Shown here one piece after another: positions 1 through 64,000 of a stretch of DNA of 64,000 nt. The notes under the pieces are model-generated. The model did no database searches and had not been told where the DNA came from. It saw only the letters and a program-made list of their open reading frames with translations. The DNA comes from Halobacillus karajensis (GTDB lineage: Bacteria > Bacillota > Bacilli > Bacillales > Halobacillaceae). Location: positions 930,001 through 994,000 of the forward strand of contig NZ_FNWW01000001.1 in NCBI RefSeq assembly GCF_900108515.1. Direction: 5' to 3'. A program made the translations under genes and the position numbers. Position 1 is the first letter of the stretch; each line of letters opens with the position of its first letter.

Positions 1-785
1 TCTCGAACCATTTCAGGTACGTTATTGTTCGGATTGGCACCTAACGAGCCGCTGCATAAAGTCAATCCATTGTAAGGATCATCTACTAAATTCAAAAATC
101 GCTGTACATTTTCTTTATTGGTCATAATCCTCGGCAAACCAAATACAGACCAAGGTGGATCATCGGGATGGATTCCCATTTTAATGTCGTTTTCTTTAGC
201 GACAGGAATAACTCTTTCTAAGAAGTATTGCAAATTTGACCATAAGTCTTCCTCTGTAACGCCCTTGTACTTTTCAAACAAGTCAGCTAAATGTTCGAGG
301 CGTTCAGGCTCCCAGCCTGGCATTGTATACTCGGAGTTTTCGGATATATTGGTGACAAGCTCCATAGGATCTATATCTTCGATTTTCGATTTTTCAAAGA
401 AAAGGGCTGTCGATCCGTCATCCATTTCTTCAAACAAATTCGTTCGCGTCCAGTCAAATACTGGCATGAAGTTATAACAAATGACCTTCACTCCAACTCT
501 CGCCAGCTTTTCTATCGTTTTAATATAGTTATCAATGTACTGATCTCTTGTAGAAAGACCTAACTTGATATCCTCATGGACATTTACACTTTCGACCACA
601 TCGATATTTAATCCATGTTTATCGGCCTGCTCCTTAACTTCCATGATTTTATCCATCGGCCACTCTTCTCCCGCTGGAACATCATGTAGTGCCCAGACAA
701 CACCATCGACTCCGGGGATTTGTTTGATATGTCTTAATTGGACGCCGTCGTTTCCTTCCCCAAACCAACGCATGGTCATTTTCAT
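1..785 (-). CDS. uxuA: Mannonate dehydratase (3' end outside window)
   Basis: UxuA converts D-mannonate to 2-keto-3-deoxy-gluconate in hexuronate breakdown. I translated the reverse strand by hand from the ATG at 785: the product starts MKMTMRWFGEG and shows family landmarks such as WALHDVPAGEEW near residue 32, HPDDPP (probable metal-binding His) and CSGSLG close to the window edge. GGAGTGA lies about 7 bases before the ATG. About 261 codons are present; the family is usually about 350, so the C-terminus lies beyond position 1. It is downstream of the zinc dehydrogenase and TRAP genes on the same strand, which suggests one operon. Product is secure; the end is unknown. Confidence 0.93.
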   Translation of the reverse strand, partial: MKMTMRWFGEGNDGVQLRHIKQIPGVDGVVWALHDVPAGEEWPMDKIMEVKEQADKHGLNIDVVESVNVHEDIKLGLSTRDQYIDNYIKTIEKLARVGVKVICYNFMPVFDWTRTNLFEEMDDGSTALFFEKSKIEDIDPMELVTNISENSEYTMPGWEPERLEHLADLFEKYKGVTEEDLWSNLQYFLERVIPVAKENDIKMGIHPDDPPWSVFGLPRIMTNKENVQRFLNLVDDPYNGLTLCSGSLGANPNNNVPEMVR

Positions 786-832
786 AAAATCCTTCACTCC
801 CTCTCGATTGTCCATAACCTTCCTTACAGTCC

Positions 833-1849
833 TTATAGCTTTATAACAACTTTCCGTACTTCTGGATGCGCTTCTTCCATCAGTTGAAAAGCTTCCTTCG
901 CTTCATTCAAATCATATTGATGACTAACTAAATCTTCTACATGGAGTTGTTGAGAATTAAACATTTCCACAACTGGACCAAAACGGTGAGTTTGCAATCG
1001 GGAACCGCAAATCGTCAGTTCCTTTTTGGTAATATCCACTTGAGCAATTTCGGAAAATTTTTGGTCAAATCCGAGCAAAACTACTCTGGCTGCAACAGAG
1101 GTAACAGCAATGGCCTGTTCCACAGTTTGCGGGAAACCTACAGCATCAATGACTACATTCGCTCCCATCCCGCTTGTCCATCGGGACACTTGTTCTTCTA
1201 CATTTTCCTGTTGAGGATTGATAAGGTCATCTGCCCCCCATCTTTCTGCGAAAGCGAGTCGTTTTTCGTTAATATCCGAAATAGCCACCTTTGCACCAGC
1301 CTGCTTTGCCATTTTCAAACAGCATAAGCCGATAGGACCTGCTCCGATAATAAAAACATGGTCTCCCTCCTGGACCTGGCCACGGTAGATCGATTGAGCC
1401 CCTATAGTAAATGGCTCGATTAAGGCGATTTCCTTCCAATCCAGGGATTCATCGACTTTATGAACCAAACTCTCCGGCATCACCATTGTTTCACGGCCTC
1501 CACCTTCACGATGAACCCCGTAAACTTCCACCTTTTCACAAACATTCGGACGACCTTGCTGGCAAGCGTAACATTCTCCACATGAGGTCATTGGTTCTAT
1601 AACAACCTTGTCTCCAACTTTCAATGCAGTGACTTCCTCACCAATTTCTACAATCTCTCCTGCCACTTCATGGCCAATTACTCTCGGATAGCTGGCGAAT
1701 GGATTTTCTCCATGAAGAATATGCATATCTGAACCACAAATCCCCATGACCTTCATACGGATTTTCACTTCAGATGGGTGAATGATTTCAGGTGCTTCCA
1801 TTTCTACGACTTGCAAGTTACCAGGTTCTTTCACTTGAATAGCTTTCAA
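833..1849 (-). CDS. Zinc-dependent sugar-acid/alcohol dehydrogenase (MDR family)
   Basis: A 338-residue medium-chain dehydrogenase. The catalytic zinc motif is GICGSDMHILHG near residues 37-48 with GHEVAG following. The structural zinc site has four cysteines (C-GEC-YAC-QQGRPNVC, about residues 90-104). The Rossmann motif is GAGPIGL near residue 170. The family includes sorbitol, L-idonate and L-galactonate 5-dehydrogenases. Its place between mannonate dehydratase and a TRAP transporter suggests oxidation of an aldonate such as L-galactonate or L-gulonate to the matching keto-uronate, or mannonate oxidoreductase activity replacing UxuB. The family call is firm; the substrate is inferred from context only. 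Confidence 0.85.
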   Translation of the reverse strand: MKAIQVKEPGNLQVVEMEAPEIIHPSEVKIRMKVMGICGSDMHILHGENPFASYPRVIGHEVAGEIVEIGEEVTALKVGDKVVIEPMTSCGECYACQQGRPNVCEKVEVYGVHREGGGRETMVMPESLVHKVDESLDWKEIALIEPFTIGAQSIYRGQVQEGDHVFIIGAGPIGLCCLKMAKQAGAKVAISDINEKRLAFAERWGADDLINPQQENVEEQVSRWTSGMGANVVIDAVGFPQTVEQAIAVTSVAARVVLLGFDQKFSEIAQVDITKKELTICGSRLQTHRFGPVVEMFNSQQLHVEDLVSHQYDLNEAKEAFQLMEEAHPEVRKVVIKL

Positions 1850-1867
1850 TTTAGGCCCTCCTTCTCA

Positions 1868-3142
1868 TTAATCAAACAAGCCAGGCAAGAATAGTGTTAA
1901 TTGTGGAACGAAACTTACGAGTAATAAGACTAATAAACTAACGCCCAAGAATGGTAATAATGCTTTGGAAGCACGCCCGATGGATACTTTACCAATACTC
2001 GATGCAACAAATAGGCAGACACCTACAGGTGGAGTAGATAAACCAATCATTAGATTCAATACCATCAGCACCCCAAAATGAACGGGGTCCATACCGATTT
2101 GGGTAGCTACTGGTAATAGCACTGGGAACAAGATAACTAACGCTGCTATCGTTTCCATAAATGTCCCGACAAAAAGCAGTAATAGATTCAGTAAAAGAAT
2201 CACGACAATAGGATTTTCAGAGATAGCCAGAATCGTATCTGCTACTAACTGAGGGATCTGTTCACTTACAAGGATCCAGCCGAATAGGTTTGCAAAACCA
2301 ACTAATATCATAATGCCAGCTGTCGTCACCATAGAATCCAAGAAGATCTTCGGAATCATTTTGAGCTTCAAATCACGGTAAACGAATAATCCGACTATTA
2401 AGGCATAAACAACAGCTACGATCGATGCTTCTGTAGGTGTAAAGTAACCACTAAGGATTCCGAACAGAATAACGAGGGTCATCATCAGTGCCCAAAAAGC
2501 TCCAGAAAATGATTGGACGACAACTGAGAAGGGTTGACGTTGTCCCTTTGGATACTTTTTCTTCTTAGAAATAATGTAAGTCAATACCATAAGACTGACC
2601 CCAAGAAGAATACCAGGGATGGTTCCTGCTAAGAATAAGTCCCCTATAGACACAGTTGCTAAAGTTCCTAAAATAATCATAGGAAGCGATGGCGGGATAA
2701 TTGGACCAATCGTTGACGAAGAAGAAGTGACAGCTACAGAAAATGAAGAATCATACCCCTCTTTTTTCATAGCAGGAATCATGACAGACCCTATACTAGC
2801 TGTATCCGCAAGAGCTGTTCCGGATATCCCTGCAAATCCCATGGAGGATCCGACGTTTGCCAAACCTAATCCACCCCTAATATGGCCAACAAGATTATTT
2901 GTAAATTGAATAATGCGTTCGGTAATCCCCCCGGCATTCATCAAGTTTCCAGCTAAAATGAACCCAGGAATACAAAGCAATGTGAATGAATTAATTCCAC
3001 CAAACATTTTTTGGGGGATAATATTCAAGGGAATATCGGCAATCACGATATAAACCAAAGAAGAAATACCAAGACTAAAGGCAATAGGTACACTTAAAGA
3101 TATTAGGACTAAGAATGATATAAATAAGACGAGCGCCATCAT
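1868..3142 (-). CDS. TRAP transporter large permease (DctM type)
   Basis: A 424-residue, very hydrophobic protein with about 12 predicted membrane segments. The DctM family signature is clear (PLNIIPQKMFGGINSF near the start, then AGISGTALADTASIG and IGPIIPPS), typical of the large TRAP subunit that forms the sodium-driven substrate path. Its ATG overlaps the small-subunit stop codon by 4 bp, so the two are translationally coupled. With the small permease and the lipoprotein receptor upstream it forms a complete tripartite importer. Given uxuA downstream, the cargo is probably a hexuronate or aldonate; that is inference. Confidence 0.93.
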   Translation of the reverse strand: MMALVLFISFLVLISLSVPIAFSLGISSLVYIVIADIPLNIIPQKMFGGINSFTLLCIPGFILAGNLMNAGGITERIIQFTNNLVGHIRGGLGLANVGSSMGFAGISGTALADTASIGSVMIPAMKKEGYDSSFSVAVTSSSSTIGPIIPPSLPMIILGTLATVSIGDLFLAGTIPGILLGVSLMVLTYIISKKKKYPKGQRQPFSVVVQSFSGAFWALMMTLVILFGILSGYFTPTEASIVAVVYALIVGLFVYRDLKLKMIPKIFLDSMVTTAGIMILVGFANLFGWILVSEQIPQLVADTILAISENPIVVILLLNLLLLFVGTFMETIAALVILFPVLLPVATQIGMDPVHFGVLMVLNLMIGLSTPPVGVCLFVASSIGKVSIGRASKALLPFLGVSLLVLLLVSFVPQLTLFLPGLFD

Positions 3143-3618
3143 GGCTGTACACCTTCTTTCTGACTACCCTTTACTACGGCATAGATGTTCAAAAAGCTAT
3201 AGAACGATAGAAGGACAAAGGTCATCATCATACTCAGATTGATATAATACATCTCAATCGCTAAGGTAGCAGATGATTGGTTCCGTCCAAGTAAAGCAAA
3301 GTCATAGGAATGAGAAATTAAAAATACGGAAAAGGACCCAATGATAAAGTAAACGACGGCGTCATAATATTTCCTGAATTTTCCTGGAAGGAAATTCAAG
3401 AAAAGGTCTACTCTGACGTATTCCCGCTTCTCCATTGCAATCGGTGCTGAAAAAGCGATAGCATATATAAATAGAAAACGCGAGAGCTCTTCCGTCCAAA
3501 CAAAAGAGAATGGAGAATAGCGACCTATAATTTGAATGAGCACAACGATCACAAGGGCAGTGAAAGTTACTATGGTTAATAATTTCAGTAAACGACTTAG
3601 CACATTAACAGCTTTCAT
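3139..3618 (-). CDS. TRAP transporter small permease (DctQ type)
   Basis: About 159 residues with four membrane segments, the usual DctQ layout. Residues with WTEELSRFLFIYAIAFSAPIAM match the family. I chose the ATG at 3618 because AAAGGGTGA lies 5-6 bases before it. A longer frame to 3684 adds 22 residues but has no good ribosome site and begins right at the receptor stop codon. The gene sits between receptor and large permease and overlaps the latter by 4 bp. It anchors the large subunit and completes the transporter. Confidence 0.88.
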   Translation of the reverse strand: MKAVNVLSRLLKLLTIVTFTALVIVVLIQIIGRYSPFSFVWTEELSRFLFIYAIAFSAPIAMEKREYVRVDLFLNFLPGKFRKYYDAVVYFIIGSFSVFLISHSYDFALLGRNQSSATLAIEMYYINLSMMMTFVLLSFYSFLNIYAVVKGSQKEGVQP

Positions 3619-3686
3619 GTTGTTCACCCTTTTTGAATAGAATAGGGCAAACATTCCTCCATCGAAGAATGTTTGCCAGTTCATGA

Positions 3687-4682
3687 TTATTCGCCAGCTT
3701 CGACGATTTTTTCATACAATTCAAGCTGTTTTTCTGACAAGCTTTTCTCTACAGCTGGTTTCATAGCCTTACTAAGGGCATCTTGATCGACTTCCACAAA
3801 TTCCATGCCTTCATCTTTCAGACTCTGTGTAATTTCAGCCGTTTCAGATTCATATAGGTCCATACCGTAAGATTGTGCTTCAGCGGCTGCTTCTTGAACA
3901 GCTTTTTGCGTGTCTTCATCCAATGCTTCAAATTGCTCGTTACCTACCACTACATAGATCCAGGAATATACATGTTCCGTCAAATTGACATAGTCTTGCA
4001 CCTCAGCAAAACCAGCACTTTTAATCAAGTCGACAGGGTTTTCTTGACCATCAATAACTCCTTGTTGTAATCCGGTAAACACTTCACTGAAGTCCATCAC
4101 TTGAGGTCTTGCACCAGCAGCCTCCCATGCATCCATGAATAGAGGCACATTAGGGACACGCATTTTGAAACCTTCCAGGTCAGACGGGGTTTCGATAGGC
4201 TCATTTGATGTCAAGTTACGAGGGGCACGCATGTGATAATAGAGGGGTGTGACACCGACATTTTCTTTAATACTTCCTTCGATTTCCTCCCCAATTTCTC
4301 CCTCGACCACACTTTTCAGGTGATCTTCACCTTTGAATGCATAAGGCGCGGCCATCAATGCTGCTTCTGGAGCCCAGTTCTGCATTGTTTCTCCCGAGAT
4401 AGTCATATCAACGGTTCCAGCTTCAATACCGTTTAGCACTTCTGTTTCAGAGCCCAGCTGCTCATTTGGATAAATTTCGATTTGCAGCTTCCCATCTGTC
4501 TTTTCATCCACCAGCTCAGCGAATTTTTCAGCTGTTTTATGCCATTGGTGATCTTCATTTGATAGGTGTCCCATTTTCCAAGTGATCGTATCCCCTGAAC
4601 CTGAAGCGCTTTCATCCCCACCGCAAGCAGCCAATAACACCGCTAATATTCCTACTGCGAAAATACTTAACATTTTTTTCAA
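3687..4682 (-). CDS. TRAP transporter substrate-binding lipoprotein (DctP type)
   Basis: A 331-residue extracytoplasmic receptor. The N-terminus is a lipoprotein signal (MKKMLSIFAVGILAVLLAAC, lipobox LAAC) so the mature protein is membrane-tethered, as is usual for Gram-positive TRAP receptors. The body has DctP landmarks: a QLGSETE motif near residue 75, an R-P-xxL-T region around residue 150 (the conserved arginine that binds the substrate carboxylate) and GxxDGQENP near residue 213. It is the first transporter gene of the cluster. The ligand is likely a sugar acid from context. Confidence 0.92.
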   Translation of the reverse strand: MKKMLSIFAVGILAVLLAACGGDESASGSGDTITWKMGHLSNEDHQWHKTAEKFAELVDEKTDGKLQIEIYPNEQLGSETEVLNGIEAGTVDMTISGETMQNWAPEAALMAAPYAFKGEDHLKSVVEGEIGEEIEGSIKENVGVTPLYYHMRAPRNLTSNEPIETPSDLEGFKMRVPNVPLFMDAWEAAGARPQVMDFSEVFTGLQQGVIDGQENPVDLIKSAGFAEVQDYVNLTEHVYSWIYVVVGNEQFEALDEDTQKAVQEAAAEAQSYGMDLYESETAEITQSLKDEGMEFVEVDQDALSKAMKPAVEKSLSEKQLELYEKIVEAGE

Positions 4683-4735
4683 TTGAGTGACCTCCTTGAA
4701 TTTTTATCTATCCCTTAAGGCGAGAACTTTCTCCC

Positions 4736-5749
4736 TCACTGGGACTTTAAATAATCATAAATGCTCTTTGGAACAGGTATTCCTTCTATTTTTCGAGCCT
4801 CTTCCTTCCATTGTTCTGGTTCTCCTGGAACCATTACTGAGGAGACTCCCTCTGCAGGCTGGACGGCATGTAATTCATCAATCATCTGGTCTATATTTGA
4901 GAGGAACTCCTTTTTACCAATGAACAACCCCGGGTTAATCGTTACAATGACATGACTCAACTGGCGATAGTTGTTGTAATCACCATACATAGGGGGAATA
5001 TCTGGTCCGAAAGTTGACCCTGTTAGTACTCCTGTCATGACATCCACGACTAACCCTAACCCATATCCCTTGGGCCCACTTGCCGGCAGTAAATGTTTGA
5101 CGAGATTCGGATCTGTGACTGGGTTTCCCTTTTCGTCAACACCCCAATTATCCGGAATCTCCTTCCCTGTTTCTCTCGCATGGAGTACCTTACCGAACGC
5201 TACATTACTTGTCGCCATATCTAAGATCATCGGTTTATGTTTGTTAGCAGGGAAGCCATAAGCAATCGGATTTGTTCCAAAGTAAGGTTCCGCGCCTCCA
5301 AAAGGGACGACTGCACTATCCGTATGAGTCATAACCATACTGATGGTATCTTCTTTAGCTGCCTGCTCTGCATAGTAGGATAAGGCTCCACAGTGGCTGC
5401 TATTTATCACTCCGACGATACCAATCCCATTTTCCTTTGATAGTTTGATAGCTTCATCCATGGCCTCTTTTGTGATGACATGCCCCATGCCATTATCCCC
5501 ATCAAAGAGCGCCCCGGCTGACCCTTTCCTTTCCACTTTAAACTCAGGATTCGCATTCATTCCGCCCATTAGCATTCTTTTTACATAATGTTCTGTTCGC
5601 AATACCCCGTGAGAGCTTACCCCTCTTAAATCTGCATGGATAAGAACATCTGCCACTACTTCCGCATGCTCTTCGCTAACTTCTGCCCCCACTAATTTAT
5701 CAACAACTAGTGCTTTAAGTTCTGCCTGTTGTATAACTACTTCCTCCAT
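4736..5749 (-). CDS. Ldh family (malate/L-lactate dehydrogenase type 2) oxidoreductase
   Basis: A 337-residue NAD(P)H-dependent dehydrogenase of the Ldh_2 superfamily, which includes 2,3-diketo-L-gulonate reductase (YiaK), ureidoglycolate and sulfolactate dehydrogenases. Diagnostic stretches are HADLRGVSSHGV near residue 50 (catalytic His), SSHCGALSYY near 125 and GTNPIAYGFP near 163, and DVMTGVLTG near 240. It is the first gene of the minus-strand cluster, about 55 bp before the TRAP receptor, directly downstream of the operator/cre region. It most likely reduces or oxidises a keto sugar acid taken up by the transporter; the exact substrate cannot be read from sequence. Confidence 0.85.
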   Translation of the reverse strand: MEEVVIQQAELKALVVDKLVGAEVSEEHAEVVADVLIHADLRGVSSHGVLRTEHYVKRMLMGGMNANPEFKVERKGSAGALFDGDNGMGHVITKEAMDEAIKLSKENGIGIVGVINSSHCGALSYYAEQAAKEDTISMVMTHTDSAVVPFGGAEPYFGTNPIAYGFPANKHKPMILDMATSNVAFGKVLHARETGKEIPDNWGVDEKGNPVTDPNLVKHLLPASGPKGYGLGLVVDVMTGVLTGSTFGPDIPPMYGDYNNYRQLSHVIVTINPGLFIGKKEFLSNIDQMIDELHAVQPAEGVSSVMVPGEPEQWKEEARKIEGIPVPKSIYDYLKSQ

Positions 5750-5963
5750 ACCAAACCCCTCCCTTTCTACTTATTTAGAATCTCCCTGCATGATAAAAAT
5801 TTTTCTTTCTATTCAACTTTTTCATCTCGCCGAATTCTCCCTTTCCCAGCCGATAAATCAAACCGGTCCTCAAATTACCCTTGATTACTTATGAAGAATA
5901 TGGCATGTGCCATCGGACCAGCAACAGGAATGGAAGGACCTAACATTGCTTCTATCATCTTTA

Positions 5964-6004
5964 TAAATCGGTTTACTAAATCGTTTCACTAAACCGGTTT
6001 AGTG
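5964..6004. promoter_or_regulatory. LacI-type operator pair upstream of the sugar-acid cluster
   Basis: Positions 5987-6004 are a perfect 18-bp palindrome, CACTAAACCGGTTTAGTG, with the central CG typical of LacI-family operators. An imperfect 12-bp copy (TAAATCGGTTTA) lies at 5964-5975, and an AAACCGGT half-copy near 5866. On the minus strand a -10-like TATGATAAT lies just upstream (around 6008-6016), so a repressor bound here would block the cluster promoter. The regulator gene is not in the window. Confidence 0.65.
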
Positions 6005-6017
6005 AGATATTATCATA

Positions 6018-6032
6018 ATGAAAGCGTTTTTA
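6018..6032. promoter_or_regulatory. Candidate cre (CcpA) site
   Basis: ATGAAAGCGTTTTTA fits the Bacillus cre consensus WTGNAANCGNWWNCW with one mismatch. It lies immediately upstream of the LacI-type palindrome and next to the probable -10 of the minus-strand sugar-acid cluster, where catabolite repression would be expected. Confidence 0.5.
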
Positions 6033-6256
6033 AAATAGAAAGTTTTAATTTTTCCAACAATTTGTTTTTTACTAGAGGGGATCGCTCTATGGTTTAATAA
6101 GAAACAAACAAGAAACATAAATGAATATTTTTTAATTAACAGCATGGGGCTGAGTGGGATAGATGGAAGTGTTTACTTAGAGGAATATGATAAATTTTAA
6201 AGAGTGTAATGGTACGATGATTTAGTGTCTGCCTCTTTTCCACGCGCTTATAAAAA

Positions 6257-6277
6257 TCCCCCTCATCACGAGGAGGA
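6257..6277 (-). terminator. Intrinsic terminator of the tetR gene
   Basis: On the minus strand a short GC-rich hairpin (TCCTCCTC / GAGGGGGA with one G-U pair) is followed by ATTTTTAT. It overlaps the last codons and stop of the TetR gene. Confidence 0.5.
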
Positions 6278-6886
6278 CACACCTAACGCCATTTTCAAAT
6301 AATCTACGAACAAAACAGACTGATCCTCCAACCTTACTTTTTTCTCTGACAAAATCGCATGATCCAAAGCTAGACCATCCACAAAGGTGATGATGGAACG
6401 CGCAAGAAGTTCGCTGTCATAGCGGTCGCTGAATTCGCCGGCTTCCTGACCGGCTTTTATGATTTCATTGTAAGTGCTGAGTACGAGTTCATACCTTTTT
6501 TCACCGTAGGATCGGCGCCGTTCATCGTTACGTCCGGTGATAAAGAATTCGAGTTTGCTAGGAGCGAGTGGATCCATCCTAGTGTCCGGATGGCCGTCTT
6601 CTCCAAACATCAACTGCATCAGCAGCCTCCAATGAGATTCTACTTTTTCAAGAGAGACTCCAGCTGTTTCTGCTTCCTCCGTGAGCCCCTCTTCAAGCAG
6701 TGCTTCAAATAGATCTTCTTTGTTTGAAAAATATTGATAAAGGCCTCCGCGGCTGACACCAGCCTCTTCCATGATATGTTTCATCGTGGTATGTTCATAG
6801 CCGTGTTTGATGAAGACTCTTGTAGCGGCTTCCATGATGTCAGCCCGTCGTTGCTTCATGTGTTCCCTGCTTACTCGCGGAGACAT
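6266..6886 (-). CDS. TetR family transcriptional regulator
   Basis: A 206-residue regulator with an N-terminal TetR helix-turn-helix (ADIMEAATRVFIKHGYEHTTMKHIMEEAGVSRGGLYQYFSNKEDLF, residues about 14-59) and a helical ligand domain. The ATG at 6886 has GGGGGAAT 7-8 bases upstream. The gene overlaps the MFS transporter upstream of it by 47 bp and is co-transcribed with it. It most likely represses the pair by binding the twin palindromes ahead of the transporter gene. The ligand is unknown. Confidence 0.9.
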   Translation of the reverse strand: MSPRVSREHMKQRRADIMEAATRVFIKHGYEHTTMKHIMEEAGVSRGGLYQYFSNKEDLFEALLEEGLTEEAETAGVSLEKVESHWRLLMQLMFGEDGHPDTRMDPLAPSKLEFFITGRNDERRRSYGEKRYELVLSTYNEIIKAGQEAGEFSDRYDSELLARSIITFVDGLALDHAILSEKKVRLEDQSVLFVDYLKMALGVSSS

Positions 6887-8102
6887 CTGTATTCCCCCGT
6901 TCTACTTTTCGTTTTGTCATCCATCCAATCAGAGATACGAAAACTAAAAGACTTGCTGTAATCGTGAAGGTCGGAATCACTCCAATAACCGTCGCAATCC
7001 AGCCTCCAAAAAGAGGACCAATAATGGTCGCTGTCGTCATCACACTGTTGATGACCCCAAATACACGTCCAGTCATATGGACAGGAGTATGGACCTGAAT
7101 CGTTGCCTGAAAAGGAACGAAAATCAAGCTCGCAGAAAAACCTGCTGTGAAACCCATGCCCGGACCCCAGATAAGTGAATAGTTAAGATCATAATGGGTC
7201 AGTAATCCCATGACACCAAAACTGACCCCAATACCACAAACACCAAGTAACATTAGGGGGTATGGTTTGTAGTCCGTCTTTTTAGCTAAAAGAAATCCGG
7301 CTACAAACATACCGAGACCAGATCCTGTAACAAGGTATCCGAATAAATCCGGCGAGGCATCCGTCAATTCTCTGATCAGAACAATCAACTGGGAATCGGC
7401 CGATTGAAGAATCAAGAGACTGATACCGACGAGGACTAACCCCGTGATCATGAAACGGCTCGATTTAAGAAAAGAAAAGCCGGCGCTGAATTCTTGCTTA
7501 AACGAACCCTGTTCAGTGGTAGATTCCGAAGGTTCCAGACCCCCCGCGTTTGGAATGAATAATAGAATCAGAGCGGATACGAAGAACGTGGCGGAATCGA
7601 TGACAAATACCTGCTGGGCACCGAAAATGGCCACGAGAAGGCCACTGACCAGCGGTCCGAGAATTTTTGTCGAGGAATCGATCATTGATGTAATGGACAT
7701 CGCACCTTTCATATCCTCTTCAGGCACTAATTCCTTCAGTTTCCCGTTCTTTGCAGGGATGAATAATGCCGAGAAAATGCCCACCGTAAGTAAGGTCGTG
7801 TACACTATCCAAAGCGAAGTGGCGACCGTCAAAATTAAGATTAATACCGCTCTTACAACATCGGAAACAATCATCAATGTTTTCCGGTTGAAGCGGTCTG
7901 CGGCTATGCCGGCCACAGGTCCGAATAAAGCCATTGGCAGGGCTAGGCAGAGAAATACGAACGACACTTGAAGCGGGGATGCGTCCCACTTCAACCCGAC
8001 AAGGGTAATGATCGCGACGATACTAAGCCAGTCGCCAATACTTGAAATAGCCTGGGCAGACATCAGTATCATATATCCTTTATTCTTCATTAAACGTTTC
8101 AT
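6840..8102 (-). CDS. MFS transporter (drug-efflux like)
   Basis: About 420 residues with roughly 12 membrane segments. MFS motif A is visible near residues 68-75 as GIAADRFNRKT. The C-terminus is basic and cytoplasmic. I chose the ATG at 8102 (MKRLMKNKG) because GAGAGGGG lies about 8 bases before it; an in-frame TTG at 8120 would overlap that ribosome site. Pairing with a TetR gene and a twin operator suggests an inducible exporter of a toxic compound. Substrate unknown. Confidence 0.88.
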   Translation of the reverse strand: MKRLMKNKGYMILMSAQAISSIGDWLSIVAIITLVGLKWDASPLQVSFVFLCLALPMALFGPVAGIAADRFNRKTLMIVSDVVRAVLILILTVATSLWIVYTTLLTVGIFSALFIPAKNGKLKELVPEEDMKGAMSITSMIDSSTKILGPLVSGLLVAIFGAQQVFVIDSATFFVSALILLFIPNAGGLEPSESTTEQGSFKQEFSAGFSFLKSSRFMITGLVLVGISLLILQSADSQLIVLIRELTDASPDLFGYLVTGSGLGMFVAGFLLAKKTDYKPYPLMLLGVCGIGVSFGVMGLLTHYDLNYSLIWGPGMGFTAGFSASLIFVPFQATIQVHTPVHMTGRVFGVINSVMTTATIIGPLFGGWIATVIGVIPTFTITASLLVFVSLIGWMTKRKVERGNTDVSASKQGTHEATTG

Positions 8103-8122
8103 AAGAGCGGCCCCTCTCAATT

Positions 8123-8174
8123 AAACGACACTAATGTCGTTTTGTTAAATTCATTATACTGACACAAGTGTCGT
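8123..8174. promoter_or_regulatory. Twin TetR-type operators ahead of the MFS/TetR operon
   Basis: Two related palindromes. The first, 8123-8142, has perfect 8-bp arms AAACGACA / TGTCGTTT around 4 bases. The second, about 8159-8174, centres on GACACAAGTGTC and shares the GACAC..TGTCGT core. Their centres are 34 bp apart, about three helical turns, and they flank the likely promoter of the minus-strand operon. This fits autorepression by the TetR protein of the operon. Confidence 0.7.
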
Positions 8175-8221
8175 TTTGCAACTTCATCATAAAAAGATCC
8201 CCCATTCTTTTTATGACATAA

Positions 8222-8256
8222 AAAAAGTGCTTTTCCCATGTGGAAAAGCACTTTTT
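8222..8256 (-). terminator. Intrinsic terminator of mqo (bidirectional)
   Basis: A 15-bp perfect stem (8222-8236 with 8242-8256, 5-base loop) whose ends are A/T runs on both sides. It follows the mqo stop codon at 8263 on the minus strand. Confidence 0.88.
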
Positions 8257-8262
8257 CAATCT

Positions 8263-9774
8263 TTACATATGAACTGGACTCTCTTCAGGTTCTTCCGTCA
8301 GCCCGAGCACTCGCTCTGTGGTAGAGTGAATTTCACGGATCAATTCAGGATTTTCTACCAATTCCTTACCGTAAGAAGGAATCATTTCTTTGATCTTAGG
8401 TGCCCATTCATCCATCTGCTCAGGGAAACATCTCTCCATCAGTTCAAGCATGACGGAAACCGCTGTCGATGCTCCTGGAGATGCCCCGAGCAAGGCGGCA
8501 ATGGAACCATCGGCGGCACTGACGACTTCTGTCCCGAATTGCAGCGTCCCTTTGCCTCCTCCATCTGTATCTTTAATAACTTGCACGCGCTGCCCTGCCG
8601 TGACTAAATCCCAATCTTCTGCTTTTGCGGTCGGGATGAAGGTACGCAGTTCTTCTAAGCGTTGCTCTTTCGATTGAATAACCTGTTCAATAAGATACTT
8701 AGTCAACGAGGCATTTTTCACACCCGCAGCGACCATCGTCGTAAGGTTATCCTTTTGCACCGATGTAATTAAATCAAGCAGTGACCCTGTCTTCAAGAAT
8801 TTTGGTGAGAAGCCTGCAAAAGGACCGAAAAGGAGGCTTTCCTTCCCGTCGATAAAACGGGTGTCCAGGTGTGGGACAGACATCGGTGGCGCCCCAACTT
8901 TAGCTTTACCATAGACTTTCGCCCGGTGCTCAGCAATCACTTCCGGATTGTTACACACCATAAAAAGGCCACTGACAGGGAATCCGCCAATGTGTTTCGA
9001 TTCTGGAATGCCTGTTTTTTGCAGCAGGTGCAAGCTCCCGCCCCCACCACCGATGAAGACGAAGTTAGACGTATGGTATTCGATTTTATCATTCGCCAAA
9101 TCACGGACTCTCACTTCCCAAGAACCATCTTCTGACCGTTTGATATCCTCGACACTATGCTTGTAGTTGACTTCGAGGTTTTCTTTTTCGAGATGATCGA
9201 ACATTTTTCGCGTGAGCGACCCAAAGTTCACATCTGTCCCTGCATCCATCTTCGTAGCAGCGATCGGTTCTGTCATCGTCCGTTCCTTCATGATTAAAGG
9301 AATCCACTCTTCCAATTGGGATGGATCATCTGTAAACTCCATATCGCGGAATAAAGGGTTAGCGACCATGGCATTAAAGCGCTTTCTTAGGAAATCAACA
9401 TTTTTTTCTCCCTGAACAAAACTCATATGTGGCAAAGGCATGATGAATTCATTCGGGTTACTGATTCGATTGTTTTTCACGAGATAAGACCAAAATTGTT
9501 TAGATACTTGAAACTGTTCATTGACTTTAATGGCTTTCGTCAGATCGATCGAGCCGTCGGATTTTTCTTTCGTGTAGTTCAGCTCACAAAGAGCTGCATG
9601 GCCTGTGCCCGCATTGTTCCATACGTTGGAGCTTTCTTCTCCAGCACTTCCAAGTCTTTCAAACACGCGAATATTCCAGTCCGGTACTAACTCTTTCAGC
9701 AGTGACCCTAGTGTGGCACTCATGATCCCTGCACCAATTAAAATAACGTCTGTCTTCGTGTATTTTTTGCTCAT
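8263..9774 (-). CDS. mqo: Malate:quinone oxidoreductase
   Basis: A 503-residue peripheral membrane flavoprotein that oxidises malate to oxaloacetate and passes electrons to the quinone pool. The FAD-binding N-terminus reads [17 protein letters not shown], followed by the family stretch [22 protein letters not shown] and, near the C-terminus, [19 protein letters not shown]. Length fits the family. I chose the ATG at 9774 (MSKKYTKTD) with an AGGGAG upstream; the frame extends to a TTG at 9801 without a ribosome site. It stands alone, with its own terminator. Confidence 0.95.
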
Positions 9775-9917
9775 TTCCCTTTCATTCTCCCTATTTTTCA
9801 ATAATTTTTATCTACGTTCAGTGTATCACTATTAACAAAAAATTAAAATATTTGGCAACAGGACTTATGCGGTGAAGGCACGCGAAAGTCCTTCAAAGTC
9901 ATAGTGACCTATACAAA

Positions 9918-9961
9918 AAACACCTCTGCCTCACCCTATTCAATTAGAGACAGAGATGTTC
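9918..9961. other. Imperfect hairpin downstream of the XRE gene
   Basis: An imperfect 14-bp inverted repeat (AACACCTCTGCCTC / GAGACAGAGATGTT). It lies between mqo and the XRE regulator. It could be a weak terminator; no clear T-run follows. Nothing else is visible between 9802 and 10051. Confidence 0.3.
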
Positions 9962-10051
9962 ACTACTTTTACTAATGCCGTCACCAGCATGCGTCAAAGA
10001 GCAAGAATGGCGCTAAAGGACTTGTCACAATAGCAGCTTAAAGCTCTTTAT

Positions 10052-10501
10052 TTAACTATCTTTATATTTCCCTTTCACACATTCAATCCCGATCCCCGCC
10101 GTCACCATAATAATTAAAGGGCCGAAGTTCCAAAGAAAAGGATTCCCTAACGGAAAGTCCAAAGGGGTAAATTTGTTCAAGAAAAGGACAGCTAACTTAA
10201 AAACTAACAACAATACTCCAATAAGGAAGAAGGTATCAAAAAATGCCTTTAGTTTTGGATGCGCCAACTGCTTACTGTCTTCAATGACTTTTTCCTTCAA
10301 TTCTTCATCACTCCTCAATAATTCATCAATAGTCAGACCGAGCAGGTCACTCAAATGAATGATGATTTCAATACTCGGGAAGTTCTGGCCATTCTCCCAT
10401 TTGGAAACCGACTGTCGGCTGACGTACAGCTTTTCCGCTAGTTCCTCCTGAGACCATCCTTTGTTCTTCCGTTCTTTTTTCAATTTTTCAGCAAAATTCA
10501 T
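10052..10501 (-). CDS. XRE family regulator with C-terminal membrane segments
   Basis: About 149 residues. Residues 1-65 form a Cro/CI-type helix-turn-helix (NKGWSQEELAEKLYVSRQSVSKWENGQNFPSIE), followed by a charged linker and two hydrophobic segments (about 95-112 and 125-142), so the DNA-binding domain is probably tethered to the membrane. The ATG at 10501 has AAAGGTGA 8 bases upstream; a longer frame to 10522 has no ribosome site. It is divergent from the small membrane protein at 10732. No ligand or target can be read. Confidence 0.8.
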   Translation of the reverse strand: MNFAEKLKKERKNKGWSQEELAEKLYVSRQSVSKWENGQNFPSIEIIIHLSDLLGLTIDELLRSDEELKEKVIEDSKQLAHPKLKAFFDTFFLIGVLLLVFKLAVLFLNKFTPLDFPLGNPFLWNFGPLIIMVTAGIGIECVKGKYKDS

Positions 10502-10731
10502 ATCTGTGTTCACCTTTCCCATTTGATACTTTATTATGAGGAGATTTCCATAAGAACGTAAAGAACGGGCTGGTTGCCATAGGCCGCACGCACAGGTTTA
10601 CATAAAGAAACCCTTTTGTGATATCGCCCTTCCGTACTTGCTCATTCTTCCTATTATTGAAACATATGATCAGGAACAAACGTATGTAGATAAGAAAAGC
10701 AGAGATTTTTATAAACAAGGAGGGATTTCTC

Positions 10732-11274
10732 ATGGATTTTGTAGCCTGGATGATTGTCGCAAGTGAGATCGGGTTTTGGGTCGTTATTGTCGCAGGACTT
10801 GTGACTCGTTACATTTTTAAGCAGAATAAGCTGGGACTATTCCTATTGGCGTTGACACCAGTGATTGACCTGATCCTCTTAGTGACAACGAGTGTGGATT
10901 TAATGAACGGGGCGACAGCCACCATGGCCCATGCGATTGCTGCCGTATATATAGGGGTATCGATCGCCTTTGGAAAAAGCATGATCGAGTGGGCGGATGT
11001 AAGGTTTCAGTATTACATAACAAAACAGGGTCCACGACCGGAAAGGCTGACAGGATTCGCGCATGCCAAGCACTACTTTAAAAGCTGGGGCCGTCATTTA
11101 GTCGCTTATTTAATCGGGGCCGCATTTCTTGCTGGGTTGATTTTTATCATCGACAACCCAAATCGGACAGAGGCGTTAACGGGCGCCTTGCAGTTGTGGT
11201 CACTGGTGCTCGGGGTAGATTTCCTTATTGCTATCAGTCATTTTATTTGGCCAAAAAAAAGAAGGAAACCGTGA
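10732..11274 (+). CDS. Putative integral membrane protein of unknown function
   Basis: 180 residues with about five hydrophobic segments and a basic C-terminal tail (PKKRRKP). A strong AAGGAGG lies 7 bases before the ATG. The loop around residues 80-105 carries conserved-looking charged residues (MIEWADVRFQYYITKQGPRP). It resembles small uncharacterised Bacillus membrane proteins of the YmcC kind, but I recall that only loosely. It is divergent from the membrane-tethered XRE regulator, which may control it. Confidence 0.75.
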   Translation: MDFVAWMIVASEIGFWVVIVAGLVTRYIFKQNKLGLFLLALTPVIDLILLVTTSVDLMNGATATMAHAIAAVYIGVSIAFGKSMIEWADVRFQYYITKQGPRPERLTGFAHAKHYFKSWGRHLVAYLIGAAFLAGLIFIIDNPNRTEALTGALQLWSLVLGVDFLIAISHFIWPKKRRKP

Positions 11275-11303
11275 AAAACAGGGCTCCCCTCTCTTTTCTC
11301 ATG

Positions 11304-11993
11304 TCATAGCAGCAATAGAGTCAATCCAGGGGCCAAAATCGAAACGATAACAGCACTTAATACCATCGCAATCGTACTTACCGATCCTTCCAGATGGTCA
11401 CGCTCCATCGCCGTTGCCGTTCCAATCGCGTGCGAGGCGCTTCCCATTCCGACACCGCGGCCGATTTGACCTTGAAGCCTTGCCACCCGCATCACAGCTG
11501 GATGGATCAACACTCCGCCAATACCGGCAATCATAACGAAAACGGCGGCCAACGACATAACACCCCCACTCGATTCAGCTATGGACATGGCGACAGGCGT
11601 GGTCACCGATTTAGGGACGATAGAATAAATAATCAACTCACTAAAGCCTGTCCATTTGCTGAGTAAAAGCCCGGAGCTGATGCCGACCACTGCCCCAACA
11701 AACGTACCGGTCAGAACAGGAAGCACCATCTTCTTCAAAATGTCCCGGTACTGGTACAACGGATAAGCAAGAGCTACAACCGCCGGACCAAGCAGGTGGT
11801 CAATCCACTTTCCGCCTACCATATACGTCTCATAGGAAAAGTGGCAGACAAGCAGGAAAATAATAATTGCAACTGTCGATAAAATGATCGGCGCTGTATA
11901 CATACGGCGGAACCTTTGATAAACGAGGGTCGCCCCTTTATACGTGATAATCGTCAACACGATCATCATAACAGCGATCAGAACATCATTCAT
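11304..11993 (-). CDS. lrgB: LrgB family antiholin-like protein
   Basis: 229 residues, multi-spanning, with LrgB landmarks LLGPAVVALAYPLYQ (about 64-78), PKSVTTPVAMSI and the C-terminal GSASHAIGTATAME. I chose the ATG at 11993 (MNDVLIAV), preceded by AAGGAGGG; the frame runs on to 12053 inside lrgA without a ribosome site. It overlaps the lrgA stop by 8 bp. LrgAB-type pairs act in murein hydrolase control, or as pyruvate exporters/importers in bacilli (PftAB); which one applies here is not clear. No LytSR-type regulator is adjacent. Confidence 0.9.
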   Translation of the reverse strand: MNDVLIAVMMIVLTIITYKGATLVYQRFRRMYTAPIILSTVAIIIFLLVCHFSYETYMVGGKWIDHLLGPAVVALAYPLYQYRDILKKMVLPVLTGTFVGAVVGISSGLLLSKWTGFSELIIYSIVPKSVTTPVAMSIAESSGGVMSLAAVFVMIAGIGGVLIHPAVMRVARLQGQIGRGVGMGSASHAIGTATAMERDHLEGSVSTIAMVLSAVIVSILAPGLTLLLL

Positions 11994-12357
11994 GTGCTTT
12001 TTCCCTCCTTCCTGCAAGACGTTGAGCCACTGATCCTGAAATCCCCATAACAAGCCCCGTACTCAGGAGCCCGATGAAAATTAATAGAATGCCTTTTCCT
12101 TTAAAGACATACGCATACCCCATCACGCCGACGGTCGCCGGTATGAAAAAGAACGGGAGGTGGGTGATCATGAACCCCGCCCCTTCGGTGATCCAGCGCT
12201 CAGATACGAGTTTAAGAGATAGAAGCAAGAACAACAGGATCAATCCAATGACACTGCCCGGGATGAATAGATTAAAAGTATGCTGGATGGCTGTTCCAAG
12301 TAAATAGATGAGATATAAGCCGATAATTTGCAGGATGATGGTAACTGCTTTTGACAC
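11986..12357 (-). CDS. lrgA: LrgA/CidA family membrane protein
   Basis: 123 residues with four membrane segments, matching the holin-like CidA/LrgA family (GLYLIYLLGTAIQ near the start, FIPGSVIGLILLFLLL, THLPFFFIPATVGVM). The start is a GTG at 12357 with AAGGA upstream. It is the first gene of the lrgAB pair. The family forms the partner of LrgB in membrane complexes linked to cell-wall turnover or pyruvate flux. Confidence 0.88.
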   Translation of the reverse strand: MSKAVTIILQIIGLYLIYLLGTAIQHTFNLFIPGSVIGLILLFLLLSLKLVSERWITEGAGFMITHLPFFFIPATVGVMGYAYVFKGKGILLIFIGLLSTGLVMGISGSVAQRLAGRREKAHE

Positions 12358-12591
12358 GTATGATCCTTCTTTCTCATTGGTATATAGTCATTGACAATGC
12401 TTATTATATAAGAATTATCGTACCACACAAAAATCCTCCCCTACTAACAATCGGTTTCAGAAAAGCTCCTCTTCCATGCTTTCCATACAATGATGGTTAA
12501 TTTTTCTTATCAATTTGTTTACATAGGTTTCATGTTTAGGGAATTGTGATAAACTCCCCCATATTCTACCTAAACTTTGTAAGGAAAAAGG

Positions 12592-13695
12592 ATGTGTGAG
12601 GCAATGAAAAAAATTGGCCTGGTGTTGATGGCTGGATTACTACTAATCGCCCTAGGTGCATGTTCACAATCATCCACCACAGAAGATAATGAAAAGGAAT
12701 CCCCCCCTTTTGAAAAGAACGATTCAAAACAAAAAGAAGGAAGTGAAGAGCCTGACAAGTCTGAAGTACAGCCTTTTCAACCGTTAAAGCCTTCGGAAGA
12801 CGCTGTGGCTTTGGAGGACCGCCTCTCTGAAGAGGAGCAGCAAATGCCTAATGCGCAGGGCGGGGATGGTGAGCGTTCGGTTCCTGTCGGTGAGACGCTG
12901 GCCGACGGAGTCAAAGATCCATCCGATGGCCCGCTAAAGAATCATCGCCTTATTGCCTACTACGGGACCCCGCAGTCTGAAAATATGGGAATTCTCGGTC
13001 AGATGGATCCGGAAGCATTCATGGAGAAGCTAAAGGAACAGACGCAAGCCTATTCAGACGCTGATCCTGATCGACCTGCCGTACCGACCGTAGAGCTAAT
13101 TACGACGATGGCCCAGAATGAACCAGGGCCAGATGGGAATTACGTGCGGATGACCTCAGAAGAGAATATTCAAACCTATGTGAAGCTGGCGGAGGAGCAT
13201 GATGCGCTGGTGTTGCTCGATATTCAACTGGGAACAGACACGATCATGGAGCAAGTGAAAAAGATCGAGAAATGGCTCAAGTACCCGCACGTTCACCTGG
13301 CAATCGATACGGAATTCCATGTGGAGGAAGGGGAAAAGCCTGGACAGGATCTCGGTCAGGTGGATGGTGAAGAAGTGCAGGAGGCTGTCGAGTATCTATC
13401 CACGTTGACGAAAAAAAACAACCTCCCGGATAAATTCGTCCTCGTCCATCAATTTACTGATGCAGCACTGACGAATAAAGAAGCCATTGAACCAACAGAC
13501 AACGTCGAAGTCGCCCTCAATTTTGACGGCTGGGGAGCCTCCACCGACAAGCAGACGTTGTATCGTAAGTTTGTCCGTGATGAACCAAATCAATATGGCG
13601 GGTTTAAAATCTTTTATGAGAAAGACGAGCCGGTCATGAAGCCGGAGGATGTATTGAAAATGGATCCAAGCCCGGCGATTGTGAATTACCAATAG
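12592..13695 (+). CDS. Exported lipoprotein of unknown function
   Basis: 367 residues. The N-terminus is a lipoprotein signal peptide (MKKIGLVLMAGLLLIALGAC, lipobox ALGAC) followed by an acidic, Glu/Lys-rich linker to about residue 115. The remainder looks like a folded domain with alternating strand/helix stretches: RLIAYYGTP, AVPTVELITTMA, ALVLLDIQLG, HVHLAIDTEFHV, FVLVHQF and NVEVALNFDGWG, suggestive of a TIM-barrel hydrolase-like fold with acidic residues at strand ends. I do not recognise a named family. ATG 12592 has the better spaced AAGGAA; ATG 12604 is a plausible alternative. Confidence 0.75.
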   Translation: MCEAMKKIGLVLMAGLLLIALGACSQSSTTEDNEKESPPFEKNDSKQKEGSEEPDKSEVQPFQPLKPSEDAVALEDRLSEEEQQMPNAQGGDGERSVPVGETLADGVKDPSDGPLKNHRLIAYYGTPQSENMGILGQMDPEAFMEKLKEQTQAYSDADPDRPAVPTVELITTMAQNEPGPDGNYVRMTSEENIQTYVKLAEEHDALVLLDIQLGTDTIMEQVKKIEKWLKYPHVHLAIDTEFHVEEGEKPGQDLGQVDGEEVQEAVEYLSTLTKKNNLPDKFVLVHQFTDAALTNKEAIEPTDNVEVALNFDGWGASTDKQTLYRKFVRDEPNQYGGFKIFYEKDEPVMKPEDVLKMDPSPAIVNYQ

Positions 13696-13702
13696 CGAAC
13701 CG

Positions 13703-13727
13703 AATCCCCTCCTGGAGGGGATTTTTT
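13703..13727 (+). terminator. Intrinsic terminator after the lipoprotein gene
   Basis: AATCCCCT / AGGGGATT stem with a 5-base loop followed by six T. It lies 8 bp after the lipoprotein stop and separates it from the convergent response-regulator gene. Confidence 0.85.
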
Positions 13728-13739
13728 GGGGTGAACCGC

Positions 13740-14426
13740 TTAATCCAAAAAGCGATAGCCGACTCCCCAAACCGTTTCAATGAATACCGGTTGAGAGGGA
13801 TGGGGTTCTATTTTTTTACGTAGTCTGCGAACATGGACCGTCACTGTTGTATTATCTCCTAAGGCATCAAGCCCCCATATTTTTTCAAATAATTCCTCTT
13901 TGCTAAAAACCCGGTGGGGATGCTGAGCTAGAAAGGTTAGTAAATCAAACTCTTTTGCCGTCAATGTGACTTCTTCTTCATTCACCTTTACTCTTCGGGT
14001 CCTTAAATCGATGTGCAGTCCCTTCACCCAGATTTCCTGTTTGTCCTCTTCTTTCTGGATAAACCGCTTATACCTGGACAGATGGGCTTTCACTCTGGCT
14101 ACGAGTTCATTCGGGCTGAAAGGTTTGACGATATAATCATCCGCCCCTATTCCCAGCCCCCTTACTTTATCGATGTCATCTGTCTTGGCGGTAATCATTA
14201 AAATAGGGATATCCCTTTTCTCCCTTACCTTCTTACATATTTCAAAACCGCTTGTCCCCGGCAGCATAATATCGACCAGTAAAAGGTCAAAATCGCCATG
14301 CAGCCCTCTGCTTAATCCTTGTGTCCCATCCTCTTCAAGCTCAACATAGAACCCATCCATTTCCAAATAATCCCTCTCCAGGTCCGCAATGGCCGGATCA
14401 TCCTCTATAATCAGTATTTTATCCAT
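13740..14426 (-). CDS. OmpR/PhoB family response regulator
   Basis: 228 residues: receiver domain 1-115 with acidic pocket EDD at 8-10, phospho-acceptor Asp52 (LLLVDIMLPG) and Lys near 102 (IVKPFS), then a winged-helix DNA-binding domain (EVTLTAKEFDLLTFLA, VTVHVRRLRKKIE, TVWGVGYRF). Its start overlaps the kinase stop by 8 bp in minus-strand order kinase... regulator is upstream of the kinase stop, so the two are translationally coupled. It probably binds the TTCTTAACG repeats between the kinase and the divergent membrane genes. Confidence 0.92.
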   Translation of the reverse strand: MDKILIIEDDPAIADLERDYLEMDGFYVELEEDGTQGLSRGLHGDFDLLLVDIMLPGTSGFEICKKVREKRDIPILMITAKTDDIDKVRGLGIGADDYIVKPFSPNELVARVKAHLSRYKRFIQKEEDKQEIWVKGLHIDLRTRRVKVNEEEVTLTAKEFDLLTFLAQHPHRVFSKEELFEKIWGLDALGDNTTVTVHVRRLRKKIEPHPSQPVFIETVWGVGYRFLD

Positions 14427-15504
14427 CGGTCACTTCCCACCTTTCTAATGTGAACGCCATCGTTGTTCCTTTTCCCTCTCCACTTTCGGCATGTATTTCT
14501 CCTCCGTGTAATTCGATGATTTTTTTAGAAATCGCGAGCCCGAGTCCAGAACCACGTAAGGATTTACTACGGGCCGCATCCCCTTGATAAAACTGATCGA
14601 ATATAAAAGGGATCGCTTCGCCAGGAATTCCTGGTCCATTGTCTGAAATCTTCACGACCACCATTGGACCTTTTTCCGATAACGAGACGTTGAGTTGTTT
14701 CTTCTCTTTATCGATGAACTTCAAGCTGTTCTGAATCAAGTTCGTAACAACACGATGGATTTGTTTCCTGTCCGCCTTCACATGAAAGGATTCCCCACTC
14801 TCCACAATTTCCGTCTCTATATCTTCATGCTCAAACCTGACTGCTTCCAGGTAATCCCCGAAATAAGCTGCCAGATCCACTTTTTCAAAATGAAGGGGGA
14901 CCCGGTTTACATCAAGCTTCGAATACAAAAACAGTTCATTAATTAAATGATCCATTTCTTCGGTTTTTTTTATGATTCGACTTACATATCGCTGTTGCTT
15001 CTCAGGGGTGTCAGCGACACCATCTCGAATCGCCATCATATATCCTTTGATAGAAGTGATCGGTGTTTTCAAATCGTGGGAGATACTGGCAATCAACTCT
15101 TTACGGCCCGCCTCATACTTCTTCTCCAGCGCTTCTGCTTCCTTTAGCTTCCTGCGCATTTCTTCAAAACTTCTGGCCAGTTCCCCCAATTCATCGCTTC
15201 GATCTACTTGAATCGCGAAATCCCGTTCACCAGCCGCCAACTTCTTTGTTGCTTCATTGAGTTTGTTGACAGGCGTAAGGATCGTTTTGGATACATAGTA
15301 AGTCAACATCCCGTTTGTCACAATCAGAATGCCAATCATTCCAATAAAACGAACCTGTGTAAATAACCCAATGCTGTCTGCAGGTGTCAGATTCATCATA
15401 CGGAACATCACAACTCCTATGATAATCTCGAGCCCTAACATACCCGCGATCGGCAAGAACACCATCGCAAGGTTCGATAAGATTAATCTTTTCCGAATCG
15501 TCAT
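14419..15504 (-). CDS. Sensor histidine kinase with short extracytoplasmic loop
   Basis: 361 residues. Two membrane segments (about 8-36 and 52-72) enclose only about 15-20 outside residues, so the kinase may sense within the membrane or through a partner protein. Then HAMP (about 73-125), HisKA with His143 in ASISHDLKTP, and a HATPase domain (NLIQNSLKF, DNGPGIP, GSGLGLAISKKIIELHGG). ATG 15504 has AGAGGTGA upstream. It pairs with the adjacent response regulator. The two small membrane proteins encoded divergently are candidates for targets or sensing partners. Confidence 0.92.
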   Translation of the reverse strand: MTIRKRLILSNLAMVFLPIAGMLGLEIIIGVVMFRMMNLTPADSIGLFTQVRFIGMIGILIVTNGMLTYYVSKTILTPVNKLNEATKKLAAGERDFAIQVDRSDELGELARSFEEMRRKLKEAEALEKKYEAGRKELIASISHDLKTPITSIKGYMMAIRDGVADTPEKQQRYVSRIIKKTEEMDHLINELFLYSKLDVNRVPLHFEKVDLAAYFGDYLEAVRFEHEDIETEIVESGESFHVKADRKQIHRVVTNLIQNSLKFIDKEKKQLNVSLSEKGPMVVVKISDNGPGIPGEAIPFIFDQFYQGDAARSKSLRGSGLGLAISKKIIELHGGEIHAESGEGKGTTMAFTLERWEVTDG

Positions 15505-15553
15505 TAAACTTCACCTCTACAAAATTTGGTCGTATTCCTATCCTAATACACAA

Positions 15554-15631
15554 TTCTTAACGATTTCTTAACGCGATTTAATCATTAGTTAAGAAACAGA
15601 AAAGAGATTTGTTCGAAATGCTCCCTATGAT
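15554..15631 (+). promoter_or_regulatory. OmpR-type direct repeat and weak promoter in the divergent region
   Basis: TTCTTAACG occurs at 15554-15562 and again at 15565-15573, an 11-bp period typical of OmpR/PhoB-family sites, and an inverted copy (GTTAAGAA) at 15588-15595. A -10-like TATGAT at 15626-15631 has no recognisable -35, as expected for an activated promoter. I infer control of the 15656/16043 genes, and possibly the kinase pair, by the neighbouring response regulator. Confidence 0.5.
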
Positions 15632-15655
15632 TAGACAGAGAAGGAGTGATGAACC

Positions 15656-16036
15656 ATGAACCTATCATGGAAATTAATTGTAGCACTTGGGGCGATGGCC
15701 CTTATCCGCCCCTTATTGAGTGGAACTGGCGTCCTGGATATGATCGGCCAGCCCACAGCCAGTCTTACAGTAACGCTGGCCATTACGATCATTTGGATCA
15801 TGATCGTGATCACCAAAAATGTCCCTCGTCCAGTAGCCACCCTTGCCGGTGCGGGGCTCGTGTATGGAATCGCCGCGATTATCATAAGCGGCATTCTCTC
15901 GCCCATCTTGACGGGCGAACTGCAAGGACCACTGACCAACCCGCTTGCGGTCATAAGCGTACTGATTACCAACGGAATATGGGGATTAATCGCCGGATCC
16001 CTGGCATCTTTATTCAAGAAAATAAGTAAGGAGTGA
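15656..16036 (+). CDS. Small four-segment membrane protein of unknown function
   Basis: 126 residues, almost wholly hydrophobic, with four likely membrane helices (about 5-23, 35-53, 60-85, 95-117) and a basic C-terminus (KKISKE). GGAGTGATG lies just before the ATG. It is divergent from the two-component pair and 6 bp from the next gene, so the two form an operon. No motif points to a function; a role as transporter subunit, kinase partner or stress-response membrane protein is equally open. Confidence 0.75.
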   Translation: MNLSWKLIVALGAMALIRPLLSGTGVLDMIGQPTASLTVTLAITIIWIMIVITKNVPRPVATLAGAGLVYGIAAIIISGILSPILTGELQGPLTNPLAVISVLITNGIWGLIAGSLASLFKKISKE

Positions 16037-16042
16037 AAAATA

Positions 16043-16540
16043 ATGAGAGACAAATTCACCTTTTGGTTCATTACCGGACACTTATGGATTCAATTCATTA
16101 TGCTCGGCAGTATGCTGCTCAATACCTTTATGGTCTATCCGAATATTTTTTATGATATTCCCCATTCGTTTGAAGTTGGGCTTACATTCATGGAAGTCGC
16201 ATCGCCACACACGTACTTCCCACCTATCGGCCTCATGAGTATACTAACAGGGCTCCTGGCATTTTTATTTGTCTGGCCTTATAAAAAGGAACGATTGTGG
16301 GTCGGTGTCAGCATGTTCATGATTATACTGGAAGGGGCAGCCTCAATCATATTTGAGTGGCCAAGAAATGAAATCATGTTCATTGAGGGAGCGAGTGTGC
16401 ACAGCGTCGAATTTCTAAAGCAGACAGCAAGGGAGTTCCTTGTAGTCCACGGATTTCGGGTTCTATGTAATGTTGCGGGATCCATATTCATTTTTGTAGG
16501 ATTGTTAAAGTTTCATAAATATCGAATAAGTAAGAGTTAA
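16043..16540 (+). CDS. Membrane protein of unknown function
   Basis: 165 residues with four likely membrane helices (about 8-30, 55-77, 85-103, 135-157). AAGGAGTGA lies 6-7 bases before the ATG. The outside-facing segment between helices 1 and 2 holds several aromatic residues and histidines (FYDIPHSFEVG, SPHTYFPP). It follows the 126-residue membrane protein in one operon, divergent from the two-component system. I do not recognise the family. Confidence 0.75.
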   Translation: MRDKFTFWFITGHLWIQFIMLGSMLLNTFMVYPNIFYDIPHSFEVGLTFMEVASPHTYFPPIGLMSILTGLLAFLFVWPYKKERLWVGVSMFMIILEGAASIIFEWPRNEIMFIEGASVHSVEFLKQTAREFLVVHGFRVLCNVAGSIFIFVGLLKFHKYRISKS

Positions 16541-16541
16541 T

Positions 16542-16591
16542 AAAAGCAGCACATCCCTACTCTAATTTCATCCATAGGGAGTGCTGCTTTT
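16542..16591 (+). terminator. Intrinsic terminator after the small membrane-protein operon
   Basis: A 17-bp near-perfect stem (16542-16559 with 16575-16591; one mismatch) ending in TTTT. It may serve both strands and marks the edge of the AT-richer segment that follows. Confidence 0.8.
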
Positions 16592-16917
16592 CATAATATT
16601 AGAGAGAGAATCTTAGCCACTGAAAAATTTTAACCCCCGATTTCAAAAACGTTTCTCCCCCCTCGTTCAATAATGGCTTAATCAATTAGTAATCCCTTTG
16701 TTATTAAACACACCATTAAAGAAGTGGAGGGAATAAATGGATTAATCATTAATAGTAAGTTTTCAGTTTTATTTCTTTTTTCAATCCGAAATATTTACTT
16801 CAATGAACATTCCAGGACTTAGGCTATTTTAATAGCCGTTCCGGTGGACTACATCATAATTACATTGGAGACTTTTCTTACTAAACAATGAGGGAATATC
16901 CCTTTTTTTCGGAGTCC
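16592..16917. other. AT-rich intergenic region without a recognisable gene
   Basis: About 325 bp of AT-rich sequence. A good ribosome site (GTGGAGGG, about 16723-16730) precedes an ATG at 16737 that meets a stop after two codons, so it may be a decayed gene start. I see no clear terminator for the histidine kinase ending at 16918. Confidence 0.4.
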
Positions 16918-18603
16918 CTACATACTTAATGGAAACTCCATAATTATCTGCGTGCCCTTGTTCTGCCTACTTTCAACCTTTATAGTTCCTTGATGGGCTT
17001 CGACTAACTGTTTGGTAATAGCTAACCCTAACCCAGAACCTTTTTGATTTTCTGTAGATGCCGTACCTCTATAATATCGATCAAAAAGATGATCGATGGT
17101 TTCTTGATCCATCCCGACACCATTATCTTGAATGATTATATAGAAGGATTGAAGATCATTAACTAATTTCACTGAAATATATGGATCTTGGTCATTATAT
17201 TTGACAGCATTAGCTAATAAATTATCCATGATTCGCTTAAACCATTTCGTATCTATAAAGGTTTTTATTTTGTGCTTAGTTTGATTAAGAAATTCGATGC
17301 GCGCGGTGTTATAAGTCGGATTATTTAAAAAAGCTACCACACATCTTTGGATAAATAATTCCATATCTATTTTTTCCTTTGATAAAGGTAAAGCATTATA
17401 TTTTAGCTTGTAGGTTAAGCTTAAATCTTCGATTAACTCATTCATGTACTCACTTTTTTGTTTGAGAGTTGAGCCAATTTCATTCAACTCTGACAATGAC
17501 CAGTGATAAGAAGGGTTCTCTAATAATAATGAATACCCCATAATTGAGCTTAAAGGCGTTTTCAGGTCATGGGATAAACCAGAAATCCACTCTTCTCTCA
17601 TAGTAATTAACTCTTGGTCTCTCTTCTTACTTTTTTCCAATTCTTTAGTCAAAGAATTTAGCGATTCGAAAATATCCCTAAATACACCTGGTTTTCGTTT
17701 TCTTTTATTGGAATACCCATCCCCATGGCTAGGTGGGGGCATTAATTTACCTTCAGATAAATTCTCGATCCAATCGATCATGTGAATGATGGGCTTTCCC
17801 CATTTATTTGCATGCCAATATGATAAAAGAAACAGAGAGATAATTACACATAACAAAAAGATTCCTAAGTTAATAATGACCGAAAAACCTAACTGGTCAT
17901 CCAACGTCCATTTACCATCAGAGTGGTCGATCGGAACACCAATAATTAACGTTTGTCCTTCAATAGCTTTGGTGGCAGTGTCAAAATTCTTCTCTGATTT
18001 ACTCGAATTTAAAACTTCCAATGGTTGATAAGTATCATTTAAATTGAATGATGTTTTAACTTGACCACTATTACTATAAAGGACAAACCAACCATTTATC
18101 TCTTTAAGTTTTTGTTTTATTGACTGCGAGCTTAATTTTTGAGTGCTATTGATTTGGTTGATTAATGTATGGCTCATAGAAAGGTGACCATAAAGAGCAA
18201 CAAGGTGCTTATTCTCCAGGTTCCAATGAACATACTCGTAATTTGAATTAACCTCTCCTTTAGAAATATGAATGAGATCAGCTATAGTATAGTTGCTTGG
18301 AACATTTTTTGGGGTATTAACTGAATCCACCACTTCCCCATTATTGGCATCTATAATTTGAAACCACCCATCATTTCTTCTCACATTCTCTTCTAGTTTC
18401 TCATTAATTTCTACGTCTGCTTTTTCAGGAAAGTCTAAATTACTTATTATGTAATCCTCTGTTGCCCTTGTGAAATCTGTGTCATACTCATAATTTGTTA
18501 ATGAATGATATAAATAAATAAAAAAACCTATAATCAAAAGTAAACTAACAATCAGGAAAGTGACATGTTGAAAAACGAACTGATTCGTTAACTTTCTCTT
18601 CAT
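16918..18603 (-). CDS. Sensor histidine kinase with large extracytoplasmic domain
   Basis: 561 residues. Membrane segments at about 13-34 and 240-262 enclose some 200 outside residues. That domain seems internally duplicated: the pattern N-G-W-F, hydrophobic strand, S/N-G-x-V..S-x-N appears at about 77-96 and again at 169-187. Inside are HAMP-like and coiled stretches, HisKA with His345 (SGLSHDLKTP) and HATPase motifs NLLANAVKYN, DNGVGMD and GSGLGLAITKQLV. Its ATG is 1 bp after the regulator stop. AT-rich like its neighbours. Ligand unknown; antimicrobial or envelope stress is plausible from the divergent ABC transporter. Confidence 0.9.
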   Translation of the reverse strand: MKRKLTNQFVFQHVTFLIVSLLLIIGFFIYLYHSLTNYEYDTDFTRATEDYIISNLDFPEKADVEINEKLEENVRRNDGWFQIIDANNGEVVDSVNTPKNVPSNYTIADLIHISKGEVNSNYEYVHWNLENKHLVALYGHLSMSHTLINQINSTQKLSSQSIKQKLKEINGWFVLYSNSGQVKTSFNLNDTYQPLEVLNSSKSEKNFDTATKAIEGQTLIIGVPIDHSDGKWTLDDQLGFSVIINLGIFLLCVIISLFLLSYWHANKWGKPIIHMIDWIENLSEGKLMPPPSHGDGYSNKRKRKPGVFRDIFESLNSLTKELEKSKKRDQELITMREEWISGLSHDLKTPLSSIMGYSLLLENPSYHWSLSELNEIGSTLKQKSEYMNELIEDLSLTYKLKYNALPLSKEKIDMELFIQRCVVAFLNNPTYNTARIEFLNQTKHKIKTFIDTKWFKRIMDNLLANAVKYNDQDPYISVKLVNDLQSFYIIIQDNGVGMDQETIDHLFDRYYRGTASTENQKGSGLGLAITKQLVEAHQGTIKVESRQNKGTQIIMEFPLSM

Positions 18604-18604
18604 C

Positions 18605-19327
18605 TTATCGATCTCTCACTAGCTTATAACCTAAGCCTCTAATTGTCTTAATAAACTTTGGCTTAGATGGAGTGGGCTCAATCTTTTCCCTAAGCTTTCG
18701 AATATGGACAATAATCGTGTTATTTTCCACAAAATCTCCATGTCTGCCCCATACATGCTCGTAAATTTGATCTTTACTTAGTACCTGTCCCTCATTTTCA
18801 CAAAAGTAAATCAACAAACGAAATAAATAAGCAGAACACTCAATGGGGCTCCCATTTACCACTAATTCAGCTGCCTTACTATTGACTTGAAAATAACCAA
18901 AGTCAAAAATATCCTTTTCATTAGATGTGTGTACAGATTGACTTTGGTTAATTCTTTTAAGTGTTGCTTTTGCTCTTGCTACAACTTCCAAAGGATTGAA
19001 TGGCTTGGTAATATAGTCATCTGCACCATAAGCGAAACCCGTAAGCTTATCCAGGTCTGATCCTTTTGCAGTTAAGAAAAAAACCGGGCATTCAGTCTTC
19101 TTTCTAATGGATGAGAGCACATCAAACCCTGACTTTCCTGGAAGCATGACATCAAGGAGAATTAAGTCAAAACGTTTATCTTGTATAAGCTGTAATACTT
19201 CTTCAGCATTATTACAAGTAGTTATATTTGGAAAGTTTTCTTTTAAAAAGGTTAAACGCAGCATCTGTAAAATGTCCTGATCATCATCGACAATTAGAAT
19301 TTTGCTTGGATATTCGAAACTCATCAT
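18605..19327 (-). CDS. OmpR/PhoB family response regulator
   Basis: About 240 residues from the ATG at 19327, which has GAGGGTGA just upstream; the frame extends to a TTG at 19354 without support. Receiver domain with DDD near 14-16, phospho-acceptor Asp59 (LILLDVMLPG), Lys near 109 (YITKPFN); winged-helix C-terminus with IIVHIRKLREKIE and IRGLGYKL. It precedes the kinase with a 1-bp gap and is divergent from the ABC transporter it probably controls. Confidence 0.92.
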   Translation of the reverse strand: MMSFEYPSKILIVDDDQDILQMLRLTFLKENFPNITTCNNAEEVLQLIQDKRFDLILLDVMLPGKSGFDVLSSIRKKTECPVFFLTAKGSDLDKLTGFAYGADDYITKPFNPLEVVARAKATLKRINQSQSVHTSNEKDIFDFGYFQVNSKAAELVVNGSPIECSAYLFRLLIYFCENEGQVLSKDQIYEHVWGRHGDFVENNTIIVHIRKLREKIEPTPSKPKFIKTIRGLGYKLVRDR

Positions 19328-19430
19328 GGTCACCCTCTTTTCAATTATCTTCAAATTCTATCCATTAATGTAAGCTTCACTTCATGTAAATCCTTGCCTA
19401 TTATCCTTGGTTTATAAAGGGGGAATAGAT

Positions 19431-20114
19431 ATGTGGGCGATTTCAACTCATGAATTTAAAAATTTATTTAAAAGTGTCAGAGCTATTGTAATCATTCTTT
19501 TCTTGACCGGGATGTCATTACTTGTAGCTTCATTAGCCGAGAATTTCGCGGAGAATTTTGGTGCTATAAACACGGAAGGACAGTACACAGCTGGTTTAAG
19601 TGCAACTATCATCTTTTTTGGAATGCTATTCGTGTTTATTTTGTCTCACGATACTATTAGCAGTGAAGTACAAAATCGTACAATGAGATTTTTAGTAAGT
19701 AAGACCTCTCGAAAATCAATTATTATTGGTAAAGCATTAGGGATCTCTATCTTTTGGCTTACCACGGTTTTACTCTCATTGCTCATCGTTTCATTTGTAT
19801 CTAAAGCTTTTTTCTTCGAAACTTTTTTACATTGTTCAGTATTTCTTTTTTATGGAGCGTGTACGGCTATATTAATTTCATCTTTGAGTAAAAAAGGACC
19901 GGAATCACTTTTCTTTGGAATCATTGTTTCCATTTTATTACCGGCAATTAGTTTTGCCACAGTATTTATTGACAGTGTCTTCATCCAGTGGGTAAAGTAT
20001 TTGACCCCCTACTATTATATGGACTTGTCAATTGCGTACCTTCCTATTGTTTGTATTTTATCCATCATCATTTTAGCTGTCTCCATAAAAATATTTGAAA
20101 GAAGGGACTTGTGA
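19431..20114 (+). CDS. ABC-2 type transporter permease
   Basis: 227 residues with about six membrane segments, starting MWAISTHEFKNLFKS. A typical ABC-2 signature is FILSHDTISSEVQNRTMRFLVSKTSRKSIIIGKALG (about 85-120). The ATG at 19431 is preceded by AAGGGGGAA; the frame runs back to a TTG at 19407. The stop overlaps the ATPase start. This is not a BceB-type permease (too short, no large outside domain). Together with the ATPase it may be a bacteriocin/lantibiotic-immunity style exporter, which is inference. Confidence 0.85.
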   Translation: MWAISTHEFKNLFKSVRAIVIILFLTGMSLLVASLAENFAENFGAINTEGQYTAGLSATIIFFGMLFVFILSHDTISSEVQNRTMRFLVSKTSRKSIIIGKALGISIFWLTTVLLSLLIVSFVSKAFFFETFLHCSVFLFYGACTAILISSLSKKGPESLFFGIIVSILLPAISFATVFIDSVFIQWVKYLTPYYYMDLSIAYLPIVCILSIIILAVSIKIFERRDL

Positions 20115-21031
20115 TGAACATTATTGAAGCTAATAATCTCTCGAAGACATTCGGTAATAATACTGTGGTAAACGGAATTACAATGAAGGTAAACCAAGGA
20201 GAAATTTACGGATTTTTAGGTCGAAATGGCGCTGGTAAAAGTACTTTCATAAATATGCTAACGGGCATTATCACTCCTTCATCTGGAAGTTTCTCTTTAC
20301 TAGGAGAAGATAATATTGACCGAGTAAAGAAAAGGATAGGTGTGTTACCTGATTACTCCTCTTTTTATGATTCAATGTCTGCTTACAATCATTTGAAATT
20401 TTTCAGTCATATTCAGGGATTCAATCCAACAAAAGAAGTGATTGAGAACACATTAGAAACCGTAGGATTAGAAAATGCAAAAAAGAAAAAGCTAAGTCAG
20501 TTTTCATTTGGAATGAAAAAGAAATTGGGAATTGCCCAGGCCATTATTAATAAACCAGAACTCTTATTCCTAGATGAACCAACCTCAGGTATTGATGTGG
20601 AATCTGCCATTCAAATTAAAGAATTAATATCCAAACTACACAAAGATGGGCAAACGATTTTTATGACATCTCATAATTTAAATGAGATAGAAGATACCTG
20701 TACTAGGATTGGGATTATGAAAAACGGTCAAATTCATTCCGAAGGTACATTACGTGAATTAAAATCTACGTATCAATCGTCATTAACAGCGCAACTCAAA
20801 GTGAATTCAAATATTAATCCATCAGCCATACAAGATATTAAGCGATTTCTCAGTAATGAATTCCAACAATTTGATTGGATAGACAATCGATTAGTTGTAA
20901 ATATACGAGAAGAAGAAGATATCCCTATACTTATAAGGACGCTTATAAATAAAAAAATAGATATATATAGTGTACATTTGATTGAGCCAACATTGGAAGA
21001 AGTGTTTTTAGAGCGGGATATAGCTATTTAG
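20114..21031 (+). CDS. ABC transporter ATP-binding protein
   Basis: 305 residues: Walker A GRNGAGKST (about 37-45), Q-loop region, ABC signature FSFGMKKKLG (about 133-142), Walker B LLFLDEPTSGID and H-loop MTSHNLNEIE. The C-terminal 90 residues are the accessory domain usual for BcrA/NatA-type exporters. The ATG at 20114 overlaps the permease stop (GTGATGA context) with GAAGGGA upstream. It supplies energy for the permease encoded just before it. Confidence 0.92.
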   Translation: MNIIEANNLSKTFGNNTVVNGITMKVNQGEIYGFLGRNGAGKSTFINMLTGIITPSSGSFSLLGEDNIDRVKKRIGVLPDYSSFYDSMSAYNHLKFFSHIQGFNPTKEVIENTLETVGLENAKKKKLSQFSFGMKKKLGIAQAIINKPELLFLDEPTSGIDVESAIQIKELISKLHKDGQTIFMTSHNLNEIEDTCTRIGIMKNGQIHSEGTLRELKSTYQSSLTAQLKVNSNINPSAIQDIKRFLSNEFQQFDWIDNRLVVNIREEEDIPILIRTLINKKIDIYSVHLIEPTLEEVFLERDIAI

Positions 21032-21047
21032 ATATGTGATAAAGAAA

Positions 21048-21070
21048 AAGCCCCTCCAAGGGAGGGGCTT
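21048..21070 (-). terminator. Hairpin oriented as a minus-strand terminator
   Basis: AAGCCCCTCC / GGAGGGGCTT, 10-bp stem and 3-base loop, lies 16 bp after the ABC ATPase gene. The T-run (TTTTTCTTT) follows the stem only when read on the minus strand, where no gene ends. It may be a leftover of an earlier arrangement or work poorly on the plus strand. Confidence 0.5.
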
Positions 21071-21482
21071 AAGGTAGATTCAATCAAATATAGATAACGC
21101 AATAGCGCATTAGGTACTCCTTATGTACCTATTAAATTACATTAAACCCGCTGCTTCTAGAGCTTCCTTAACAAATTTAGAAATATACCAGCGGGAATTC
21201 AAACAAAAGTAGGTCTCATTATAGCAATATCGATGGATTTATTAGAGTTATCCAAAATTAAAAAATAATAAATGTACATAAATTAATGGACTTCCTTTTT
21301 TAATGGGAAGGCTTTTTATCATATCAAAAACTACAGGGCCATCATTGGCCCCCATCTACCAAAATTAACTATCGAACCAATTATGGTTTTTTTGTTGTAT
21401 ATATTTAATTTAATATAACTTCAATTCTCTACCCACCTGTAATAGCTCTTATAGTAGGGACCTCCCACCATAAAAAAGACCA
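21071..21482. other. AT-rich intergenic region with small hairpins, no gene seen
   Basis: Holds several short inverted repeats: TAGGTAC/GTACCTA near 21110, CTTCC/GGAAG followed by GCTTTTTAT near 21290-21318 (possible weak plus-strand terminator), and GGGCCA/TGGCCC near 21333-21348. No open frame with a ribosome site. The composition stays AT-rich up to about 21.5 kb and changes at the lactate permease. Confidence 0.4.
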
Positions 21483-21524
21483 TTGAAACCGTTATCAATA
21501 ACTGATACTATGAAAACACTTACA
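21483..21524 (+). promoter_or_regulatory. SigA promoter and cre-like site of the lactate operon
   Basis: TTGAAA at 21483-21488 and TACTAT at 21506-21511 with a 17-bp spacer form a vegetative promoter about 60-70 bp before the lactate permease. TGAAAACACTTACA at 21511-21524 matches the cre consensus except for A in place of the core G, placed where CcpA would block the start. Confidence 0.5.
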
Positions 21525-21574
21525 TACAAGACATCTGATGACCTAATGACACGATCTATTACAAACTAAAGGAA

Positions 21575-23389
21575 GTGACAAAAATTAGTGTTGGAGTATT
21601 GTCGTTACTAGCAGTTGTCCCTATTCTAGCTGTACTATTTTTTCTTGTTTTACTTCGATGGCCCGCGAAAAAGGCGATGCCAATCGCTTTTGCCGTAACC
21701 GTATTGGTAGCCTTCTTTGTTTGGCAAGTGCCAGTGAATCAAATCGCCGGTGCCAGCATGCAAGGGGTAACCACCGCATTAGAAGTGCTCTTCATTGTGT
21801 TCGGAGCGATATTAATGTTGAACACATTGAAAGAAGGCGGTGCGATTCAAACGATTCGCCAGGGGTTTACCGATATCTCCCCTGACCGGAGAATTCAAGC
21901 AATTATTATTTGCTGGTTATTCGGCTCGTTTATTGAAGGAGCTTCTGGCTGGGGGACGCCCGCCGCGATTATTGCCCCTCTCTTAGTAGGCGTCGGTTTT
22001 CCCGCCATGGGTGCCGTCATGGTGGCGCTGACCATTCAATCAACCCCCGTTTCTTATGGAGCCGTCGGAACACCGATCTTAATTGGGGTAAAGTCAGGAC
22101 TTACCGGTTCTGGAGCGGTTGAACAAGAAGCCTCCTCAATCGGCATGACGATTGATCAATATGTTCGGATGATTGGCGGGGAAGTTGCGATTATTCATGG
22201 CATGGTCGGAGTATTGATCCCCCTGTTTATGGTTACCATGTTGACCTTTTTCTTCGGAGAAAACCGTTCGATTAAAGAAGGGCTTGCGATTTGGAAATTT
22301 GCCTTATTTGCAGGGGTAGCCTTTACCGTACCTTTTGCCTTAGTAGCCAACCTGCTCGGACCTGAATTCCCAGCTATGTTCGGGGGACTGATCGGGCTTG
22401 CGATTGTCGTCCCTGCGGCAAAAAGAGGATGGTTTATGCCGAAGAAAAACTGGGATTTTGCCTCTTCAGACAAGTGGGACCCTGAATGGACAGGGAAACT
22501 CACAATTGAACCCACCAAAACAGTACAGCCCATCTCCCCAGTAAAGGCGTGGATGCCCTACATTATCGTAGGTATCCTGCTTGTCTTCACTCGGCTAGAA
22601 TCACTTCCGTTCGGGGCATGGCTGAAGGCCTTTGTAATTCATATGGAAAATGTGTTCGGAAGCTCGATTACGATCACCAGCAATCCTTTGTTTCTGCCTG
22701 GATTTATCCTATTAATGATTTCGATCATGTCCGCCTTCTTATACAAGATGAACGGTTCAGAATATGGAAAAGCATGGAAGGATTCGGGAAAAACCATCCT
22801 TGCCGCATCTCCGGCTTTGCTGTTCGCGGTGCCTATGGTACAAGTGTTCATCAATTCGGATGTGAACAACGCGGGCTATGAAAGCATGCCGCTGGTCCTT
22901 GCCGCAAGCGTCTCGGAACTTGTGGGAAGTCATTGGCCGGCCGTCGCTCCTGCGATCGGAGCACTTGGCGCTTTCGTTGCCGGAAGTAACACGATCAGCA
23001 ACATGATGTTTTCCCTTTTCCAATTCGGTACAGCCACCAATGCCGGAATTAACCCGTCTCTCATCGTTGCCCTTCAAGCCGTCGGTGGTGCGGCCGGAAA
23101 TATGATTTGTGTCCACAATGTGGTAGCAGCTTCGGCGGCTGCTGGTTTGATTGGAAAAGAAGGAGAATTAATTAGAAAAACGTTGATCCCGACCATCTAT
23201 TATGTCTTCTTTGCCGGCGGAATCGGCTATATGTTCGTCCACGGATTCGGATTCCATATCGGGACGATCATGGCAGGCCTCATCATCGCACTGTTCCTTT
23301 ATGCCATATACAAGGGCCAAATCCAAAGCAAGGAAGAGCAGTCTTTTAACAAATGGAATCATCGAGATTTAGGGAGGAGAAAGATATGA
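21575..23389 (+). CDS. lutP: L-lactate permease (LctP/LutP family)
   Basis: About 601-604 residues with some 13-14 membrane segments; the lactate permease signature includes [40 protein letters not shown] and [11 protein letters not shown], and [16 protein letters not shown]. It imports L-lactate for the LutABC enzymes encoded next. The start is odd: the GTG at 21575 has its ribosome site (AAAGGAA) only 1-2 bases away, whereas an ATT at 21584 is ideally spaced from GGAAGTGA. The stop overlaps the lutA ATG by 4 bp. Confidence 0.92.
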
Positions 23390-24108
23390 AGGTTTCCTTA
23401 TTTATCACCTGTCTTGGCGACGTTTTTTATCCCGGAGTGGGAAAAGATGTCGTGGAACTTTTAGAACGATATGGCTGTGAGATTGATTTCCCTGGAGAGC
23501 AGACGTGTTGTGGGCAGCCAGCTTATAACAGCGGTTACCACAAAGATACCAAAAAAACAGCCAAACATATGATCCAAACGTTTGAACATGCCGAATATGT
23601 GGTGACTCCCTCCGGCTCCTGTGCCGTGATGTTTAAAGAGTATCCTTCCCTTTTAAAGGATGAGCCGAGATGGAAACAACGGGCTGAAGAACTATCTGCC
23701 AAAACATACGAATTGACGCAGTTTCTCTATCGAGTCTTAAAGGTAAACGACACAGAGGCCTCGTTACAGGCCCGTGCGACATACCATACGTCCTGTCATA
23801 TGACGAGACTGCTCGGGGAAACGGAGGCACCCTATGAATTGCTTTCCAACGTACGAGGACTTCAATTAAAGGAGCTCCCCAACAAACAGAATTGCTGTGG
23901 ATTCGGTGGAACTTTTGCGGTGAAAATGACACCGATATCGGAACAGATGGTGGATGAGAAAGTGGAACATATTGAAGAGACAGAGGCTGAAATCCTCATC
24001 GGTTCCGACAGCGGATGTTTAATGAACATCGGCGGCCGGATCGATCGGTTAAACAAACCGGTGAAAGTAATGCATATCGCCCAGGTGCTTAACAGTAGAG
24101 AAGCCTAA
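23386..24108 (+). CDS. lutA: Lactate utilisation iron-sulfur protein LutA
   Basis: 240 residues with the duplicated CCG-type cysteine domains of the heterodisulfide reductase D/GlpC family: [11 protein letters not shown] near residue 43 and NCCGFGGTF near 170, with further single cysteines ([15 protein letters not shown]). ATG 23386 has GGGAGGAG 7 bases upstream; the frame runs further back without support. It is part of the LutABC L-lactate dehydrogenase complex that oxidises lactate to pyruvate, and overlaps the permease by 4 bp. Confidence 0.93.
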
Positions 24109-24123
24109 AAGGAGGAATGGTCG

Positions 24124-25548
24124 ATGCCTATGAAAATTGGCGATCACTCTTTTGATCAACGAGTGAGCAAAGGATTGGGAGAAACCCATATGAGAGAGAC
24201 CGTCCGCTCTGCTCAGGGACGGCTTCATACCAATAAATCAAAAGCTGAAGAAGATCTCGGAAACTGGGAAGACTGGCGGACCCTATCCGAGGAAATCCGC
24301 TCCCATACCCTTGAAAACCTTGATTATTATTTAGAGCAGCTCAGTGACAATGTGATCAAGAATGGCGGACATGTATTTTTTGCAGAAACAGCTGAAGAGG
24401 CCAATCAATATGTCAAAGAAGTCGCCGTGAAAAAGGAAGCGAAGAAGATCATCAAATCGAAATCGATGGTGACCGAAGAGATCAGTATGAATGAGGCCTT
24501 AGAAAGGGCAGGTGCGGAAGTCATTGAATCAGACCTTGGGGAATATATCCTGCAAATCGATGACCATGACCCTCCTTCCCACATCGTCGCTCCCGCTCTT
24601 CATAAAAACAAAGAGCAGATCCGCGAAACGTTTGAGCGGTTGAAGGGCTATGACAAAACGTCGAAACCAGAGGAATTAACCCAGTTTGCCCGGGAACAGC
24701 TGCGCCAGGAATTTTTGGAAGCGGATATTGGCATTACGGGCTGTAACTTTGCTGTCGCGGAATCCGGCAGTGTGTCACTTGTGACCAATGAAGGGAACGC
24801 CCGCCTGGCGACAACGATTCCAAAAACACAGATTTCCGTAATGGGAATGGAACGAATCGTCCCGACATGGGAAGAGCTTGATGTGATGGTCAGCATGCTG
24901 TGCAGAAGTGCGGTCGGGCAAAAGCTGACGAGCTATGTGACTGGTCTTAGCGGCCCGCGCGAAGAAGGCGATCTGGACGGTCCGGAAGAATTCCATCTCG
25001 TCATCGTGGATAACGGCCGTTCCAACATTCTCGGTACCGCCTTCCAATCGGCACTACATTGTATCCGCTGTGCCGCTTGTATTAATGTCTGTCCTGTTTA
25101 CCGTCATGTAGGAGGACATTCGTATGGATCGATTTATCCCGGGCCAATCGGGGCGGTCTTATCTCCCCTGCTTGAAGGGTATGATGATCACAAAGACTTA
25201 CCTTATGCTTCAAGCCTGTGTGCTGCCTGTACAGATGCGTGCCCTGTAAAAATCCCGCTGCACGAACATCTGATTGAACACCGACGGATCATTGCAGAAG
25301 AAGAAAAGAAAACCACACGTGGCGAAACGTATGCGATGAAAGGGTTCAGTGTGACTTCCAGTTCACCAAGGCTGTTTGATATGGCAACGAGAGCTGCACC
25401 GATCATGTCGTCCCCGTTCACGAAGGAAGGGACGATCGACAAAGGGCCTGGGCCGCTTAAGGGATGGACCGATGTCCGAAGCTTCCCTGCCCCAGAAAAA
25501 GAACGATTCCGTGACTGGTTCAAAAGCAGAAAGAAGGAGGATTCCTAA
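24124..25548 (+). CDS. lutB: Lactate utilisation iron-sulfur protein LutB
   Basis: 474 residues. The N-terminal LUD domain is followed by a ferredoxin-like part with two cysteine clusters: [14 protein letters not shown] (about 312-325) and [13 protein letters not shown] (about 362-374), each able to hold a 4Fe-4S centre. AAAGGAGG precedes the ATG. It lies 15 bp after lutA, and its stop overlaps the lutC ATG by one base. It is the electron-transfer subunit of the LutABC lactate oxidase system. Confidence 0.95.
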
Positions 25549-26252
25549 TGGCACAAGGAACAGTACAAAATCGCGAGTCCTTTTTAAATAACATTGCAGA
25601 AAAATTGGGAAGAGAACGGCGCCGGTCTAGTGTGGAACCCCCCACCTATACGAAGCAGCCCCAGTGGGACATTATGGTGGATTATACGACCGAACAACTT
25701 GTCGATGTGTTAAAAGAACAGTGCACAGCCATCCATACAGACGTAAAAGAAGCAACCATTGACGAGCTCCCTGCTGTGATCGATGATGTGATGAAGGAAT
25801 ACGGGGCAGAAAAAGCGGCCGTTTGGGACGACCTTCGCTTTGCTGAATTTGGACTGACATCTTTTATGGAACGGCCGGATATTAACATTTGGGGATCAGC
25901 CCCCGATGAAGATGATATCAAGATCACAGAACAAGCCGATGTCGGGATCACGTTTTCGGATTATACCTTGGCGGAATCAGGTACAGTTGTATTGATGAAT
26001 GGAGGAGGAAAAGGCCAGTCGGTCAGCCTTCTTCCTACGTATTATATCGCTTTGATACCCCTGAGCACCATCGTACCAAGGATGAGCCAGGTTACAAGGA
26101 AAATCCACGAAGAAGTCCAAGCCGGCCGAAGGACCCCGTCCTGCATCAATTTCATTTCAGGACCGAGTAATAGTGCAGACATTGAACTGAACCTTGTCGT
26201 CGGCGTCCACGGCCCTGTAAAAGCCAGCTATATCTTAATTGATGATCTATAG
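25548..26252 (+). CDS. lutC: Lactate utilisation protein LutC
   Basis: 234 residues, a LUD-domain protein without iron-sulfur cysteines. Landmarks are the stretch ITFSDYTLAESGTVVLMNGGGKGQ (about 128-152, with the LUD ESG motif) and the C-terminal SGPSNSADIELNLVVGVHGP. It is the third LutABC subunit. The overlap with lutB indicates translational coupling. No terminator is visible before the regulator gene that follows. Confidence 0.95.
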   Translation: MAQGTVQNRESFLNNIAEKLGRERRRSSVEPPTYTKQPQWDIMVDYTTEQLVDVLKEQCTAIHTDVKEATIDELPAVIDDVMKEYGAEKAAVWDDLRFAEFGLTSFMERPDINIWGSAPDEDDIKITEQADVGITFSDYTLAESGTVVLMNGGGKGQSVSLLPTYYIALIPLSTIVPRMSQVTRKIHEEVQAGRRTPSCINFISGPSNSADIELNLVVGVHGPVKASYILIDDL

Positions 26253-26288
26253 GCACACCAGCTGATCAGCCAAAGAAACCGCTTCCTA

Positions 26289-26297
26289 TGATATAAT
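26289..26297 (+). promoter_or_regulatory. Extended -10 promoter of the lactate regulator gene
   Basis: TGATATAAT at 26289-26297 is an extended -10 (TGnTATAAT) about 32 bp before the chosen ATG of the regulator. There is no convincing -35. It implies separate transcription of the regulator in addition to readthrough from lutABC. Confidence 0.55.
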
Positions 26298-26328
26298 GGA
26301 GGCAATCGGCAATGAAGGGGAACAAGGC

Positions 26329-27042
26329 ATGAGTTTTAAACAAATTGAATCCAAAAAAATCTCAGAAATTGTTCAGCAGCAAATCGAAGAAATGATTCGA
26401 CGAGGCGATGTTCAGCCCGGTGAAAAACTCGATTCTGTCGTACAGTTGGCTGATCAATTCAAGGTGAGCCGGTCGGCTGTCCGTGAAGCTTTAAGTGCTC
26501 TTCGGGCCGTCGGCATCATCACTATAAAGCAAGGCGAAGGGACTTTCGTCAATACCTATGATTTCTCGAATGTCTTAGATCCAATGAAACCAGAGAGAAT
26601 CATATCTAAAAAAGAGATGCTCGAGCTATTTGAAATACGAAACATCATGGAAGTGGGGGCGGCAGAGCTCGCCGCAGAGAAGCGGGCGCCGGATCATCTG
26701 AAAATGATGGAAGACGCACTCGCCTCAATGAAGGATGCCTCCGGTGAAGACAATGTCGGAGAAGCGGCTGATGTCGCTTTCCACTTAGCCATCGCAGAAG
26801 CTTCACAAAATAACTTAATGGTCGATATAATGAATCAACTGTCTGATACACTACGAAAAACCATGTTCGAAAGCCGGCGTGTATGGTTGTTTTCTGAAAA
26901 ACAAACGCTTGAACGTCTGTACAAAGAACATGAACATATCTTTTTAGCGATTCAGGATAGGAATCCTTCTAAAGCAAGAAAAGCGATGCTGAACCATTTG
27001 ATGAATGTGAAAGAGACGTTGATTAAAGGTTGGGAAGGTTGA
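26329..27042 (+). CDS. lutR: FadR/GntR family regulator of lactate use
   Basis: About 237 residues. N-terminal GntR winged helix (PGEKLDSVVQLADQFKVSRSAVREALSALRAVGIITIKQGEGTFVN, about 27-70) and a C-terminal FCD helical domain. I chose the ATG at 26329, preceded by AAGGGGAA, because the upstream ATG at 26296 lies inside the -10 element. Its place after lutABC matches LutR/LldR repressors that respond to lactate. The symbol is assigned from context. Confidence 0.85.
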   Translation: MSFKQIESKKISEIVQQQIEEMIRRGDVQPGEKLDSVVQLADQFKVSRSAVREALSALRAVGIITIKQGEGTFVNTYDFSNVLDPMKPERIISKKEMLELFEIRNIMEVGAAELAAEKRAPDHLKMMEDALASMKDASGEDNVGEAADVAFHLAIAEASQNNLMVDIMNQLSDTLRKTMFESRRVWLFSEKQTLERLYKEHEHIFLAIQDRNPSKARKAMLNHLMNVKETLIKGWEG

Positions 27043-27043
27043 G

Positions 27044-27070
27044 AGATGCTCTTACAAGGGCATCTTTTTT
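27044..27070 (+). terminator. Intrinsic terminator of the lactate regulator gene
   Basis: AGATGCTC / GGGCATCT stem followed by six T, starting 2 bp after the stop codon. The following 27071-27385 contains no gene I can support. Confidence 0.8.
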
Positions 27071-27385
27071 GTTTATTCAAACCGAAAATAGATGGTAGTC
27101 CATGGTTAGTTGTTGTTCTTATTCCAACACAAGAACTTAATCCCTGTCCCAAAGACAAAACAGCCCCTTGATGACTGATTCACATTATTTTTTAAATAAA
27201 GGGCTCATTTCAATAAGGGTCTCGTCAAAACAAGACAGCTCGTCCCCTTGCACTTTTCGATTGATACCATTAAAGTATATACTGGTTGAAATCCAGCCTA
27301 ACTGGGAAAGGATATAAAACCGACACATTTTCACTTTTTAATTTTGGGAACACGTTTTCCCTTAAGGAAAGGGTTCAGATATACT

Positions 27386-28384
27386 ATGAAAGATAATTTT
27401 TGGCATGAGTTGCCGCGACCGTTTTTTGTTCTGGCACCGATGGAAGCTGTGACGGATGTCGTTTTCCGTCATGTCGTAAGTGAAGCGGCGAGACCTGACG
27501 TGTTTTTTACAGAGTTTACGAATACGGAAAGCTTCTGCCATCCGAAAGGAAAGGACAGCGTGCGGGGGCGGCTGACGTTCACGGAAGATGAACAGCCGAT
27601 CGTTGCTCATATTTGGGGAGATAAGCCCGAATACTTCCGAGAAATGAGTATCGGTATGGCAAAAATGGGGTATCGCGGGGTGGATATCAATATGGGGTGT
27701 CCTGCGCCTAATGTCGCAACGAAAGGGAAAGGATGCGGACTGATCCGTCGCCCGGATGTGGCAGCAGAAATCATCCAGGAAGCCAAGGCTGGGGGGTTGC
27801 CTGTCAGTGTGAAGACCCGCCTTGGTTATACGAAAGTAGAAGAATGGCGTCACTGGCTGAAACACCTCTTGGAACAGGACATTGTCAATCTTTCCATCCA
27901 TCTCCGTACGAAGAAAGAGATGAGTAATGTGGATGCCCACTGGGAGCTTATCCCCGAAATCAAGAAGCTTCGTGACGAAGTAGCCCCTGATACACTTCTG
28001 ACCATCAATGGGGATATCCCTGATCGTCAGAAGGGACTTGAACTTGTAGAAAAATACGGTGTAGACGGAGTGATGATCGGACGAGGGATCTTCCATAACC
28101 CGTTCGCTTTCGAAACAGAGAAGAAAGAGCATACCAGTGAAGAGCTGCTTGATCTTCTGCGACTGCAACTTGATCTACATGATAAATATTCCAAAGAACT
28201 GGAGCCGCGCCTCTTTAAACCATTACGCCGCTTCTTTAAGATTTACGTCCGCGGGTTCCGAGGAGCGAGTGACTTGAGAAACCGGCTGATGAGTACAGAA
28301 TCCACCGATGAAGTACATGCACTGCTTGATGAGTTTACAGAGAAAGACGGAGTGAAAGAAGAAGAAAGTTTTTCTATTTCTTAA
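27386..28384 (+). CDS. dus: tRNA-dihydrouridine synthase (Dus family)
   Basis: 332 residues, a flavin enzyme reducing uridine to dihydrouridine in tRNA D-loops. It begins [31 protein letters not shown], with the Dus signature [26 protein letters not shown] near residue 100 (catalytic Cys in MGCPAP/GCGLIR) and [15 protein letters not shown] and [11 protein letters not shown] further on. ATG 27386 has AAGGAAAGGG upstream; the frame extends to a TTG at 27344. The N-terminal spacing is somewhat unlike DusB, so which D-loop position it modifies is not assigned. Confidence 0.92.
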
Positions 28385-28428
28385 GTAATGCCCCTTCGTT
28401 TAACCAAATCATTCTTCCATTCTTTCAG

Positions 28429-28463
28429 GAGAGGAAAGCCGTTTGAGCTTTTCTCTCTTTTTT
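28429..28463 (+). terminator. Intrinsic terminator of dus
   Basis: An 11-bp stem GAGAGGAAAGC / GCTTTTCTCTC (one G-T pair) with a 7-base loop and a run of six T. Confidence 0.85.
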
Positions 28464-28501
28464 AAGTTGAATCGAAGAAGCAATAATAGCTTCGCCCAAA
28501 T

Positions 28502-28527
28502 AAAAAACAGCAGCTTCAGCTGCCGCT
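28502..28527 (-). terminator. Intrinsic terminator of the zinc dehydrogenase gene
   Basis: On the minus strand GGCAGC / GCTGCT hairpin followed by GTTTTTTATTT, 13 bp after the dehydrogenase stop codon. Confidence 0.65.
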
Positions 28528-28539
28528 TAATAGAAACGA

Positions 28540-29673
28540 TTAAGGTTTCAAAATTACTTTAATGTTTTCGTCTTCCTTTTTGTCGAAAATGTCATATCCC
28601 TTTGCTGCCTCCTCCAAATCCAAGGAGTGGGTAATTATATCTGTGGGATCGAATTCTTTATTTTCCACCATATCATAAAGCTTAGGCATTAAGTGAATGA
28701 CTGGAGCCTGACCCATTTTTAAGGAGATGTTGCGACTAAAGAAATCTCCAAGAGGGAAGCCGTTTGCTTCTGTACCGTAGACGCCGGTCAACTGAACAGT
28801 TCCAAATTTTCTTACGGCTTGTGATGCCGTAACAATCGGACTTATGGTACCGAACTGATTCTCATGATCAGACCCGAATTTCTCACCCGGAGGGACCGTC
28901 CCATCCATACCCACACAATCTATAATGACATCAGCTCCTCCTTTTGTGTCCTCATAGAGTAAAGAGCCAATCGCATCATGATTCGCGAAGTTATAGGTTT
29001 CTACATTATTTGTTCGATTGGCATGCTGTAACCGGTGATCTACTTGATCAACAGCTATGACTCGTTCTGCCCCTTTTAATAAAGCGAATTTTTGAGCCAT
29101 AAGACCGATCGGACCGCTCCCCAAGACTATAACTGTATCTCCTTCCTTTACTTCGCTGTTCTCTACACTCCAATAGGCGGTTGGAATCACATCTGAAAGG
29201 AATAGCACTTGTTCATCACTAAGTTCACTTTCGTCAGGAACTTTAAAAGAAGTGAAGTCAGCATAAGGGACTCTTAAATATTCAGCTTGTCCGCCGGGAT
29301 AACCACCAAAAGGTTCAGTAAAACCAAATAAACCGCCGGCATCACTGTGAGGATTGGATTCATCACACTGACTTTCCATTTGATTTTTACAGAAAAAACA
29401 TTCCCCGCAGCCGATATTAAAAGGTATGACGACACGGTCTCCCTTCTTTAAACTTTTTACGTTTTTACCCGTCTCTTCAACAATACCCATGGGTTCATGA
29501 CCAACAATGTAATCCTGCTGCGGTTCTATTCCTCCTTTATACAAGTGAAGATCTGAACCACAAATCCCGCTTACTGTTATTCTGACGATCATATCATCCT
29601 CTGACTGCACTGAGGGCGCAGGCACATCTTTTACAACCATTTTTTCTTTCCCTTGATAAGTTACAGCTCTCAT
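28540..29673 (-). CDS. Zinc-dependent dehydrogenase, formaldehyde dehydrogenase-like
   Basis: 377 residues, medium-chain dehydrogenase. Catalytic zinc motif GICGSDLHLYKG near residue 36, GHEPMG, structural zinc cysteines in GCGECFFCKNQMESQC (about 90-105), Rossmann motif GSGPIGL near 185. The long insertions (GMDGTVPPGEKFGSDHENQFG and FFSRNISLKMGQAPV) are typical of the glutathione-independent formaldehyde/threonine-dehydrogenase-like branch. ATG 29673 is preceded by AAGGGTG; an upstream GTG at 29682 overlaps that site. Stands alone. Substrate not proven. Confidence 0.85.
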   Translation of the reverse strand: MRAVTYQGKEKMVVKDVPAPSVQSEDDMIVRITVSGICGSDLHLYKGGIEPQQDYIVGHEPMGIVEETGKNVKSLKKGDRVVIPFNIGCGECFFCKNQMESQCDESNPHSDAGGLFGFTEPFGGYPGGQAEYLRVPYADFTSFKVPDESELSDEQVLFLSDVIPTAYWSVENSEVKEGDTVIVLGSGPIGLMAQKFALLKGAERVIAVDQVDHRLQHANRTNNVETYNFANHDAIGSLLYEDTKGGADVIIDCVGMDGTVPPGEKFGSDHENQFGTISPIVTASQAVRKFGTVQLTGVYGTEANGFPLGDFFSRNISLKMGQAPVIHLMPKLYDMVENKEFDPTDIITHSLDLEEAAKGYDIFDKKEDENIKVILKP

Positions 29674-29899
29674 AAGTGTCACACCCTTCGTTATACATTT
29701 TACTGATCTATTGCCATGATTTAACTATGTTAAACGATGGATTTTAAGGAGAAGGTGTGTTCTCTTATCAAAACTGGACTTGGATTACGAAGAATAGGTA
29801 AAGGCGAAATGGGTCATGTCAGAAAAAAGATTACGGATACTGTGGCAGCCTGAGACGATCATGGAAAAGGTTTAGGTTAGAAACTGCCAGCCTTTTTAA

Positions 29900-30379
29900 T
29901 CACTTGTGATAAGGTTCATTCCTAATGATTTTAAAAGCGCGATACACTTGTTCGACCAGCATCAGCCTCATTAACTGGTGCGGAAACGTCATGTTTGAAA
30001 ACGACAAACCGAGATCACTCCGTTTCAGCACCTCATCACTCAATCCGAGTGAGCCTCCAATCACAAACGCAACTTTACTCTTTCCATATGTCGCGAGCTC
30101 ATCGATTTTCTTCGCGAGTTTTTCAGACGTCAGCTGTTTGCCTTTAATTTCTAGCGTGATGACATAAGTATCCTGGGAGATTTTCGAAAGAATGCGTTCG
30201 CCTTCCTTTTGTTTTACTTCAACCATTTGTGCTTCACTCAAGTTTTCCGGTGCTTTTTCATCGGGAATTTCTATGATATCGACTTTTGCGTAGGGACCGA
30301 GGCGCTTCACATATTCGGCAATGCCCTGCTTCAAATATTTCTCTTTCAACTTCCCAACACTGACAATCGTAATCTTCAT
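29900..30379 (-). CDS. rlmH: 23S rRNA (pseudouridine-1915-N3) methyltransferase RlmH
   Basis: 159 residues, a SPOUT methyltransferase that methylates pseudouridine 1915 in helix 69 of 23S r[30 protein letters not shown] at the start, [13 protein letters not shown] near 105 (SAM-binding knot) and the C-terminal RNEPYHK are all family hallmarks. In staphylococci the 3' end of this gene (orfX) is the attachment site of SCC elements; here the end is intact and no recombinase gene follows. Confidence 0.97.
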
Positions 30380-30443
30380 GCTGTATTCCTCCGTTCCCTT
30401 TCATTTTCTCTCTAGTGTACCACGAAGTTGATTTCCATAATAA

Positions 30444-30485
30444 ACCACACCAGGTCACCCAAAAATATGGATGACCTGGTGTGGT
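30444..30485 (-). repeat. Dispersed inverted repeat, copy 1
   Basis: A 16-17-bp inverted repeat with core CCAGGTCA...TGACCTGG and 8-base loop, one of three near-identical copies in the window (others at 36881 and 38836). It lies 24 bp beyond the stop of the GntP permease on the minus strand. Its one mismatch (C against A on plus) becomes a G-U pair in minus-strand RNA. Confidence 0.8.
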
Positions 30486-30508
30486 AAATAAAGCTGCATA
30501 GCCTCTTT

Positions 30509-31792
30509 TTATAAAATACCAATAGTATTTAGTAGAATCACAAAGGCGACAGAGATGACTGGGATCAGGACGGCAACGACGAAAATGTCTTTGTAGCTGT
30601 CTTTGTGGGTCATGCCGGTGATCGCAAATAATGTAAGCACCGCTCCATTGTGCGGCAATGCATCGAGTCCTCCAGAGGAGAGGGAGGCGATCCTGTGAAA
30701 CGCTTCCGGGCTGATGCCGGAGTTCATTGCAATCTCATAGTATTTAGAACCGAGGGCTTCTAGGGCAATTCCCATCCCTCCAGAGGCAGAACCGGTGGCC
30801 CCCGCGAGTACGTTGACGGCGATCGCTTCTGAAATTAGCGGATTGCCTTTGATCCCCATCAACACCTGCGTCAGATTTGCAAAGCCTGGGACTTCGCGGA
30901 CGACAGTACCGAAGCCGACAGCAGCACTCGTGTTAATTATAGCGATAACGGATCCGCCGGCACCGCTGTTCATCGATGGAATGAACTTCTTAAACATCGT
31001 CACGTTAAGCAGCATGATCAGGACGATCCCTGAGATCAATGCAATGACGATATCCCAGTTTAATAAATTCAATGTTAGCAGGACGGTTAGTAAGGGCAAA
31101 AGCGATAGGAAGAAGTTCGGCGTTTCTTCTGGTTGGTCGATCTCTTTTTTCTCTTTCGGTTCTGTAAATACTTCCCCTCGTGCGACGAGCTTCTTCTCCT
31201 GCCACCTGAGGTAAAAGTAACCCCCGCCACCCATGATGATCGCGGCGATAATCCCCATCGCAGGAGCGGCAGTCGCTGACGTTTGGAAGTATTCCATCGG
31301 GATCAGGTTCTGGATCTGTGGCGAACCTGGGAGAGCTGTCATCGTAAAGGTGAACGCTCCAAGGGCGACAGTTGCCGGGATTAGTTTACGACTAATGTTT
31401 GCTTCACGGAAAAGAGATAAAGCCAATGGGTAAACAGCGAATACGACGACAAACAAGCTGACTCCGCCGTACGTCAGGACTGCAGCAGAGACTAGCACCC
31501 CTAAAATCGCGCGCTGGGTGCCGATTAATTTCGTCAGGGCAACAGCGACGGAGCGCGCCATCCCTGTGTTTTCCATCAATTTTCCGAAGATGGCACCAAG
31601 CATGAAGACAGGAAACCAATCTTTGGCAAAGGCGACGAATCCGCCCATGTATGTATCTTTATAGGCTTCCAGTAGATCAAGACCACCGGTGAGGGCGACG
31701 ACACCAGCTGCGATGGGCGCCACCCAGATGATCGACCAGCCTAAGTAGGCGAGGATCATCAATACGGCAAGTCCGAGAAAAATTCCGAGCAT
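30509..31792 (-). CDS. GntP family permease, probable 3-hydroxybutyrate/short-chain acid importer
   Basis: 427 residues with about 12 membrane segments, GntP-family style (GGLDLLEAYKDTYMGGFVAFAKDWFPVFMLGAIFGKLMENTG near the start; SGGLDALPHNGAVLTL near residue 365). It is the last gene of the minus-strand ketone-body operon; Bacillus subtilis has an equivalent gene (yxjC) beside scoAB. AGGAGG precedes the ATG. It probably takes up 3-hydroxybutyrate or acetoacetate; substrate assigned from context. Confidence 0.85.
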   Translation of the reverse strand: MLGIFLGLAVLMILAYLGWSIIWVAPIAAGVVALTGGLDLLEAYKDTYMGGFVAFAKDWFPVFMLGAIFGKLMENTGMARSVAVALTKLIGTQRAILGVLVSAAVLTYGGVSLFVVVFAVYPLALSLFREANISRKLIPATVALGAFTFTMTALPGSPQIQNLIPMEYFQTSATAAPAMGIIAAIIMGGGGYFYLRWQEKKLVARGEVFTEPKEKKEIDQPEETPNFFLSLLPLLTVLLTLNLLNWDIVIALISGIVLIMLLNVTMFKKFIPSMNSGAGGSVIAIINTSAAVGFGTVVREVPGFANLTQVLMGIKGNPLISEAIAVNVLAGATGSASGGMGIALEALGSKYYEIAMNSGISPEAFHRIASLSSGGLDALPHNGAVLTLFAITGMTHKDSYKDIFVVAVLIPVISVAFVILLNTIGIL

Positions 31793-31811
31793 GGTTTTTC
31801 CTCCTTATTTT

Positions 31812-32989
<1,178 letters not shown>

Positions 32990-33010
32990 ATGAGAAAACT
33001 CCCTTCCTTT

Positions 33011-33787
33011 TTATTGAGTCGTGTAACCACCATCAATGACCACCGCTTGTCCTGTGACTCCCTTCGCCTGATTGCTTGCCAGGAACAAGGTATAGTCCGC
33101 AATTTCCTGGACAGACAGAAGACGCTTTTGCGGGACAAGGGGATAGATCACTTCTTCGAGTACTTTTTCCAATGAAACGCCACGATTTTCTGCGAGGTCT
33201 TCGAGCTGGTTACGAACGAGCGGAGTATCAACATAGCCCGGGCAGATCGCATTCACGGTGATGCCGTCTTCGGCACCTTCCAGTGCGGTTACCTTCGTGA
33301 GGCCGATCACCCCGTGTTTAGCACTGTTGTAGGCCGATTTTCCGGCGAAACCGATCAGTCCATTAATCGAGGCCATGTTAATAATGCGACCGAAGCCTTG
33401 TTTTTTCATAATCGGGAACACATGCTTTGTGGCCATGAACGGGGCGACTAGCATGATCTTCGTGATCAGTTCGAATTTCTCTGTCGGGAAATCTTCAATC
33501 GCTGCAACATGCTGTAAGCCAGCATTATTGACGAGTACATCCAGCCGCCCGTATATTTCCACTGTTTCATCAATCGCGCTTTGGATTTGGTCTTCTTTTG
33601 TCACGTCACAGGCGAGTCCGATGACATCAAGACCTTCCTCCTCCAATTGGTCGGCCGCGTGGTTTACTTTTTCTTCATTTATATCACTTAGAGCAACCTT
33701 TGCTCCTCGGCGGGCAAATTCGGTCCCGATTTCATAGCCGATACCACTGGCTGCTCCTGTAATAAAAACGACTTTATTTTCTACCAT
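33011..33787 (-). CDS. 3-hydroxybutyrate dehydrogenase (SDR family)
   Basis: 258 residues, short-chain dehydrogenase: TGAASGIG cofactor motif (residues 9-16), NNAG near 88, catalytic Ser-Tyr-Lys with YNSAKHG near residue 155, and the 3-hydroxybutyrate dehydrogenase-like C-terminus SNQAKGVTGQAVVIDGG. ATG 33787 is preceded by AAAAGGGGTGA; the longer frame overlaps scoB. It oxidises 3-hydroxybutyrate to acetoacetate, which ScoAB then activates. Confidence 0.9.
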   Translation of the reverse strand: MVENKVVFITGAASGIGYEIGTEFARRGAKVALSDINEEKVNHAADQLEEEGLDVIGLACDVTKEDQIQSAIDETVEIYGRLDVLVNNAGLQHVAAIEDFPTEKFELITKIMLVAPFMATKHVFPIMKKQGFGRIINMASINGLIGFAGKSAYNSAKHGVIGLTKVTALEGAEDGITVNAICPGYVDTPLVRNQLEDLAENRGVSLEKVLEEVIYPLVPQKRLLSVQEIADYTLFLASNQAKGVTGQAVVIDGGYTTQ

Positions 33788-33803
33788 TCGTTTTTCACCC
33801 CTT

Positions 33804-34484
33804 TTATTTGCTTGCTGGCATGTGTAAAAGTTCTTCACTGACAATTAGCTCTGCTTCTGTCGATGCTTTGATTTCCTCAACAGTCCACCCCTCGGCGATT
33901 TCCACAAGTTTCAGCCCTTCGTTTGTTACATCCATGACGGCCCGGTCTGTGATGATTCGGTCAACAACCCCTTCTCCTGTCAGAGGCAGTTTGCACTGTT
34001 TCAAAATCTTCGGATCACCATGCTTATTGACGTGATCCATAATGATAACCACTTTTTTCGAACCATGAACGATGTCCATGGCCCCGCCCATGCCTTTTAT
34101 CATCTTTCCAGGGATCATCCAGTTGGCGAGGTCACCGCTCTCCGCGACTTCCATACCGCCTAAAATCGCAAGGTCGAGGTGTTCGCCACGAATCATTGCG
34201 AAAGATTCAGCACTGTCACAATAAGCCGCCCCGACAGATGCCGTTACCGTCTCTTTTCCTGCGTTAATTAAGTCCGCATCGACTTCATTTTCATAAGGAG
34301 AGCGTCCGATCCCTAAAAGGCCGTTTTCCGATTGAAGCACGACTTCTTTTTCCGGCTGGATGTAGTTCGCGACCATTGTCGGCATCCCGATACCGAGGTT
34401 GACATAGTAACCGCTTTCAATTTCCTGCGCTGCACGTTTGGCAATCATTTCACGGATTGCCGCTTTGTCCATTTGTACTGCCAT
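33804..34484 (-). CDS. scoB: Succinyl-CoA:3-ketoacid CoA-transferase subunit B
   Basis: 226 residues. Class I CoA-transferase beta subunit with the catalytic glutamate in SENGLLGIG (near residue 52) and the GGMEVAESGDLANWMIPGKMIKGMGGAMD stretch. AGGAGG precedes the ATG. It follows scoA by 18 bp and precedes the hydroxybutyrate dehydrogenase. With ScoA it moves CoA from succinyl-CoA to acetoacetate. Confidence 0.95.
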   Translation of the reverse strand: MAVQMDKAAIREMIAKRAAQEIESGYYVNLGIGMPTMVANYIQPEKEVVLQSENGLLGIGRSPYENEVDADLINAGKETVTASVGAAYCDSAESFAMIRGEHLDLAILGGMEVAESGDLANWMIPGKMIKGMGGAMDIVHGSKKVVIIMDHVNKHGDPKILKQCKLPLTGEGVVDRIITDRAVMDVTNEGLKLVEIAEGWTVEEIKASTEAELIVSEELLHMPASK

Positions 34485-34502
34485 TATTCATCTACCTCCT
34501 AT

Positions 34503-35198
34503 TTATGCGTGTGTTCTGACTGTATAGCGTTCGATTCGCTTCTCCTGCTGACCTTCAATCAATCCTTGCACGTAAATCCCCGGTGTATGGATTGCATCCG
34601 CCTCCAGTTCCCCCGGTTCTACAAGTTCTTCTACCTCAGCTATCGTCAATGCTCCAGCTGCCGCCATCATCGGATTGAAGTTACGGGCGGTTTTATTGTA
34701 GATGAGGTTCCCATGACGGTCGCCTTTGTAAGCGCGGATAAGACTGATATCTGCCGTTAATCCTGTTTGTAAAAGGTATTCTTTTCCTTCGAAGCTGCGT
34801 ACTTCTTTTCCTTCGGCGATCGGTGTCCCGACCCCAGCTGGTGTATAGAATGCAGGAATCCCAGCACCTCCGGCGCGGATTCTTTCTGCAAGCGTCCCTT
34901 GCGGTGTCAGTTCAACCTCGAGTTCTCCTGCCAGCACCTGCCGTTCGAATTCTTTGTTTTCCCCTACATAGGATCCAATCATTTTGTCAATCTGCTTATT
35001 TTTCAATAGCAGGCCGAGCCCCCAGTCGTCGACCCCACAATTATTCGAGATGACTGTTAAATGCTTCACATTGGATTCGACCAACGCGAGAATCAAGTTT
35101 TCCGGGATTCCCACAAGCCCAAAGCCTCCTACCATAATCGTTGAATGATCCTTTATATCTTTCACGGCTTCATGAAATGATGAATAAATTTGTTTCAT
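34503..35198 (-). CDS. scoA: Succinyl-CoA:3-ketoacid CoA-transferase subunit A
   Basis: 231 residues. Alpha subunit with the glycine loop [13 protein letters not shown] near residues 22-34 and [16 protein letters not shown] near 110. First gene of the ketone-body operon. A consensus sigma-54 promoter lies 31-47 bp upstream. GAAGGGAG precedes the ATG. Confidence 0.95.
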
Positions 35199-35228
35199 GA
35201 GTCCTCACACTCCCTTCACCTTTATACA

Positions 35229-35245
35229 TGCAAGTTTCATGCCAA
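35229..35245 (-). promoter_or_regulatory. Sigma-54 promoter of the ketone-body operon
   Basis: On the minus strand TTGGCATGAAACTTGCA matches the SigL/sigma-54 consensus YTGGCAYRNNNNTTGCW at every fixed position, with correct GG-GC spacing. It lies just ahead of scoA and beside a gene for a sigma-54 activator. Confidence 0.88.
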
Positions 35246-35358
35246 CTTTTAATTAAAGTGAGATCAAGGATCATGAATGATTGTTGAAGGTGTTTTTTCA
35301 GAATTTTGGAACGGATTTTTATTTATATTCAAAAACCTTTACATGGACACATAAAAAT

Positions 35359-35401
35359 ACCATTCCAGAATTCCGGAATGGTTTCTTAAAATCTGGAATG
35401 G
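35359..35401. promoter_or_regulatory. CATTCC/GGAATG repeats: activator site and/or regulator terminator
   Basis: A 24-bp near-perfect palindrome (35359-35382, arms ACCATTCC/GGAATGGT) plus another TGGAATGG at 35394-35401. It lies 115-130 bp upstream of the sigma-54 promoter, the usual distance for an enhancer site. Read on the minus strand it also has a following ATTTTTAT, so it may terminate the activator gene. A weaker CAGAATTTTGGAA is at 35299-35311. Confidence 0.5.
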
Positions 35402-36765
35402 TTAAAGATTATATTTTTTCACTTTCTCATAAAGGCTCGATTTACCAATACAAAGCCGTTGGGCAGCTATACTTTTATCCCCACTGGATTCTTCCAGAGC
35501 GAGCTGGATCGCCTGTTTTTCCGCTTGTTCAACCACCATTTTCAGGGATTGCCCGTCTCTTACTGGATGGCTTGGGGATTGAAGGTGAGGCGGAAGGTCT
35601 TCATAACCAATCACTTTTCGATCTGTCATATGAACGGCAGATTCGATGACGTTTTCAAGCTCGCGTACATTACCCGGCCAGTGGTACTGGGAGAAGAAGT
35701 CTTGCACGGCTGGCGAGAAATCCTGAACCCGTTTTCCTGTACGATCACACACTTTTTGTAAAAGGTATTTCGATAAAACTTTAATATCGCCTCGTCTGGC
35801 TCTTAGTGGCGGAATATCCATTTGGACCACATTAATTCGGTAAAAAAGGTCTTCACGAAATCGCTGTTCCTTTATCATTGTCTCAAGGGATTGATTAGTC
35901 GCTGCGATGATCCGCACGTCCACTTCCTGCGGTTGGACAGCACCGACCGCTTCGACTTCCCCTTCTTGAAGAGCGCGCAAGATTTTTACCTGTGCATGTA
36001 GCGGCATATCTCCGATTTCATCGAGAAACAAGGTCCCCCATGGGCGAGTTGGAACTTCCCGGGTTTGCCACCTTTTTTCGCCCCAGTGAATGCCCCTTCC
36101 TGATAACCGAACAATTCCGCTTCGATCAAATGTTCAGGTATGGCGGCACAGTTCACTTTCACAAACGGCTTCGTGCTCCGTTCACTCAAATGATGAATAC
36201 TGTGAGCGAACAGCTCTTTTCCCGTACCGCTTTCCCCGCGTAATAGGACAGATACATCACTATGGGCGGTTTTGCGAATTTTTTCTTTCAATTGAAGGAC
36301 TTCAGGGGAGCTTGTGATGATGTCATGCAAGGAGTACTTGGCTCCATTTTGTTGCTGCATCTGATTGCGGTACGTTTCCAGCTCGAGCAGCAGATCCTTA
36401 ATATGAGTGTTCATAATTTTCCACTCGTCAGTGTCACGAAACAGCACCATACCGAGGGCGCCGATAATTTCTCCATTCTCCCACAATGGTATACGGTGAG
36501 CGATCATATAATCACCACGGATTTTTTGAAGGTCTGCCATTTCCTCTTCACCGGTTTCCACGACAATGTGCATGCGGGTGTTCTCAATTATCTCGGTCAC
36601 ATGCTGTCCAGTGATCGTGCTTTTTTGGACATCGAGAAACCGGCAGTAACTATCATTCATATAAGATACGCAACCGCTGCGATCGACGACAACGATACAG
36701 TGCTCCACATTTCCGAACAATGTTTCCAACACATCATAGCGATAATCCTCTAGTATGGAAAGCAT
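35402..36765 (-). pseudogene. Sigma-54 dependent activator with PAS domain, frameshifted in the AAA+ domain
   Basis: The two halves together make a full activator of about 454 residues: PAS domain (about 15-120), AAA+ domain with Walker A GESGTGKE, the sigma-54 contact motif GAFTGA, Walker B LFLDEIGD, arginine-finger region and WPGNVRELENV, and a C-terminal Fis helix-turn-helix (GDKSIAAQRLCIGKSSLYEKVKKY). The frame breaks at five G (36035-36039): a sixth G would restore HGGTLFLDEIGD. ATG 36765 has GGAGTG upstream. It presumably activates the scoA promoter. Whether the break is real or a homopolymer miscall cannot be told here. Confidence 0.88.
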
Positions 36766-36797
36766 CTGAAACAACACTCCAATCTCTTCCTATTAAT

Positions 36798-36812
36798 ATG
36801 GTAACGTTTACA
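36798..36812. promoter_or_regulatory. Candidate cre site ahead of the sigma-54 activator
   Basis: ATGGTAACGTTTACA matches the cre consensus with one mismatch and lies 33 bp upstream of the activator ATG, suggesting carbon catabolite repression of ketone-body use. Confidence 0.55.
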
Positions 36813-36880
36813 ATACCCGTTACTCAAAGTCTATCAGAACCCACCCCCACATACTAGGTGAGAGAGTGGAACCAAAAAAT

Positions 36881-36921
36881 ACCACACCAGGTCATCCAAA
36901 TTCTGGATGACCTGGTGTGGT
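36881..36921 (-). repeat. Dispersed inverted repeat, copy 2 (terminator-like)
   Basis: A perfect 18-bp stem with core CCAGGTCATCCA and 5-base loop, 16 bp beyond the stop of the M48 protease gene. In the minus direction it is followed by ATTTTTT, so this copy can act as an intrinsic terminator. Confidence 0.85.
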
Positions 36922-36936
36922 AAATAATGGTTTAAC

Positions 36937-38211
36937 CTATTCTTCTTTCACGTTAATATCCTGGTAGCTTTCTAGCATATGGATACGTTCCATCATAGTT
37001 GGATGCCCATAGCGTAAGTATTTCACGAGGGCAGGCGGATGGACATCACTTAATCCGTTCACCGTCAGCTCCTGAAACGAACCTATCGCTGCTTTCGGAT
37101 CTTGGGTCATTTCAATCGCATACTCATCAGCCTCTTTCTCCGCATTCCTGGAAACAGCAAGCTCCACGGGGCTTGATAAGAAAGAAAGCAATGTCAAAAT
37201 GAAGAAGAACATCGGTAGACTTGTAATCTCCGATACTTTAGTAAATCCTAATCGCTCCCCCCATCGGCGTGTTGCATAGCGCAGCAAATGGTAAGTGAGG
37301 AAAAGCCCCAGAAACGCAGCTATAATGGCTCCTGCTAAATTCCAATACAAGTGATTCATCACGTAATGCCCGATTTCGTGAGCCATAATAAACAATACTT
37401 CGTTTTCCTGAAGTCTGTTCAGTGTGGTGTCCCACAGTACAATCCGTAAATTGGAACCAATTCCATTCACATAGGCATTCATGCTGTTCGTTTTCTCAGA
37501 CATGTTCACTTCATAGACCCGCTCTGCCGGGATTTCTGCTTCTTCAGCAAGGGTAAGTATTTTTTCCTCCAGCTGCTTATTCTGCAGTTCGCTGAAATCA
37601 TTATACAAGGGATCAATGACGACCGGCTGTAAATACATCATAAAGAACATAAACGGAATCATCAGCACCCAGGCGATCAGCCACCAGCGCTTTTGGAATT
37701 TTTTCATAAGGAAGTAAAGAACCGTAATCAGTAAAGCCATGATGATATAGCCAATCCAGAAACCGATCAGTTCATCTCGCATCCAGCTTGAGAAATTCTG
37801 GTTCGAGATGCCGTATTCAACTGAGAGCCAGCGACTGGCATAATCGATTGGAAACAATAGAATCGTCGTAAGCGTCTGCAGCAGCAAAACAAACAGCGGA
37901 ATTTGGATGATTCTGAAACGCGACACCCGTTCTCCAAAGTTCCGGAAAACAACCGAGGCTCCAAAGATCATGACACCTAAATAGATGATCCATTCCAGCG
38001 GTTCTCCTAGAAAGGAGAGGAAATTCTGATACCTCGAGTATTCCTGGGTCAGCTCCAGTTCCTTATCCGTCATAAATGTTGCAGGATCGGCCGCCGTCCC
38101 CTCATAGGCTGGCGGAACACCGATATCCGACCACTGGAAAAAGTATAGGCCTAGCAAAAGACCATAAATTACATACAAGACGAGCGTCCAAGTGACGAAC
38201 TTTTTCTTCAC
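36937..38211 (-). CDS. M48 family membrane metalloprotease (Ste24/CAAX protease-like)
   Basis: 424 residues. The N-terminal half holds about five membrane helices as in the CAAX-protease N-terminal domain; the zinc motif HEIGH (FIMAHEIGHYVMNH, about residue 275) and the downstream glutamate in ADEYAIEMTQD mark an M48 peptidase. The start is a GTG at 38211 with GGAGGTGG 7 bases upstream. It resembles Bacillus YhfN-type proteases. Role probably membrane-protein quality control; the N-terminal outside loop is long. Confidence 0.9.
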   Translation of the reverse strand: MKKKFVTWTLVLYVIYGLLLGLYFFQWSDIGVPPAYEGTAADPATFMTDKELELTQEYSRYQNFLSFLGEPLEWIIYLGVMIFGASVVFRNFGERVSRFRIIQIPLFVLLLQTLTTILLFPIDYASRWLSVEYGISNQNFSSWMRDELIGFWIGYIIMALLITVLYFLMKKFQKRWWLIAWVLMIPFMFFMMYLQPVVIDPLYNDFSELQNKQLEEKILTLAEEAEIPAERVYEVNMSEKTNSMNAYVNGIGSNLRIVLWDTTLNRLQENEVLFIMAHEIGHYVMNHLYWNLAGAIIAAFLGLFLTYHLLRYATRRWGERLGFTKVSEITSLPMFFFILTLLSFLSSPVELAVSRNAEKEADEYAIEMTQDPKAAIGSFQELTVNGLSDVHPPALVKYLRYGHPTMMERIHMLESYQDINVKEE

Positions 38212-38289
38212 ATCCCCACCTCCAAAAATAGGACTCGTGCTATTGTACGAGCAATCTGTAGACCATAGAACTCCGTGATCGGATGCTGA

Positions 38290-38757
38290 TTACCCTTTCA
38301 TAATAAGATGGGTTGTTTCACGTGGAACATCCTTTAATGCCTTCATTAAAAAAACCGGTCGTACATCGAGATCTTCCATCCCTTCTAAAGGAATCCACTG
38401 ATAGATCAGCCTATCGCCCTCCAAACCATAGAAAGGACCTTCTTGGAAGTAGGCTACCCTTGTCTTTAATAAATAGTAGAAGGCCACTTCATGCATCGCC
38501 TCGCCACGGTGTTTGAAGAAACTTTCCGCCGTCCATACCATTCGCTCCACTTTTACATCATACCCAAGCTCCTCTGCCATTTCTCTAACAACCGCTTCTT
38601 CTGAAGCCTCGCCAAGCTCAATCCCCCCGCCGGGAAGAGCCCAGAAGGTATCATCCACTTGCTTATGTATTAAAACATGCCCGTTCTCGATCATAATCCC
38701 AGCAGCACGGTAATTGAACCGAAACCCATCCGACCTAAACCGTATATCTCTCGTCAT
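38290..38757 (-). CDS. NUDIX hydrolase
   Basis: 155 residues. The NUDIX box reads GGGIELGEASEEAVVREMAEELGY (about residues 42-65), with conserved GxxxxxEx7REUxEExG. ATG 38757 has GGGGAGGGAT upstream; the frame continues back to 38859 through the dispersed hairpin, which makes the longer start unlikely. The last 20 codons contain a perfect parS sequence. Substrate unknown, probably a nucleoside diphosphate derivative. Confidence 0.88.
   Translation of the reverse strand: MTRDIRFRSDGFRFNYRAAGIMIENGHVLIHKQVDDTFWALPGGGIELGEASEEAVVREMAEELGYDVKVERMVWTAESFFKHRGEAMHEVAFYYLLKTRVAYFQEGPFYGLEGDRLIYQWIPLEGMEDLDVRPVFLMKALKDVPRETTHLIMKG
38314..38329 (-). other. parS: parS site (ParB/Spo0J binding)
   Basis: On the minus strand TGTTCCACGTGAAACA, identical to the Bacillus subtilis parS 16-mer. 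It is embedded in the 3' coding part of the NUDIX gene. parS sites load ParB and SMC near the origin. Confidence 0.93.
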
Positions 38758-38835
38758 GCCCGCATCCCTCCCCAAAAACGTATATCCTATAGAATACGAC
38801 GCCCCAAAACCAAACTCCTGCCTTATGGATTCCCA

Positions 38836-38886
38836 AAAATGTAACACCAGGTCACCCATAATTTGGATGACCTGGTGTTACATTTT
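38836..38886 (-). repeat. Dispersed inverted repeat, copy 3 (terminator-like)
   Basis: A 23-bp stem, core CACCAGGTCA, with one C/A mismatch on plus that becomes G-U in minus-strand RNA; followed by ATTTTTGGG when read in the minus direction. It lies between the nuclease gene, beyond its own terminator, and the NUDIX gene. Confidence 0.83.
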
Positions 38887-38911
38887 CTGGTAATAGGCGG
38901 TGTTCATTAAT

Positions 38912-38937
38912 AAACCGGGCCCTCTCTGGCCCGGTTT
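38912..38937 (-). terminator. Intrinsic terminator of the nuclease gene
   Basis: A perfect 10-bp stem AAACCGGGCC / GGCCCGGTTT with 6-base loop, 20 bp after the nuclease stop; followed by ATTAAT on the minus strand. Confidence 0.7.
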
Positions 38938-38956
38938 CTGAGGTCCGTATATCCGT

Positions 38957-40063
38957 TTACCAAATAAGCTCGACGTATTCTGGATGATCAATGAATGGGT
39001 TTCGATTCCCCTGATAGTCTTCAAAGATCACATCATTCCTGTATTGCTCCCTCTCATCTACGGGGTCCATCGCATGCCAATCCTTTAAAACGGACAACTT
39101 GCCTATATAAGGGCCACTCGTTCCCACAGCATCCGCAACTTCTAAATCCATTTCTCCTTGATCGCCTTCATAGCGAACAGCCATATAAAAGATCATACGA
39201 GCTACATCACCTTTTACAGCATCACGCGGCTCCCAGGAATCCTCATCATAATATGTCCCCGGCGCTTCATTAAAAGCCGATCCCCCATTATCGAAATCTA
39301 AATTACTTCGTGCGGAATTAACCGTAACATCTGTCGGCCGCAAATGATGTAAATCTGTTCCTGGCCCCATGGAAGTCCCAAAATCTCCGTGGGACTTCGC
39401 CCACACATGCTCTCGGTTCCAATCATCCACATTTCCACCATTGTCCTCTTTACTGTAGGACATTCCTGAATAAAGAAGTTTAACATTCTCAGGATTGTTT
39501 GGATCTTGATCAGTATGACGCAATGCCTCCCATACATTTGAATAAGAAAGCTCTGTATGATCATCAATAATCTCATGCAGCGACTGTTTCAGTGCATCTC
39601 CGGTTAATCCCTCTGCTTCCTTATAATAATGACTTTCGCATGGCGGGGAATCATCTTCCCCATCAGAGGACGCTTCAGATAGAGACGTGACATATTCAAT
39701 TCCTTCATGACTGAAATAGTCATCCCTCGTTCCATCCACATATACTTTCATTCCCATCAATTCCGGATTGTTCTGCAATCCAAATTCACCGCGATACTCC
39801 GAGTCCAATTTCACAAAAATCATATCATCGATCTGGGTCTCATTCTGATCATCGGCAAGGGCCAAAGCATAATTACTTGTAAAGTCGCTTTGTTCCACTG
39901 TATCAATATTGACAGGCACACCAACAATGTATCCTTCTACTTTTACGTCTGTCCCGTTCCCTGTACCTAAAGCCTCTCCCACAGATATCGTCCCTGCAGC
40001 CTGAACAGCATTTCCAGATAAAAGAACCATAAGACCAAAGACCAACCCAAATATTTTCTTCAA
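38957..40063 (-). CDS. Secreted endonuclease I (EndA/NucM family)
   Basis: About 368 residues from a TTG at 40063, the only start with a good ribosome site (GGGAGGAC, 6-7 bases). The start LKKIFGLVFGLMVLLSGNAVQAAG is a secretory signal with AQA-like cleavage (VQA-AG). Residues about 25-130 form an OB-fold-like nucleic-acid-binding domain (ISVGEALGTGNGTDVKVEGYIVG). The NucM catalytic part has WNREHVWAKSHGD and TDLHHLRPTDVTVNSARSNLDF, then DVARMIFYMAVRYEGD and HPEYVELIW. It probably degrades extracellular DNA for nutrients. Confidence 0.9.
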   Translation of the reverse strand: MKKIFGLVFGLMVLLSGNAVQAAGTISVGEALGTGNGTDVKVEGYIVGVPVNIDTVEQSDFTSNYALALADDQNETQIDDMIFVKLDSEYRGEFGLQNNPELMGMKVYVDGTRDDYFSHEGIEYVTSLSEASSDGEDDSPPCESHYYKEAEGLTGDALKQSLHEIIDDHTELSYSNVWEALRHTDQDPNNPENVKLLYSGMSYSKEDNGGNVDDWNREHVWAKSHGDFGTSMGPGTDLHHLRPTDVTVNSARSNLDFDNGGSAFNEAPGTYYDEDSWEPRDAVKGDVARMIFYMAVRYEGDQGEMDLEVADAVGTSGPYIGKLSVLKDWHAMDPVDEREQYRNDVIFEDYQGNRNPFIDHPEYVELIW

Positions 40064-40380
40064 ATGAAGTCCTCCCTTTACACAAATGTAGTCTTTCGAA
40101 CTCACTTCCACACCAATCCCAAAACTCCTGCGCCAACAAGGAAAATTAATCCAACATTCACAAGTCCTTTACACTGTATTTAATTCCCATATTTTGTATG
40201 ACCTGGTACGACAGAATTTTCCATCCTAAACAGGTAAACTCTAATTGTTAATGTTGAACAATGTTTTGACCCTTGTTTTATAAAGTAAATAGCACTTTAC
40301 TGGGAGTGAGTGTAACCACGAAACTTTCCTGTCATCGCTCATGCGCAGTCGCTAACTAAAACCCCTCCCAGAATTCGCCT
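40064..40380. other. Intergenic region with a decayed half of the dispersed repeat
   Basis: GTATGACCTGGTAC at 40196-40209 equals one arm of the dispersed hairpin family without its partner. Otherwise AT-rich upstream region of the nuclease gene; no gene seen. Confidence 0.4.
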
Positions 40381-40419
40381 AAAAAAGAGCCCCATGGTCT
40401 GCCATGGAGCTCTTTTTTT
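40381..40419. terminator. Bidirectional intrinsic terminator of the threonine aldolase gene
   Basis: AAAGAGC.CCATGG / CCATGG.GCTCTTT stem flanked by A and T runs on both sides, 12 bp beyond the stop codon at 40431. Confidence 0.88.
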
Positions 40420-40430
40420 CAGCTAATATT

Positions 40431-41453
40431 TTAAAACGCATAGCGCGAAGCCACTCTGTCGATGACCTCGTCAATCTCCTCAGAACGAACACCATAGTTT
40501 GTGACGAACCTAACCGTCGCAGGACCGAAGGAACCACCAAGAATCCCATCCGCTTTTAAATGCTGTAAAAAGGATTCTGCTGATTCAGCAAGACCATCCA
40601 CATGCACGAGCACAATGTTAGTTTCCGGCCTTTCCACCTGTAATCCTTCTATCTGTTGCAGGCCAGCTGCCAATTGTTTGGCATGGCGGTGATCTTCCTC
40701 TAGCCGGCCGACCATTTCCGTCAAGGCTATGTACGCAGGTGCAGCAATCATCCCAACTTGACGTAATCCACCGCCCAAACGCTTTCTCCATTTTCTCGCT
40801 TTTTGAATAAAGGGATAAGAACCGGCAATGATAGACCCGACCGGTGCTCCTAATCCTTTAGACAAACAGACCTGAACCGTATCTGTTTGATCGGCATAGC
40901 GTTTTAGTGAAATCCCTGTAGCTGCAGAAGCGTTAAATAAACGCGCTCCATCCAAGTGGACAGGGATGCCAGCTTCACGCGCCACTTCATAAATTTCCTG
41001 CATATTTTTCAGCGGAACCACAACTCCCCCTGCCTTATTGTGGGTGTTTTCCACACAAATCAAGCTCGTTTTAGGAAAATGAATGTTGTCCGGACGAATG
41101 GCTGCCCTCACATCTTCAGGATCCATCACCCCGCGATTGCCCTGAATCGTCCTTGGCTGCACCCCTGCCAGAGCGGACATCGATGCCCCTTCATAAAGAA
41201 ATAGGTGAGCATTGGCTTCAAGCAGCACTTCCTCTCCTGGTCTGCAGTGGGTCAAGATGGCAACTTGGTTCCCTTGTGTCCCACTCGTGACGAATAAACC
41301 CGCTTCCTTTCCAAGCATTTCCGCCGCCTTCTCTTCAAGCTTTTTCACCGTGGGATCTTCTTCATACACATCATCACCGACATCCGCCTCAAGTGCAGCC
41401 TGCCGCATCACCACCGTCGGTTTCGTCACCGTATCGCTTCGTAAATCAATCAT
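40431..41453 (-). CDS. ltaE: Low-specificity L-threonine aldolase
   Basis: 340 residues, PLP-dependent enzyme splitting threonine (and beta-hydroxy amino acids) to glycine and acetaldehyde. Starts MIDLRSDTVTKPT, a family hallmark; DVGDDVYEEDPTV near 25-37, HLDGARLFNA near 165 and the PLP lysine in CLSKGLGAPVGS near 198. AGAGGAGG precedes the ATG. Single gene with its own terminator. Confidence 0.95.
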   Translation of the reverse strand: MIDLRSDTVTKPTVVMRQAALEADVGDDVYEEDPTVKKLEEKAAEMLGKEAGLFVTSGTQGNQVAILTHCRPGEEVLLEANAHLFLYEGASMSALAGVQPRTIQGNRGVMDPEDVRAAIRPDNIHFPKTSLICVENTHNKAGGVVVPLKNMQEIYEVAREAGIPVHLDGARLFNASAATGISLKRYADQTDTVQVCLSKGLGAPVGSIIAGSYPFIQKARKWRKRLGGGLRQVGMIAAPAYIALTEMVGRLEEDHRHAKQLAAGLQQIEGLQVERPETNIVLVHVDGLAESAESFLQHLKADGILGGSFGPATVRFVTNYGVRSEEIDEVIDRVASRYAF

Positions 41454-41572
41454 AGATCAGCCTCCTCTTTTCTTTTAATTTTACACCAACATGCGAAAAA
41501 CGCGTTTGACCCACTATCGAATACGATCTAATCGTTGTTGAATCCTAAAGAAAAAATAGTAAACTTTCTTGC

Positions 41573-41587
41573 TTTAAAACGTTTGCA
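41573..41587. promoter_or_regulatory. Candidate cre site ahead of the alanine symporter
   Basis: TTTAAAACGTTTGCA fits the cre consensus with one mismatch, 54 bp upstream of the chosen start. Confidence 0.4.
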
Positions 41588-41640
41588 AATGAGATACTCT
41601 TTTTTATGGTCATATGTTAAAGAAAGAAAGGATCTTACCA

Positions 41641-42981
41641 TTGGAACAACTAACAAATGTATTTATAGAAATTAATAGCTTTTTATGGGGGCCAGTAATG
41701 CTTGTCTTCCTTCTCGGAACAGGTGTATGGCTCACTTTCCAGCTTCGATTCGTTCAGGTTCGTTACCTCGGCCAAGGATTCAAACAAACCTTCGCCCCGC
41801 TCTTTAAGAAAGAAAAGACAGAAGGGATTCATTCCTTCAAAGCGCTCGCCACCTCCATATCCGCGCAAGTCGGCACAGGAAACCTTGCTGGCGTCGCCAC
41901 AGCTATTGCTGCCGGCGGTCCCGGAGCCATTTTTTGGATGTGGATCAGTTCCTTCTTCGGCATGGCAACCATCTTTGCTGAAGCCGTGCTTGCTCAGCTC
42001 TATAAAGTGAAAAAAGGAGACCAAGTTCACGGGGGGCCTGCCTATTACATTCGTGATGGATTAGGAAGCAAGTGGCTCGCCGGCTTCTTCGCGGTTGCCA
42101 TCATTCTTGCCCTCGGCTTTGTCGGTAACATGGTGCAGTCGAATGCGATCACAACTGCAATGAATGAAACGGTCGGCTCTTCTTCCATCGGTATGAACTT
42201 TGGATTAGGGGTTGCCATTGCCTTTTTTATCGGCCTCATCCTTTTTGGCGGCATCCAACGAATTTCAACGTTTGCCGGTAATGTTGTCCCCATTATGGCG
42301 CTGCTTTATATCATAGGAAGCCTCGCCATTATGGTCAACTACTGGGACCAATTGGTGCCAACGGTCCAATTGATTGTCAAGGCCGCCATAAGCCCGGAAG
42401 CAGCCGGCGGTGGGGTTCTCGGTGCAACGATCAAAGAAGCCATTCGTTATGGAATTGCCCGCGGCTTATTTTCCAATGAAGCCGGTATGGGATCAACGCC
42501 TCATGCTCACGCTGTAGCTGATGTTAAACGACCTTCCCACCAAGGGCTTGTCGCCATGGTCGGTGTGTTTATCGATACCGTCATTATTTGTACGCTAACA
42601 GCCATGGTCATTTTGATCACAGATTCGCATCAGACCGGCCTAAAAGGAAGTGCGATCACCCAGGAAGGGTTCGCCCGAGGTCTTGGAGAATTCGGTACTC
42701 CTTTCATCGCCATCTGTCTATTATTCTTTGCTTTCACAACCATTCTCGGCTGGGCTTATTTCGGAGAAGTGAACGTGAGATTCTTATTCGGTCAACAGGG
42801 GGTTCCATTTTACCGGGGAATGGTCCTGCTCTTTATTGTGGCAGGATCTCTTGTACAGGTCGATTTCGTCTGGGAAATGGCCGATACCTTCAACGCACTG
42901 ATGGTTCTTCCCAACTTGATCGCCCTTCTCGCTTTAACAAAAATCATCAAGTCGACCTGGAAACAAGATAAGCTTTATTGA
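41641..42981 (+). CDS. Sodium:alanine symporter (AGCS family)
   Basis: About 446 residues and 10-11 membrane segments. AGCS signatures: FVQVRYLGQGFKQTF early, ALATSISAQVGTGNLAGVATAIAAGGPGAIFWMW, and GLFSNEAGMGSTPHAHAVADVKRPSHQG. I prefer the TTG at 41641 because AGAAAGGA is 8 bases upstream; ATG 41614 has no ribosome site. It imports alanine or glycine with sodium. Confidence 0.92.
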   Translation: MEQLTNVFIEINSFLWGPVMLVFLLGTGVWLTFQLRFVQVRYLGQGFKQTFAPLFKKEKTEGIHSFKALATSISAQVGTGNLAGVATAIAAGGPGAIFWMWISSFFGMATIFAEAVLAQLYKVKKGDQVHGGPAYYIRDGLGSKWLAGFFAVAIILALGFVGNMVQSNAITTAMNETVGSSSIGMNFGLGVAIAFFIGLILFGGIQRISTFAGNVVPIMALLYIIGSLAIMVNYWDQLVPTVQLIVKAAISPEAAGGGVLGATIKEAIRYGIARGLFSNEAGMGSTPHAHAVADVKRPSHQGLVAMVGVFIDTVIICTLTAMVILITDSHQTGLKGSAITQEGFARGLGEFGTPFIAICLLFFAFTTILGWAYFGEVNVRFLFGQQGVPFYRGMVLLFIVAGSLVQVDFVWEMADTFNALMVLPNLIALLALTKIIKSTWKQDKLY

Positions 42982-42992
42982 AGTCGGTAATG

Positions 42993-43025
42993 AAGAGATG
43001 ACCTTTAGAAGGTCATCTCTTTTTT
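42993..43025 (+). terminator. Intrinsic terminator of the symporter gene
   Basis: A 12-bp perfect stem AAGAGATGACCT / AGGTCATCTCTT with six T after it, 12 bp beyond the stop. Confidence 0.9.
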
Positions 43026-43616
43026 ATGTTCTTTTGGATACGGCGTTATTGATAGATATTATGAAAGGTCACCGGCCACCATAAACTGATGTATAAATGG
43101 AAATGTCCCAGAAAGGATATCCGTTACCTCTCTGCGTATACTTAAGGGAAGATAAAAAGAAAAAACATGTCTTTAAAAAAGAGAAAAGACCCAAAGAGAG
43201 TTGGATGAGTTTACTGACCTGATGTGTAATAGTAACATAAAGGTCTTCTATATCGGTTCCCTCATTTTCTTCGAATCGGCAACAGCCGAAGTCAGCGAAA
43301 CACCAGATTCCTTATACATAGCCAGATCCATCCTTTTTTATTATAGATACAATGTAAAAAAATATAATCGGTTGTTCGATTGCAGCCTTTGATTTTGGTG
43401 CTCCTTGTTTATTGAATATATCAAGTATCAACATTCGATTATGAGTGGCCCCGCTCTTGGCTCTTGTCCAGATTCCCTAAAACTAACCTCAAACCATTGG
43501 ACACACAGTATGTGAAACAACTCTCGAATATCGTTACAATCAGACAATTTTTTCTCTCCTCCAACAGAGCAAAAATAAGAGATAAAAAGGAAAAGACCTG
43601 TTTACATTTCTACACA
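43026..43616. other. Long intergenic stretch, no gene supported
   Basis: About 590 bp. The longest frame (43201-43392, TTG start) has no convincing ribosome site, no coding feel and no recognisable motif. The stretch leads into the DnaA-box cluster. Confidence 0.4.
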
Positions 43617-43840
43617 TGTGGAAAATAGAGACTAACGATAATAGTTACCCACAATTGTCCACAGACTTATGCACAAACCTTGTCAATTTTCTGATATTCA
43701 CAGCTCTCCCCTGAATATAAACAGGTTTTCCACAGAAATTATCCACATATACACAAACTTAAAATCTATATGGTGGCGAACATATTTTCTGCTACCATAT
43801 ATGTCACTTATCCAGATAACTATTCACACCCTGTGGATAA
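43617..43840. promoter_or_regulatory. DnaA-box cluster
   Basis: Within 224 bp I count 11 sequences at or one mismatch from TTATNCACA. Matches to that consensus: 43667 (TTATGCACA), 43739 (TTATCCACA), and 43832 (TTATCCACA on minus). One mismatch: 43617 (minus, TTTTCCACA), 43645, 43655, 43694, 43726, 43747, 43808 and 43820. No dnaA or dnaN is present, so this is a DnaA-binding cluster outside oriC as known from Bacillus subtilis, probably titrating DnaA. Confidence 0.85.
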
Positions 43841-43883
43841 CATTGAAGGCTTTTTTGTAGAACAATATCGAAAAATGTAACAT

Positions 43884-43915
43884 AAAAAGAGTATCCTTTT
43901 TGGATACTCTTTTTT
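43884..43915. terminator. Bidirectional terminator of the htrA-type gene
   Basis: AAAAGAGTATCC / GGATACTCTTTT stem with 5-base loop and A/T runs at both ends, just beyond the stop codon at 43921. Confidence 0.88.
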
Positions 43916-43920
43916 GTGGA

Positions 43921-45147
43921 TTATTCTTGTGACCCCAAGGTTAAGGTGGTTGTGTTCTTCTCCCCATCTCGATAATAGGTCACTTCCATCTCATCACCTG
44001 GATCTTTCTCATTATATAGATATTTACGTAAGTCAATAATGTCCTGCACTGGTTCTCCATCAAGAGCTGTAATAACATCTAATGGTTCGAGACCTGCTTT
44101 GGCAGCCGGAGACATTTGACGAAGACTGCGAATGTAAAGTCCGCCTTCTACCTCTTCAGGAAGGTTCAATGTATTGCTCCATTCAGATGTCGGTACTTCG
44201 TTCAGACCATATGCTTCCACCCCAATATATGGGCGATTGACCTGTCCGAATTCTTCAAGCTCGTTAATAATCGGTTTTGCTGAATCGATTGGTATAGCAA
44301 AACCAATGCCTTCTACAGAAGATTGGGCAATTTTCATTGAATTAATTCCGATCAATTGTCCTTCAATGTTGATTAGTGCTCCTCCACTATTACCAGGATT
44401 AATGGCAGCATCCGTCTGGATCACTTCCGCCTGCCAGTCATCTAACCCATCTCCATTAAAATCCTGAGGGATAGCACGTTCTTTCCCACTGATCACCCCT
44501 TGTGTAACCGAACCTGCAAAGCTTAACCCTAGAGGGTTCCCAATTGCGATGGCCGGTTCCCCTACCTTCAAATTTTCAGTAGTTCCAAGTTCAGCGACGT
44601 GCTCCACTTCGTCGGCAGGCATTTTCAAAACAGCTAAGTCTGTAAATAAATCACCGCCAACCAACTCGGCTTTAATCCGGGTTTCATCTGCCAAAACAAC
44701 CTCAATTTCACTAGCCCCTTCAATTACATGATTGTTTGTAACAACATAGGCCGTTCCATCCTCTTTCTTGTAAATGACCCCTGATCCTACACCGGCTTGC
44801 TGAGAAGAATCCCCTTCCCGCTGCCAAAAATCCTGCCGTGTCTGAAGGTTGACGACCCCTACAACAGAAGGGGTAACTTTTTCAACGACATCGGTAATTT
44901 GAGTATTCACGTCCAATTGCACTTTCTTCGTCTTATCCCCTGTCAATCCTTGGTCATCTTGGACAAGGCCGCTTTCATCTTCCGGAATAGTCATATCATA
45001 TGGAAGTAATTCTGTTTGAACCAACGCTGGTAAAGCCAGCAAAACAAGGACTGCTCCCAACACACCGCCGACGATCGTCGGCATGACCCATCGACGCCGC
45101 TGCTGCTTATGTTGACGGGTTGGTGAATGATCATCATAATAACCCAC
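43921..45147 (-). CDS. htrC: HtrA-like membrane-anchored serine protease
   Basis: 408 residues: a basic cytoplasmic tail, one membrane anchor (about 21-45), a trypsin-like domain with catalytic His140 (NNHVIEG), Asp170 (FTDLAVLKM) and Ser254 (NPGNSGGALI), and a C-terminal PDZ domain (about 300-395). GTG start at 45147 with AAGGTGA upstream. It closes the wal gene block, as yyxA/htrC does in Bacillus subtilis. It degrades or refolds misfolded exported proteins. Symbol from synteny. Confidence 0.9.
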   Translation of the reverse strand: MGYYDDHSPTRQHKQQRRRWVMPTIVGGVLGAVLVLLALPALVQTELLPYDMTIPEDESGLVQDDQGLTGDKTKKVQLDVNTQITDVVEKVTPSVVGVVNLQTRQDFWQREGDSSQQAGVGSGVIYKKEDGTAYVVTNNHVIEGASEIEVVLADETRIKAELVGGDLFTDLAVLKMPADEVEHVAELGTTENLKVGEPAIAIGNPLGLSFAGSVTQGVISGKERAIPQDFNGDGLDDWQAEVIQTDAAINPGNSGGALINIEGQLIGINSMKIAQSSVEGIGFAIPIDSAKPIINELEEFGQVNRPYIGVEAYGLNEVPTSEWSNTLNLPEEVEGGLYIRSLRQMSPAAKAGLEPLDVITALDGEPVQDIIDLRKYLYNEKDPGDEMEVTYYRDGEKNTTTLTLGSQE

Positions 45148-45225
45148 GCCTTTTCACCTTACCTTTCTACGTTCCTATTCCTATTCTAAGCTATTGTTCC
45201 CTTATTCTCTACGAATTATATCGTT

Positions 45226-46020
45226 TTAAACCTCAAAGATAGGGGTAGCCTCCTGAGGGTCGGTATCATGCAGTTCAATGCGCGTACCAATCTCAAATCC
45301 ACGCTCTTCCAGTACATTTTTCACAGACATATGGGCAAGATCTTTCATGTTATTATCTAAACTCAAGTGAGCCAGATATATTCGTTGAGTCTTATCTGTA
45401 AGGATGTCCGTAAGTGCCAGGGCACAATCTTCATTGGATACGTGGCCGGAGTCTCCTAAAATACGTCGTTTTACATTCCAGGGATATCTCCCCATCCTAA
45501 GCATACTGACATCATGGTTAGATTCAAAGATATAAGCATCCGCGTCTTCGACCGTTTTTTTGATTCGCTCCGAAACATATCCAAGGTCGGTGACGAGCGC
45601 CACTTTTTTACCATCTTGATGGAACGTATAGAACATAGGATCTGCAGCGTCATGCGAAACCGCAAACGATTCTACATCCACTCCACCAAATGTTTTCGTT
45701 TCCTCCATGGAAAAATGAAACTTTTGATCAATCGATAACTTTCCAAGCTGGCTTTCCATCGCATTCCAAGTCTTCTCGTTCGCATAAATCGGTAAGTTAT
45801 AGCGCCTGGCCATAATCCCCAGCCCTTTAATGTGATCACTATGTTCATGGGTCACTAGAATCCGGGACAATGAATGTGGATCAACATCCACTTGCTCGAG
45901 AAGACCTTCGATTCTTTTCCCACTTAAACCAGCATCCACTAAAATTCTCTCATCTCCCGATTCAATGTAGAAAGCGTTCCCCGTACTGCCTGAAGCCAGA
46001 ACACTAAATCTTAAGCTCAT
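45226..46020 (-). CDS. walJ: MBL-fold hydrolase WalJ/YycJ
   Basis: 264 residues, metallo-beta-lactamase fold: [16 protein letters not shown] at the start, metal motif [11 protein letters not shown] (HxHxDH, about residue 58) and SNHDVSML / [13 protein letters not shown] 46020 has GGAG 7-8 bases upstream; an in-frame ATG at 46035 lacks this spacing. Family members are DNA exonucleases linked to DNA repair and coordinated with cell division. Fifth gene of the wal operon, one base after walI region. Confidence 0.92.
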
Positions 46021-46035
46021 TCGTTTACACTCCAT

Positions 46036-46953
46036 CTAATTTGTTTCTCTACTCTCATTCGCTGTTGATTGAACTTCTCTACCTTCTGATAGGTTGTACT
46101 TACTTTTGATATCCGTAATAAATGTCCCTTCATCTATATAATCGATGATGGTGCCGTCTATGGCGTATACAAAATGATTTCTTTCCCCATTCACCGTAAC
46201 CTTCCATGCAGAAGCAAACACATGAGGACTGTTTTCTTCTCCATATGCCAAGCTGTAACTTGTATGGTAACCGATACTCATGGAAGTAATTTCATCCCCA
46301 GGCTGTATTTCTCCATTTTCAACAAGGATTCGGATGGCGCTAAGCGGCTCAATCTCAATTTCAGACGTACTTGAGCCACCCCCCGAAAATTCTCCTTCTT
46401 TAAAAGAAAGTAATGTAGCCACATACCCCGTGACCTTACCATCGACGATATTCACAAGTAAGTACCCGTTATTATTGAAATAAATCGTTTGATTGTTCGT
46501 CGCCTGGAAAAAGAGGGCTGCCCCTTCTTCTTCATTCCAGCCCCAATAAGAGTATCTGGAGGAGAATGGAACCATTTCATTGACGACATCCTGTAAGGTT
46601 TCTTCTGTCACCTCTACAGGATCGTCCAATGTTACTTTAAGCACTTGATTATCATTCAGCAGCTCAACCTTTTTATCACTGTCATCCATATCCTCCACCT
46701 GACCGAGAATTTCTTCAGGAAAAGCATGTGAACTTTTGGATTCAATCTGGGAGGCTTCCGGAAGATCTTTCGGAATAGCTCCCTCTGCAATTGTAATATC
46801 ATTGGCCTCCAACTCTGTTTCAATGCTCTCCGCAACGGTTGAGATTTGTCCCAATTCATCTTCTCCCTGCTTGTTCAAAAACTGATAAAGCAGAAAAAGG
46901 TCAAGGATCAAAAAGCTGATAATAAACAAGGTTTTAATTTGTCCCCACTGCAT
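46036..46953 (-). CDS. walI: WalK regulatory membrane protein WalI (YycI)
   Basis: 305 residues with one N-terminal membrane anchor (about 7-25: TLFIISFLILDLFLLYQFLN) and a large outside domain. Together with WalH it binds WalK in the membrane and restrains it. The start MQWGQIKTLF is typical of YycI. It follows walH by 14 bp. AGGAGG-like sequence lies just before the ATG. Confidence 0.92.
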   Translation of the reverse strand: MQWGQIKTLFIISFLILDLFLLYQFLNKQGEDELGQISTVAESIETELEANDITIAEGAIPKDLPEASQIESKSSHAFPEEILGQVEDMDDSDKKVELLNDNQVLKVTLDDPVEVTEETLQDVVNEMVPFSSRYSYWGWNEEEGAALFFQATNNQTIYFNNNGYLLVNIVDGKVTGYVATLLSFKEGEFSGGGSSTSEIEIEPLSAIRILVENGEIQPGDEITSMSIGYHTSYSLAYGEENSPHVFASAWKVTVNGERNHFVYAIDGTIIDYIDEGTFITDIKSKYNLSEGREVQSTANESRETN

Positions 46954-46967
46954 ATTTCAATCCTCCT

Positions 46968-48329
46968 CTATGAAATCTCTGCATTTTGAGATCTGTCATC
47001 GGGATAAACCTTTGACCAACCGCTATTTGTAAGCACATACCATTCAGGAATCAGACTGTAGACGACATCATTTCTTTGTTCTTCTAATGAATACATCACT
47101 TTTATATCTCTAATATCGGTATAATTGATATCTTCCTTTTCCTTTATGTCCTGTAGAACTTCTTCCCCTGATTGAAGAATCGCTTTGCTTTCATTGATAC
47201 TGCTGAAGTGCACAAGTGGACGCTTATACTCCTGAATCTGCCCCTGCTGGTAACTTAAAAGAATGGTAGCCAGCATATACGAATCCGAATTTTCCATGAC
47301 AGGTCTTTCATTGAAGTACATGCGGTATTGAACTTCATCCCGTCCGCTTTGTACAGAATTAAGACGGTAATCGTCCGTCCATCCTAAGTGGCTATTAATA
47401 TCTTCCATACTTTTCACAAATAGTTCGTACTCACTCCAGTTGTTCTGATTAGCCGAGTTCGGTACCATCCATTCATATTCCATCCGCTTTTCATTTTGCG
47501 TTAATCGTCTGCGGAAGGTTTTTAATATATTATCCCCATTATTGTTCGTAGACCTGGATACGCGTGTGTTCGGTGGAAAAAGATCATTCTGAATAGGTTT
47601 CCCCGGCACTGTTCCGGTTTGAAGCACATATTCAGAAATTTCGACAGGGCCGCTAGGTACATAAATATTTGAAGCCCCGGTCTCATCCTCCTGCTCACCT
47701 GGCCGTACATCTGCAAATCTAATCATCTCAGTCAATTTATCTTTATTTTCTAATACTTGAAGCGCATCTTCTCCCGCCGTCGAACTGATCGTAGCTTGGA
47801 GGGTAGCATCACTTCCGGATGCATCACTGTCCACGAACCATAAATCATAGGATGTAGGGGCAGAACCTTCTGGATGGTGGAGAAGGAAAACACGGTCAAA
47901 GTTCGCCTGAACCTCTTCCAATTGCCCCTCATCATTTAGTTGAAATAAATCTTTAATAACGTGAATCGATAATTTTGCCGGAAAGTGGATTTCTACCACC
48001 CGGCTATGGTTATCCAAATCTATCCTTCCAGGGTTAACATCAAGAGTAGTCAGGTTCCAATTTTGCATTTGGTCATAAAAGGCTTTTTTATCAACGTTAT
48101 CTCGGAATGAATAAAACGAGCCCTGTTCATGGAAAATGATCCTATCTGGAAGAACGAGGTTGGCAACCTCTCTCTCAGCTCCGGTCTCTTCTAATTTCGT
48201 ATCATCAATGAACACGTCTTCCTCCAACGTTTCATTTACAGGCTGATAGGTCCATAAGGCAACCGTCAAGACTAAGCTGAAGGCGATAAGAATAACCAGG
48301 ATGACAGATTTCATTGTTTCTTTTTTCAT
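46968..48329 (-). CDS. walH: WalK regulatory membrane protein WalH (YycH)
   Basis: 453 residues, one N-terminal membrane anchor (about 7-27) and an outside beta-rich region with three domains in known YycH structures. The start overlaps the walK stop by 4 bp (ATGA), so it is coupled to the kinase. Identified by size, topology and its place in the walRKHIJ order. Confidence 0.92.
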   Translation of the reverse strand: MKKETMKSVILVILIAFSLVLTVALWTYQPVNETLEEDVFIDDTKLEETGAEREVANLVLPDRIIFHEQGSFYSFRDNVDKKAFYDQMQNWNLTTLDVNPGRIDLDNHSRVVEIHFPAKLSIHVIKDLFQLNDEGQLEEVQANFDRVFLLHHPEGSAPTSYDLWFVDSDASGSDATLQATISSTAGEDALQVLENKDKLTEMIRFADVRPGEQEDETGASNIYVPSGPVEISEYVLQTGTVPGKPIQNDLFPPNTRVSRSTNNNGDNILKTFRRRLTQNEKRMEYEWMVPNSANQNNWSEYELFVKSMEDINSHLGWTDDYRLNSVQSGRDEVQYRMYFNERPVMENSDSYMLATILLSYQQGQIQEYKRPLVHFSSINESKAILQSGEEVLQDIKEKEDINYTDIRDIKVMYSLEEQRNDVVYSLIPEWYVLTNSGWSKVYPDDRSQNAEIS

Positions 48330-50164
48330 GACTGTCCCCTCCGCTTCTGACTCATGAGCGGTAAAGTAAAGTATACAGTCGTGCCCTTACCTTCACGACT
48401 CTCCGCCCATATTTTCCCATGATGAGCTTCGATCATTTCCCGGGCAATAGCCAAACCGAGGCCGGTACCTCCCATTTCTCTCGCACGGGATTTGTCGACC
48501 CGATAGAACCGATCAAAAATTTTCTCTACAGTGTCAGGAGGCATGCCAATTCCTTCATCCGTGATGCTTACACGCAACTGTTTCTTCGTAGAATGAGCAT
48601 CAAAACGGATACTTCCTCCTTCAGGAGAATACTTTATGGCATTAGAGATGACATTATCCAGCACTTGAGTGATTTTATCCTTATCCATCCAGACATACAT
48701 GTTCTTATTTGGTAGATGACGGACAAAGTCCACCTTTTCATCCTTATTCATTGAAAAACGATCGATCACCTGATTGAAAAAGCCTACAAATTCCACTCGT
48801 TCTTTTATCAAGCTCGTTTCTTTATGATCCATTTTCGTTAACTGGAGAAGATCATTAACCAGACGGATCATACGATCGGTCTCGTTTTGAGTTACATCAA
48901 GAAAACGCGGGGCGATATCCGGATCCTGCCAGGCCCCATCATTTAACGCTTCGATATAACTTCTCATCGTCGTCAAAGGTGTGCGTAGTTCGTGAGAGAC
49001 GTTTGAGACAAATTCTCTTCTTTCTTTTTCCACTCTTTGCTGCTCTGTTACATCACTAATTACTGTAATATAGCCATCTTGTTTATGATTTTCATCTTCC
49101 ACAACAGAAAAATTAGCTTTCAATAAAAGGTGAGAATCCTCACTACTCAAATCAATGATCATAGAACTTGTTTCTTCGACCTCTGAAATCTCCTCAATCT
49201 GATCGTTTAAATCCAACACATCCACGAGCGACTGCCCCTGGACTTCTTCAAAGGTTTGACCAATCAGTTTAGACGCGGGGGCATTCATCAATGTGATCGC
49301 TCCTAAACGATCGGTGGCAATAACGCCGTCTGACATATTCGAAAGGACAGAGCTCAGTTTTCGCCTCTCCCCTTCGGTGGTCGCGGTGGCGAGCTTCAAT
49401 TTATCATTTAAATCATTGAACGTATGACCGAGTTGTCCGATTTCGTCATTACCTTTTACATCCACCTTCTGAGAAAAGTCACCGGTCGCCATAATCTGAG
49501 CTTGTCTTTTCATTTGTGTCAACGGTTTCGTAATCGTCCTCGCCACTAAAATCCCGAGCAAAGCGGTTACAGAGATGGCTAAGACCGTCCCTTTGGCAAA
49601 AATACTGGTGATTTCCCCTAATTGTTCATAGATGTCAGTCATATAGACTTCATAATAAAGAGCCCCGACAATCTCTTCCCCGGATTCATCTGTAATGGGG
49701 TTCGTTCCACGGAAGAGGCGGTAATTGGTGCCCTCTTCACGTCTGGGCTCCGGTTCTGTCGCATCCCCAAACAAGAACACTTTAGTAATCTTCGTGTCCG
49801 TCACTTTCTTCCCTATAGGGGATTGGTCACTCGTCGTTGTAGCGGCAACAACCGTCTGATTGTTATCTACCACCATCAGTTTTCCGATATCTCGGTTATC
49901 ATCACTGAAATCATTCAAAAGTCCTTGCAGGTCAGAGCTCAAAGGGGGGGAATCCTCCCCCCTTTCTGTATTGAACGCATTTTGCAAACTGTAGGTCAAA
50001 GAGCTTAGCTGGCCTTCAATGGAACTGGTAAAATTGCTCTCCAGCTCCTCTTCCAGCCGATCCACAAAATAGACACCAATAACTTGAATGCCTAATAACA
50101 ATAATAAAATATAGACAAGAATCAGTTTAAGCCTTACCGACTGAAAGAAGCCCACTTCTTTCAT
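48326..50164 (-). CDS. walK: Essential sensor histidine kinase WalK (YycG)
   Basis: 612 residues: membrane segment 12-34, outside Cache/PAS-type sensor (about 35-183), second segment about 184-207, HAMP (about 208-262), PAS (about 266-380), HisKA with His391 (FVSNVSHELRTPLTTM) and HATPase (DNVISNAIKYSP, DEGIGMPP, GGTGLGLAIAREMIEAHHG). It governs cell-wall hydrolase genes with WalR. No parS-like sequence was seen in it, unlike Bacillus subtilis yycG. Confidence 0.96.
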   Translation of the reverse strand: MKEVGFFQSVRLKLILVYILLLLLGIQVIGVYFVDRLEEELESNFTSSIEGQLSSLTYSLQNAFNTERGEDSPPLSSDLQGLLNDFSDDNRDIGKLMVVDNNQTVVAATTTSDQSPIGKKVTDTKITKVFLFGDATEPEPRREEGTNYRLFRGTNPITDESGEEIVGALYYEVYMTDIYEQLGEITSIFAKGTVLAISVTALLGILVARTITKPLTQMKRQAQIMATGDFSQKVDVKGNDEIGQLGHTFNDLNDKLKLATATTEGERRKLSSVLSNMSDGVIATDRLGAITLMNAPASKLIGQTFEEVQGQSLVDVLDLNDQIEEISEVEETSSMIIDLSSEDSHLLLKANFSVVEDENHKQDGYITVISDVTEQQRVEKERREFVSNVSHELRTPLTTMRSYIEALNDGAWQDPDIAPRFLDVTQNETDRMIRLVNDLLQLTKMDHKETSLIKERVEFVGFFNQVIDRFSMNKDEKVDFVRHLPNKNMYVWMDKDKITQVLDNVISNAIKYSPEGGSIRFDAHSTKKQLRVSITDEGIGMPPDTVEKIFDRFYRVDKSRAREMGGTGLGLAIAREMIEAHHGKIWAESREGKGTTVYFTLPLMSQKRRGQS

Positions 50165-50171
50165 AAAGGCC

Positions 50172-50876
50172 TTAGTCCTGTTCTGGGTTTCTTAAGTAGT
50201 AACCGACACCACGACGGGTCACAATCCACATTGGATTACTAGGGTTCTCTTCAATTTTTTCACGGAGACGACGGACCGTTACATCAACTGTACGGACATC
50301 TCCGTAATAATCGTAACCCCATACGGTTTCCAATAAGTGTTCACGTGTCATAACTTGTCCAATATGGCGGGCAAGATAATGGAGAAGTTCAAACTCACGA
50401 TGAGTCAGCTCTATATAATTGCCATCACGTGTCACTGTGTAAGCGTCCGGATGGATAGCCAAACGACCGATTTCAATATCCTTGGTTTGTTGAGCTTTAT
50501 CTTCAGGCTCCTGTTGCTGACGACGCAAATTCGCTTTCACTCGCGCAATGAGTTCACGGTTACTGAATGGTTTTGTCACATAGTCATCTGCTCCCATTTC
50601 CAAACCGAGCACTTTATCGATTTCCGCATCTTTTGCTGTCAGCATAATAATCGGCATATTATGACGCTTCCTTACTTCACGGCAGACTTCATTTCCGTCT
50701 TTATTTGGAAGCATGATATCAAGCAGAATCAATTCTGGATTTTCCTCATCTGCCTTCGCTATAGCTTCATCACCATCATAAGCACACACAACTTCATATC
50801 CTTCTTTTTCTAAATTAAATTTTAATATATCCGCAATGGGTTTCTCATCATCAACCACTAAAATTTTCTGTGCCAT
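50172..50876 (-). CDS. walR: Essential response regulator WalR (YycF)
   Basis: 234 residues: receiver with Asp53 ([13 protein letters not shown]), Lys near 102 (YVTKPFS), and OmpR-type winged helix ([41 protein letters not shown]). First gene of the walRKHIJ operon, 7 bp ahead of walK. WalR controls autolysins and wall metabolism. Confidence 0.97.
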
Positions 50877-51046
50877 ATTCCGTCACATTCCTTTCCTCAA
50901 CTTCTATTCTTTCCCTCATTTTAACTTATTTAATGGTAAATGTCTTATTTCACCCTAAACCTCTTTTGGAAATCAGTCGTTTCGCCTATAGTCTTATCTT
51001 TGTCTATTATAATTTATAAAACCTTACGATTAGTTGTAGAACTGGG

Positions 51047-51088
51047 GGGAATTCAACTATTGGCCTTCCTGCCAATAGTTGAATTCCC
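51047..51088. other. 18-bp perfect hairpin upstream of walR
   Basis: GGGAATTCAACTATTGGC and its exact complement (51071-51088) around a 6-base loop. It lies about 170 bp ahead of the walR ATG, beyond the terminator of the M23 gene. No T-run follows on either strand, so it is not a standard terminator. A TATAAT (minus strand, 51006-51011) lies on its walR side, so it may sit just upstream of the wal promoter. Confidence 0.6.
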
Positions 51089-51228
51089 TACACCCTCCCA
51101 TGCCATGCTTATGTGTGAATGTAACGAAACATAAAGCATGCTTAAATAGCGGGAATGGCAGTTTCAGGAAAACCAGATTGTTCATGGCCAAAGGAGATAC
51201 TGATTCTATTAAAATTTCACAGATCATC

Positions 51229-51258
51229 AAAAAACCGCTATGACTTTCATCATAGCGG
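51229..51258 (-). terminator. Intrinsic terminator of the M23 peptidase gene
   Basis: A perfect 9-bp stem CCGCTATGA / TCATAGCGG, 6-base loop and GGTTTTTTG on the minus strand, 6 bp beyond the stop. Confidence 0.88.
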
Positions 51259-51263
51259 ACTAA

Positions 51264-52547
51264 TTAAGGAGAAACGTAGGAAAGAGGATTTTTCAAAGAA
51301 CCGTCTTTATGAATTTCAAAATGAAGATGAACCCCTGTTGAACGGCCGGTTGACCCCATAACTCCTAACTTTCCACCTTGTTTAACTGTTTGGCCCTCCT
51401 TCACACTAATCGAAGAAAGGTGAGCGTATATGGTTTCATAACCATTTCCATGGTCAATGACCACTTTATTTCCAAAACTCTTACGGAAGCCAGCTTCAAC
51501 GACTTTGCCATTATCAGCTGCTTTAATCGTTTTATCAGAAACCCCTGAAATATCGATGCCTTTATGCATACGACCCCAGCGTTTTCCTTGTTTACTAGTA
51601 ATTTCCCCTCCAACAGCGGGCCAAGAAAAGTTCCCCGTGCCTTTAGAAGGGGCTTGCTTTGTCCCTTTCAAAATAATCTTTTTGACAGGTTCTTTCGTAC
51701 GTTCTTCTTCAAGTGTTTCTTCTTTTACTTCCTTACCGTTGCGGTACATTCTCTCTATCAAAAATTCTTTCTTTCCATCTTCACCCGATTGTTTAACCTT
51801 TGATTCACCTTTGTAAAGCTCATCTGTCTTTTTGATTTCGACTTTATGTCCAATCGTTTCTTCCAGCCGTTCCTTTTTGGTCACGATTATATCCAATAAA
51901 GGTCCCTTAGTATCTGTCAGTTTAGCATTTAACGGTTGAATACTGGAAGGAGCTGATTGAAAAGTACGTCCTTCTTCGATTCTGGAAACTGCTTCATCCA
52001 CGGTATTTACCTGTGATGGAGTCACTTGATCTTCTTCCATCTTGACGGTCCCTGATAATTGAACATCCATGACTTCTGTTTCGCCTACTTCCGGAGGTTC
52101 CACTTGGTCGTGTTCCACTTTTTCTAAAGCTTCTTCTTCCACATATTCTTTCTTAAGTGAATCAATCACTTCGCCCGCTTGCTCCTCGTTCGGGAGATTG
52201 GCGACCGGCTCCCCATTCACATGAACCCTAACCACATCAACAGCCAGAGTCAGGTCATTATCTAACGATTGCAAAACCTCATCTGTTTCGTCCTTCACGG
52301 ACAAAACTTTTTGTTTTTCAAATGAAATCTCTTCATTAAAAGAAAGGTCCCAATCTTTATACTTGTGTTCCGCTTTTAGCATACGTTCTTGCAAATACGA
52401 CTGGACGGTTTCTTTATTTTCTACGGTACCTGCATGGTCACCTTCTATATAAACGTGATAGACCGTCGGGAGTGAACTCTCGGCGTAGACCGTACCTACC
52501 CCTACACTAACGATGGCTACCACTGAAATCATTATTTTTTTCCACAT
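51264..52547 (-). CDS. Secreted M23 peptidase with G5 domain
   Basis: 427 residues: signal peptide (about 1-22, VYA-ES), a helical/coiled region (about 45-230), a G5 domain (about 240-295, KKEFLIERMYRNGKEV) and a LytM/M23 peptidase domain (about 305-427) with GRMHKGIDISG (zinc His and Asp), and HLHFEIH (HxH). It probably cuts peptidoglycan cross-bridges at growth or sporulation. It lies directly upstream of the wal operon and may be in the WalR regulon. Confidence 0.9.
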   Translation of the reverse strand: MWKKIMISVVAIVSVGVGTVYAESSLPTVYHVYIEGDHAGTVENKETVQSYLQERMLKAEHKYKDWDLSFNEEISFEKQKVLSVKDETDEVLQSLDNDLTLAVDVVRVHVNGEPVANLPNEEQAGEVIDSLKKEYVEEEALEKVEHDQVEPPEVGETEVMDVQLSGTVKMEEDQVTPSQVNTVDEAVSRIEEGRTFQSAPSSIQPLNAKLTDTKGPLLDIIVTKKERLEETIGHKVEIKKTDELYKGESKVKQSGEDGKKEFLIERMYRNGKEVKEETLEEERTKEPVKKIILKGTKQAPSKGTGNFSWPAVGGEITSKQGKRWGRMHKGIDISGVSDKTIKAADNGKVVEAGFRKSFGNKVVIDHGNGYETIYAHLSSISVKEGQTVKQGGKLGVMGSTGRSTGVHLHFEIHKDGSLKNPLSYVSP

Positions 52548-52910
52548 TATTGCTGTTCCTCCTGATGCAACCGTCTAATTCGTTGCTATCCTTCCTCTCA
52601 ATTAATCTATCATATTAAAAGTTTATAAAAAATAGTTTTCTTAAGATGTAAAAAATATATAAAATTCTTACCAAAATTACGAAATGATAAGCTTTTTTTC
52701 ATATTCATTCAACTTTTTCTTATTAATGTTAAATATAGAAAACAAAAACCAAATTAGAACCTCTACGAAGAGAGGAGATTAGCCTAAAAAATAGACAGGG
52801 TCTGTTGGCGTGTGAGAAAGGGGAGGTCAAGAAGGAGCACTTGGTATTCGTAGAGGAAAGGTAGACCATCAAGCTCTTTGGATATACGTTTTTTAGACTT
52901 TCTAGACATA
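52548..52910. other. Intergenic region upstream of the M23 gene
   Basis: AT-rich. TGTAAA-N5-TATAAA at 52647-52663 is one base short of the WalR box pattern (TGTWAH-N5-TGTWAH), about 100 bp before the M23 start. A 10-bp inverted repeat CCTCTACGAA (52760-52769 and, inverted, 52847-52856) is also present. A frame spanning it and tRNA-Phe is not a gene. Confidence 0.35.
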
Positions 52911-52942
52911 AAAAAACTCACGGTATATAAACCGTAAGTTTT
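52911..52942 (-). terminator. Intrinsic terminator of the tRNA pair
   Basis: On the minus strand AAACTTACGGT / ACCGTGAGTTT (one G-U pair) followed by TTTTTT, directly downstream of tRNA-Phe. Confidence 0.82.
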
Positions 52943-52949
52943 GAAGGAG

Positions 52950-53022
<73 letters not shown>

Positions 53023-53189
53023 ATAATAATATTTAATTGATGTTTAATTCTCGCTGCTTATTAACTGGTTTCGATGTCCATTAAAAAATGTTCTGTGCTC
53101 GTTTTTTGTCTTCAACCATTCGACGTTATTACCTAACGAGAGCAGCAGGTTACGTGTGTATTCGACCACTTCAAGTGGTATAATAAAAG

Positions 53190-53266
53190 TGGCGGTCCGG
53201 ACGGGACTCGAACCCGCGACCTCCTGCGTGACAGGCAGGCATTCTAACCAACTGAACTACCGGACC
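53190..53266 (-). tRNA. tRNA-Asp (GTC)
   Basis: Cloverleaf with acceptor GGTCCGG/CCGGACC, anticodon stem GCCTG/CGCAG (one wobble) with loop CCTGTCA (anticodon GTC) and T-arm GGTTCGAGTCC. Discriminator G and an encoded CCA follow. Confidence 0.97.
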
Positions 53267-53516
53267 AACTGCGCTTTTCTTTATCGCAACGATATCTATC
53301 GTACCATACCCCTTGGATGTTAGCAATAGAAATCTTCATAGAATGATAGATTTCTACACTTCCTTGTACATCTCCCTAGGAAAAGCAGGCTTGATATGTC
53401 CTTCTAAAAGGTGAAGAACACAACGCAAGGGGGTAGGCGGTGATAACTGGGGAATGACTCTTCCCATAAGGGCTGTCATTTCTCAGACAACAAAATAAGA
53501 AAGGAGGGAGTGTTTT

Positions 53517-53999
53517 TTGCAGAGGTTCTTCCGCTATATGACTTTCGTCGTTATTCTATTATTTGTCTCATTCATTGGCTTTCTTAAGTTAAATCCGCCC
53601 CTTACTCACGGATCAATCGGCACCACTGAAGATCAACAAACTGTCATTGTAGCCCTTGGAAATAAGAGTTTACTTGGAAACATCCACATCACGGATATCT
53701 CCATTAATAACAACCAATCGCCGACAAATGTGAAGATGCAAGTCAGTGATTCTGACAAAGGCCTTATGATTACAGATACATACGCCCTTGTCGAAGAGGC
53801 GTACGCGGTACAAGATTATGATACTATTTCTCTCGCCCCAAATACCTCACCACTTTCAAGCAAAGCAATGGCCTCTTCGGTTAATTCTGCACCGAATACG
53901 ATTTACGGGTTGAGCATTACAGAGGACTCCTCCATTGATAGGATTAAGTTGACCTACCGTTATTTTGGACTTATTTTCTTTACTACGATTCAAGTGTAA
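53517..53999 (+). CDS. Small membrane-anchored or secreted protein, unknown function
   Basis: 160 residues. N-terminal hydrophobic segment (about 6-25) after MQRFFRYM, then an outside beta-rich domain (TVIVALGNKSLLGNIHITDISIN, IYGLSITEDSSIDRIKLTYRYFG). The start is a TTG at 53517 with AAGGAGGG 8 bases upstream. It is separated from the tRNAs and convergent with the LOG gene. I do not recognise the family. Confidence 0.7.
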   Translation: MQRFFRYMTFVVILLFVSFIGFLKLNPPLTHGSIGTTEDQQTVIVALGNKSLLGNIHITDISINNNQSPTNVKMQVSDSDKGLMITDTYALVEEAYAVQDYDTISLAPNTSPLSSKAMASSVNSAPNTIYGLSITEDSSIDRIKLTYRYFGLIFFTTIQV

Positions 54000-54030
54000 T
54001 AAGACGTGCCAAAGGCTGGCACGTCTTATT
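53998..54030. terminator. Bidirectional terminator between convergent genes
   Basis: A 14-bp perfect stem AATAAGACGTGCCA / TGGCACGTCTTATT with 5-base loop. It includes the stop codon of the 53517 gene and ends at the LOG gene stop. Confidence 0.85.
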
Positions 54031-54573
54031 TTATGTTCTGCTTTCCATTTCCTTCAATAAGGCTGCAGGGTCATCTTTATCAATAAAAAGACGACGATTA
54101 TCCTTAGGAGCGAAGCCAGCCTTTATCGCGTGCTCTATCAGTTGCACAAGCGGGGTGTAATATTCAGCAATATTGTAGAGGCCTAACGGTTTGGTATGGA
54201 TCCCTATTTGGGCCCAGCTTACCGTTTCGAAAAGCTCTTCAAAAGTGCCGAATCCTCCTGGGAGAGCAATGAATCCATCGGATAGCTCACTCATTTTCGC
54301 TTTACGTTCATGCATCGATTTCACTTCTATCATTTCAGTAATTCCCTGGTGGACGATCTCTTTTTCAAAAAGACGTGACGGCATAATTCCTGTCACCTTC
54401 CCCCCTGACTCTAAAACTTGGTCGGCGATTACACCCATCAACCCACTCTTTGCGCCACCATAGACAAGCTCAATATCCTTCTTTCCCAACATTTCCCCTA
54501 ACGCTTTGGTACGTTCAATGAATAGCGGATCATTTCCAGCACTTGACCCGGCAAAAACACACAGTCGTTTCAC
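54031..54573 (-). CDS. LOG family protein (lysine decarboxylase-like Rossmann fold)
   Basis: 180 residues. Motifs: VYGGAKSGLMGVIAD, MHERKAKMSELSDGFIALPGGFGTFEELFE (PGGxGTxxE, the LOG phosphoribohydrolase signature with the MxxRK element). The GTG at 54573 is preceded by GGGAGTG; the frame runs back to 54684 into the purA end without support. Family members release free base from cytokinin-type or other nucleoside 5'-monophosphates. The start codon lies inside a parS-like sequence. Confidence 0.9.
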   Translation of the reverse strand: MKRLCVFAGSSAGNDPLFIERTKALGEMLGKKDIELVYGGAKSGLMGVIADQVLESGGKVTGIMPSRLFEKEIVHQGITEMIEVKSMHERKAKMSELSDGFIALPGGFGTFEELFETVSWAQIGIHTKPLGLYNIAEYYTPLVQLIEHAIKAGFAPKDNRRLFIDKDDPAALLKEMESRT

Positions 54574-54581
54574 GTGAAACA
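54566..54581. other. parS: parS-like site at the LOG gene start
   Basis: CGTTTCACGTGAAACA differs from the parS consensus TGTTNCACGTGAAACA only in the first base. It spans the GTG start codon of the LOG gene. With the exact site at 38314 it supports an origin-proximal location. Confidence 0.82.
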
Positions 54582-54686
54582 CTCCCTTTTTTCTATCATA
54601 GTCGGATAGGTGCACGTTTATCCTATAATCTATTTCCTTTTGATAAGTAAAAAAGCCCGGCTTTTCAGCCAGGCTTGCATTCAAAA

Positions 54687-56006
<1,320 letters not shown>

Positions 56007-56053
56007 TCATATCTACCGTCAGTTTATCAATTCGCACAACTAAAGTCAACGCT

Positions 56054-56096
56054 AAAACCGAACAATAAATATAAATATTATTATATCGTTCGATTA
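56054..56096. promoter_or_regulatory. PurR operator (two inverted PurBoxes) of purA
   Basis: AAAACCGAACAAT at 56054-56066 and an inverted copy (core CGAAC on minus, about 56083-56096) are about 16 bp apart, the Bacillus PurR operator geometry. They lie 80-120 bp ahead of purA. Confidence 0.78.
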
Positions 56097-56247
56097 TAAG
56101 CAGCATTAATACGTACAAGACCGAATACACCGATAAAATAAATCGTTGGATATTCATTTAAAGATTTTAATAATCCTATTCTTTACTAAAAGATACATGA
56201 TAATCATGCCTTTCCAATAAAATTAACTTAATACTACTTATTTATCA

Positions 56248-56276
56248 TTGATTTTGATTACGATCTTACTTATAAT
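56248..56276 (+). promoter_or_regulatory. SigA promoter of the DeoR/HAD operon
   Basis: TTGATT at 56248-56253, 17-bp spacer, TATAAT at 56271-56276; start of the DeoR gene is 36 bp downstream. Confidence 0.8.
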
Positions 56277-56311
56277 CACTTACAAGAGAAAGATTTTGGA
56301 AGGAGAATTCC

Positions 56312-57094
56312 ATGTATCAGGAAGAGCGCCTCATAGGCGTTATACAGTTCCTTAAAGAAAAACGGCGGATTTCTATCGATCAAATGTGTGAAATGTTTGA
56401 TATATCAAGGGATACAGCGAGAAGGGATTTAGTAAAATTAGAAGAACGGAAGGCGATTGTCCGGACACGCGGAGGTGCCATTTTACCGAGAACACATACA
56501 GCGATCCAGGACTACTCCAACCGTTTAAATACCGTCTCTTACGAGAAACAGCAGATTGGCAGTAAAGCAGCTTCCTTTATACGAGCAGGTGATAAGATCA
56601 TCTTGGACACATCAACGACCGTCCAGGCATGTGCCAATCAAATCCCTCCATTAGAGGTTACCGTCATAACGAATTCCATCCATCAAGCAGAGATTTTATC
56701 TAATCTTGAAAGCGTGTCCATTCAGCTTCTAGGGGGATATTTACAAAAGGAACACCAATTCCTCTATGGAGCCTCAGTCATTGAGAGATTGAAAAAATAT
56801 CATGTTGACCGAGCGTTTATCGGCGTTGTAGGAATTTCTGAAGCTGGATTAACGATTGCCCATGAAGAAGATGGGATGGTTAAACGAAATATGATCAAAC
56901 AAGCCGAACAAGTCATCGTACTGGCTGATCATACGAAATTCGGAGTGACCGAATTTTTCTCCTTTGCAGATCTTAATGATGTAGATGTTATCATTACCGA
57001 TCGTCTTCCTGATGAGGATTTCCGCCAATGTTTGAATGAGGCTAACGTTGATTTAATTGTCACTGAAGAGGAGGGACCGGGAATATGGACATAA
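56312..57094 (+). CDS. DeoR family transcriptional regulator
   Basis: 260 residues. N-terminal DeoR helix-turn-helix (RISIDQMCEMFDISRDTARRDLVKLEERKAIVRTRGGAI, about 18-56) and a DeoR sensor domain with sugar-phosphate isomerase-like fold (IILDTSTTVQACA, VITNS, FIGVVGISEAGLT, ADHTKFG). GGAGAATTCC region precedes the ATG. It overlaps the next gene by 10 bp. Probably responds to a sugar phosphate which the HAD enzyme dephosphorylates. Confidence 0.9.
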   Translation: MYQEERLIGVIQFLKEKRRISIDQMCEMFDISRDTARRDLVKLEERKAIVRTRGGAILPRTHTAIQDYSNRLNTVSYEKQQIGSKAASFIRAGDKIILDTSTTVQACANQIPPLEVTVITNSIHQAEILSNLESVSIQLLGGYLQKEHQFLYGASVIERLKKYHVDRAFIGVVGISEAGLTIAHEEDGMVKRNMIKQAEQVIVLADHTKFGVTEFFSFADLNDVDVIITDRLPDEDFRQCLNEANVDLIVTEEEGPGIWT

Positions 57095-57942
57095 TCGGAA
57101 TTGACTTGGATGGGACATTACTAAATGCCAAAAATCAAATCAGTGCTAAAAATATAGAAGCAATCCAGGCCGCACAGGCCCAGGGTGTAGAAGTGGTAAT
57201 CGCCACAGGCAGGGCAACGTTTGATGTACGGCACCTGTTCCGAAAATTCGACATTAAAACATGGGTCATTGGGGCAAATGGGGCGACCATCCACCGCCCA
57301 GATGGCAGCCTGTTTACATCAACCCCTATCAATAAAGAAGATGTGGAAACCACTTTATCATGGCTTGAAAAGGAAGGCTTCTATTATGAGGCGATTGATG
57401 ATCATTCCATTTTTACTCCCCAAAATGGAAGGGAGATTCTCCAGATTGAACTTGATCGCATACGAAGTGCAAACCCTGAGGCAAATCTTGCTGAACTCAA
57501 GAAAGCCGTGGAGAAGCAGTTCAGTCAAACCGGATTTTTGCAGATCGACTCATATAAAACAATCATGGAGTCAGGCCGGGATATTTACAACATCCTTGCT
57601 TTTTCCTTCCACCATGAAAAATTGAAAAAAGGATGGCTGACCTTCGAATCCTACCCAGCTCTCACTCTTGTAAGTTCGGCTGATCATAACTTTGAAATTG
57701 AACACAGACAGGCTTCGAAAGGAAAAGCGTTGGAGCATTTGGCCAGTCATCTTGATCTATCCCTATCCCGGACAGCGGTGATAGGGGATAGTTTAAATGA
57801 TTTATCGATGATCTCTGAAGCAGGTTACAGTGCTGCCATGGGGAATGCAAAGAAAGAAGTGAAAGATGCCTGTCTCTTTCAATCGAAGACCAATGATGAA
57901 GATGGCGTTGCGCATGCCATTTATCACTTTCTATCTCTTTAG
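57085..57942 (+). CDS. HAD superfamily Cof-type phosphatase
   Basis: 285 residues. HAD motif I GIDLDGTLL (Asp nucleophile at residue 6), motif II VIATGRA, C2B cap, motif III lysine (SKGKALEHL) and motif IV IGDSLNDLSMI. The ATG lies inside the end of the DeoR gene, so it is coupled. Cof-type enzymes act on sugar phosphates, FMN or other small phosphates. Substrate not known. Confidence 0.9.
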   Translation: MDIIGIDLDGTLLNAKNQISAKNIEAIQAAQAQGVEVVIATGRATFDVRHLFRKFDIKTWVIGANGATIHRPDGSLFTSTPINKEDVETTLSWLEKEGFYYEAIDDHSIFTPQNGREILQIELDRIRSANPEANLAELKKAVEKQFSQTGFLQIDSYKTIMESGRDIYNILAFSFHHEKLKKGWLTFESYPALTLVSSADHNFEIEHRQASKGKALEHLASHLDLSLSRTAVIGDSLNDLSMISEAGYSAAMGNAKKEVKDACLFQSKTNDEDGVAHAIYHFLSL

Positions 57943-57948
57943 GATCAT

Positions 57949-57990
57949 CCATCTCCCAGCGTGACTTTTCTGGAGGCGTGATGGGAGATG
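57949..57990. other. Hairpin after the HAD gene
   Basis: CATCTCCCA / TGGGAGATG with a long loop, 6 bp after the stop codon. It has no T-run and lies before the strong terminator at 58027; perhaps an mRNA 3' stabiliser. Confidence 0.35.
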
Positions 57991-58026
57991 ATGTATCATA
58001 GATCGCTTCAATTGAAGCGAACTTAT

Positions 58027-58066
58027 AATAAAGACGCCCGGACTTAAAGTCACGGGCGTCTTTATT
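58027..58066. terminator. Bidirectional terminator between HAD gene and dnaB
   Basis: A 14-bp perfect stem AATAAAGACGCCCG / CGGGCGTCTTTATT with 12-base loop and A/T-rich flanks, just beyond the dnaB stop. Confidence 0.88.
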
Positions 58067-58068
58067 AT

Positions 58069-59430
58069 TTAGGCTGGCGGCACATCAGCATCTGAGTACC
58101 GGTGATCCAAATCGACGAACTTATTATATTCTTTCACAAAGGCTAATTCAACGGTTCCCACCGGTCCATTACGCTGTTTAGCGAGAATAATTTCAATAAT
58201 GTTCTGGTTCTCGGATTCCTGATCATAGTAATCATCCCTATAGAGGAATCCTACAATATCAGCATCCTGCTCAATCGATCCGGATTCACGTAAGTCGGAC
58301 ATCATCGGACGCTTGTCTTGTCTCGATTCCACACCACGGGATAGCTGAGACAAAGCAATTAACGGGACATTTAATTCACGAGCTAACCCTTTTAAAGAAC
58401 GAGAAATTTCCGATACTTCCTGCTGACGGTTTTCCTTGGAGTTGGCATTCCCTTGAATCAACTGCAGATAGTCGATCAGAATCATACCAAGTCCATGTTC
58501 TTGCTTGAGCCGGCGGCATTTAGAACGGATTTCGCTGACCCGTATTCCCGGTGTATCGTCAATAAAGATTCCAGCGTTAGAGAGACTCCCCATCGCCATT
58601 GTCAGCTTGTTCCAGTCTTCTGTTTCCATTTGGCCCGTTCTGAGCCGCTGGGCGTCAATGTTCCCTTCTGCACAAATCATACGGGAAACAAGCTGGTCGG
58701 CTCCCATCTCCAAACTGAAGATCGCGACATTTTCATCTGTATGAACCGCGACATTTTGAGCAATATTCAAGGCAAAGGCGGTTTTCCCCATAGACGGACG
58801 AGCAGCGATAATGATCAGATCGTTCCTCTGGAAACCGGAGGTGATATGATCAAGGTCCCGGTACCCTGTTGGGATCCCAGTCGTATTTCCATCATTATGG
58901 TGCAATTGTTCGATATTATCATAAACGTCAATTAACACGTCTTTAATGCTTTTAAATGCACTGGAATTCTTTCTTTGGGAAACCTCGAGAATATCCTTTT
59001 CAGCAGAGTTCAGTACATCCTCTAAATCCTCTTCCTCTGCATACCCGCTCGTAACGATATTCGTCGCAGTCCGGATCAAACTCCTCAATGTCGACTTCTC
59101 ACTTACAATACTTGTGTAATACGATATATTAGCAGCCGTCGGAACGGAGTTTGCAATATCGGTTAAATAAGAAACCCCTCCCACTTCTTCTAATACTTGA
59201 TTATTGGAAAGCGCGGCCGTAACCGTAACGAGATCGATCGGCTCTCCCTTATCTGACAGCGTAAGCATCACTTCAAAAATACGCTGATGGCTCGCACGGT
59301 AGAAGTCTTCCGGAAGGAGATATTCTGCTGCTGTTGACATCGCTTCAGGTTCTAAAAAGACCGCACCAAGGACCGCCTGTTCCGCTTCTATATTATGGGG
59401 CGGGGTACGATCATTCCACATTTCACTCAC
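58069..59430 (-). CDS. dnaB: Replicative DNA helicase DnaB
   Basis: 453 residues from a GTG at 59430 preceded by GGAGGAAC; the longer frame to 59514 lacks a site. N-terminal DnaB domain (RTPPHNIEAEQAVLGAVFLEPEAM), linker, RecA-like domain with Walker A ARPSMGKT (about 208-215), IFSLEMGADQL, Walker B ILIDYLQLI and RESGSIEQDADIV. It unwinds DNA at forks. Called dnaC in Bacillus subtilis. It follows rplI, as there. Confidence 0.97.
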   Translation of the reverse strand: MSEMWNDRTPPHNIEAEQAVLGAVFLEPEAMSTAAEYLLPEDFYRASHQRIFEVMLTLSDKGEPIDLVTVTAALSNNQVLEEVGGVSYLTDIANSVPTAANISYYTSIVSEKSTLRSLIRTATNIVTSGYAEEEDLEDVLNSAEKDILEVSQRKNSSAFKSIKDVLIDVYDNIEQLHHNDGNTTGIPTGYRDLDHITSGFQRNDLIIIAARPSMGKTAFALNIAQNVAVHTDENVAIFSLEMGADQLVSRMICAEGNIDAQRLRTGQMETEDWNKLTMAMGSLSNAGIFIDDTPGIRVSEIRSKCRRLKQEHGLGMILIDYLQLIQGNANSKENRQQEVSEISRSLKGLARELNVPLIALSQLSRGVESRQDKRPMMSDLRESGSIEQDADIVGFLYRDDYYDQESENQNIIEIILAKQRNGPVGTVELAFVKEYNKFVDLDHRYSDADVPPA

Positions 59431-59567
59431 TGTTGTTCCTCCTCTGAATCCAAAGCGCGATGGCCCACCAATCGCAAAATAATCGAACTTGTCCATTACG
59501 ATTATTCTATACACCCTCCCTTTTTCTTATCAAAAAAATGGGGGGTCAGGCCAGGTACACAAAACAG

Positions 59568-59602
59568 AAGCGCCCTAGCTCCAAAAAATGGATGGGGCGC
59601 TT
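59568..59602 (-). terminator. Possible terminator between rplI and dnaB
   Basis: AAGCGCCC / GGGCGCTT with a 19-base loop, followed by CTGTTTTG on the minus strand. Weak; readthrough into dnaB is likely. Confidence 0.4.
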
Positions 59603-59615
59603 GACCATTAGAGAC

Positions 59616-60062
59616 TTACTTTTCTTGAACGTGAACTTTTATGGTACCTGTGACCTCAGGGTGAAGTTTCACAGGAACGTTTGTATAGCCCAGCGTTCGA
59701 ATCGGGTCATCCAGCTCGATCTTGCGTTTATCAATTTTAATATCGTGACCCTTTTTCAACTGTTCAGCGATCTGCTTGCTCGTAATGGAACCAAAGAGAC
59801 GTCCGTTGTCTCCTGACTTCGCTGTCAGCTTCACTTCAAGATCGGAAAGGGTCTCTTTCAGACGTTTGGCTTCTTCGACTTCCTCTTGTGCCCTTTGCGC
59901 CTGCTTAGCGTCTTTCGCTTTTTGAGCCTGCACATTCCCTTTGGTCGCTTCTACAGCCAGATTATTTTTCAAAAGGTAATTTCGCGCATATCCATCGTTC
60001 ACATCTTTGATTTCGCCTTTTTTACCTTTTCCTTTTACATCTGCTTTAAAAATCACTTTCAT
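59616..60062 (-). CDS. rplI: 50S ribosomal protein L9
   Basis: 148 residues. N-terminal L9 domain [40 protein letters not shown], long connecting helix (about 45-80), C-terminal rRNA-binding domain ([17 protein letters not shown]). ATG overlaps the gdpP stop by 4 bp. Confidence 0.98.
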
Positions 60063-62032
60063 TCTGTGTCTCCCCCTTCAAAATACTCGTCAATTATATC
60101 TTGCAACAATGCTCGCGCATCTTCAATCGTTGTATCTTCTAACTGGGTGGCCGCATTGGTTAGATGTCCGCCCCCATTCATTTTCTCCATGATGACTTGA
60201 ACGTTGATATCCCCGAGAGACCGGGCACTGATTCCAATTCTTCCATCACTCCGTTCGGAGATGACGAAGGAGGAAACAATGCCGCTCATTGTTAACAACG
60301 TATCTGCTGCCTGGGCTATGATCACTGGGCCATAAGTTTCCCCAGGGTCCCCGGCAGAAATAGCAATGCCATCACGGTAGATGGATGCACGTTCAATCAA
60401 TTTACTTCTGCGCACATAGACATCCAGGTCTTCTTTCATAAACTTCTGAACTTGTACAGTATCTGCACCTTTGGATCGTAAATAAGAAGCAGCATCAAAT
60501 GTCCTTGATCCCGTTCTAAGGGTGAAACTTTTTGTATCAACGATAATCCCTGCTAACAAAGCGGTCGATTCGAGCATGGATAATTTCAGTTTCTTCGGTT
60601 GGTATTCAAGTAGTTCTGTTACGAGTTCCGCCGTTGAGGATGCATAAGGCTCCATGTAAACAAGCGTTGGATCTGAAATGAATTCCTCCGCCCGTCTATG
60701 GTGGTCAATGACCACAACATGTTCGGTCTTGGATAAGAGTTTCTCCTCGATGACCATCGATGGTTTATGGGTATCTACGACAACGAGCAGCGTTTCATTT
60801 GTCACCATTTCCATAGCATCTTCAGGCGGAATGAAATAGTCCCATAGATCTTCGTCTTTTTCAATTTCCTCAACCATTCGCTGTACACCCGTATCAATAT
60901 CATCTGGATCCAGCACAATAGCTGCTTTCTTGTCATTGGCCTGGGCAATTTTCAAAATCCCGATCGAGGCGCCGACCGAATCCATGTCCGGCGATTTGTG
61001 CCCCATAATGAGAACTCTTTCGCTTTCTTGGACTAATTCTTTCATAGCGTGGGAAATGACACGGGCACGCACCCGGGTCCTTTTTTCCATTGGGTTAGTT
61101 TTGCCTCCATAAAAACGGACTTTCCCTGAATCGTCCTTAATGGCCACCTGATCTCCTCCCCGGCCGAGAGCGAGATCCAAGCTTGATTGGGCCAGCTCTC
61201 CCAGTTCAGGAAGGCTGACCGGGCCAACACCAATCCCGAAGCTTAAGGTCAACGGGACATTTTGATCCGTAATTAATTCCCTGACATCATCAAGGATTTC
61301 AAACTTCGCCTTTTCCAAAGTATAAAGAATTTCTTGATTCATGACGGCTATGAACCGTTCTTGTGACGTCCGCTTCAAGTAAATACCATAATCGCCCGCC
61401 CATTTATTCAAAATGGAAGTTACTTGAGAGTTGATATGGCTTTTGGCAGTATCATCCATCCCCTGGGTGATTTCTTCATAATTATCAAGAAAAATGATAG
61501 AGAGGACGGTCTGTTCGTTTTCATATCGGTTATGAATCTCTGTCTGCTTTGTCCGGTCAAATAAATACAGCAGACGTTCATCTCTCTTGATAATCGTTTG
61601 AAATTTGTACCCTTTGATCGTAATCCATACTTCGTCTTCTTCATCTTTTACAGCAGGGATTAATTGGTCAGACAGTTGTTTCAGGGATTCGCCGACAACG
61701 GTATCCTCTTCTGTAAACTTATTCATATAGGGGTTAGCCCACTCGACCATATAATTCTCACTGTAAAGGACAATTCCTATGGGCATTTCCAACAAGGCCT
61801 CTTCGCCGACCTTCTTCACCCTGTAGGAAAGAGTGGAAATATATTCTTCTGTCTCACTAATCATGTTTTGTTCTGTACGGACGCTGTAGAAAATAGACGC
61901 CGCTAAAAACAACGTCATCATCAATCCAAGTGTCCATTGATAATACCAGATGAAACTGAGCAGGATAAGCGAGATCAAATAAATGATCCACAAGTGTCCG
62001 CTCATTGTTGGCTTTTTAAAAAAATTCGGCAT
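60059..62032 (-). CDS. gdpP: c-di-AMP phosphodiesterase GdpP
   Basis: 657 residues: two membrane segments (about 12-55), degenerate PAS (about 80-150), degenerate GGDEF (about 170-300) and DHH/DHHA1 phosphodiesterase (about 335-657) with [18 protein letters not shown] and IDHHRR metal motifs and a C-terminal GGGHLTNAA. It lowers cyclic di-AMP, which controls potassium, osmotic balance and wall stress. Sits between the DUF2232 gene and rplI as in Bacillus (yybT). Confidence 0.96.
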
Positions 62033-62064
62033 TGCATTCAGCTCCTACCATCTTCTGCGAGCTA

Positions 62065-63015
62065 TCATTCTTTCTTCTCTTCCACACGTTCCCTCATTGG
62101 AAACCCTATATCAATTATACCTATAATTCTTACAAGATACATTACTATTTGCGGAAGAATCATGGAAAATATAACCACGAGAACCGGAATAACTTTTGAC
62201 CATTTTTTCTTCCATGCATAAAAGAAAACGAAAGAGAACCCTTGCAAGACTAAAAGCGTTCCTGTCAGGATGAAAACATTAACGGCTGCCAAATAGAGCA
62301 ACCCATCTCCACCCACCGTGACATAATTCAAAATCATCGCGACAAAGTAATACCATAGTATTGATGTCGGCAGTTTGAAGTTCTTAAAATCTGTGAATTT
62401 CAATGATTGATTTTCAACCCGGTTAATCAATTTGTACGTGAGCCATTGACTGATAAACGCCATAAACACACCGGCAATAGCTAATATGCTTGGGATAATG
62501 TCCGGAATGAATGCAATTAACTCTCGGAAAGCGTCGATTTCCTGTTGGATCTCTTCTCCGCCCATGAGTCCTGAGAACATGCTTTCAAAAATGGAAAAGC
62601 CTTGTTCCATGCTATTATTCAATTCTTCCATCCATTGAACATTGAATAACACCTGTGTCAAAAGGAAGATACTCAAAAGTCCAATACTGAATCCAACTGC
62701 TCCAATAGCAAGTGTTTCATAAGGAGATCTCTGTTTATGCATTGAACCGCCTAAAAAGAGACCACCGACTCCAGCAAGTATTGTAACAGGAAGAGAAAAA
62801 ACAGTAGCAAAGATGAAAGTAAACACCAATGCACCAATAAACATCAGCACACCAGGCTTCCAACCATAACGGTAACTATAGAAAACGAAGGGAACGGGTA
62901 AGATTAGTAATAAAACCGACCCGATGATTCCCGGCATAAAAATAATTACCAATAACAATAGCAGATATATGCCGGTCATTAAAGCCCCTTCCGTTAACCT
63001 TTTCGTATCATTCAT
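62065..63015 (-). CDS. yybS: DUF2232 (YybS-like) membrane protein
   Basis: 316 residues with about eight membrane segments. Starts MNDTKRLTEGALMTGIYLLLLLVIIF, typical of the YybS/DUF2232 family, and lies upstream of gdpP and rplI as in Bacillus. The family resembles energy-coupling S-components, but its role is unknown. Symbol from synteny. Confidence 0.88.
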   Translation of the reverse strand: MNDTKRLTEGALMTGIYLLLLLVIIFMPGIIGSVLLLILPVPFVFYSYRYGWKPGVLMFIGALVFTFIFATVFSLPVTILAGVGGLFLGGSMHKQRSPYETLAIGAVGFSIGLLSIFLLTQVLFNVQWMEELNNSMEQGFSIFESMFSGLMGGEEIQQEIDAFRELIAFIPDIIPSILAIAGVFMAFISQWLTYKLINRVENQSLKFTDFKNFKLPTSILWYYFVAMILNYVTVGGDGLLYLAAVNVFILTGTLLVLQGFSFVFFYAWKKKWSKVIPVLVVIFSMILPQIVMYLVRIIGIIDIGFPMRERVEEKKE

Positions 63016-63182
63016 AATCGATTACGCACCTCTATTTCTTTCGTGCTTGTTCTAACCTCCCTATTTTAACATATCCCCCCTTCCAACTTCTCGTCTCACC
63101 TCACATCTTCCCTCCGTTTTCTCTTGGTTATTTTTTTTAATGTTTGATATGATGAATGAAATTCGATAGAGGAGGACCGCAC

Positions 63183-63998
63183 ATGCGTACAGATTATCAT
63201 GTTCATATGGCTGAAACCGGAAACCTTGATGTCGACTATCTACGAACTTACATAAAAAAAGCGAAAGACGAAGGAATTGAAGAATTAGGCATATCTGAAC
63301 ATGCATATTTTTTCCAAGAAACCCGTGACATACTTTCAAACCCGTGGGTCGAGAACCGCCGGACCCTCGATTTTGAAACGTATCAGAAACTGTTTGATCA
63401 AGCAGCAGAAGAAGGACTCTCGATAAAAATGGGCATAGAAATGGACTATATGCCAGGAAAAGAGGAAGAAATGGCCACCTTCATAACGAGACACCCGTTT
63501 GACTATGTCATCGGCTCTGTCCACTGGATTGATGAATGGGGCATCGACCTTGCCATTTACCGAGATGAATATGAAAAACGCGACCTGAAAGAAGTATACC
63601 GTCAATATTTTGATCGTGTAGTGACATTGGCCGAATCAGGATTGTTTGACTTTGTCGGCCATATTGATGTCATTAAAGTATTCGGTTATAAACCGGATGA
63701 CGAAGAATTTCTCAAGGAACAATACAAACGGGCGGCCAAGGCGCTCGCCAGTACCGATACATGTATAGAAATTAGTACCGCAGGATTACGGAAACCTGTC
63801 GGCGAGCTTTATCCAGACCCTATCCTCCTGCAAATGTGCAAAGACGAAGGAGTTGGAATCGTTCTCTGTTCCGATGCCCACAAACCAGATCATATTGGCT
63901 ACCGCTACGAAGAGGCCATTGATCTGGCCAAGTCAGTCGGCTACACAGAGGTCTATACATTCACCAAACGCCAGAAAGAGATTCACCCAATTGGATAA
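63183..63998 (+). CDS. PHP-domain phosphoesterase, histidinol-phosphatase (HisK) type
   Basis: 271 residues from the ATG at 63183 (GGAGGACC upstream; the frame runs back to 63156). Metal motifs: DYHVHMAE (HxH, residues 4-11), ISEHAYF, the glutamate in GIEMDY, IGSVHWID, HIDVI and SDAHKPDHIG. This matches class III histidinol-phosphatases, but no other his genes are in sight and the PHP family is broad, so a different phosphoester is possible. Confidence 0.85.
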   Translation: MRTDYHVHMAETGNLDVDYLRTYIKKAKDEGIEELGISEHAYFFQETRDILSNPWVENRRTLDFETYQKLFDQAAEEGLSIKMGIEMDYMPGKEEEMATFITRHPFDYVIGSVHWIDEWGIDLAIYRDEYEKRDLKEVYRQYFDRVVTLAESGLFDFVGHIDVIKVFGYKPDDEEFLKEQYKRAAKALASTDTCIEISTAGLRKPVGELYPDPILLQMCKDEGVGIVLCSDAHKPDHIGYRYEEAIDLAKSVGYTEVYTFTKRQKEIHPIG

Positions 63999-64000
63999 AA

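Follow-up and report, generated by a model that had tools for sequence, protein, structure and literature searches.

A DnaA-box cluster with nearly fixed box spacing beside htrA of Halobacillus karajensis, orthologous by position and sequence to the yydA-region cluster of Bacillus subtilis

The stretch of DNA analysed here (64 kb, C13:930001-994000, hereafter the window) carries 12 DnaA boxes in a non-coding gap next to htrA, at positions that hardly vary between related genomes. We propose that this array is an ancient origin-proximal cluster, the orthologue of the yydA region of B. subtilis, and that it probably binds DnaA, holds it away from oriC and restrains re-initiation. A second conserved element, a dyad with tentative resemblance to NrdR operators, lies among the boxes.

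A dense array of DnaA boxes between two convergent genes

A word scan of the window returned eleven matches to TTATNCACA at 43617-43840 with at most one mismatch each, which reproduces the count given by an earlier, sequence-only reading of this DNA. Three of them are exact (43667, 43739 and 43832) and the other eight carry one mismatch. A twelfth box at 43608-43616, absent from the earlier count, was found to be kept in 19 of 20 congeners and is counted as a member of the cluster because it is conserved; a match at 43915-43923 is conserved in none of the 20. Over the whole window the scan gave 68 matches compared with 60.7 expected. The window is not enriched overall, and the box excess is therefore local: the densest 250 bp start at 43608 and contain 12 boxes. 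The count of boxes per 250 bp against the organism's own genome, which had been suggested together with the sequence-only reading, was run on sixteen 20-kb stretches (320 kb of 4.07 Mb). In this sample the background is 1.15 boxes per kb with a maximum of 3 per 250 bp, and the Poisson probability of at least 12 boxes in a given 250 bp at that density is about 5e-16. The array is intergenic and lies far above the genome background (12 vs at most 3 boxes per 250 bp), as an extra-oriC cluster is expected to do.

The cluster was mapped to C13:973617-973840 and dnaA to C13:1028985, placing the cluster 55 kb to the left of dnaA. The genes on either side, agcS and htrA, are convergent on the gap and a terminator-like hairpin stands at each gene end; the one on the htrA side was not among the hits of the terminator scan and was found by folding. 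A scan of the gap for sigma-70-type promoters gave no more matches than chance would (3 vs 3.8 expected). What lies beside the boxes is thus a pair of convergent gene ends with chance-level sigma-70-type matches, and not the promoter or gene start that a DnaA-regulated promoter would have there. In all these respects the earlier description of a cluster away from dnaA/dnaN, in a gap between a symporter gene and htrA and with no adjacent promoter that obviously needs it, proved accurate. Upstream, walK-, yycI- and htrA-like genes precede the cluster in walR order, with walJ assigned by position, and the closest named relatives of the encoded RlmH are from Halobacillus (H. litoralis, 95% identity). 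An RNA gene was also considered and rejected: with E allowed up to 5, Rfam models matched 42950-44000 seven times, each time below the gathering score, and the best of these matches by E-value, a picornavirus IRES model (0.0068), is not credible.

Box order, strand and spacing (within 1-2 bases) are kept across the 20 congeners, a few of which lack one or two outer boxes. Typical start-to-start distances between consecutive boxes are 9, 28, 10, 12, 27, 32, 13, 8, 61, 12 and 12. Identity over the 20 congeners is 94% in the box columns and 73% between boxes (96% and 73% when the stretch is delimited slightly differently), and in a shifted-mask control none of the 235 masks reached the difference between box and between-box identity (94% vs 73%). 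These data demonstrate that the boxes are under selection. Their rigidity exceeds what interchangeable sinks, or a simple sponge for DnaA, would need. Three stretches outside the main box words are also conserved in the genus, namely 43632-43650 (ACTAACG..TAGTTAC), 43680-43703 (TTGTnAATTTTCTGATATTCACAG) and 43716-43725 (TATAAACAGG); the AAACA at 43719-43723, part of the last one, is conserved order-wide and may be a weak DnaA box. All features are listed in Table 1.

Table 1. Features of the cluster and its surroundings (window coordinates).
Feature	Position	Strand	Support
AgcS-type symporter	41614-42981	+	above family cut-off
Terminator-like hairpin after symporter	42992..43022	+	terminator scan and folding
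Complete DnaA-box cluster (12 boxes at nearly fixed spacing, conserved)	43608..43840	.	density and conservation
DnaA box TTCTACACA	43608..43616	+	same column and strand in 19/20 congeners, 28/42 family loci
DnaA box TTTTCCACA, head-on to box 43608..43616	43617..43625	-	19/20 congeners, 28/42 family
DnaA box TTACCCACA	43645..43653	+	20/20 congeners, 36/42 family
DnaA box TTGTCCACA	43655..43663	+	18/20 congeners, 40/42 family
DnaA box TTATGCACA (exact)	43667..43675	+	20/20 congeners, 42/42 family
DnaA box ATATTCACA	43694..43702	+	20/20 congeners, 41/42 family; aligned order-wide
DnaA box TTTTCCACA	43726..43734	+	20/20 congeners, 40/42 family; order-wide
DnaA box TTATCCACA (exact)	43739..43747	+	19/20 congeners, 37/42 family; order-wide
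DnaA box ATATACACA	43747..43755	+	20/20 congeners, 33/42 family
NrdR-box-like 16-mer 1 AAAATCTATATGGTGG, centre 43768.5	43761..43776	.	inner half conserved, outer half weak
LexA-like core CGAAC-N4-TTTCT between NrdR-like boxes	43777..43790	.	weak: 8/10 consensus positions, read from sequence
NrdR-box-like 16-mer 2 CTACCATATATGTCAC, centre 43799.5	43792..43807	.	31 bp from 16-mer 1
DnaA box TTATCCAGA	43808..43816	+	20/20 congeners, 41/42 family
DnaA box CTATTCACA	43820..43828	+	20/20 congeners, 37/42 family; order-wide
DnaA box TTATCCACA (exact)	43832..43840	-	20/20 congeners, 42/42 family; order-wide
Terminator-like hairpin after htrA, between htrA and cluster	43885..43916	-	folded as DNA: 12-pair stem, z -8.9
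htrA, HtrA-type protease; constant cluster neighbour in family	43921..45147	-	strong matches, below the models' curated cut-offs
rlmH (yydA orthologue), 13 kb from cluster	29900..30379	-	PF02590

Orthology with the yydA region and the role of neighbouring genes

In each of the 42 family loci fetched (42 of 43 relatives; G019, whose contig ends in htrA, was left out), 8-13 boxes per 250 bp are clustered about 0.5 kb or less 3' of htrA. Across the wider order htrA is usually a direct neighbour of rlmH, with the cluster in the space that separates the two, a short way upstream of rlmH; L143 and L144, with fewer than 5 boxes per 250 bp, are among the exceptions. A genus profile built from the window and the 20 congeners also picks up the element, with its register preserved, in further families of the order; one of its matches is the rlmH upstream region of B. 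mojavensis (E 2.6e-12), where the boxes are again in register. In a class-level sample the order-level profile matches with at least 20 bits in 22 of 48 loci, 6 of the 22 being from the organism's own order. Box clusters that the profile does not match occupy the same place in some class-level loci (e.g. L291, L305, L312 and L314).

In B. subtilis, the region upstream of yydA is one of eight prominent DnaA-binding regions (PMC4447404, Table 1, region 8), and the same study reports that it binds purified DnaA at 7 sites with a Kd of 0.16 uM for ATP-DnaA. The htrA-rlmH neighbourhood of several Gram-positive bacteria is also already in print (PMC12826053). Through the rlmH upstream region of B. 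mojavensis, the cluster shares both position and sequence with this DnaA-binding cluster, B. subtilis 168 itself being represented by the literature only. Judged by position and sequence, the cluster is the orthologue of the region that DnaA binds in front of yydA (rlmH) in B. subtilis. Synteny and sequence homology with this B. subtilis-group site also uphold the sequence-only reading where it likened the array to the extra-oriC DnaA-box clusters of B. subtilis. The near-fixed box spacing, the orthology across the order and the embedded NrdR-like dyad had gone unnoticed in that reading. The present cluster and the B. subtilis one have in common the htrA/rlmH neighbourhood left of oriC and homology of sequence, the B. 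mojavensis boxes being in register. They differ in that the present cluster stays at htrA with rlmH 13 kb off and has no downstream promoter, in that it has 12 boxes vs the 7 sites reported for B. subtilis (PMC4447404), and in its NrdR-like dyad, none being mentioned in the literature consulted on that region.

Could the cluster be maintained as an operator through which DnaA controls a gene nearby, originally rlmH and, after rearrangement, threonine aldolase or others? We consider this unlikely, even though several observations point in that direction. DnaA appears to repress yyzF-yydD from the yydA region in B. subtilis (PMC4447404), and yyzF-yydABCD is listed as directly DnaA-regulated (PMC8203912). 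The cluster is just upstream of rlmH in many members of the order, often with a box at the first rlmH codons, and it abuts the threonine aldolase gene in some family members. Given the apparent repression of yyzF-yydD, a transcriptional role appears to exist in some relatives. The convergent, hairpin-ended genes and the chance-level promoter-like matches of the window do not fit such an operator, and neither do loci in which the genes have moved apart. We compared 146 distinct loci with htrA and rlmH on the stretch, after dropping those that missed htrA or rlmH, had them in another order or strand, or shared the same htrA end. The two genes lie within 1.2 kb of each other in 98 loci, of which 79 have at least 5 and 86 at least 4 boxes per 250 bp; all 12 with fewer than 4 belong to other orders. 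The remaining 48 loci have a wider separation (more than 1.2 kb). Of these, 41 carry the cluster at htrA alone (most of them from one family, in which 30 loci show both genes, and so not independent), 4 carry it at rlmH alone, 1 has it beside both genes and 2 have it beside neither. Where rlmH is elsewhere, the gene beyond the cluster varies (agcS, convergent; threonine aldolase; an M48 protease gene).

The presence of the cluster at htrA alone in 41 of the 48 separated loci indicates that its retention does not depend on the rlmH promoter, and rlmH control as the sole reason for the cluster is unsupported by the rearranged loci. Since the cluster is kept without this promoter and with varied genes beyond, transcriptional control of any one neighbour fails to explain its upkeep. 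Domibacillus sp. PGB-M46 (L170) has two clusters, one after htrA (7296-7610) and one before rlmH (9791-10095). The last alternative for the array, a chance or decaying AT-rich build-up of TTATNCACA-like words, for which the single mismatch in 8 of 11 boxes might speak, is rejected as practically out of the question by the box density, the conserved spacing, the shifted-mask test and the orthology in many genera.

Other box clusters were found in the same genome at ywlC (9 boxes per 250 bp), at gcp/ydiF (8 boxes per 250 bp) and at sda/yqeG (4 boxes, L225 2082-2181; C23:186500-191000, between a 55-aa and a 174-aa ORF), all three being cluster positions known from B. subtilis. From the likeness of the translated ORFs, we take the 55-aa product to be Sda-like and the 174-aa product to be YqeG-like, and the position to be that of B. 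subtilis sda/yqeG. A further cluster of 6 boxes, 4 of them exact, lies between argC and a putative N-monooxygenase gene (L007 2156-2240; C13:768000-773000), a position that is not among the top 20 B. subtilis regions tabulated in PMC4447404. The organism's own oriC contains up to 10 boxes per 250 bp. The present cluster resembles a bacterial oriC in this density of boxes, but it does not adjoin dnaA/dnaN, from which it is separated by the 55 kb given above, and the organism's own oriC matches the element profile only weakly (best 8.3 bits).

A conserved dyad inside the cluster

The interval flanked by boxes 43747 and 43808 contains a dyad that is conserved over 75 non-redundant homologues and invariant at several positions. 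Its consensus is roughly ATATnGTRnnnGAAYnnnnRTTCnnYACnATATATG. The 75 sequences remained after near-identical rows had been removed (115 -> 75), and homologues under 35 bits in the genus-profile search were excluded. The pattern ATATnGTR-N15-19-YACnATAT occurs at three places in the organism's own genome, i.e. in the cluster, at C15:67507 and in the promoter region of the B12-dependent ribonucleotide reductase (RNR); a reversed control pattern has one genome match as well. NrdR was considered because of the match at the RNR promoter region. The place on C15 (C15:67507-67539, L248 4008-4040) has the form ATATnGTR-N17-YACnATAT, lies 87 bp before a 491-aa ORF and may be a chance match. In L250, the minus-strand interval at about 4180-3900, which separates the NrdR boxes from the RNR large-subunit gene, holds what we presume to be a cobalamin riboswitch-like sequence. 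NrdR is encoded in the genome (TIGR00244 above cut-off, C5:11173-11613), and the ORF next to nrdR matches models of the helicase loader DnaB (E 4e-92, below their cut-offs).

An NrdR matrix independent of the cluster was derived from 24 NrdR-like box pairs of 31 RNR loci, 7 loci having been left out for want of a pair above threshold. Each pair is the best one anywhere in its RNR locus by an NrdR consensus, whatever its position relative to the gene. Pair spacings were 31 (11 pairs), 32 (10), 33 (2) and 30 (1). When scored with this matrix at spacing 31, the dyad ranks first in 60 of 75 loci, ahead of every pair on the same stretch that lies more than 60 bp from it. First ranks reach at most 31 of 75 at the other spacings from 26 to 37 (at spacing 33), and none of 300 column-permuted matrices reaches 60 (maximum 44). 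The centres of the two dyad boxes are 31 bp apart in 68 of the 75 loci. The dyad has the two-box layout of NrdR sites, 16-bp boxes with a spacer of 15-16 bp and a scan over spacings 26-37 that peaks at 31; this pair spacing is the common rule for NrdR (PMC12051234). It also beats the other pairs inside the clusters in 68 of 75 loci.

The scores themselves are low. In the window the dyad is the best spacing-31 pair of the 64 kb with only 5.3 (next 3.0), a value reached at 14 of 638,512 background pair positions. Over the 75 loci the median is 12.7 vs 30.5 at nrd loci, and 17 of the 75 reach the weakest nrd pair. Halobacillus copies, including the one studied here, have degenerate outer half-boxes and for this reason score at the weaker end; the B. 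mojavensis dyad (L223) is among the better-scoring ones (10.0 + 12.3). In a class-level repeat the dyad ranks first in 19 of 22 loci. This repeat adds less than the 75-locus test, since most of its loci are only 3.5 kb long, 18 of 22 first ranks are also obtained at spacing 33 and with at least one permuted matrix, and at least one genome, that of L283, is already among the 75 (as L238).

DnaA boxes and NrdR half-boxes share letters, and other box clusters of the genome were compared with the dyad. At spacing 31 they give high NrdR ranks in short loci (L006 rank 0 of 3639; L005 and L008 rank 1) with scores of at most 2.2, the best in-cluster values being 2.2 (oriC, L005), -2.2 (L006), -12.0 (L007) and -6.6 (L008). 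At spacing 32, a pair in L008 scores 3.9 and one in the organism's own oriC (L005 2562-2609) scores 10.0, above the 5.3 of the window dyad. One member of the oriC pair, TCACAAAATATAGTGC, is a good NrdR-like box lying amid the DnaA boxes that precede dnaA; its partner, 32 bp on, is weak.

Like nrd operators, the dyad consists of two palindromic 16-mers; their centres lie 31 bp apart with a 15-bp spacer, an arrangement also seen in front of the two RNR large-subunit genes of this genome. It differs from nrd operators in its weak outer halves, its conserved linker and its place among DnaA boxes, and it does not lie upstream of an RNR gene, the two RNR large-subunit genes found being on C8 and C23. 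On the basis of the matrix comparison, we tentatively read the central dyad (43761-43807) as a candidate weak operator for the (d)ATP-sensing repressor NrdR.

It is somewhat unlikely that the dyad is instead a LexA-like operator, or the site of another dimeric protein resembling both. The core GAAY-N4-RTTC agrees with CGAAC-N4-GTTCG, the LexA consensus as given in PMC4551915, at a mean of 7.6 of 10 positions (75 loci). The fit is best at gap 4 only, where 61% of the 75 loci fall below 1e-3, vs at most 4% at the other gaps from 0 to 8. Core and arms also have separate dyad centres, half a base pair apart (43784.5 and 43784.0), and the NrdR scores of the dyad are below those of nrd operators. 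Against a LexA-like site, the core is missing while the 31-bp NrdR-like pair is kept in the class-level loci L284, L285, L287, L288, L295-L298, L308, L310 and L321; one half-site is mostly degenerate, and GAAT is commoner than GAAC. The orientation of the core (43772-43796 in the window) is opposite among Halobacillus species, which suggests a 25-bp inversion between short inverted repeats.

A DNA hairpin or cruciform, acting as a DNA-structure signal and not as a protein operator, is a still poorer candidate and in our view improbable. The window dyad does fold as single-stranded DNA (z -4.7), and hairpin-mediated events can produce an inverted core such as that seen between congeners. It is mainly the letters that are conserved, however, with AT.T.GT and AC.A.AT nearly invariant, and covariation is seen in 6 of 50 column pairs (three registers; fewer than 10 of 1000 shuffles reach them). 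Conservation of letters beyond that of pairing favours a protein operator over a hairpin. NrdR binding itself we rate as somewhat less likely than not.

Proposed role of the cluster

Six extra-oriC clusters have been deleted in B. subtilis, and the yydA region was, we assume, one of them. Without the six, initiation comes early, and putting one cluster back corrects the timing in part, as reported in PMC5295017 and PMC13220808. Initiation control by DnaA binding would fit the present cluster best. Once the left arm has been replicated, DnaA would soon occupy the 12 ordered boxes, 55 kb from oriC; bound there, it would be kept from oriC and re-initiation would be restrained. By its description, E. 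coli datA is similar in being a non-coding DnaA-box locus outside oriC that lowers initiation. It differs in that datA needs IHF and promotes DnaA-ATP hydrolysis (PMC5295017); B. subtilis is without IHF (PMC13220808).

With lower confidence, NrdR on the central dyad could make the DnaA complex responsive to the deoxynucleotide pool. The sequence would allow a two-input switch, a possibility that we put forward with some doubt: NrdR on an order-wide operator inside the DnaA-box array would kink the DNA and couple the deoxynucleotide pool to DnaA retention, and, in part of the clade, the LexA-like core could supply an input from DNA damage.

The extra-oriC DnaA-box cluster as such is already known from B. 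subtilis. Its conserved box architecture with an embedded NrdR-like dyad was not met in the literature searched, and nothing joining NrdR to the cluster was found there by title, abstract or passage; most subscription journals were outside the scope of this search.

B. subtilis and its relatives limit re-initiation without Hda, SeqA, Dam or IHF. Their extra DnaA-box clusters have mostly been discussed as places that bind free DnaA. The near-fixed order and spacing of the boxes, together with a second conserved operator, look more like a specific complex. Since B. mojavensis, a member of the B. subtilis group, has one of the better-scoring dyads, the NrdR prediction is applicable to B. subtilis 168. 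If NrdR binds the cluster, there would be a direct route from the dATP pool to the control of initiation.
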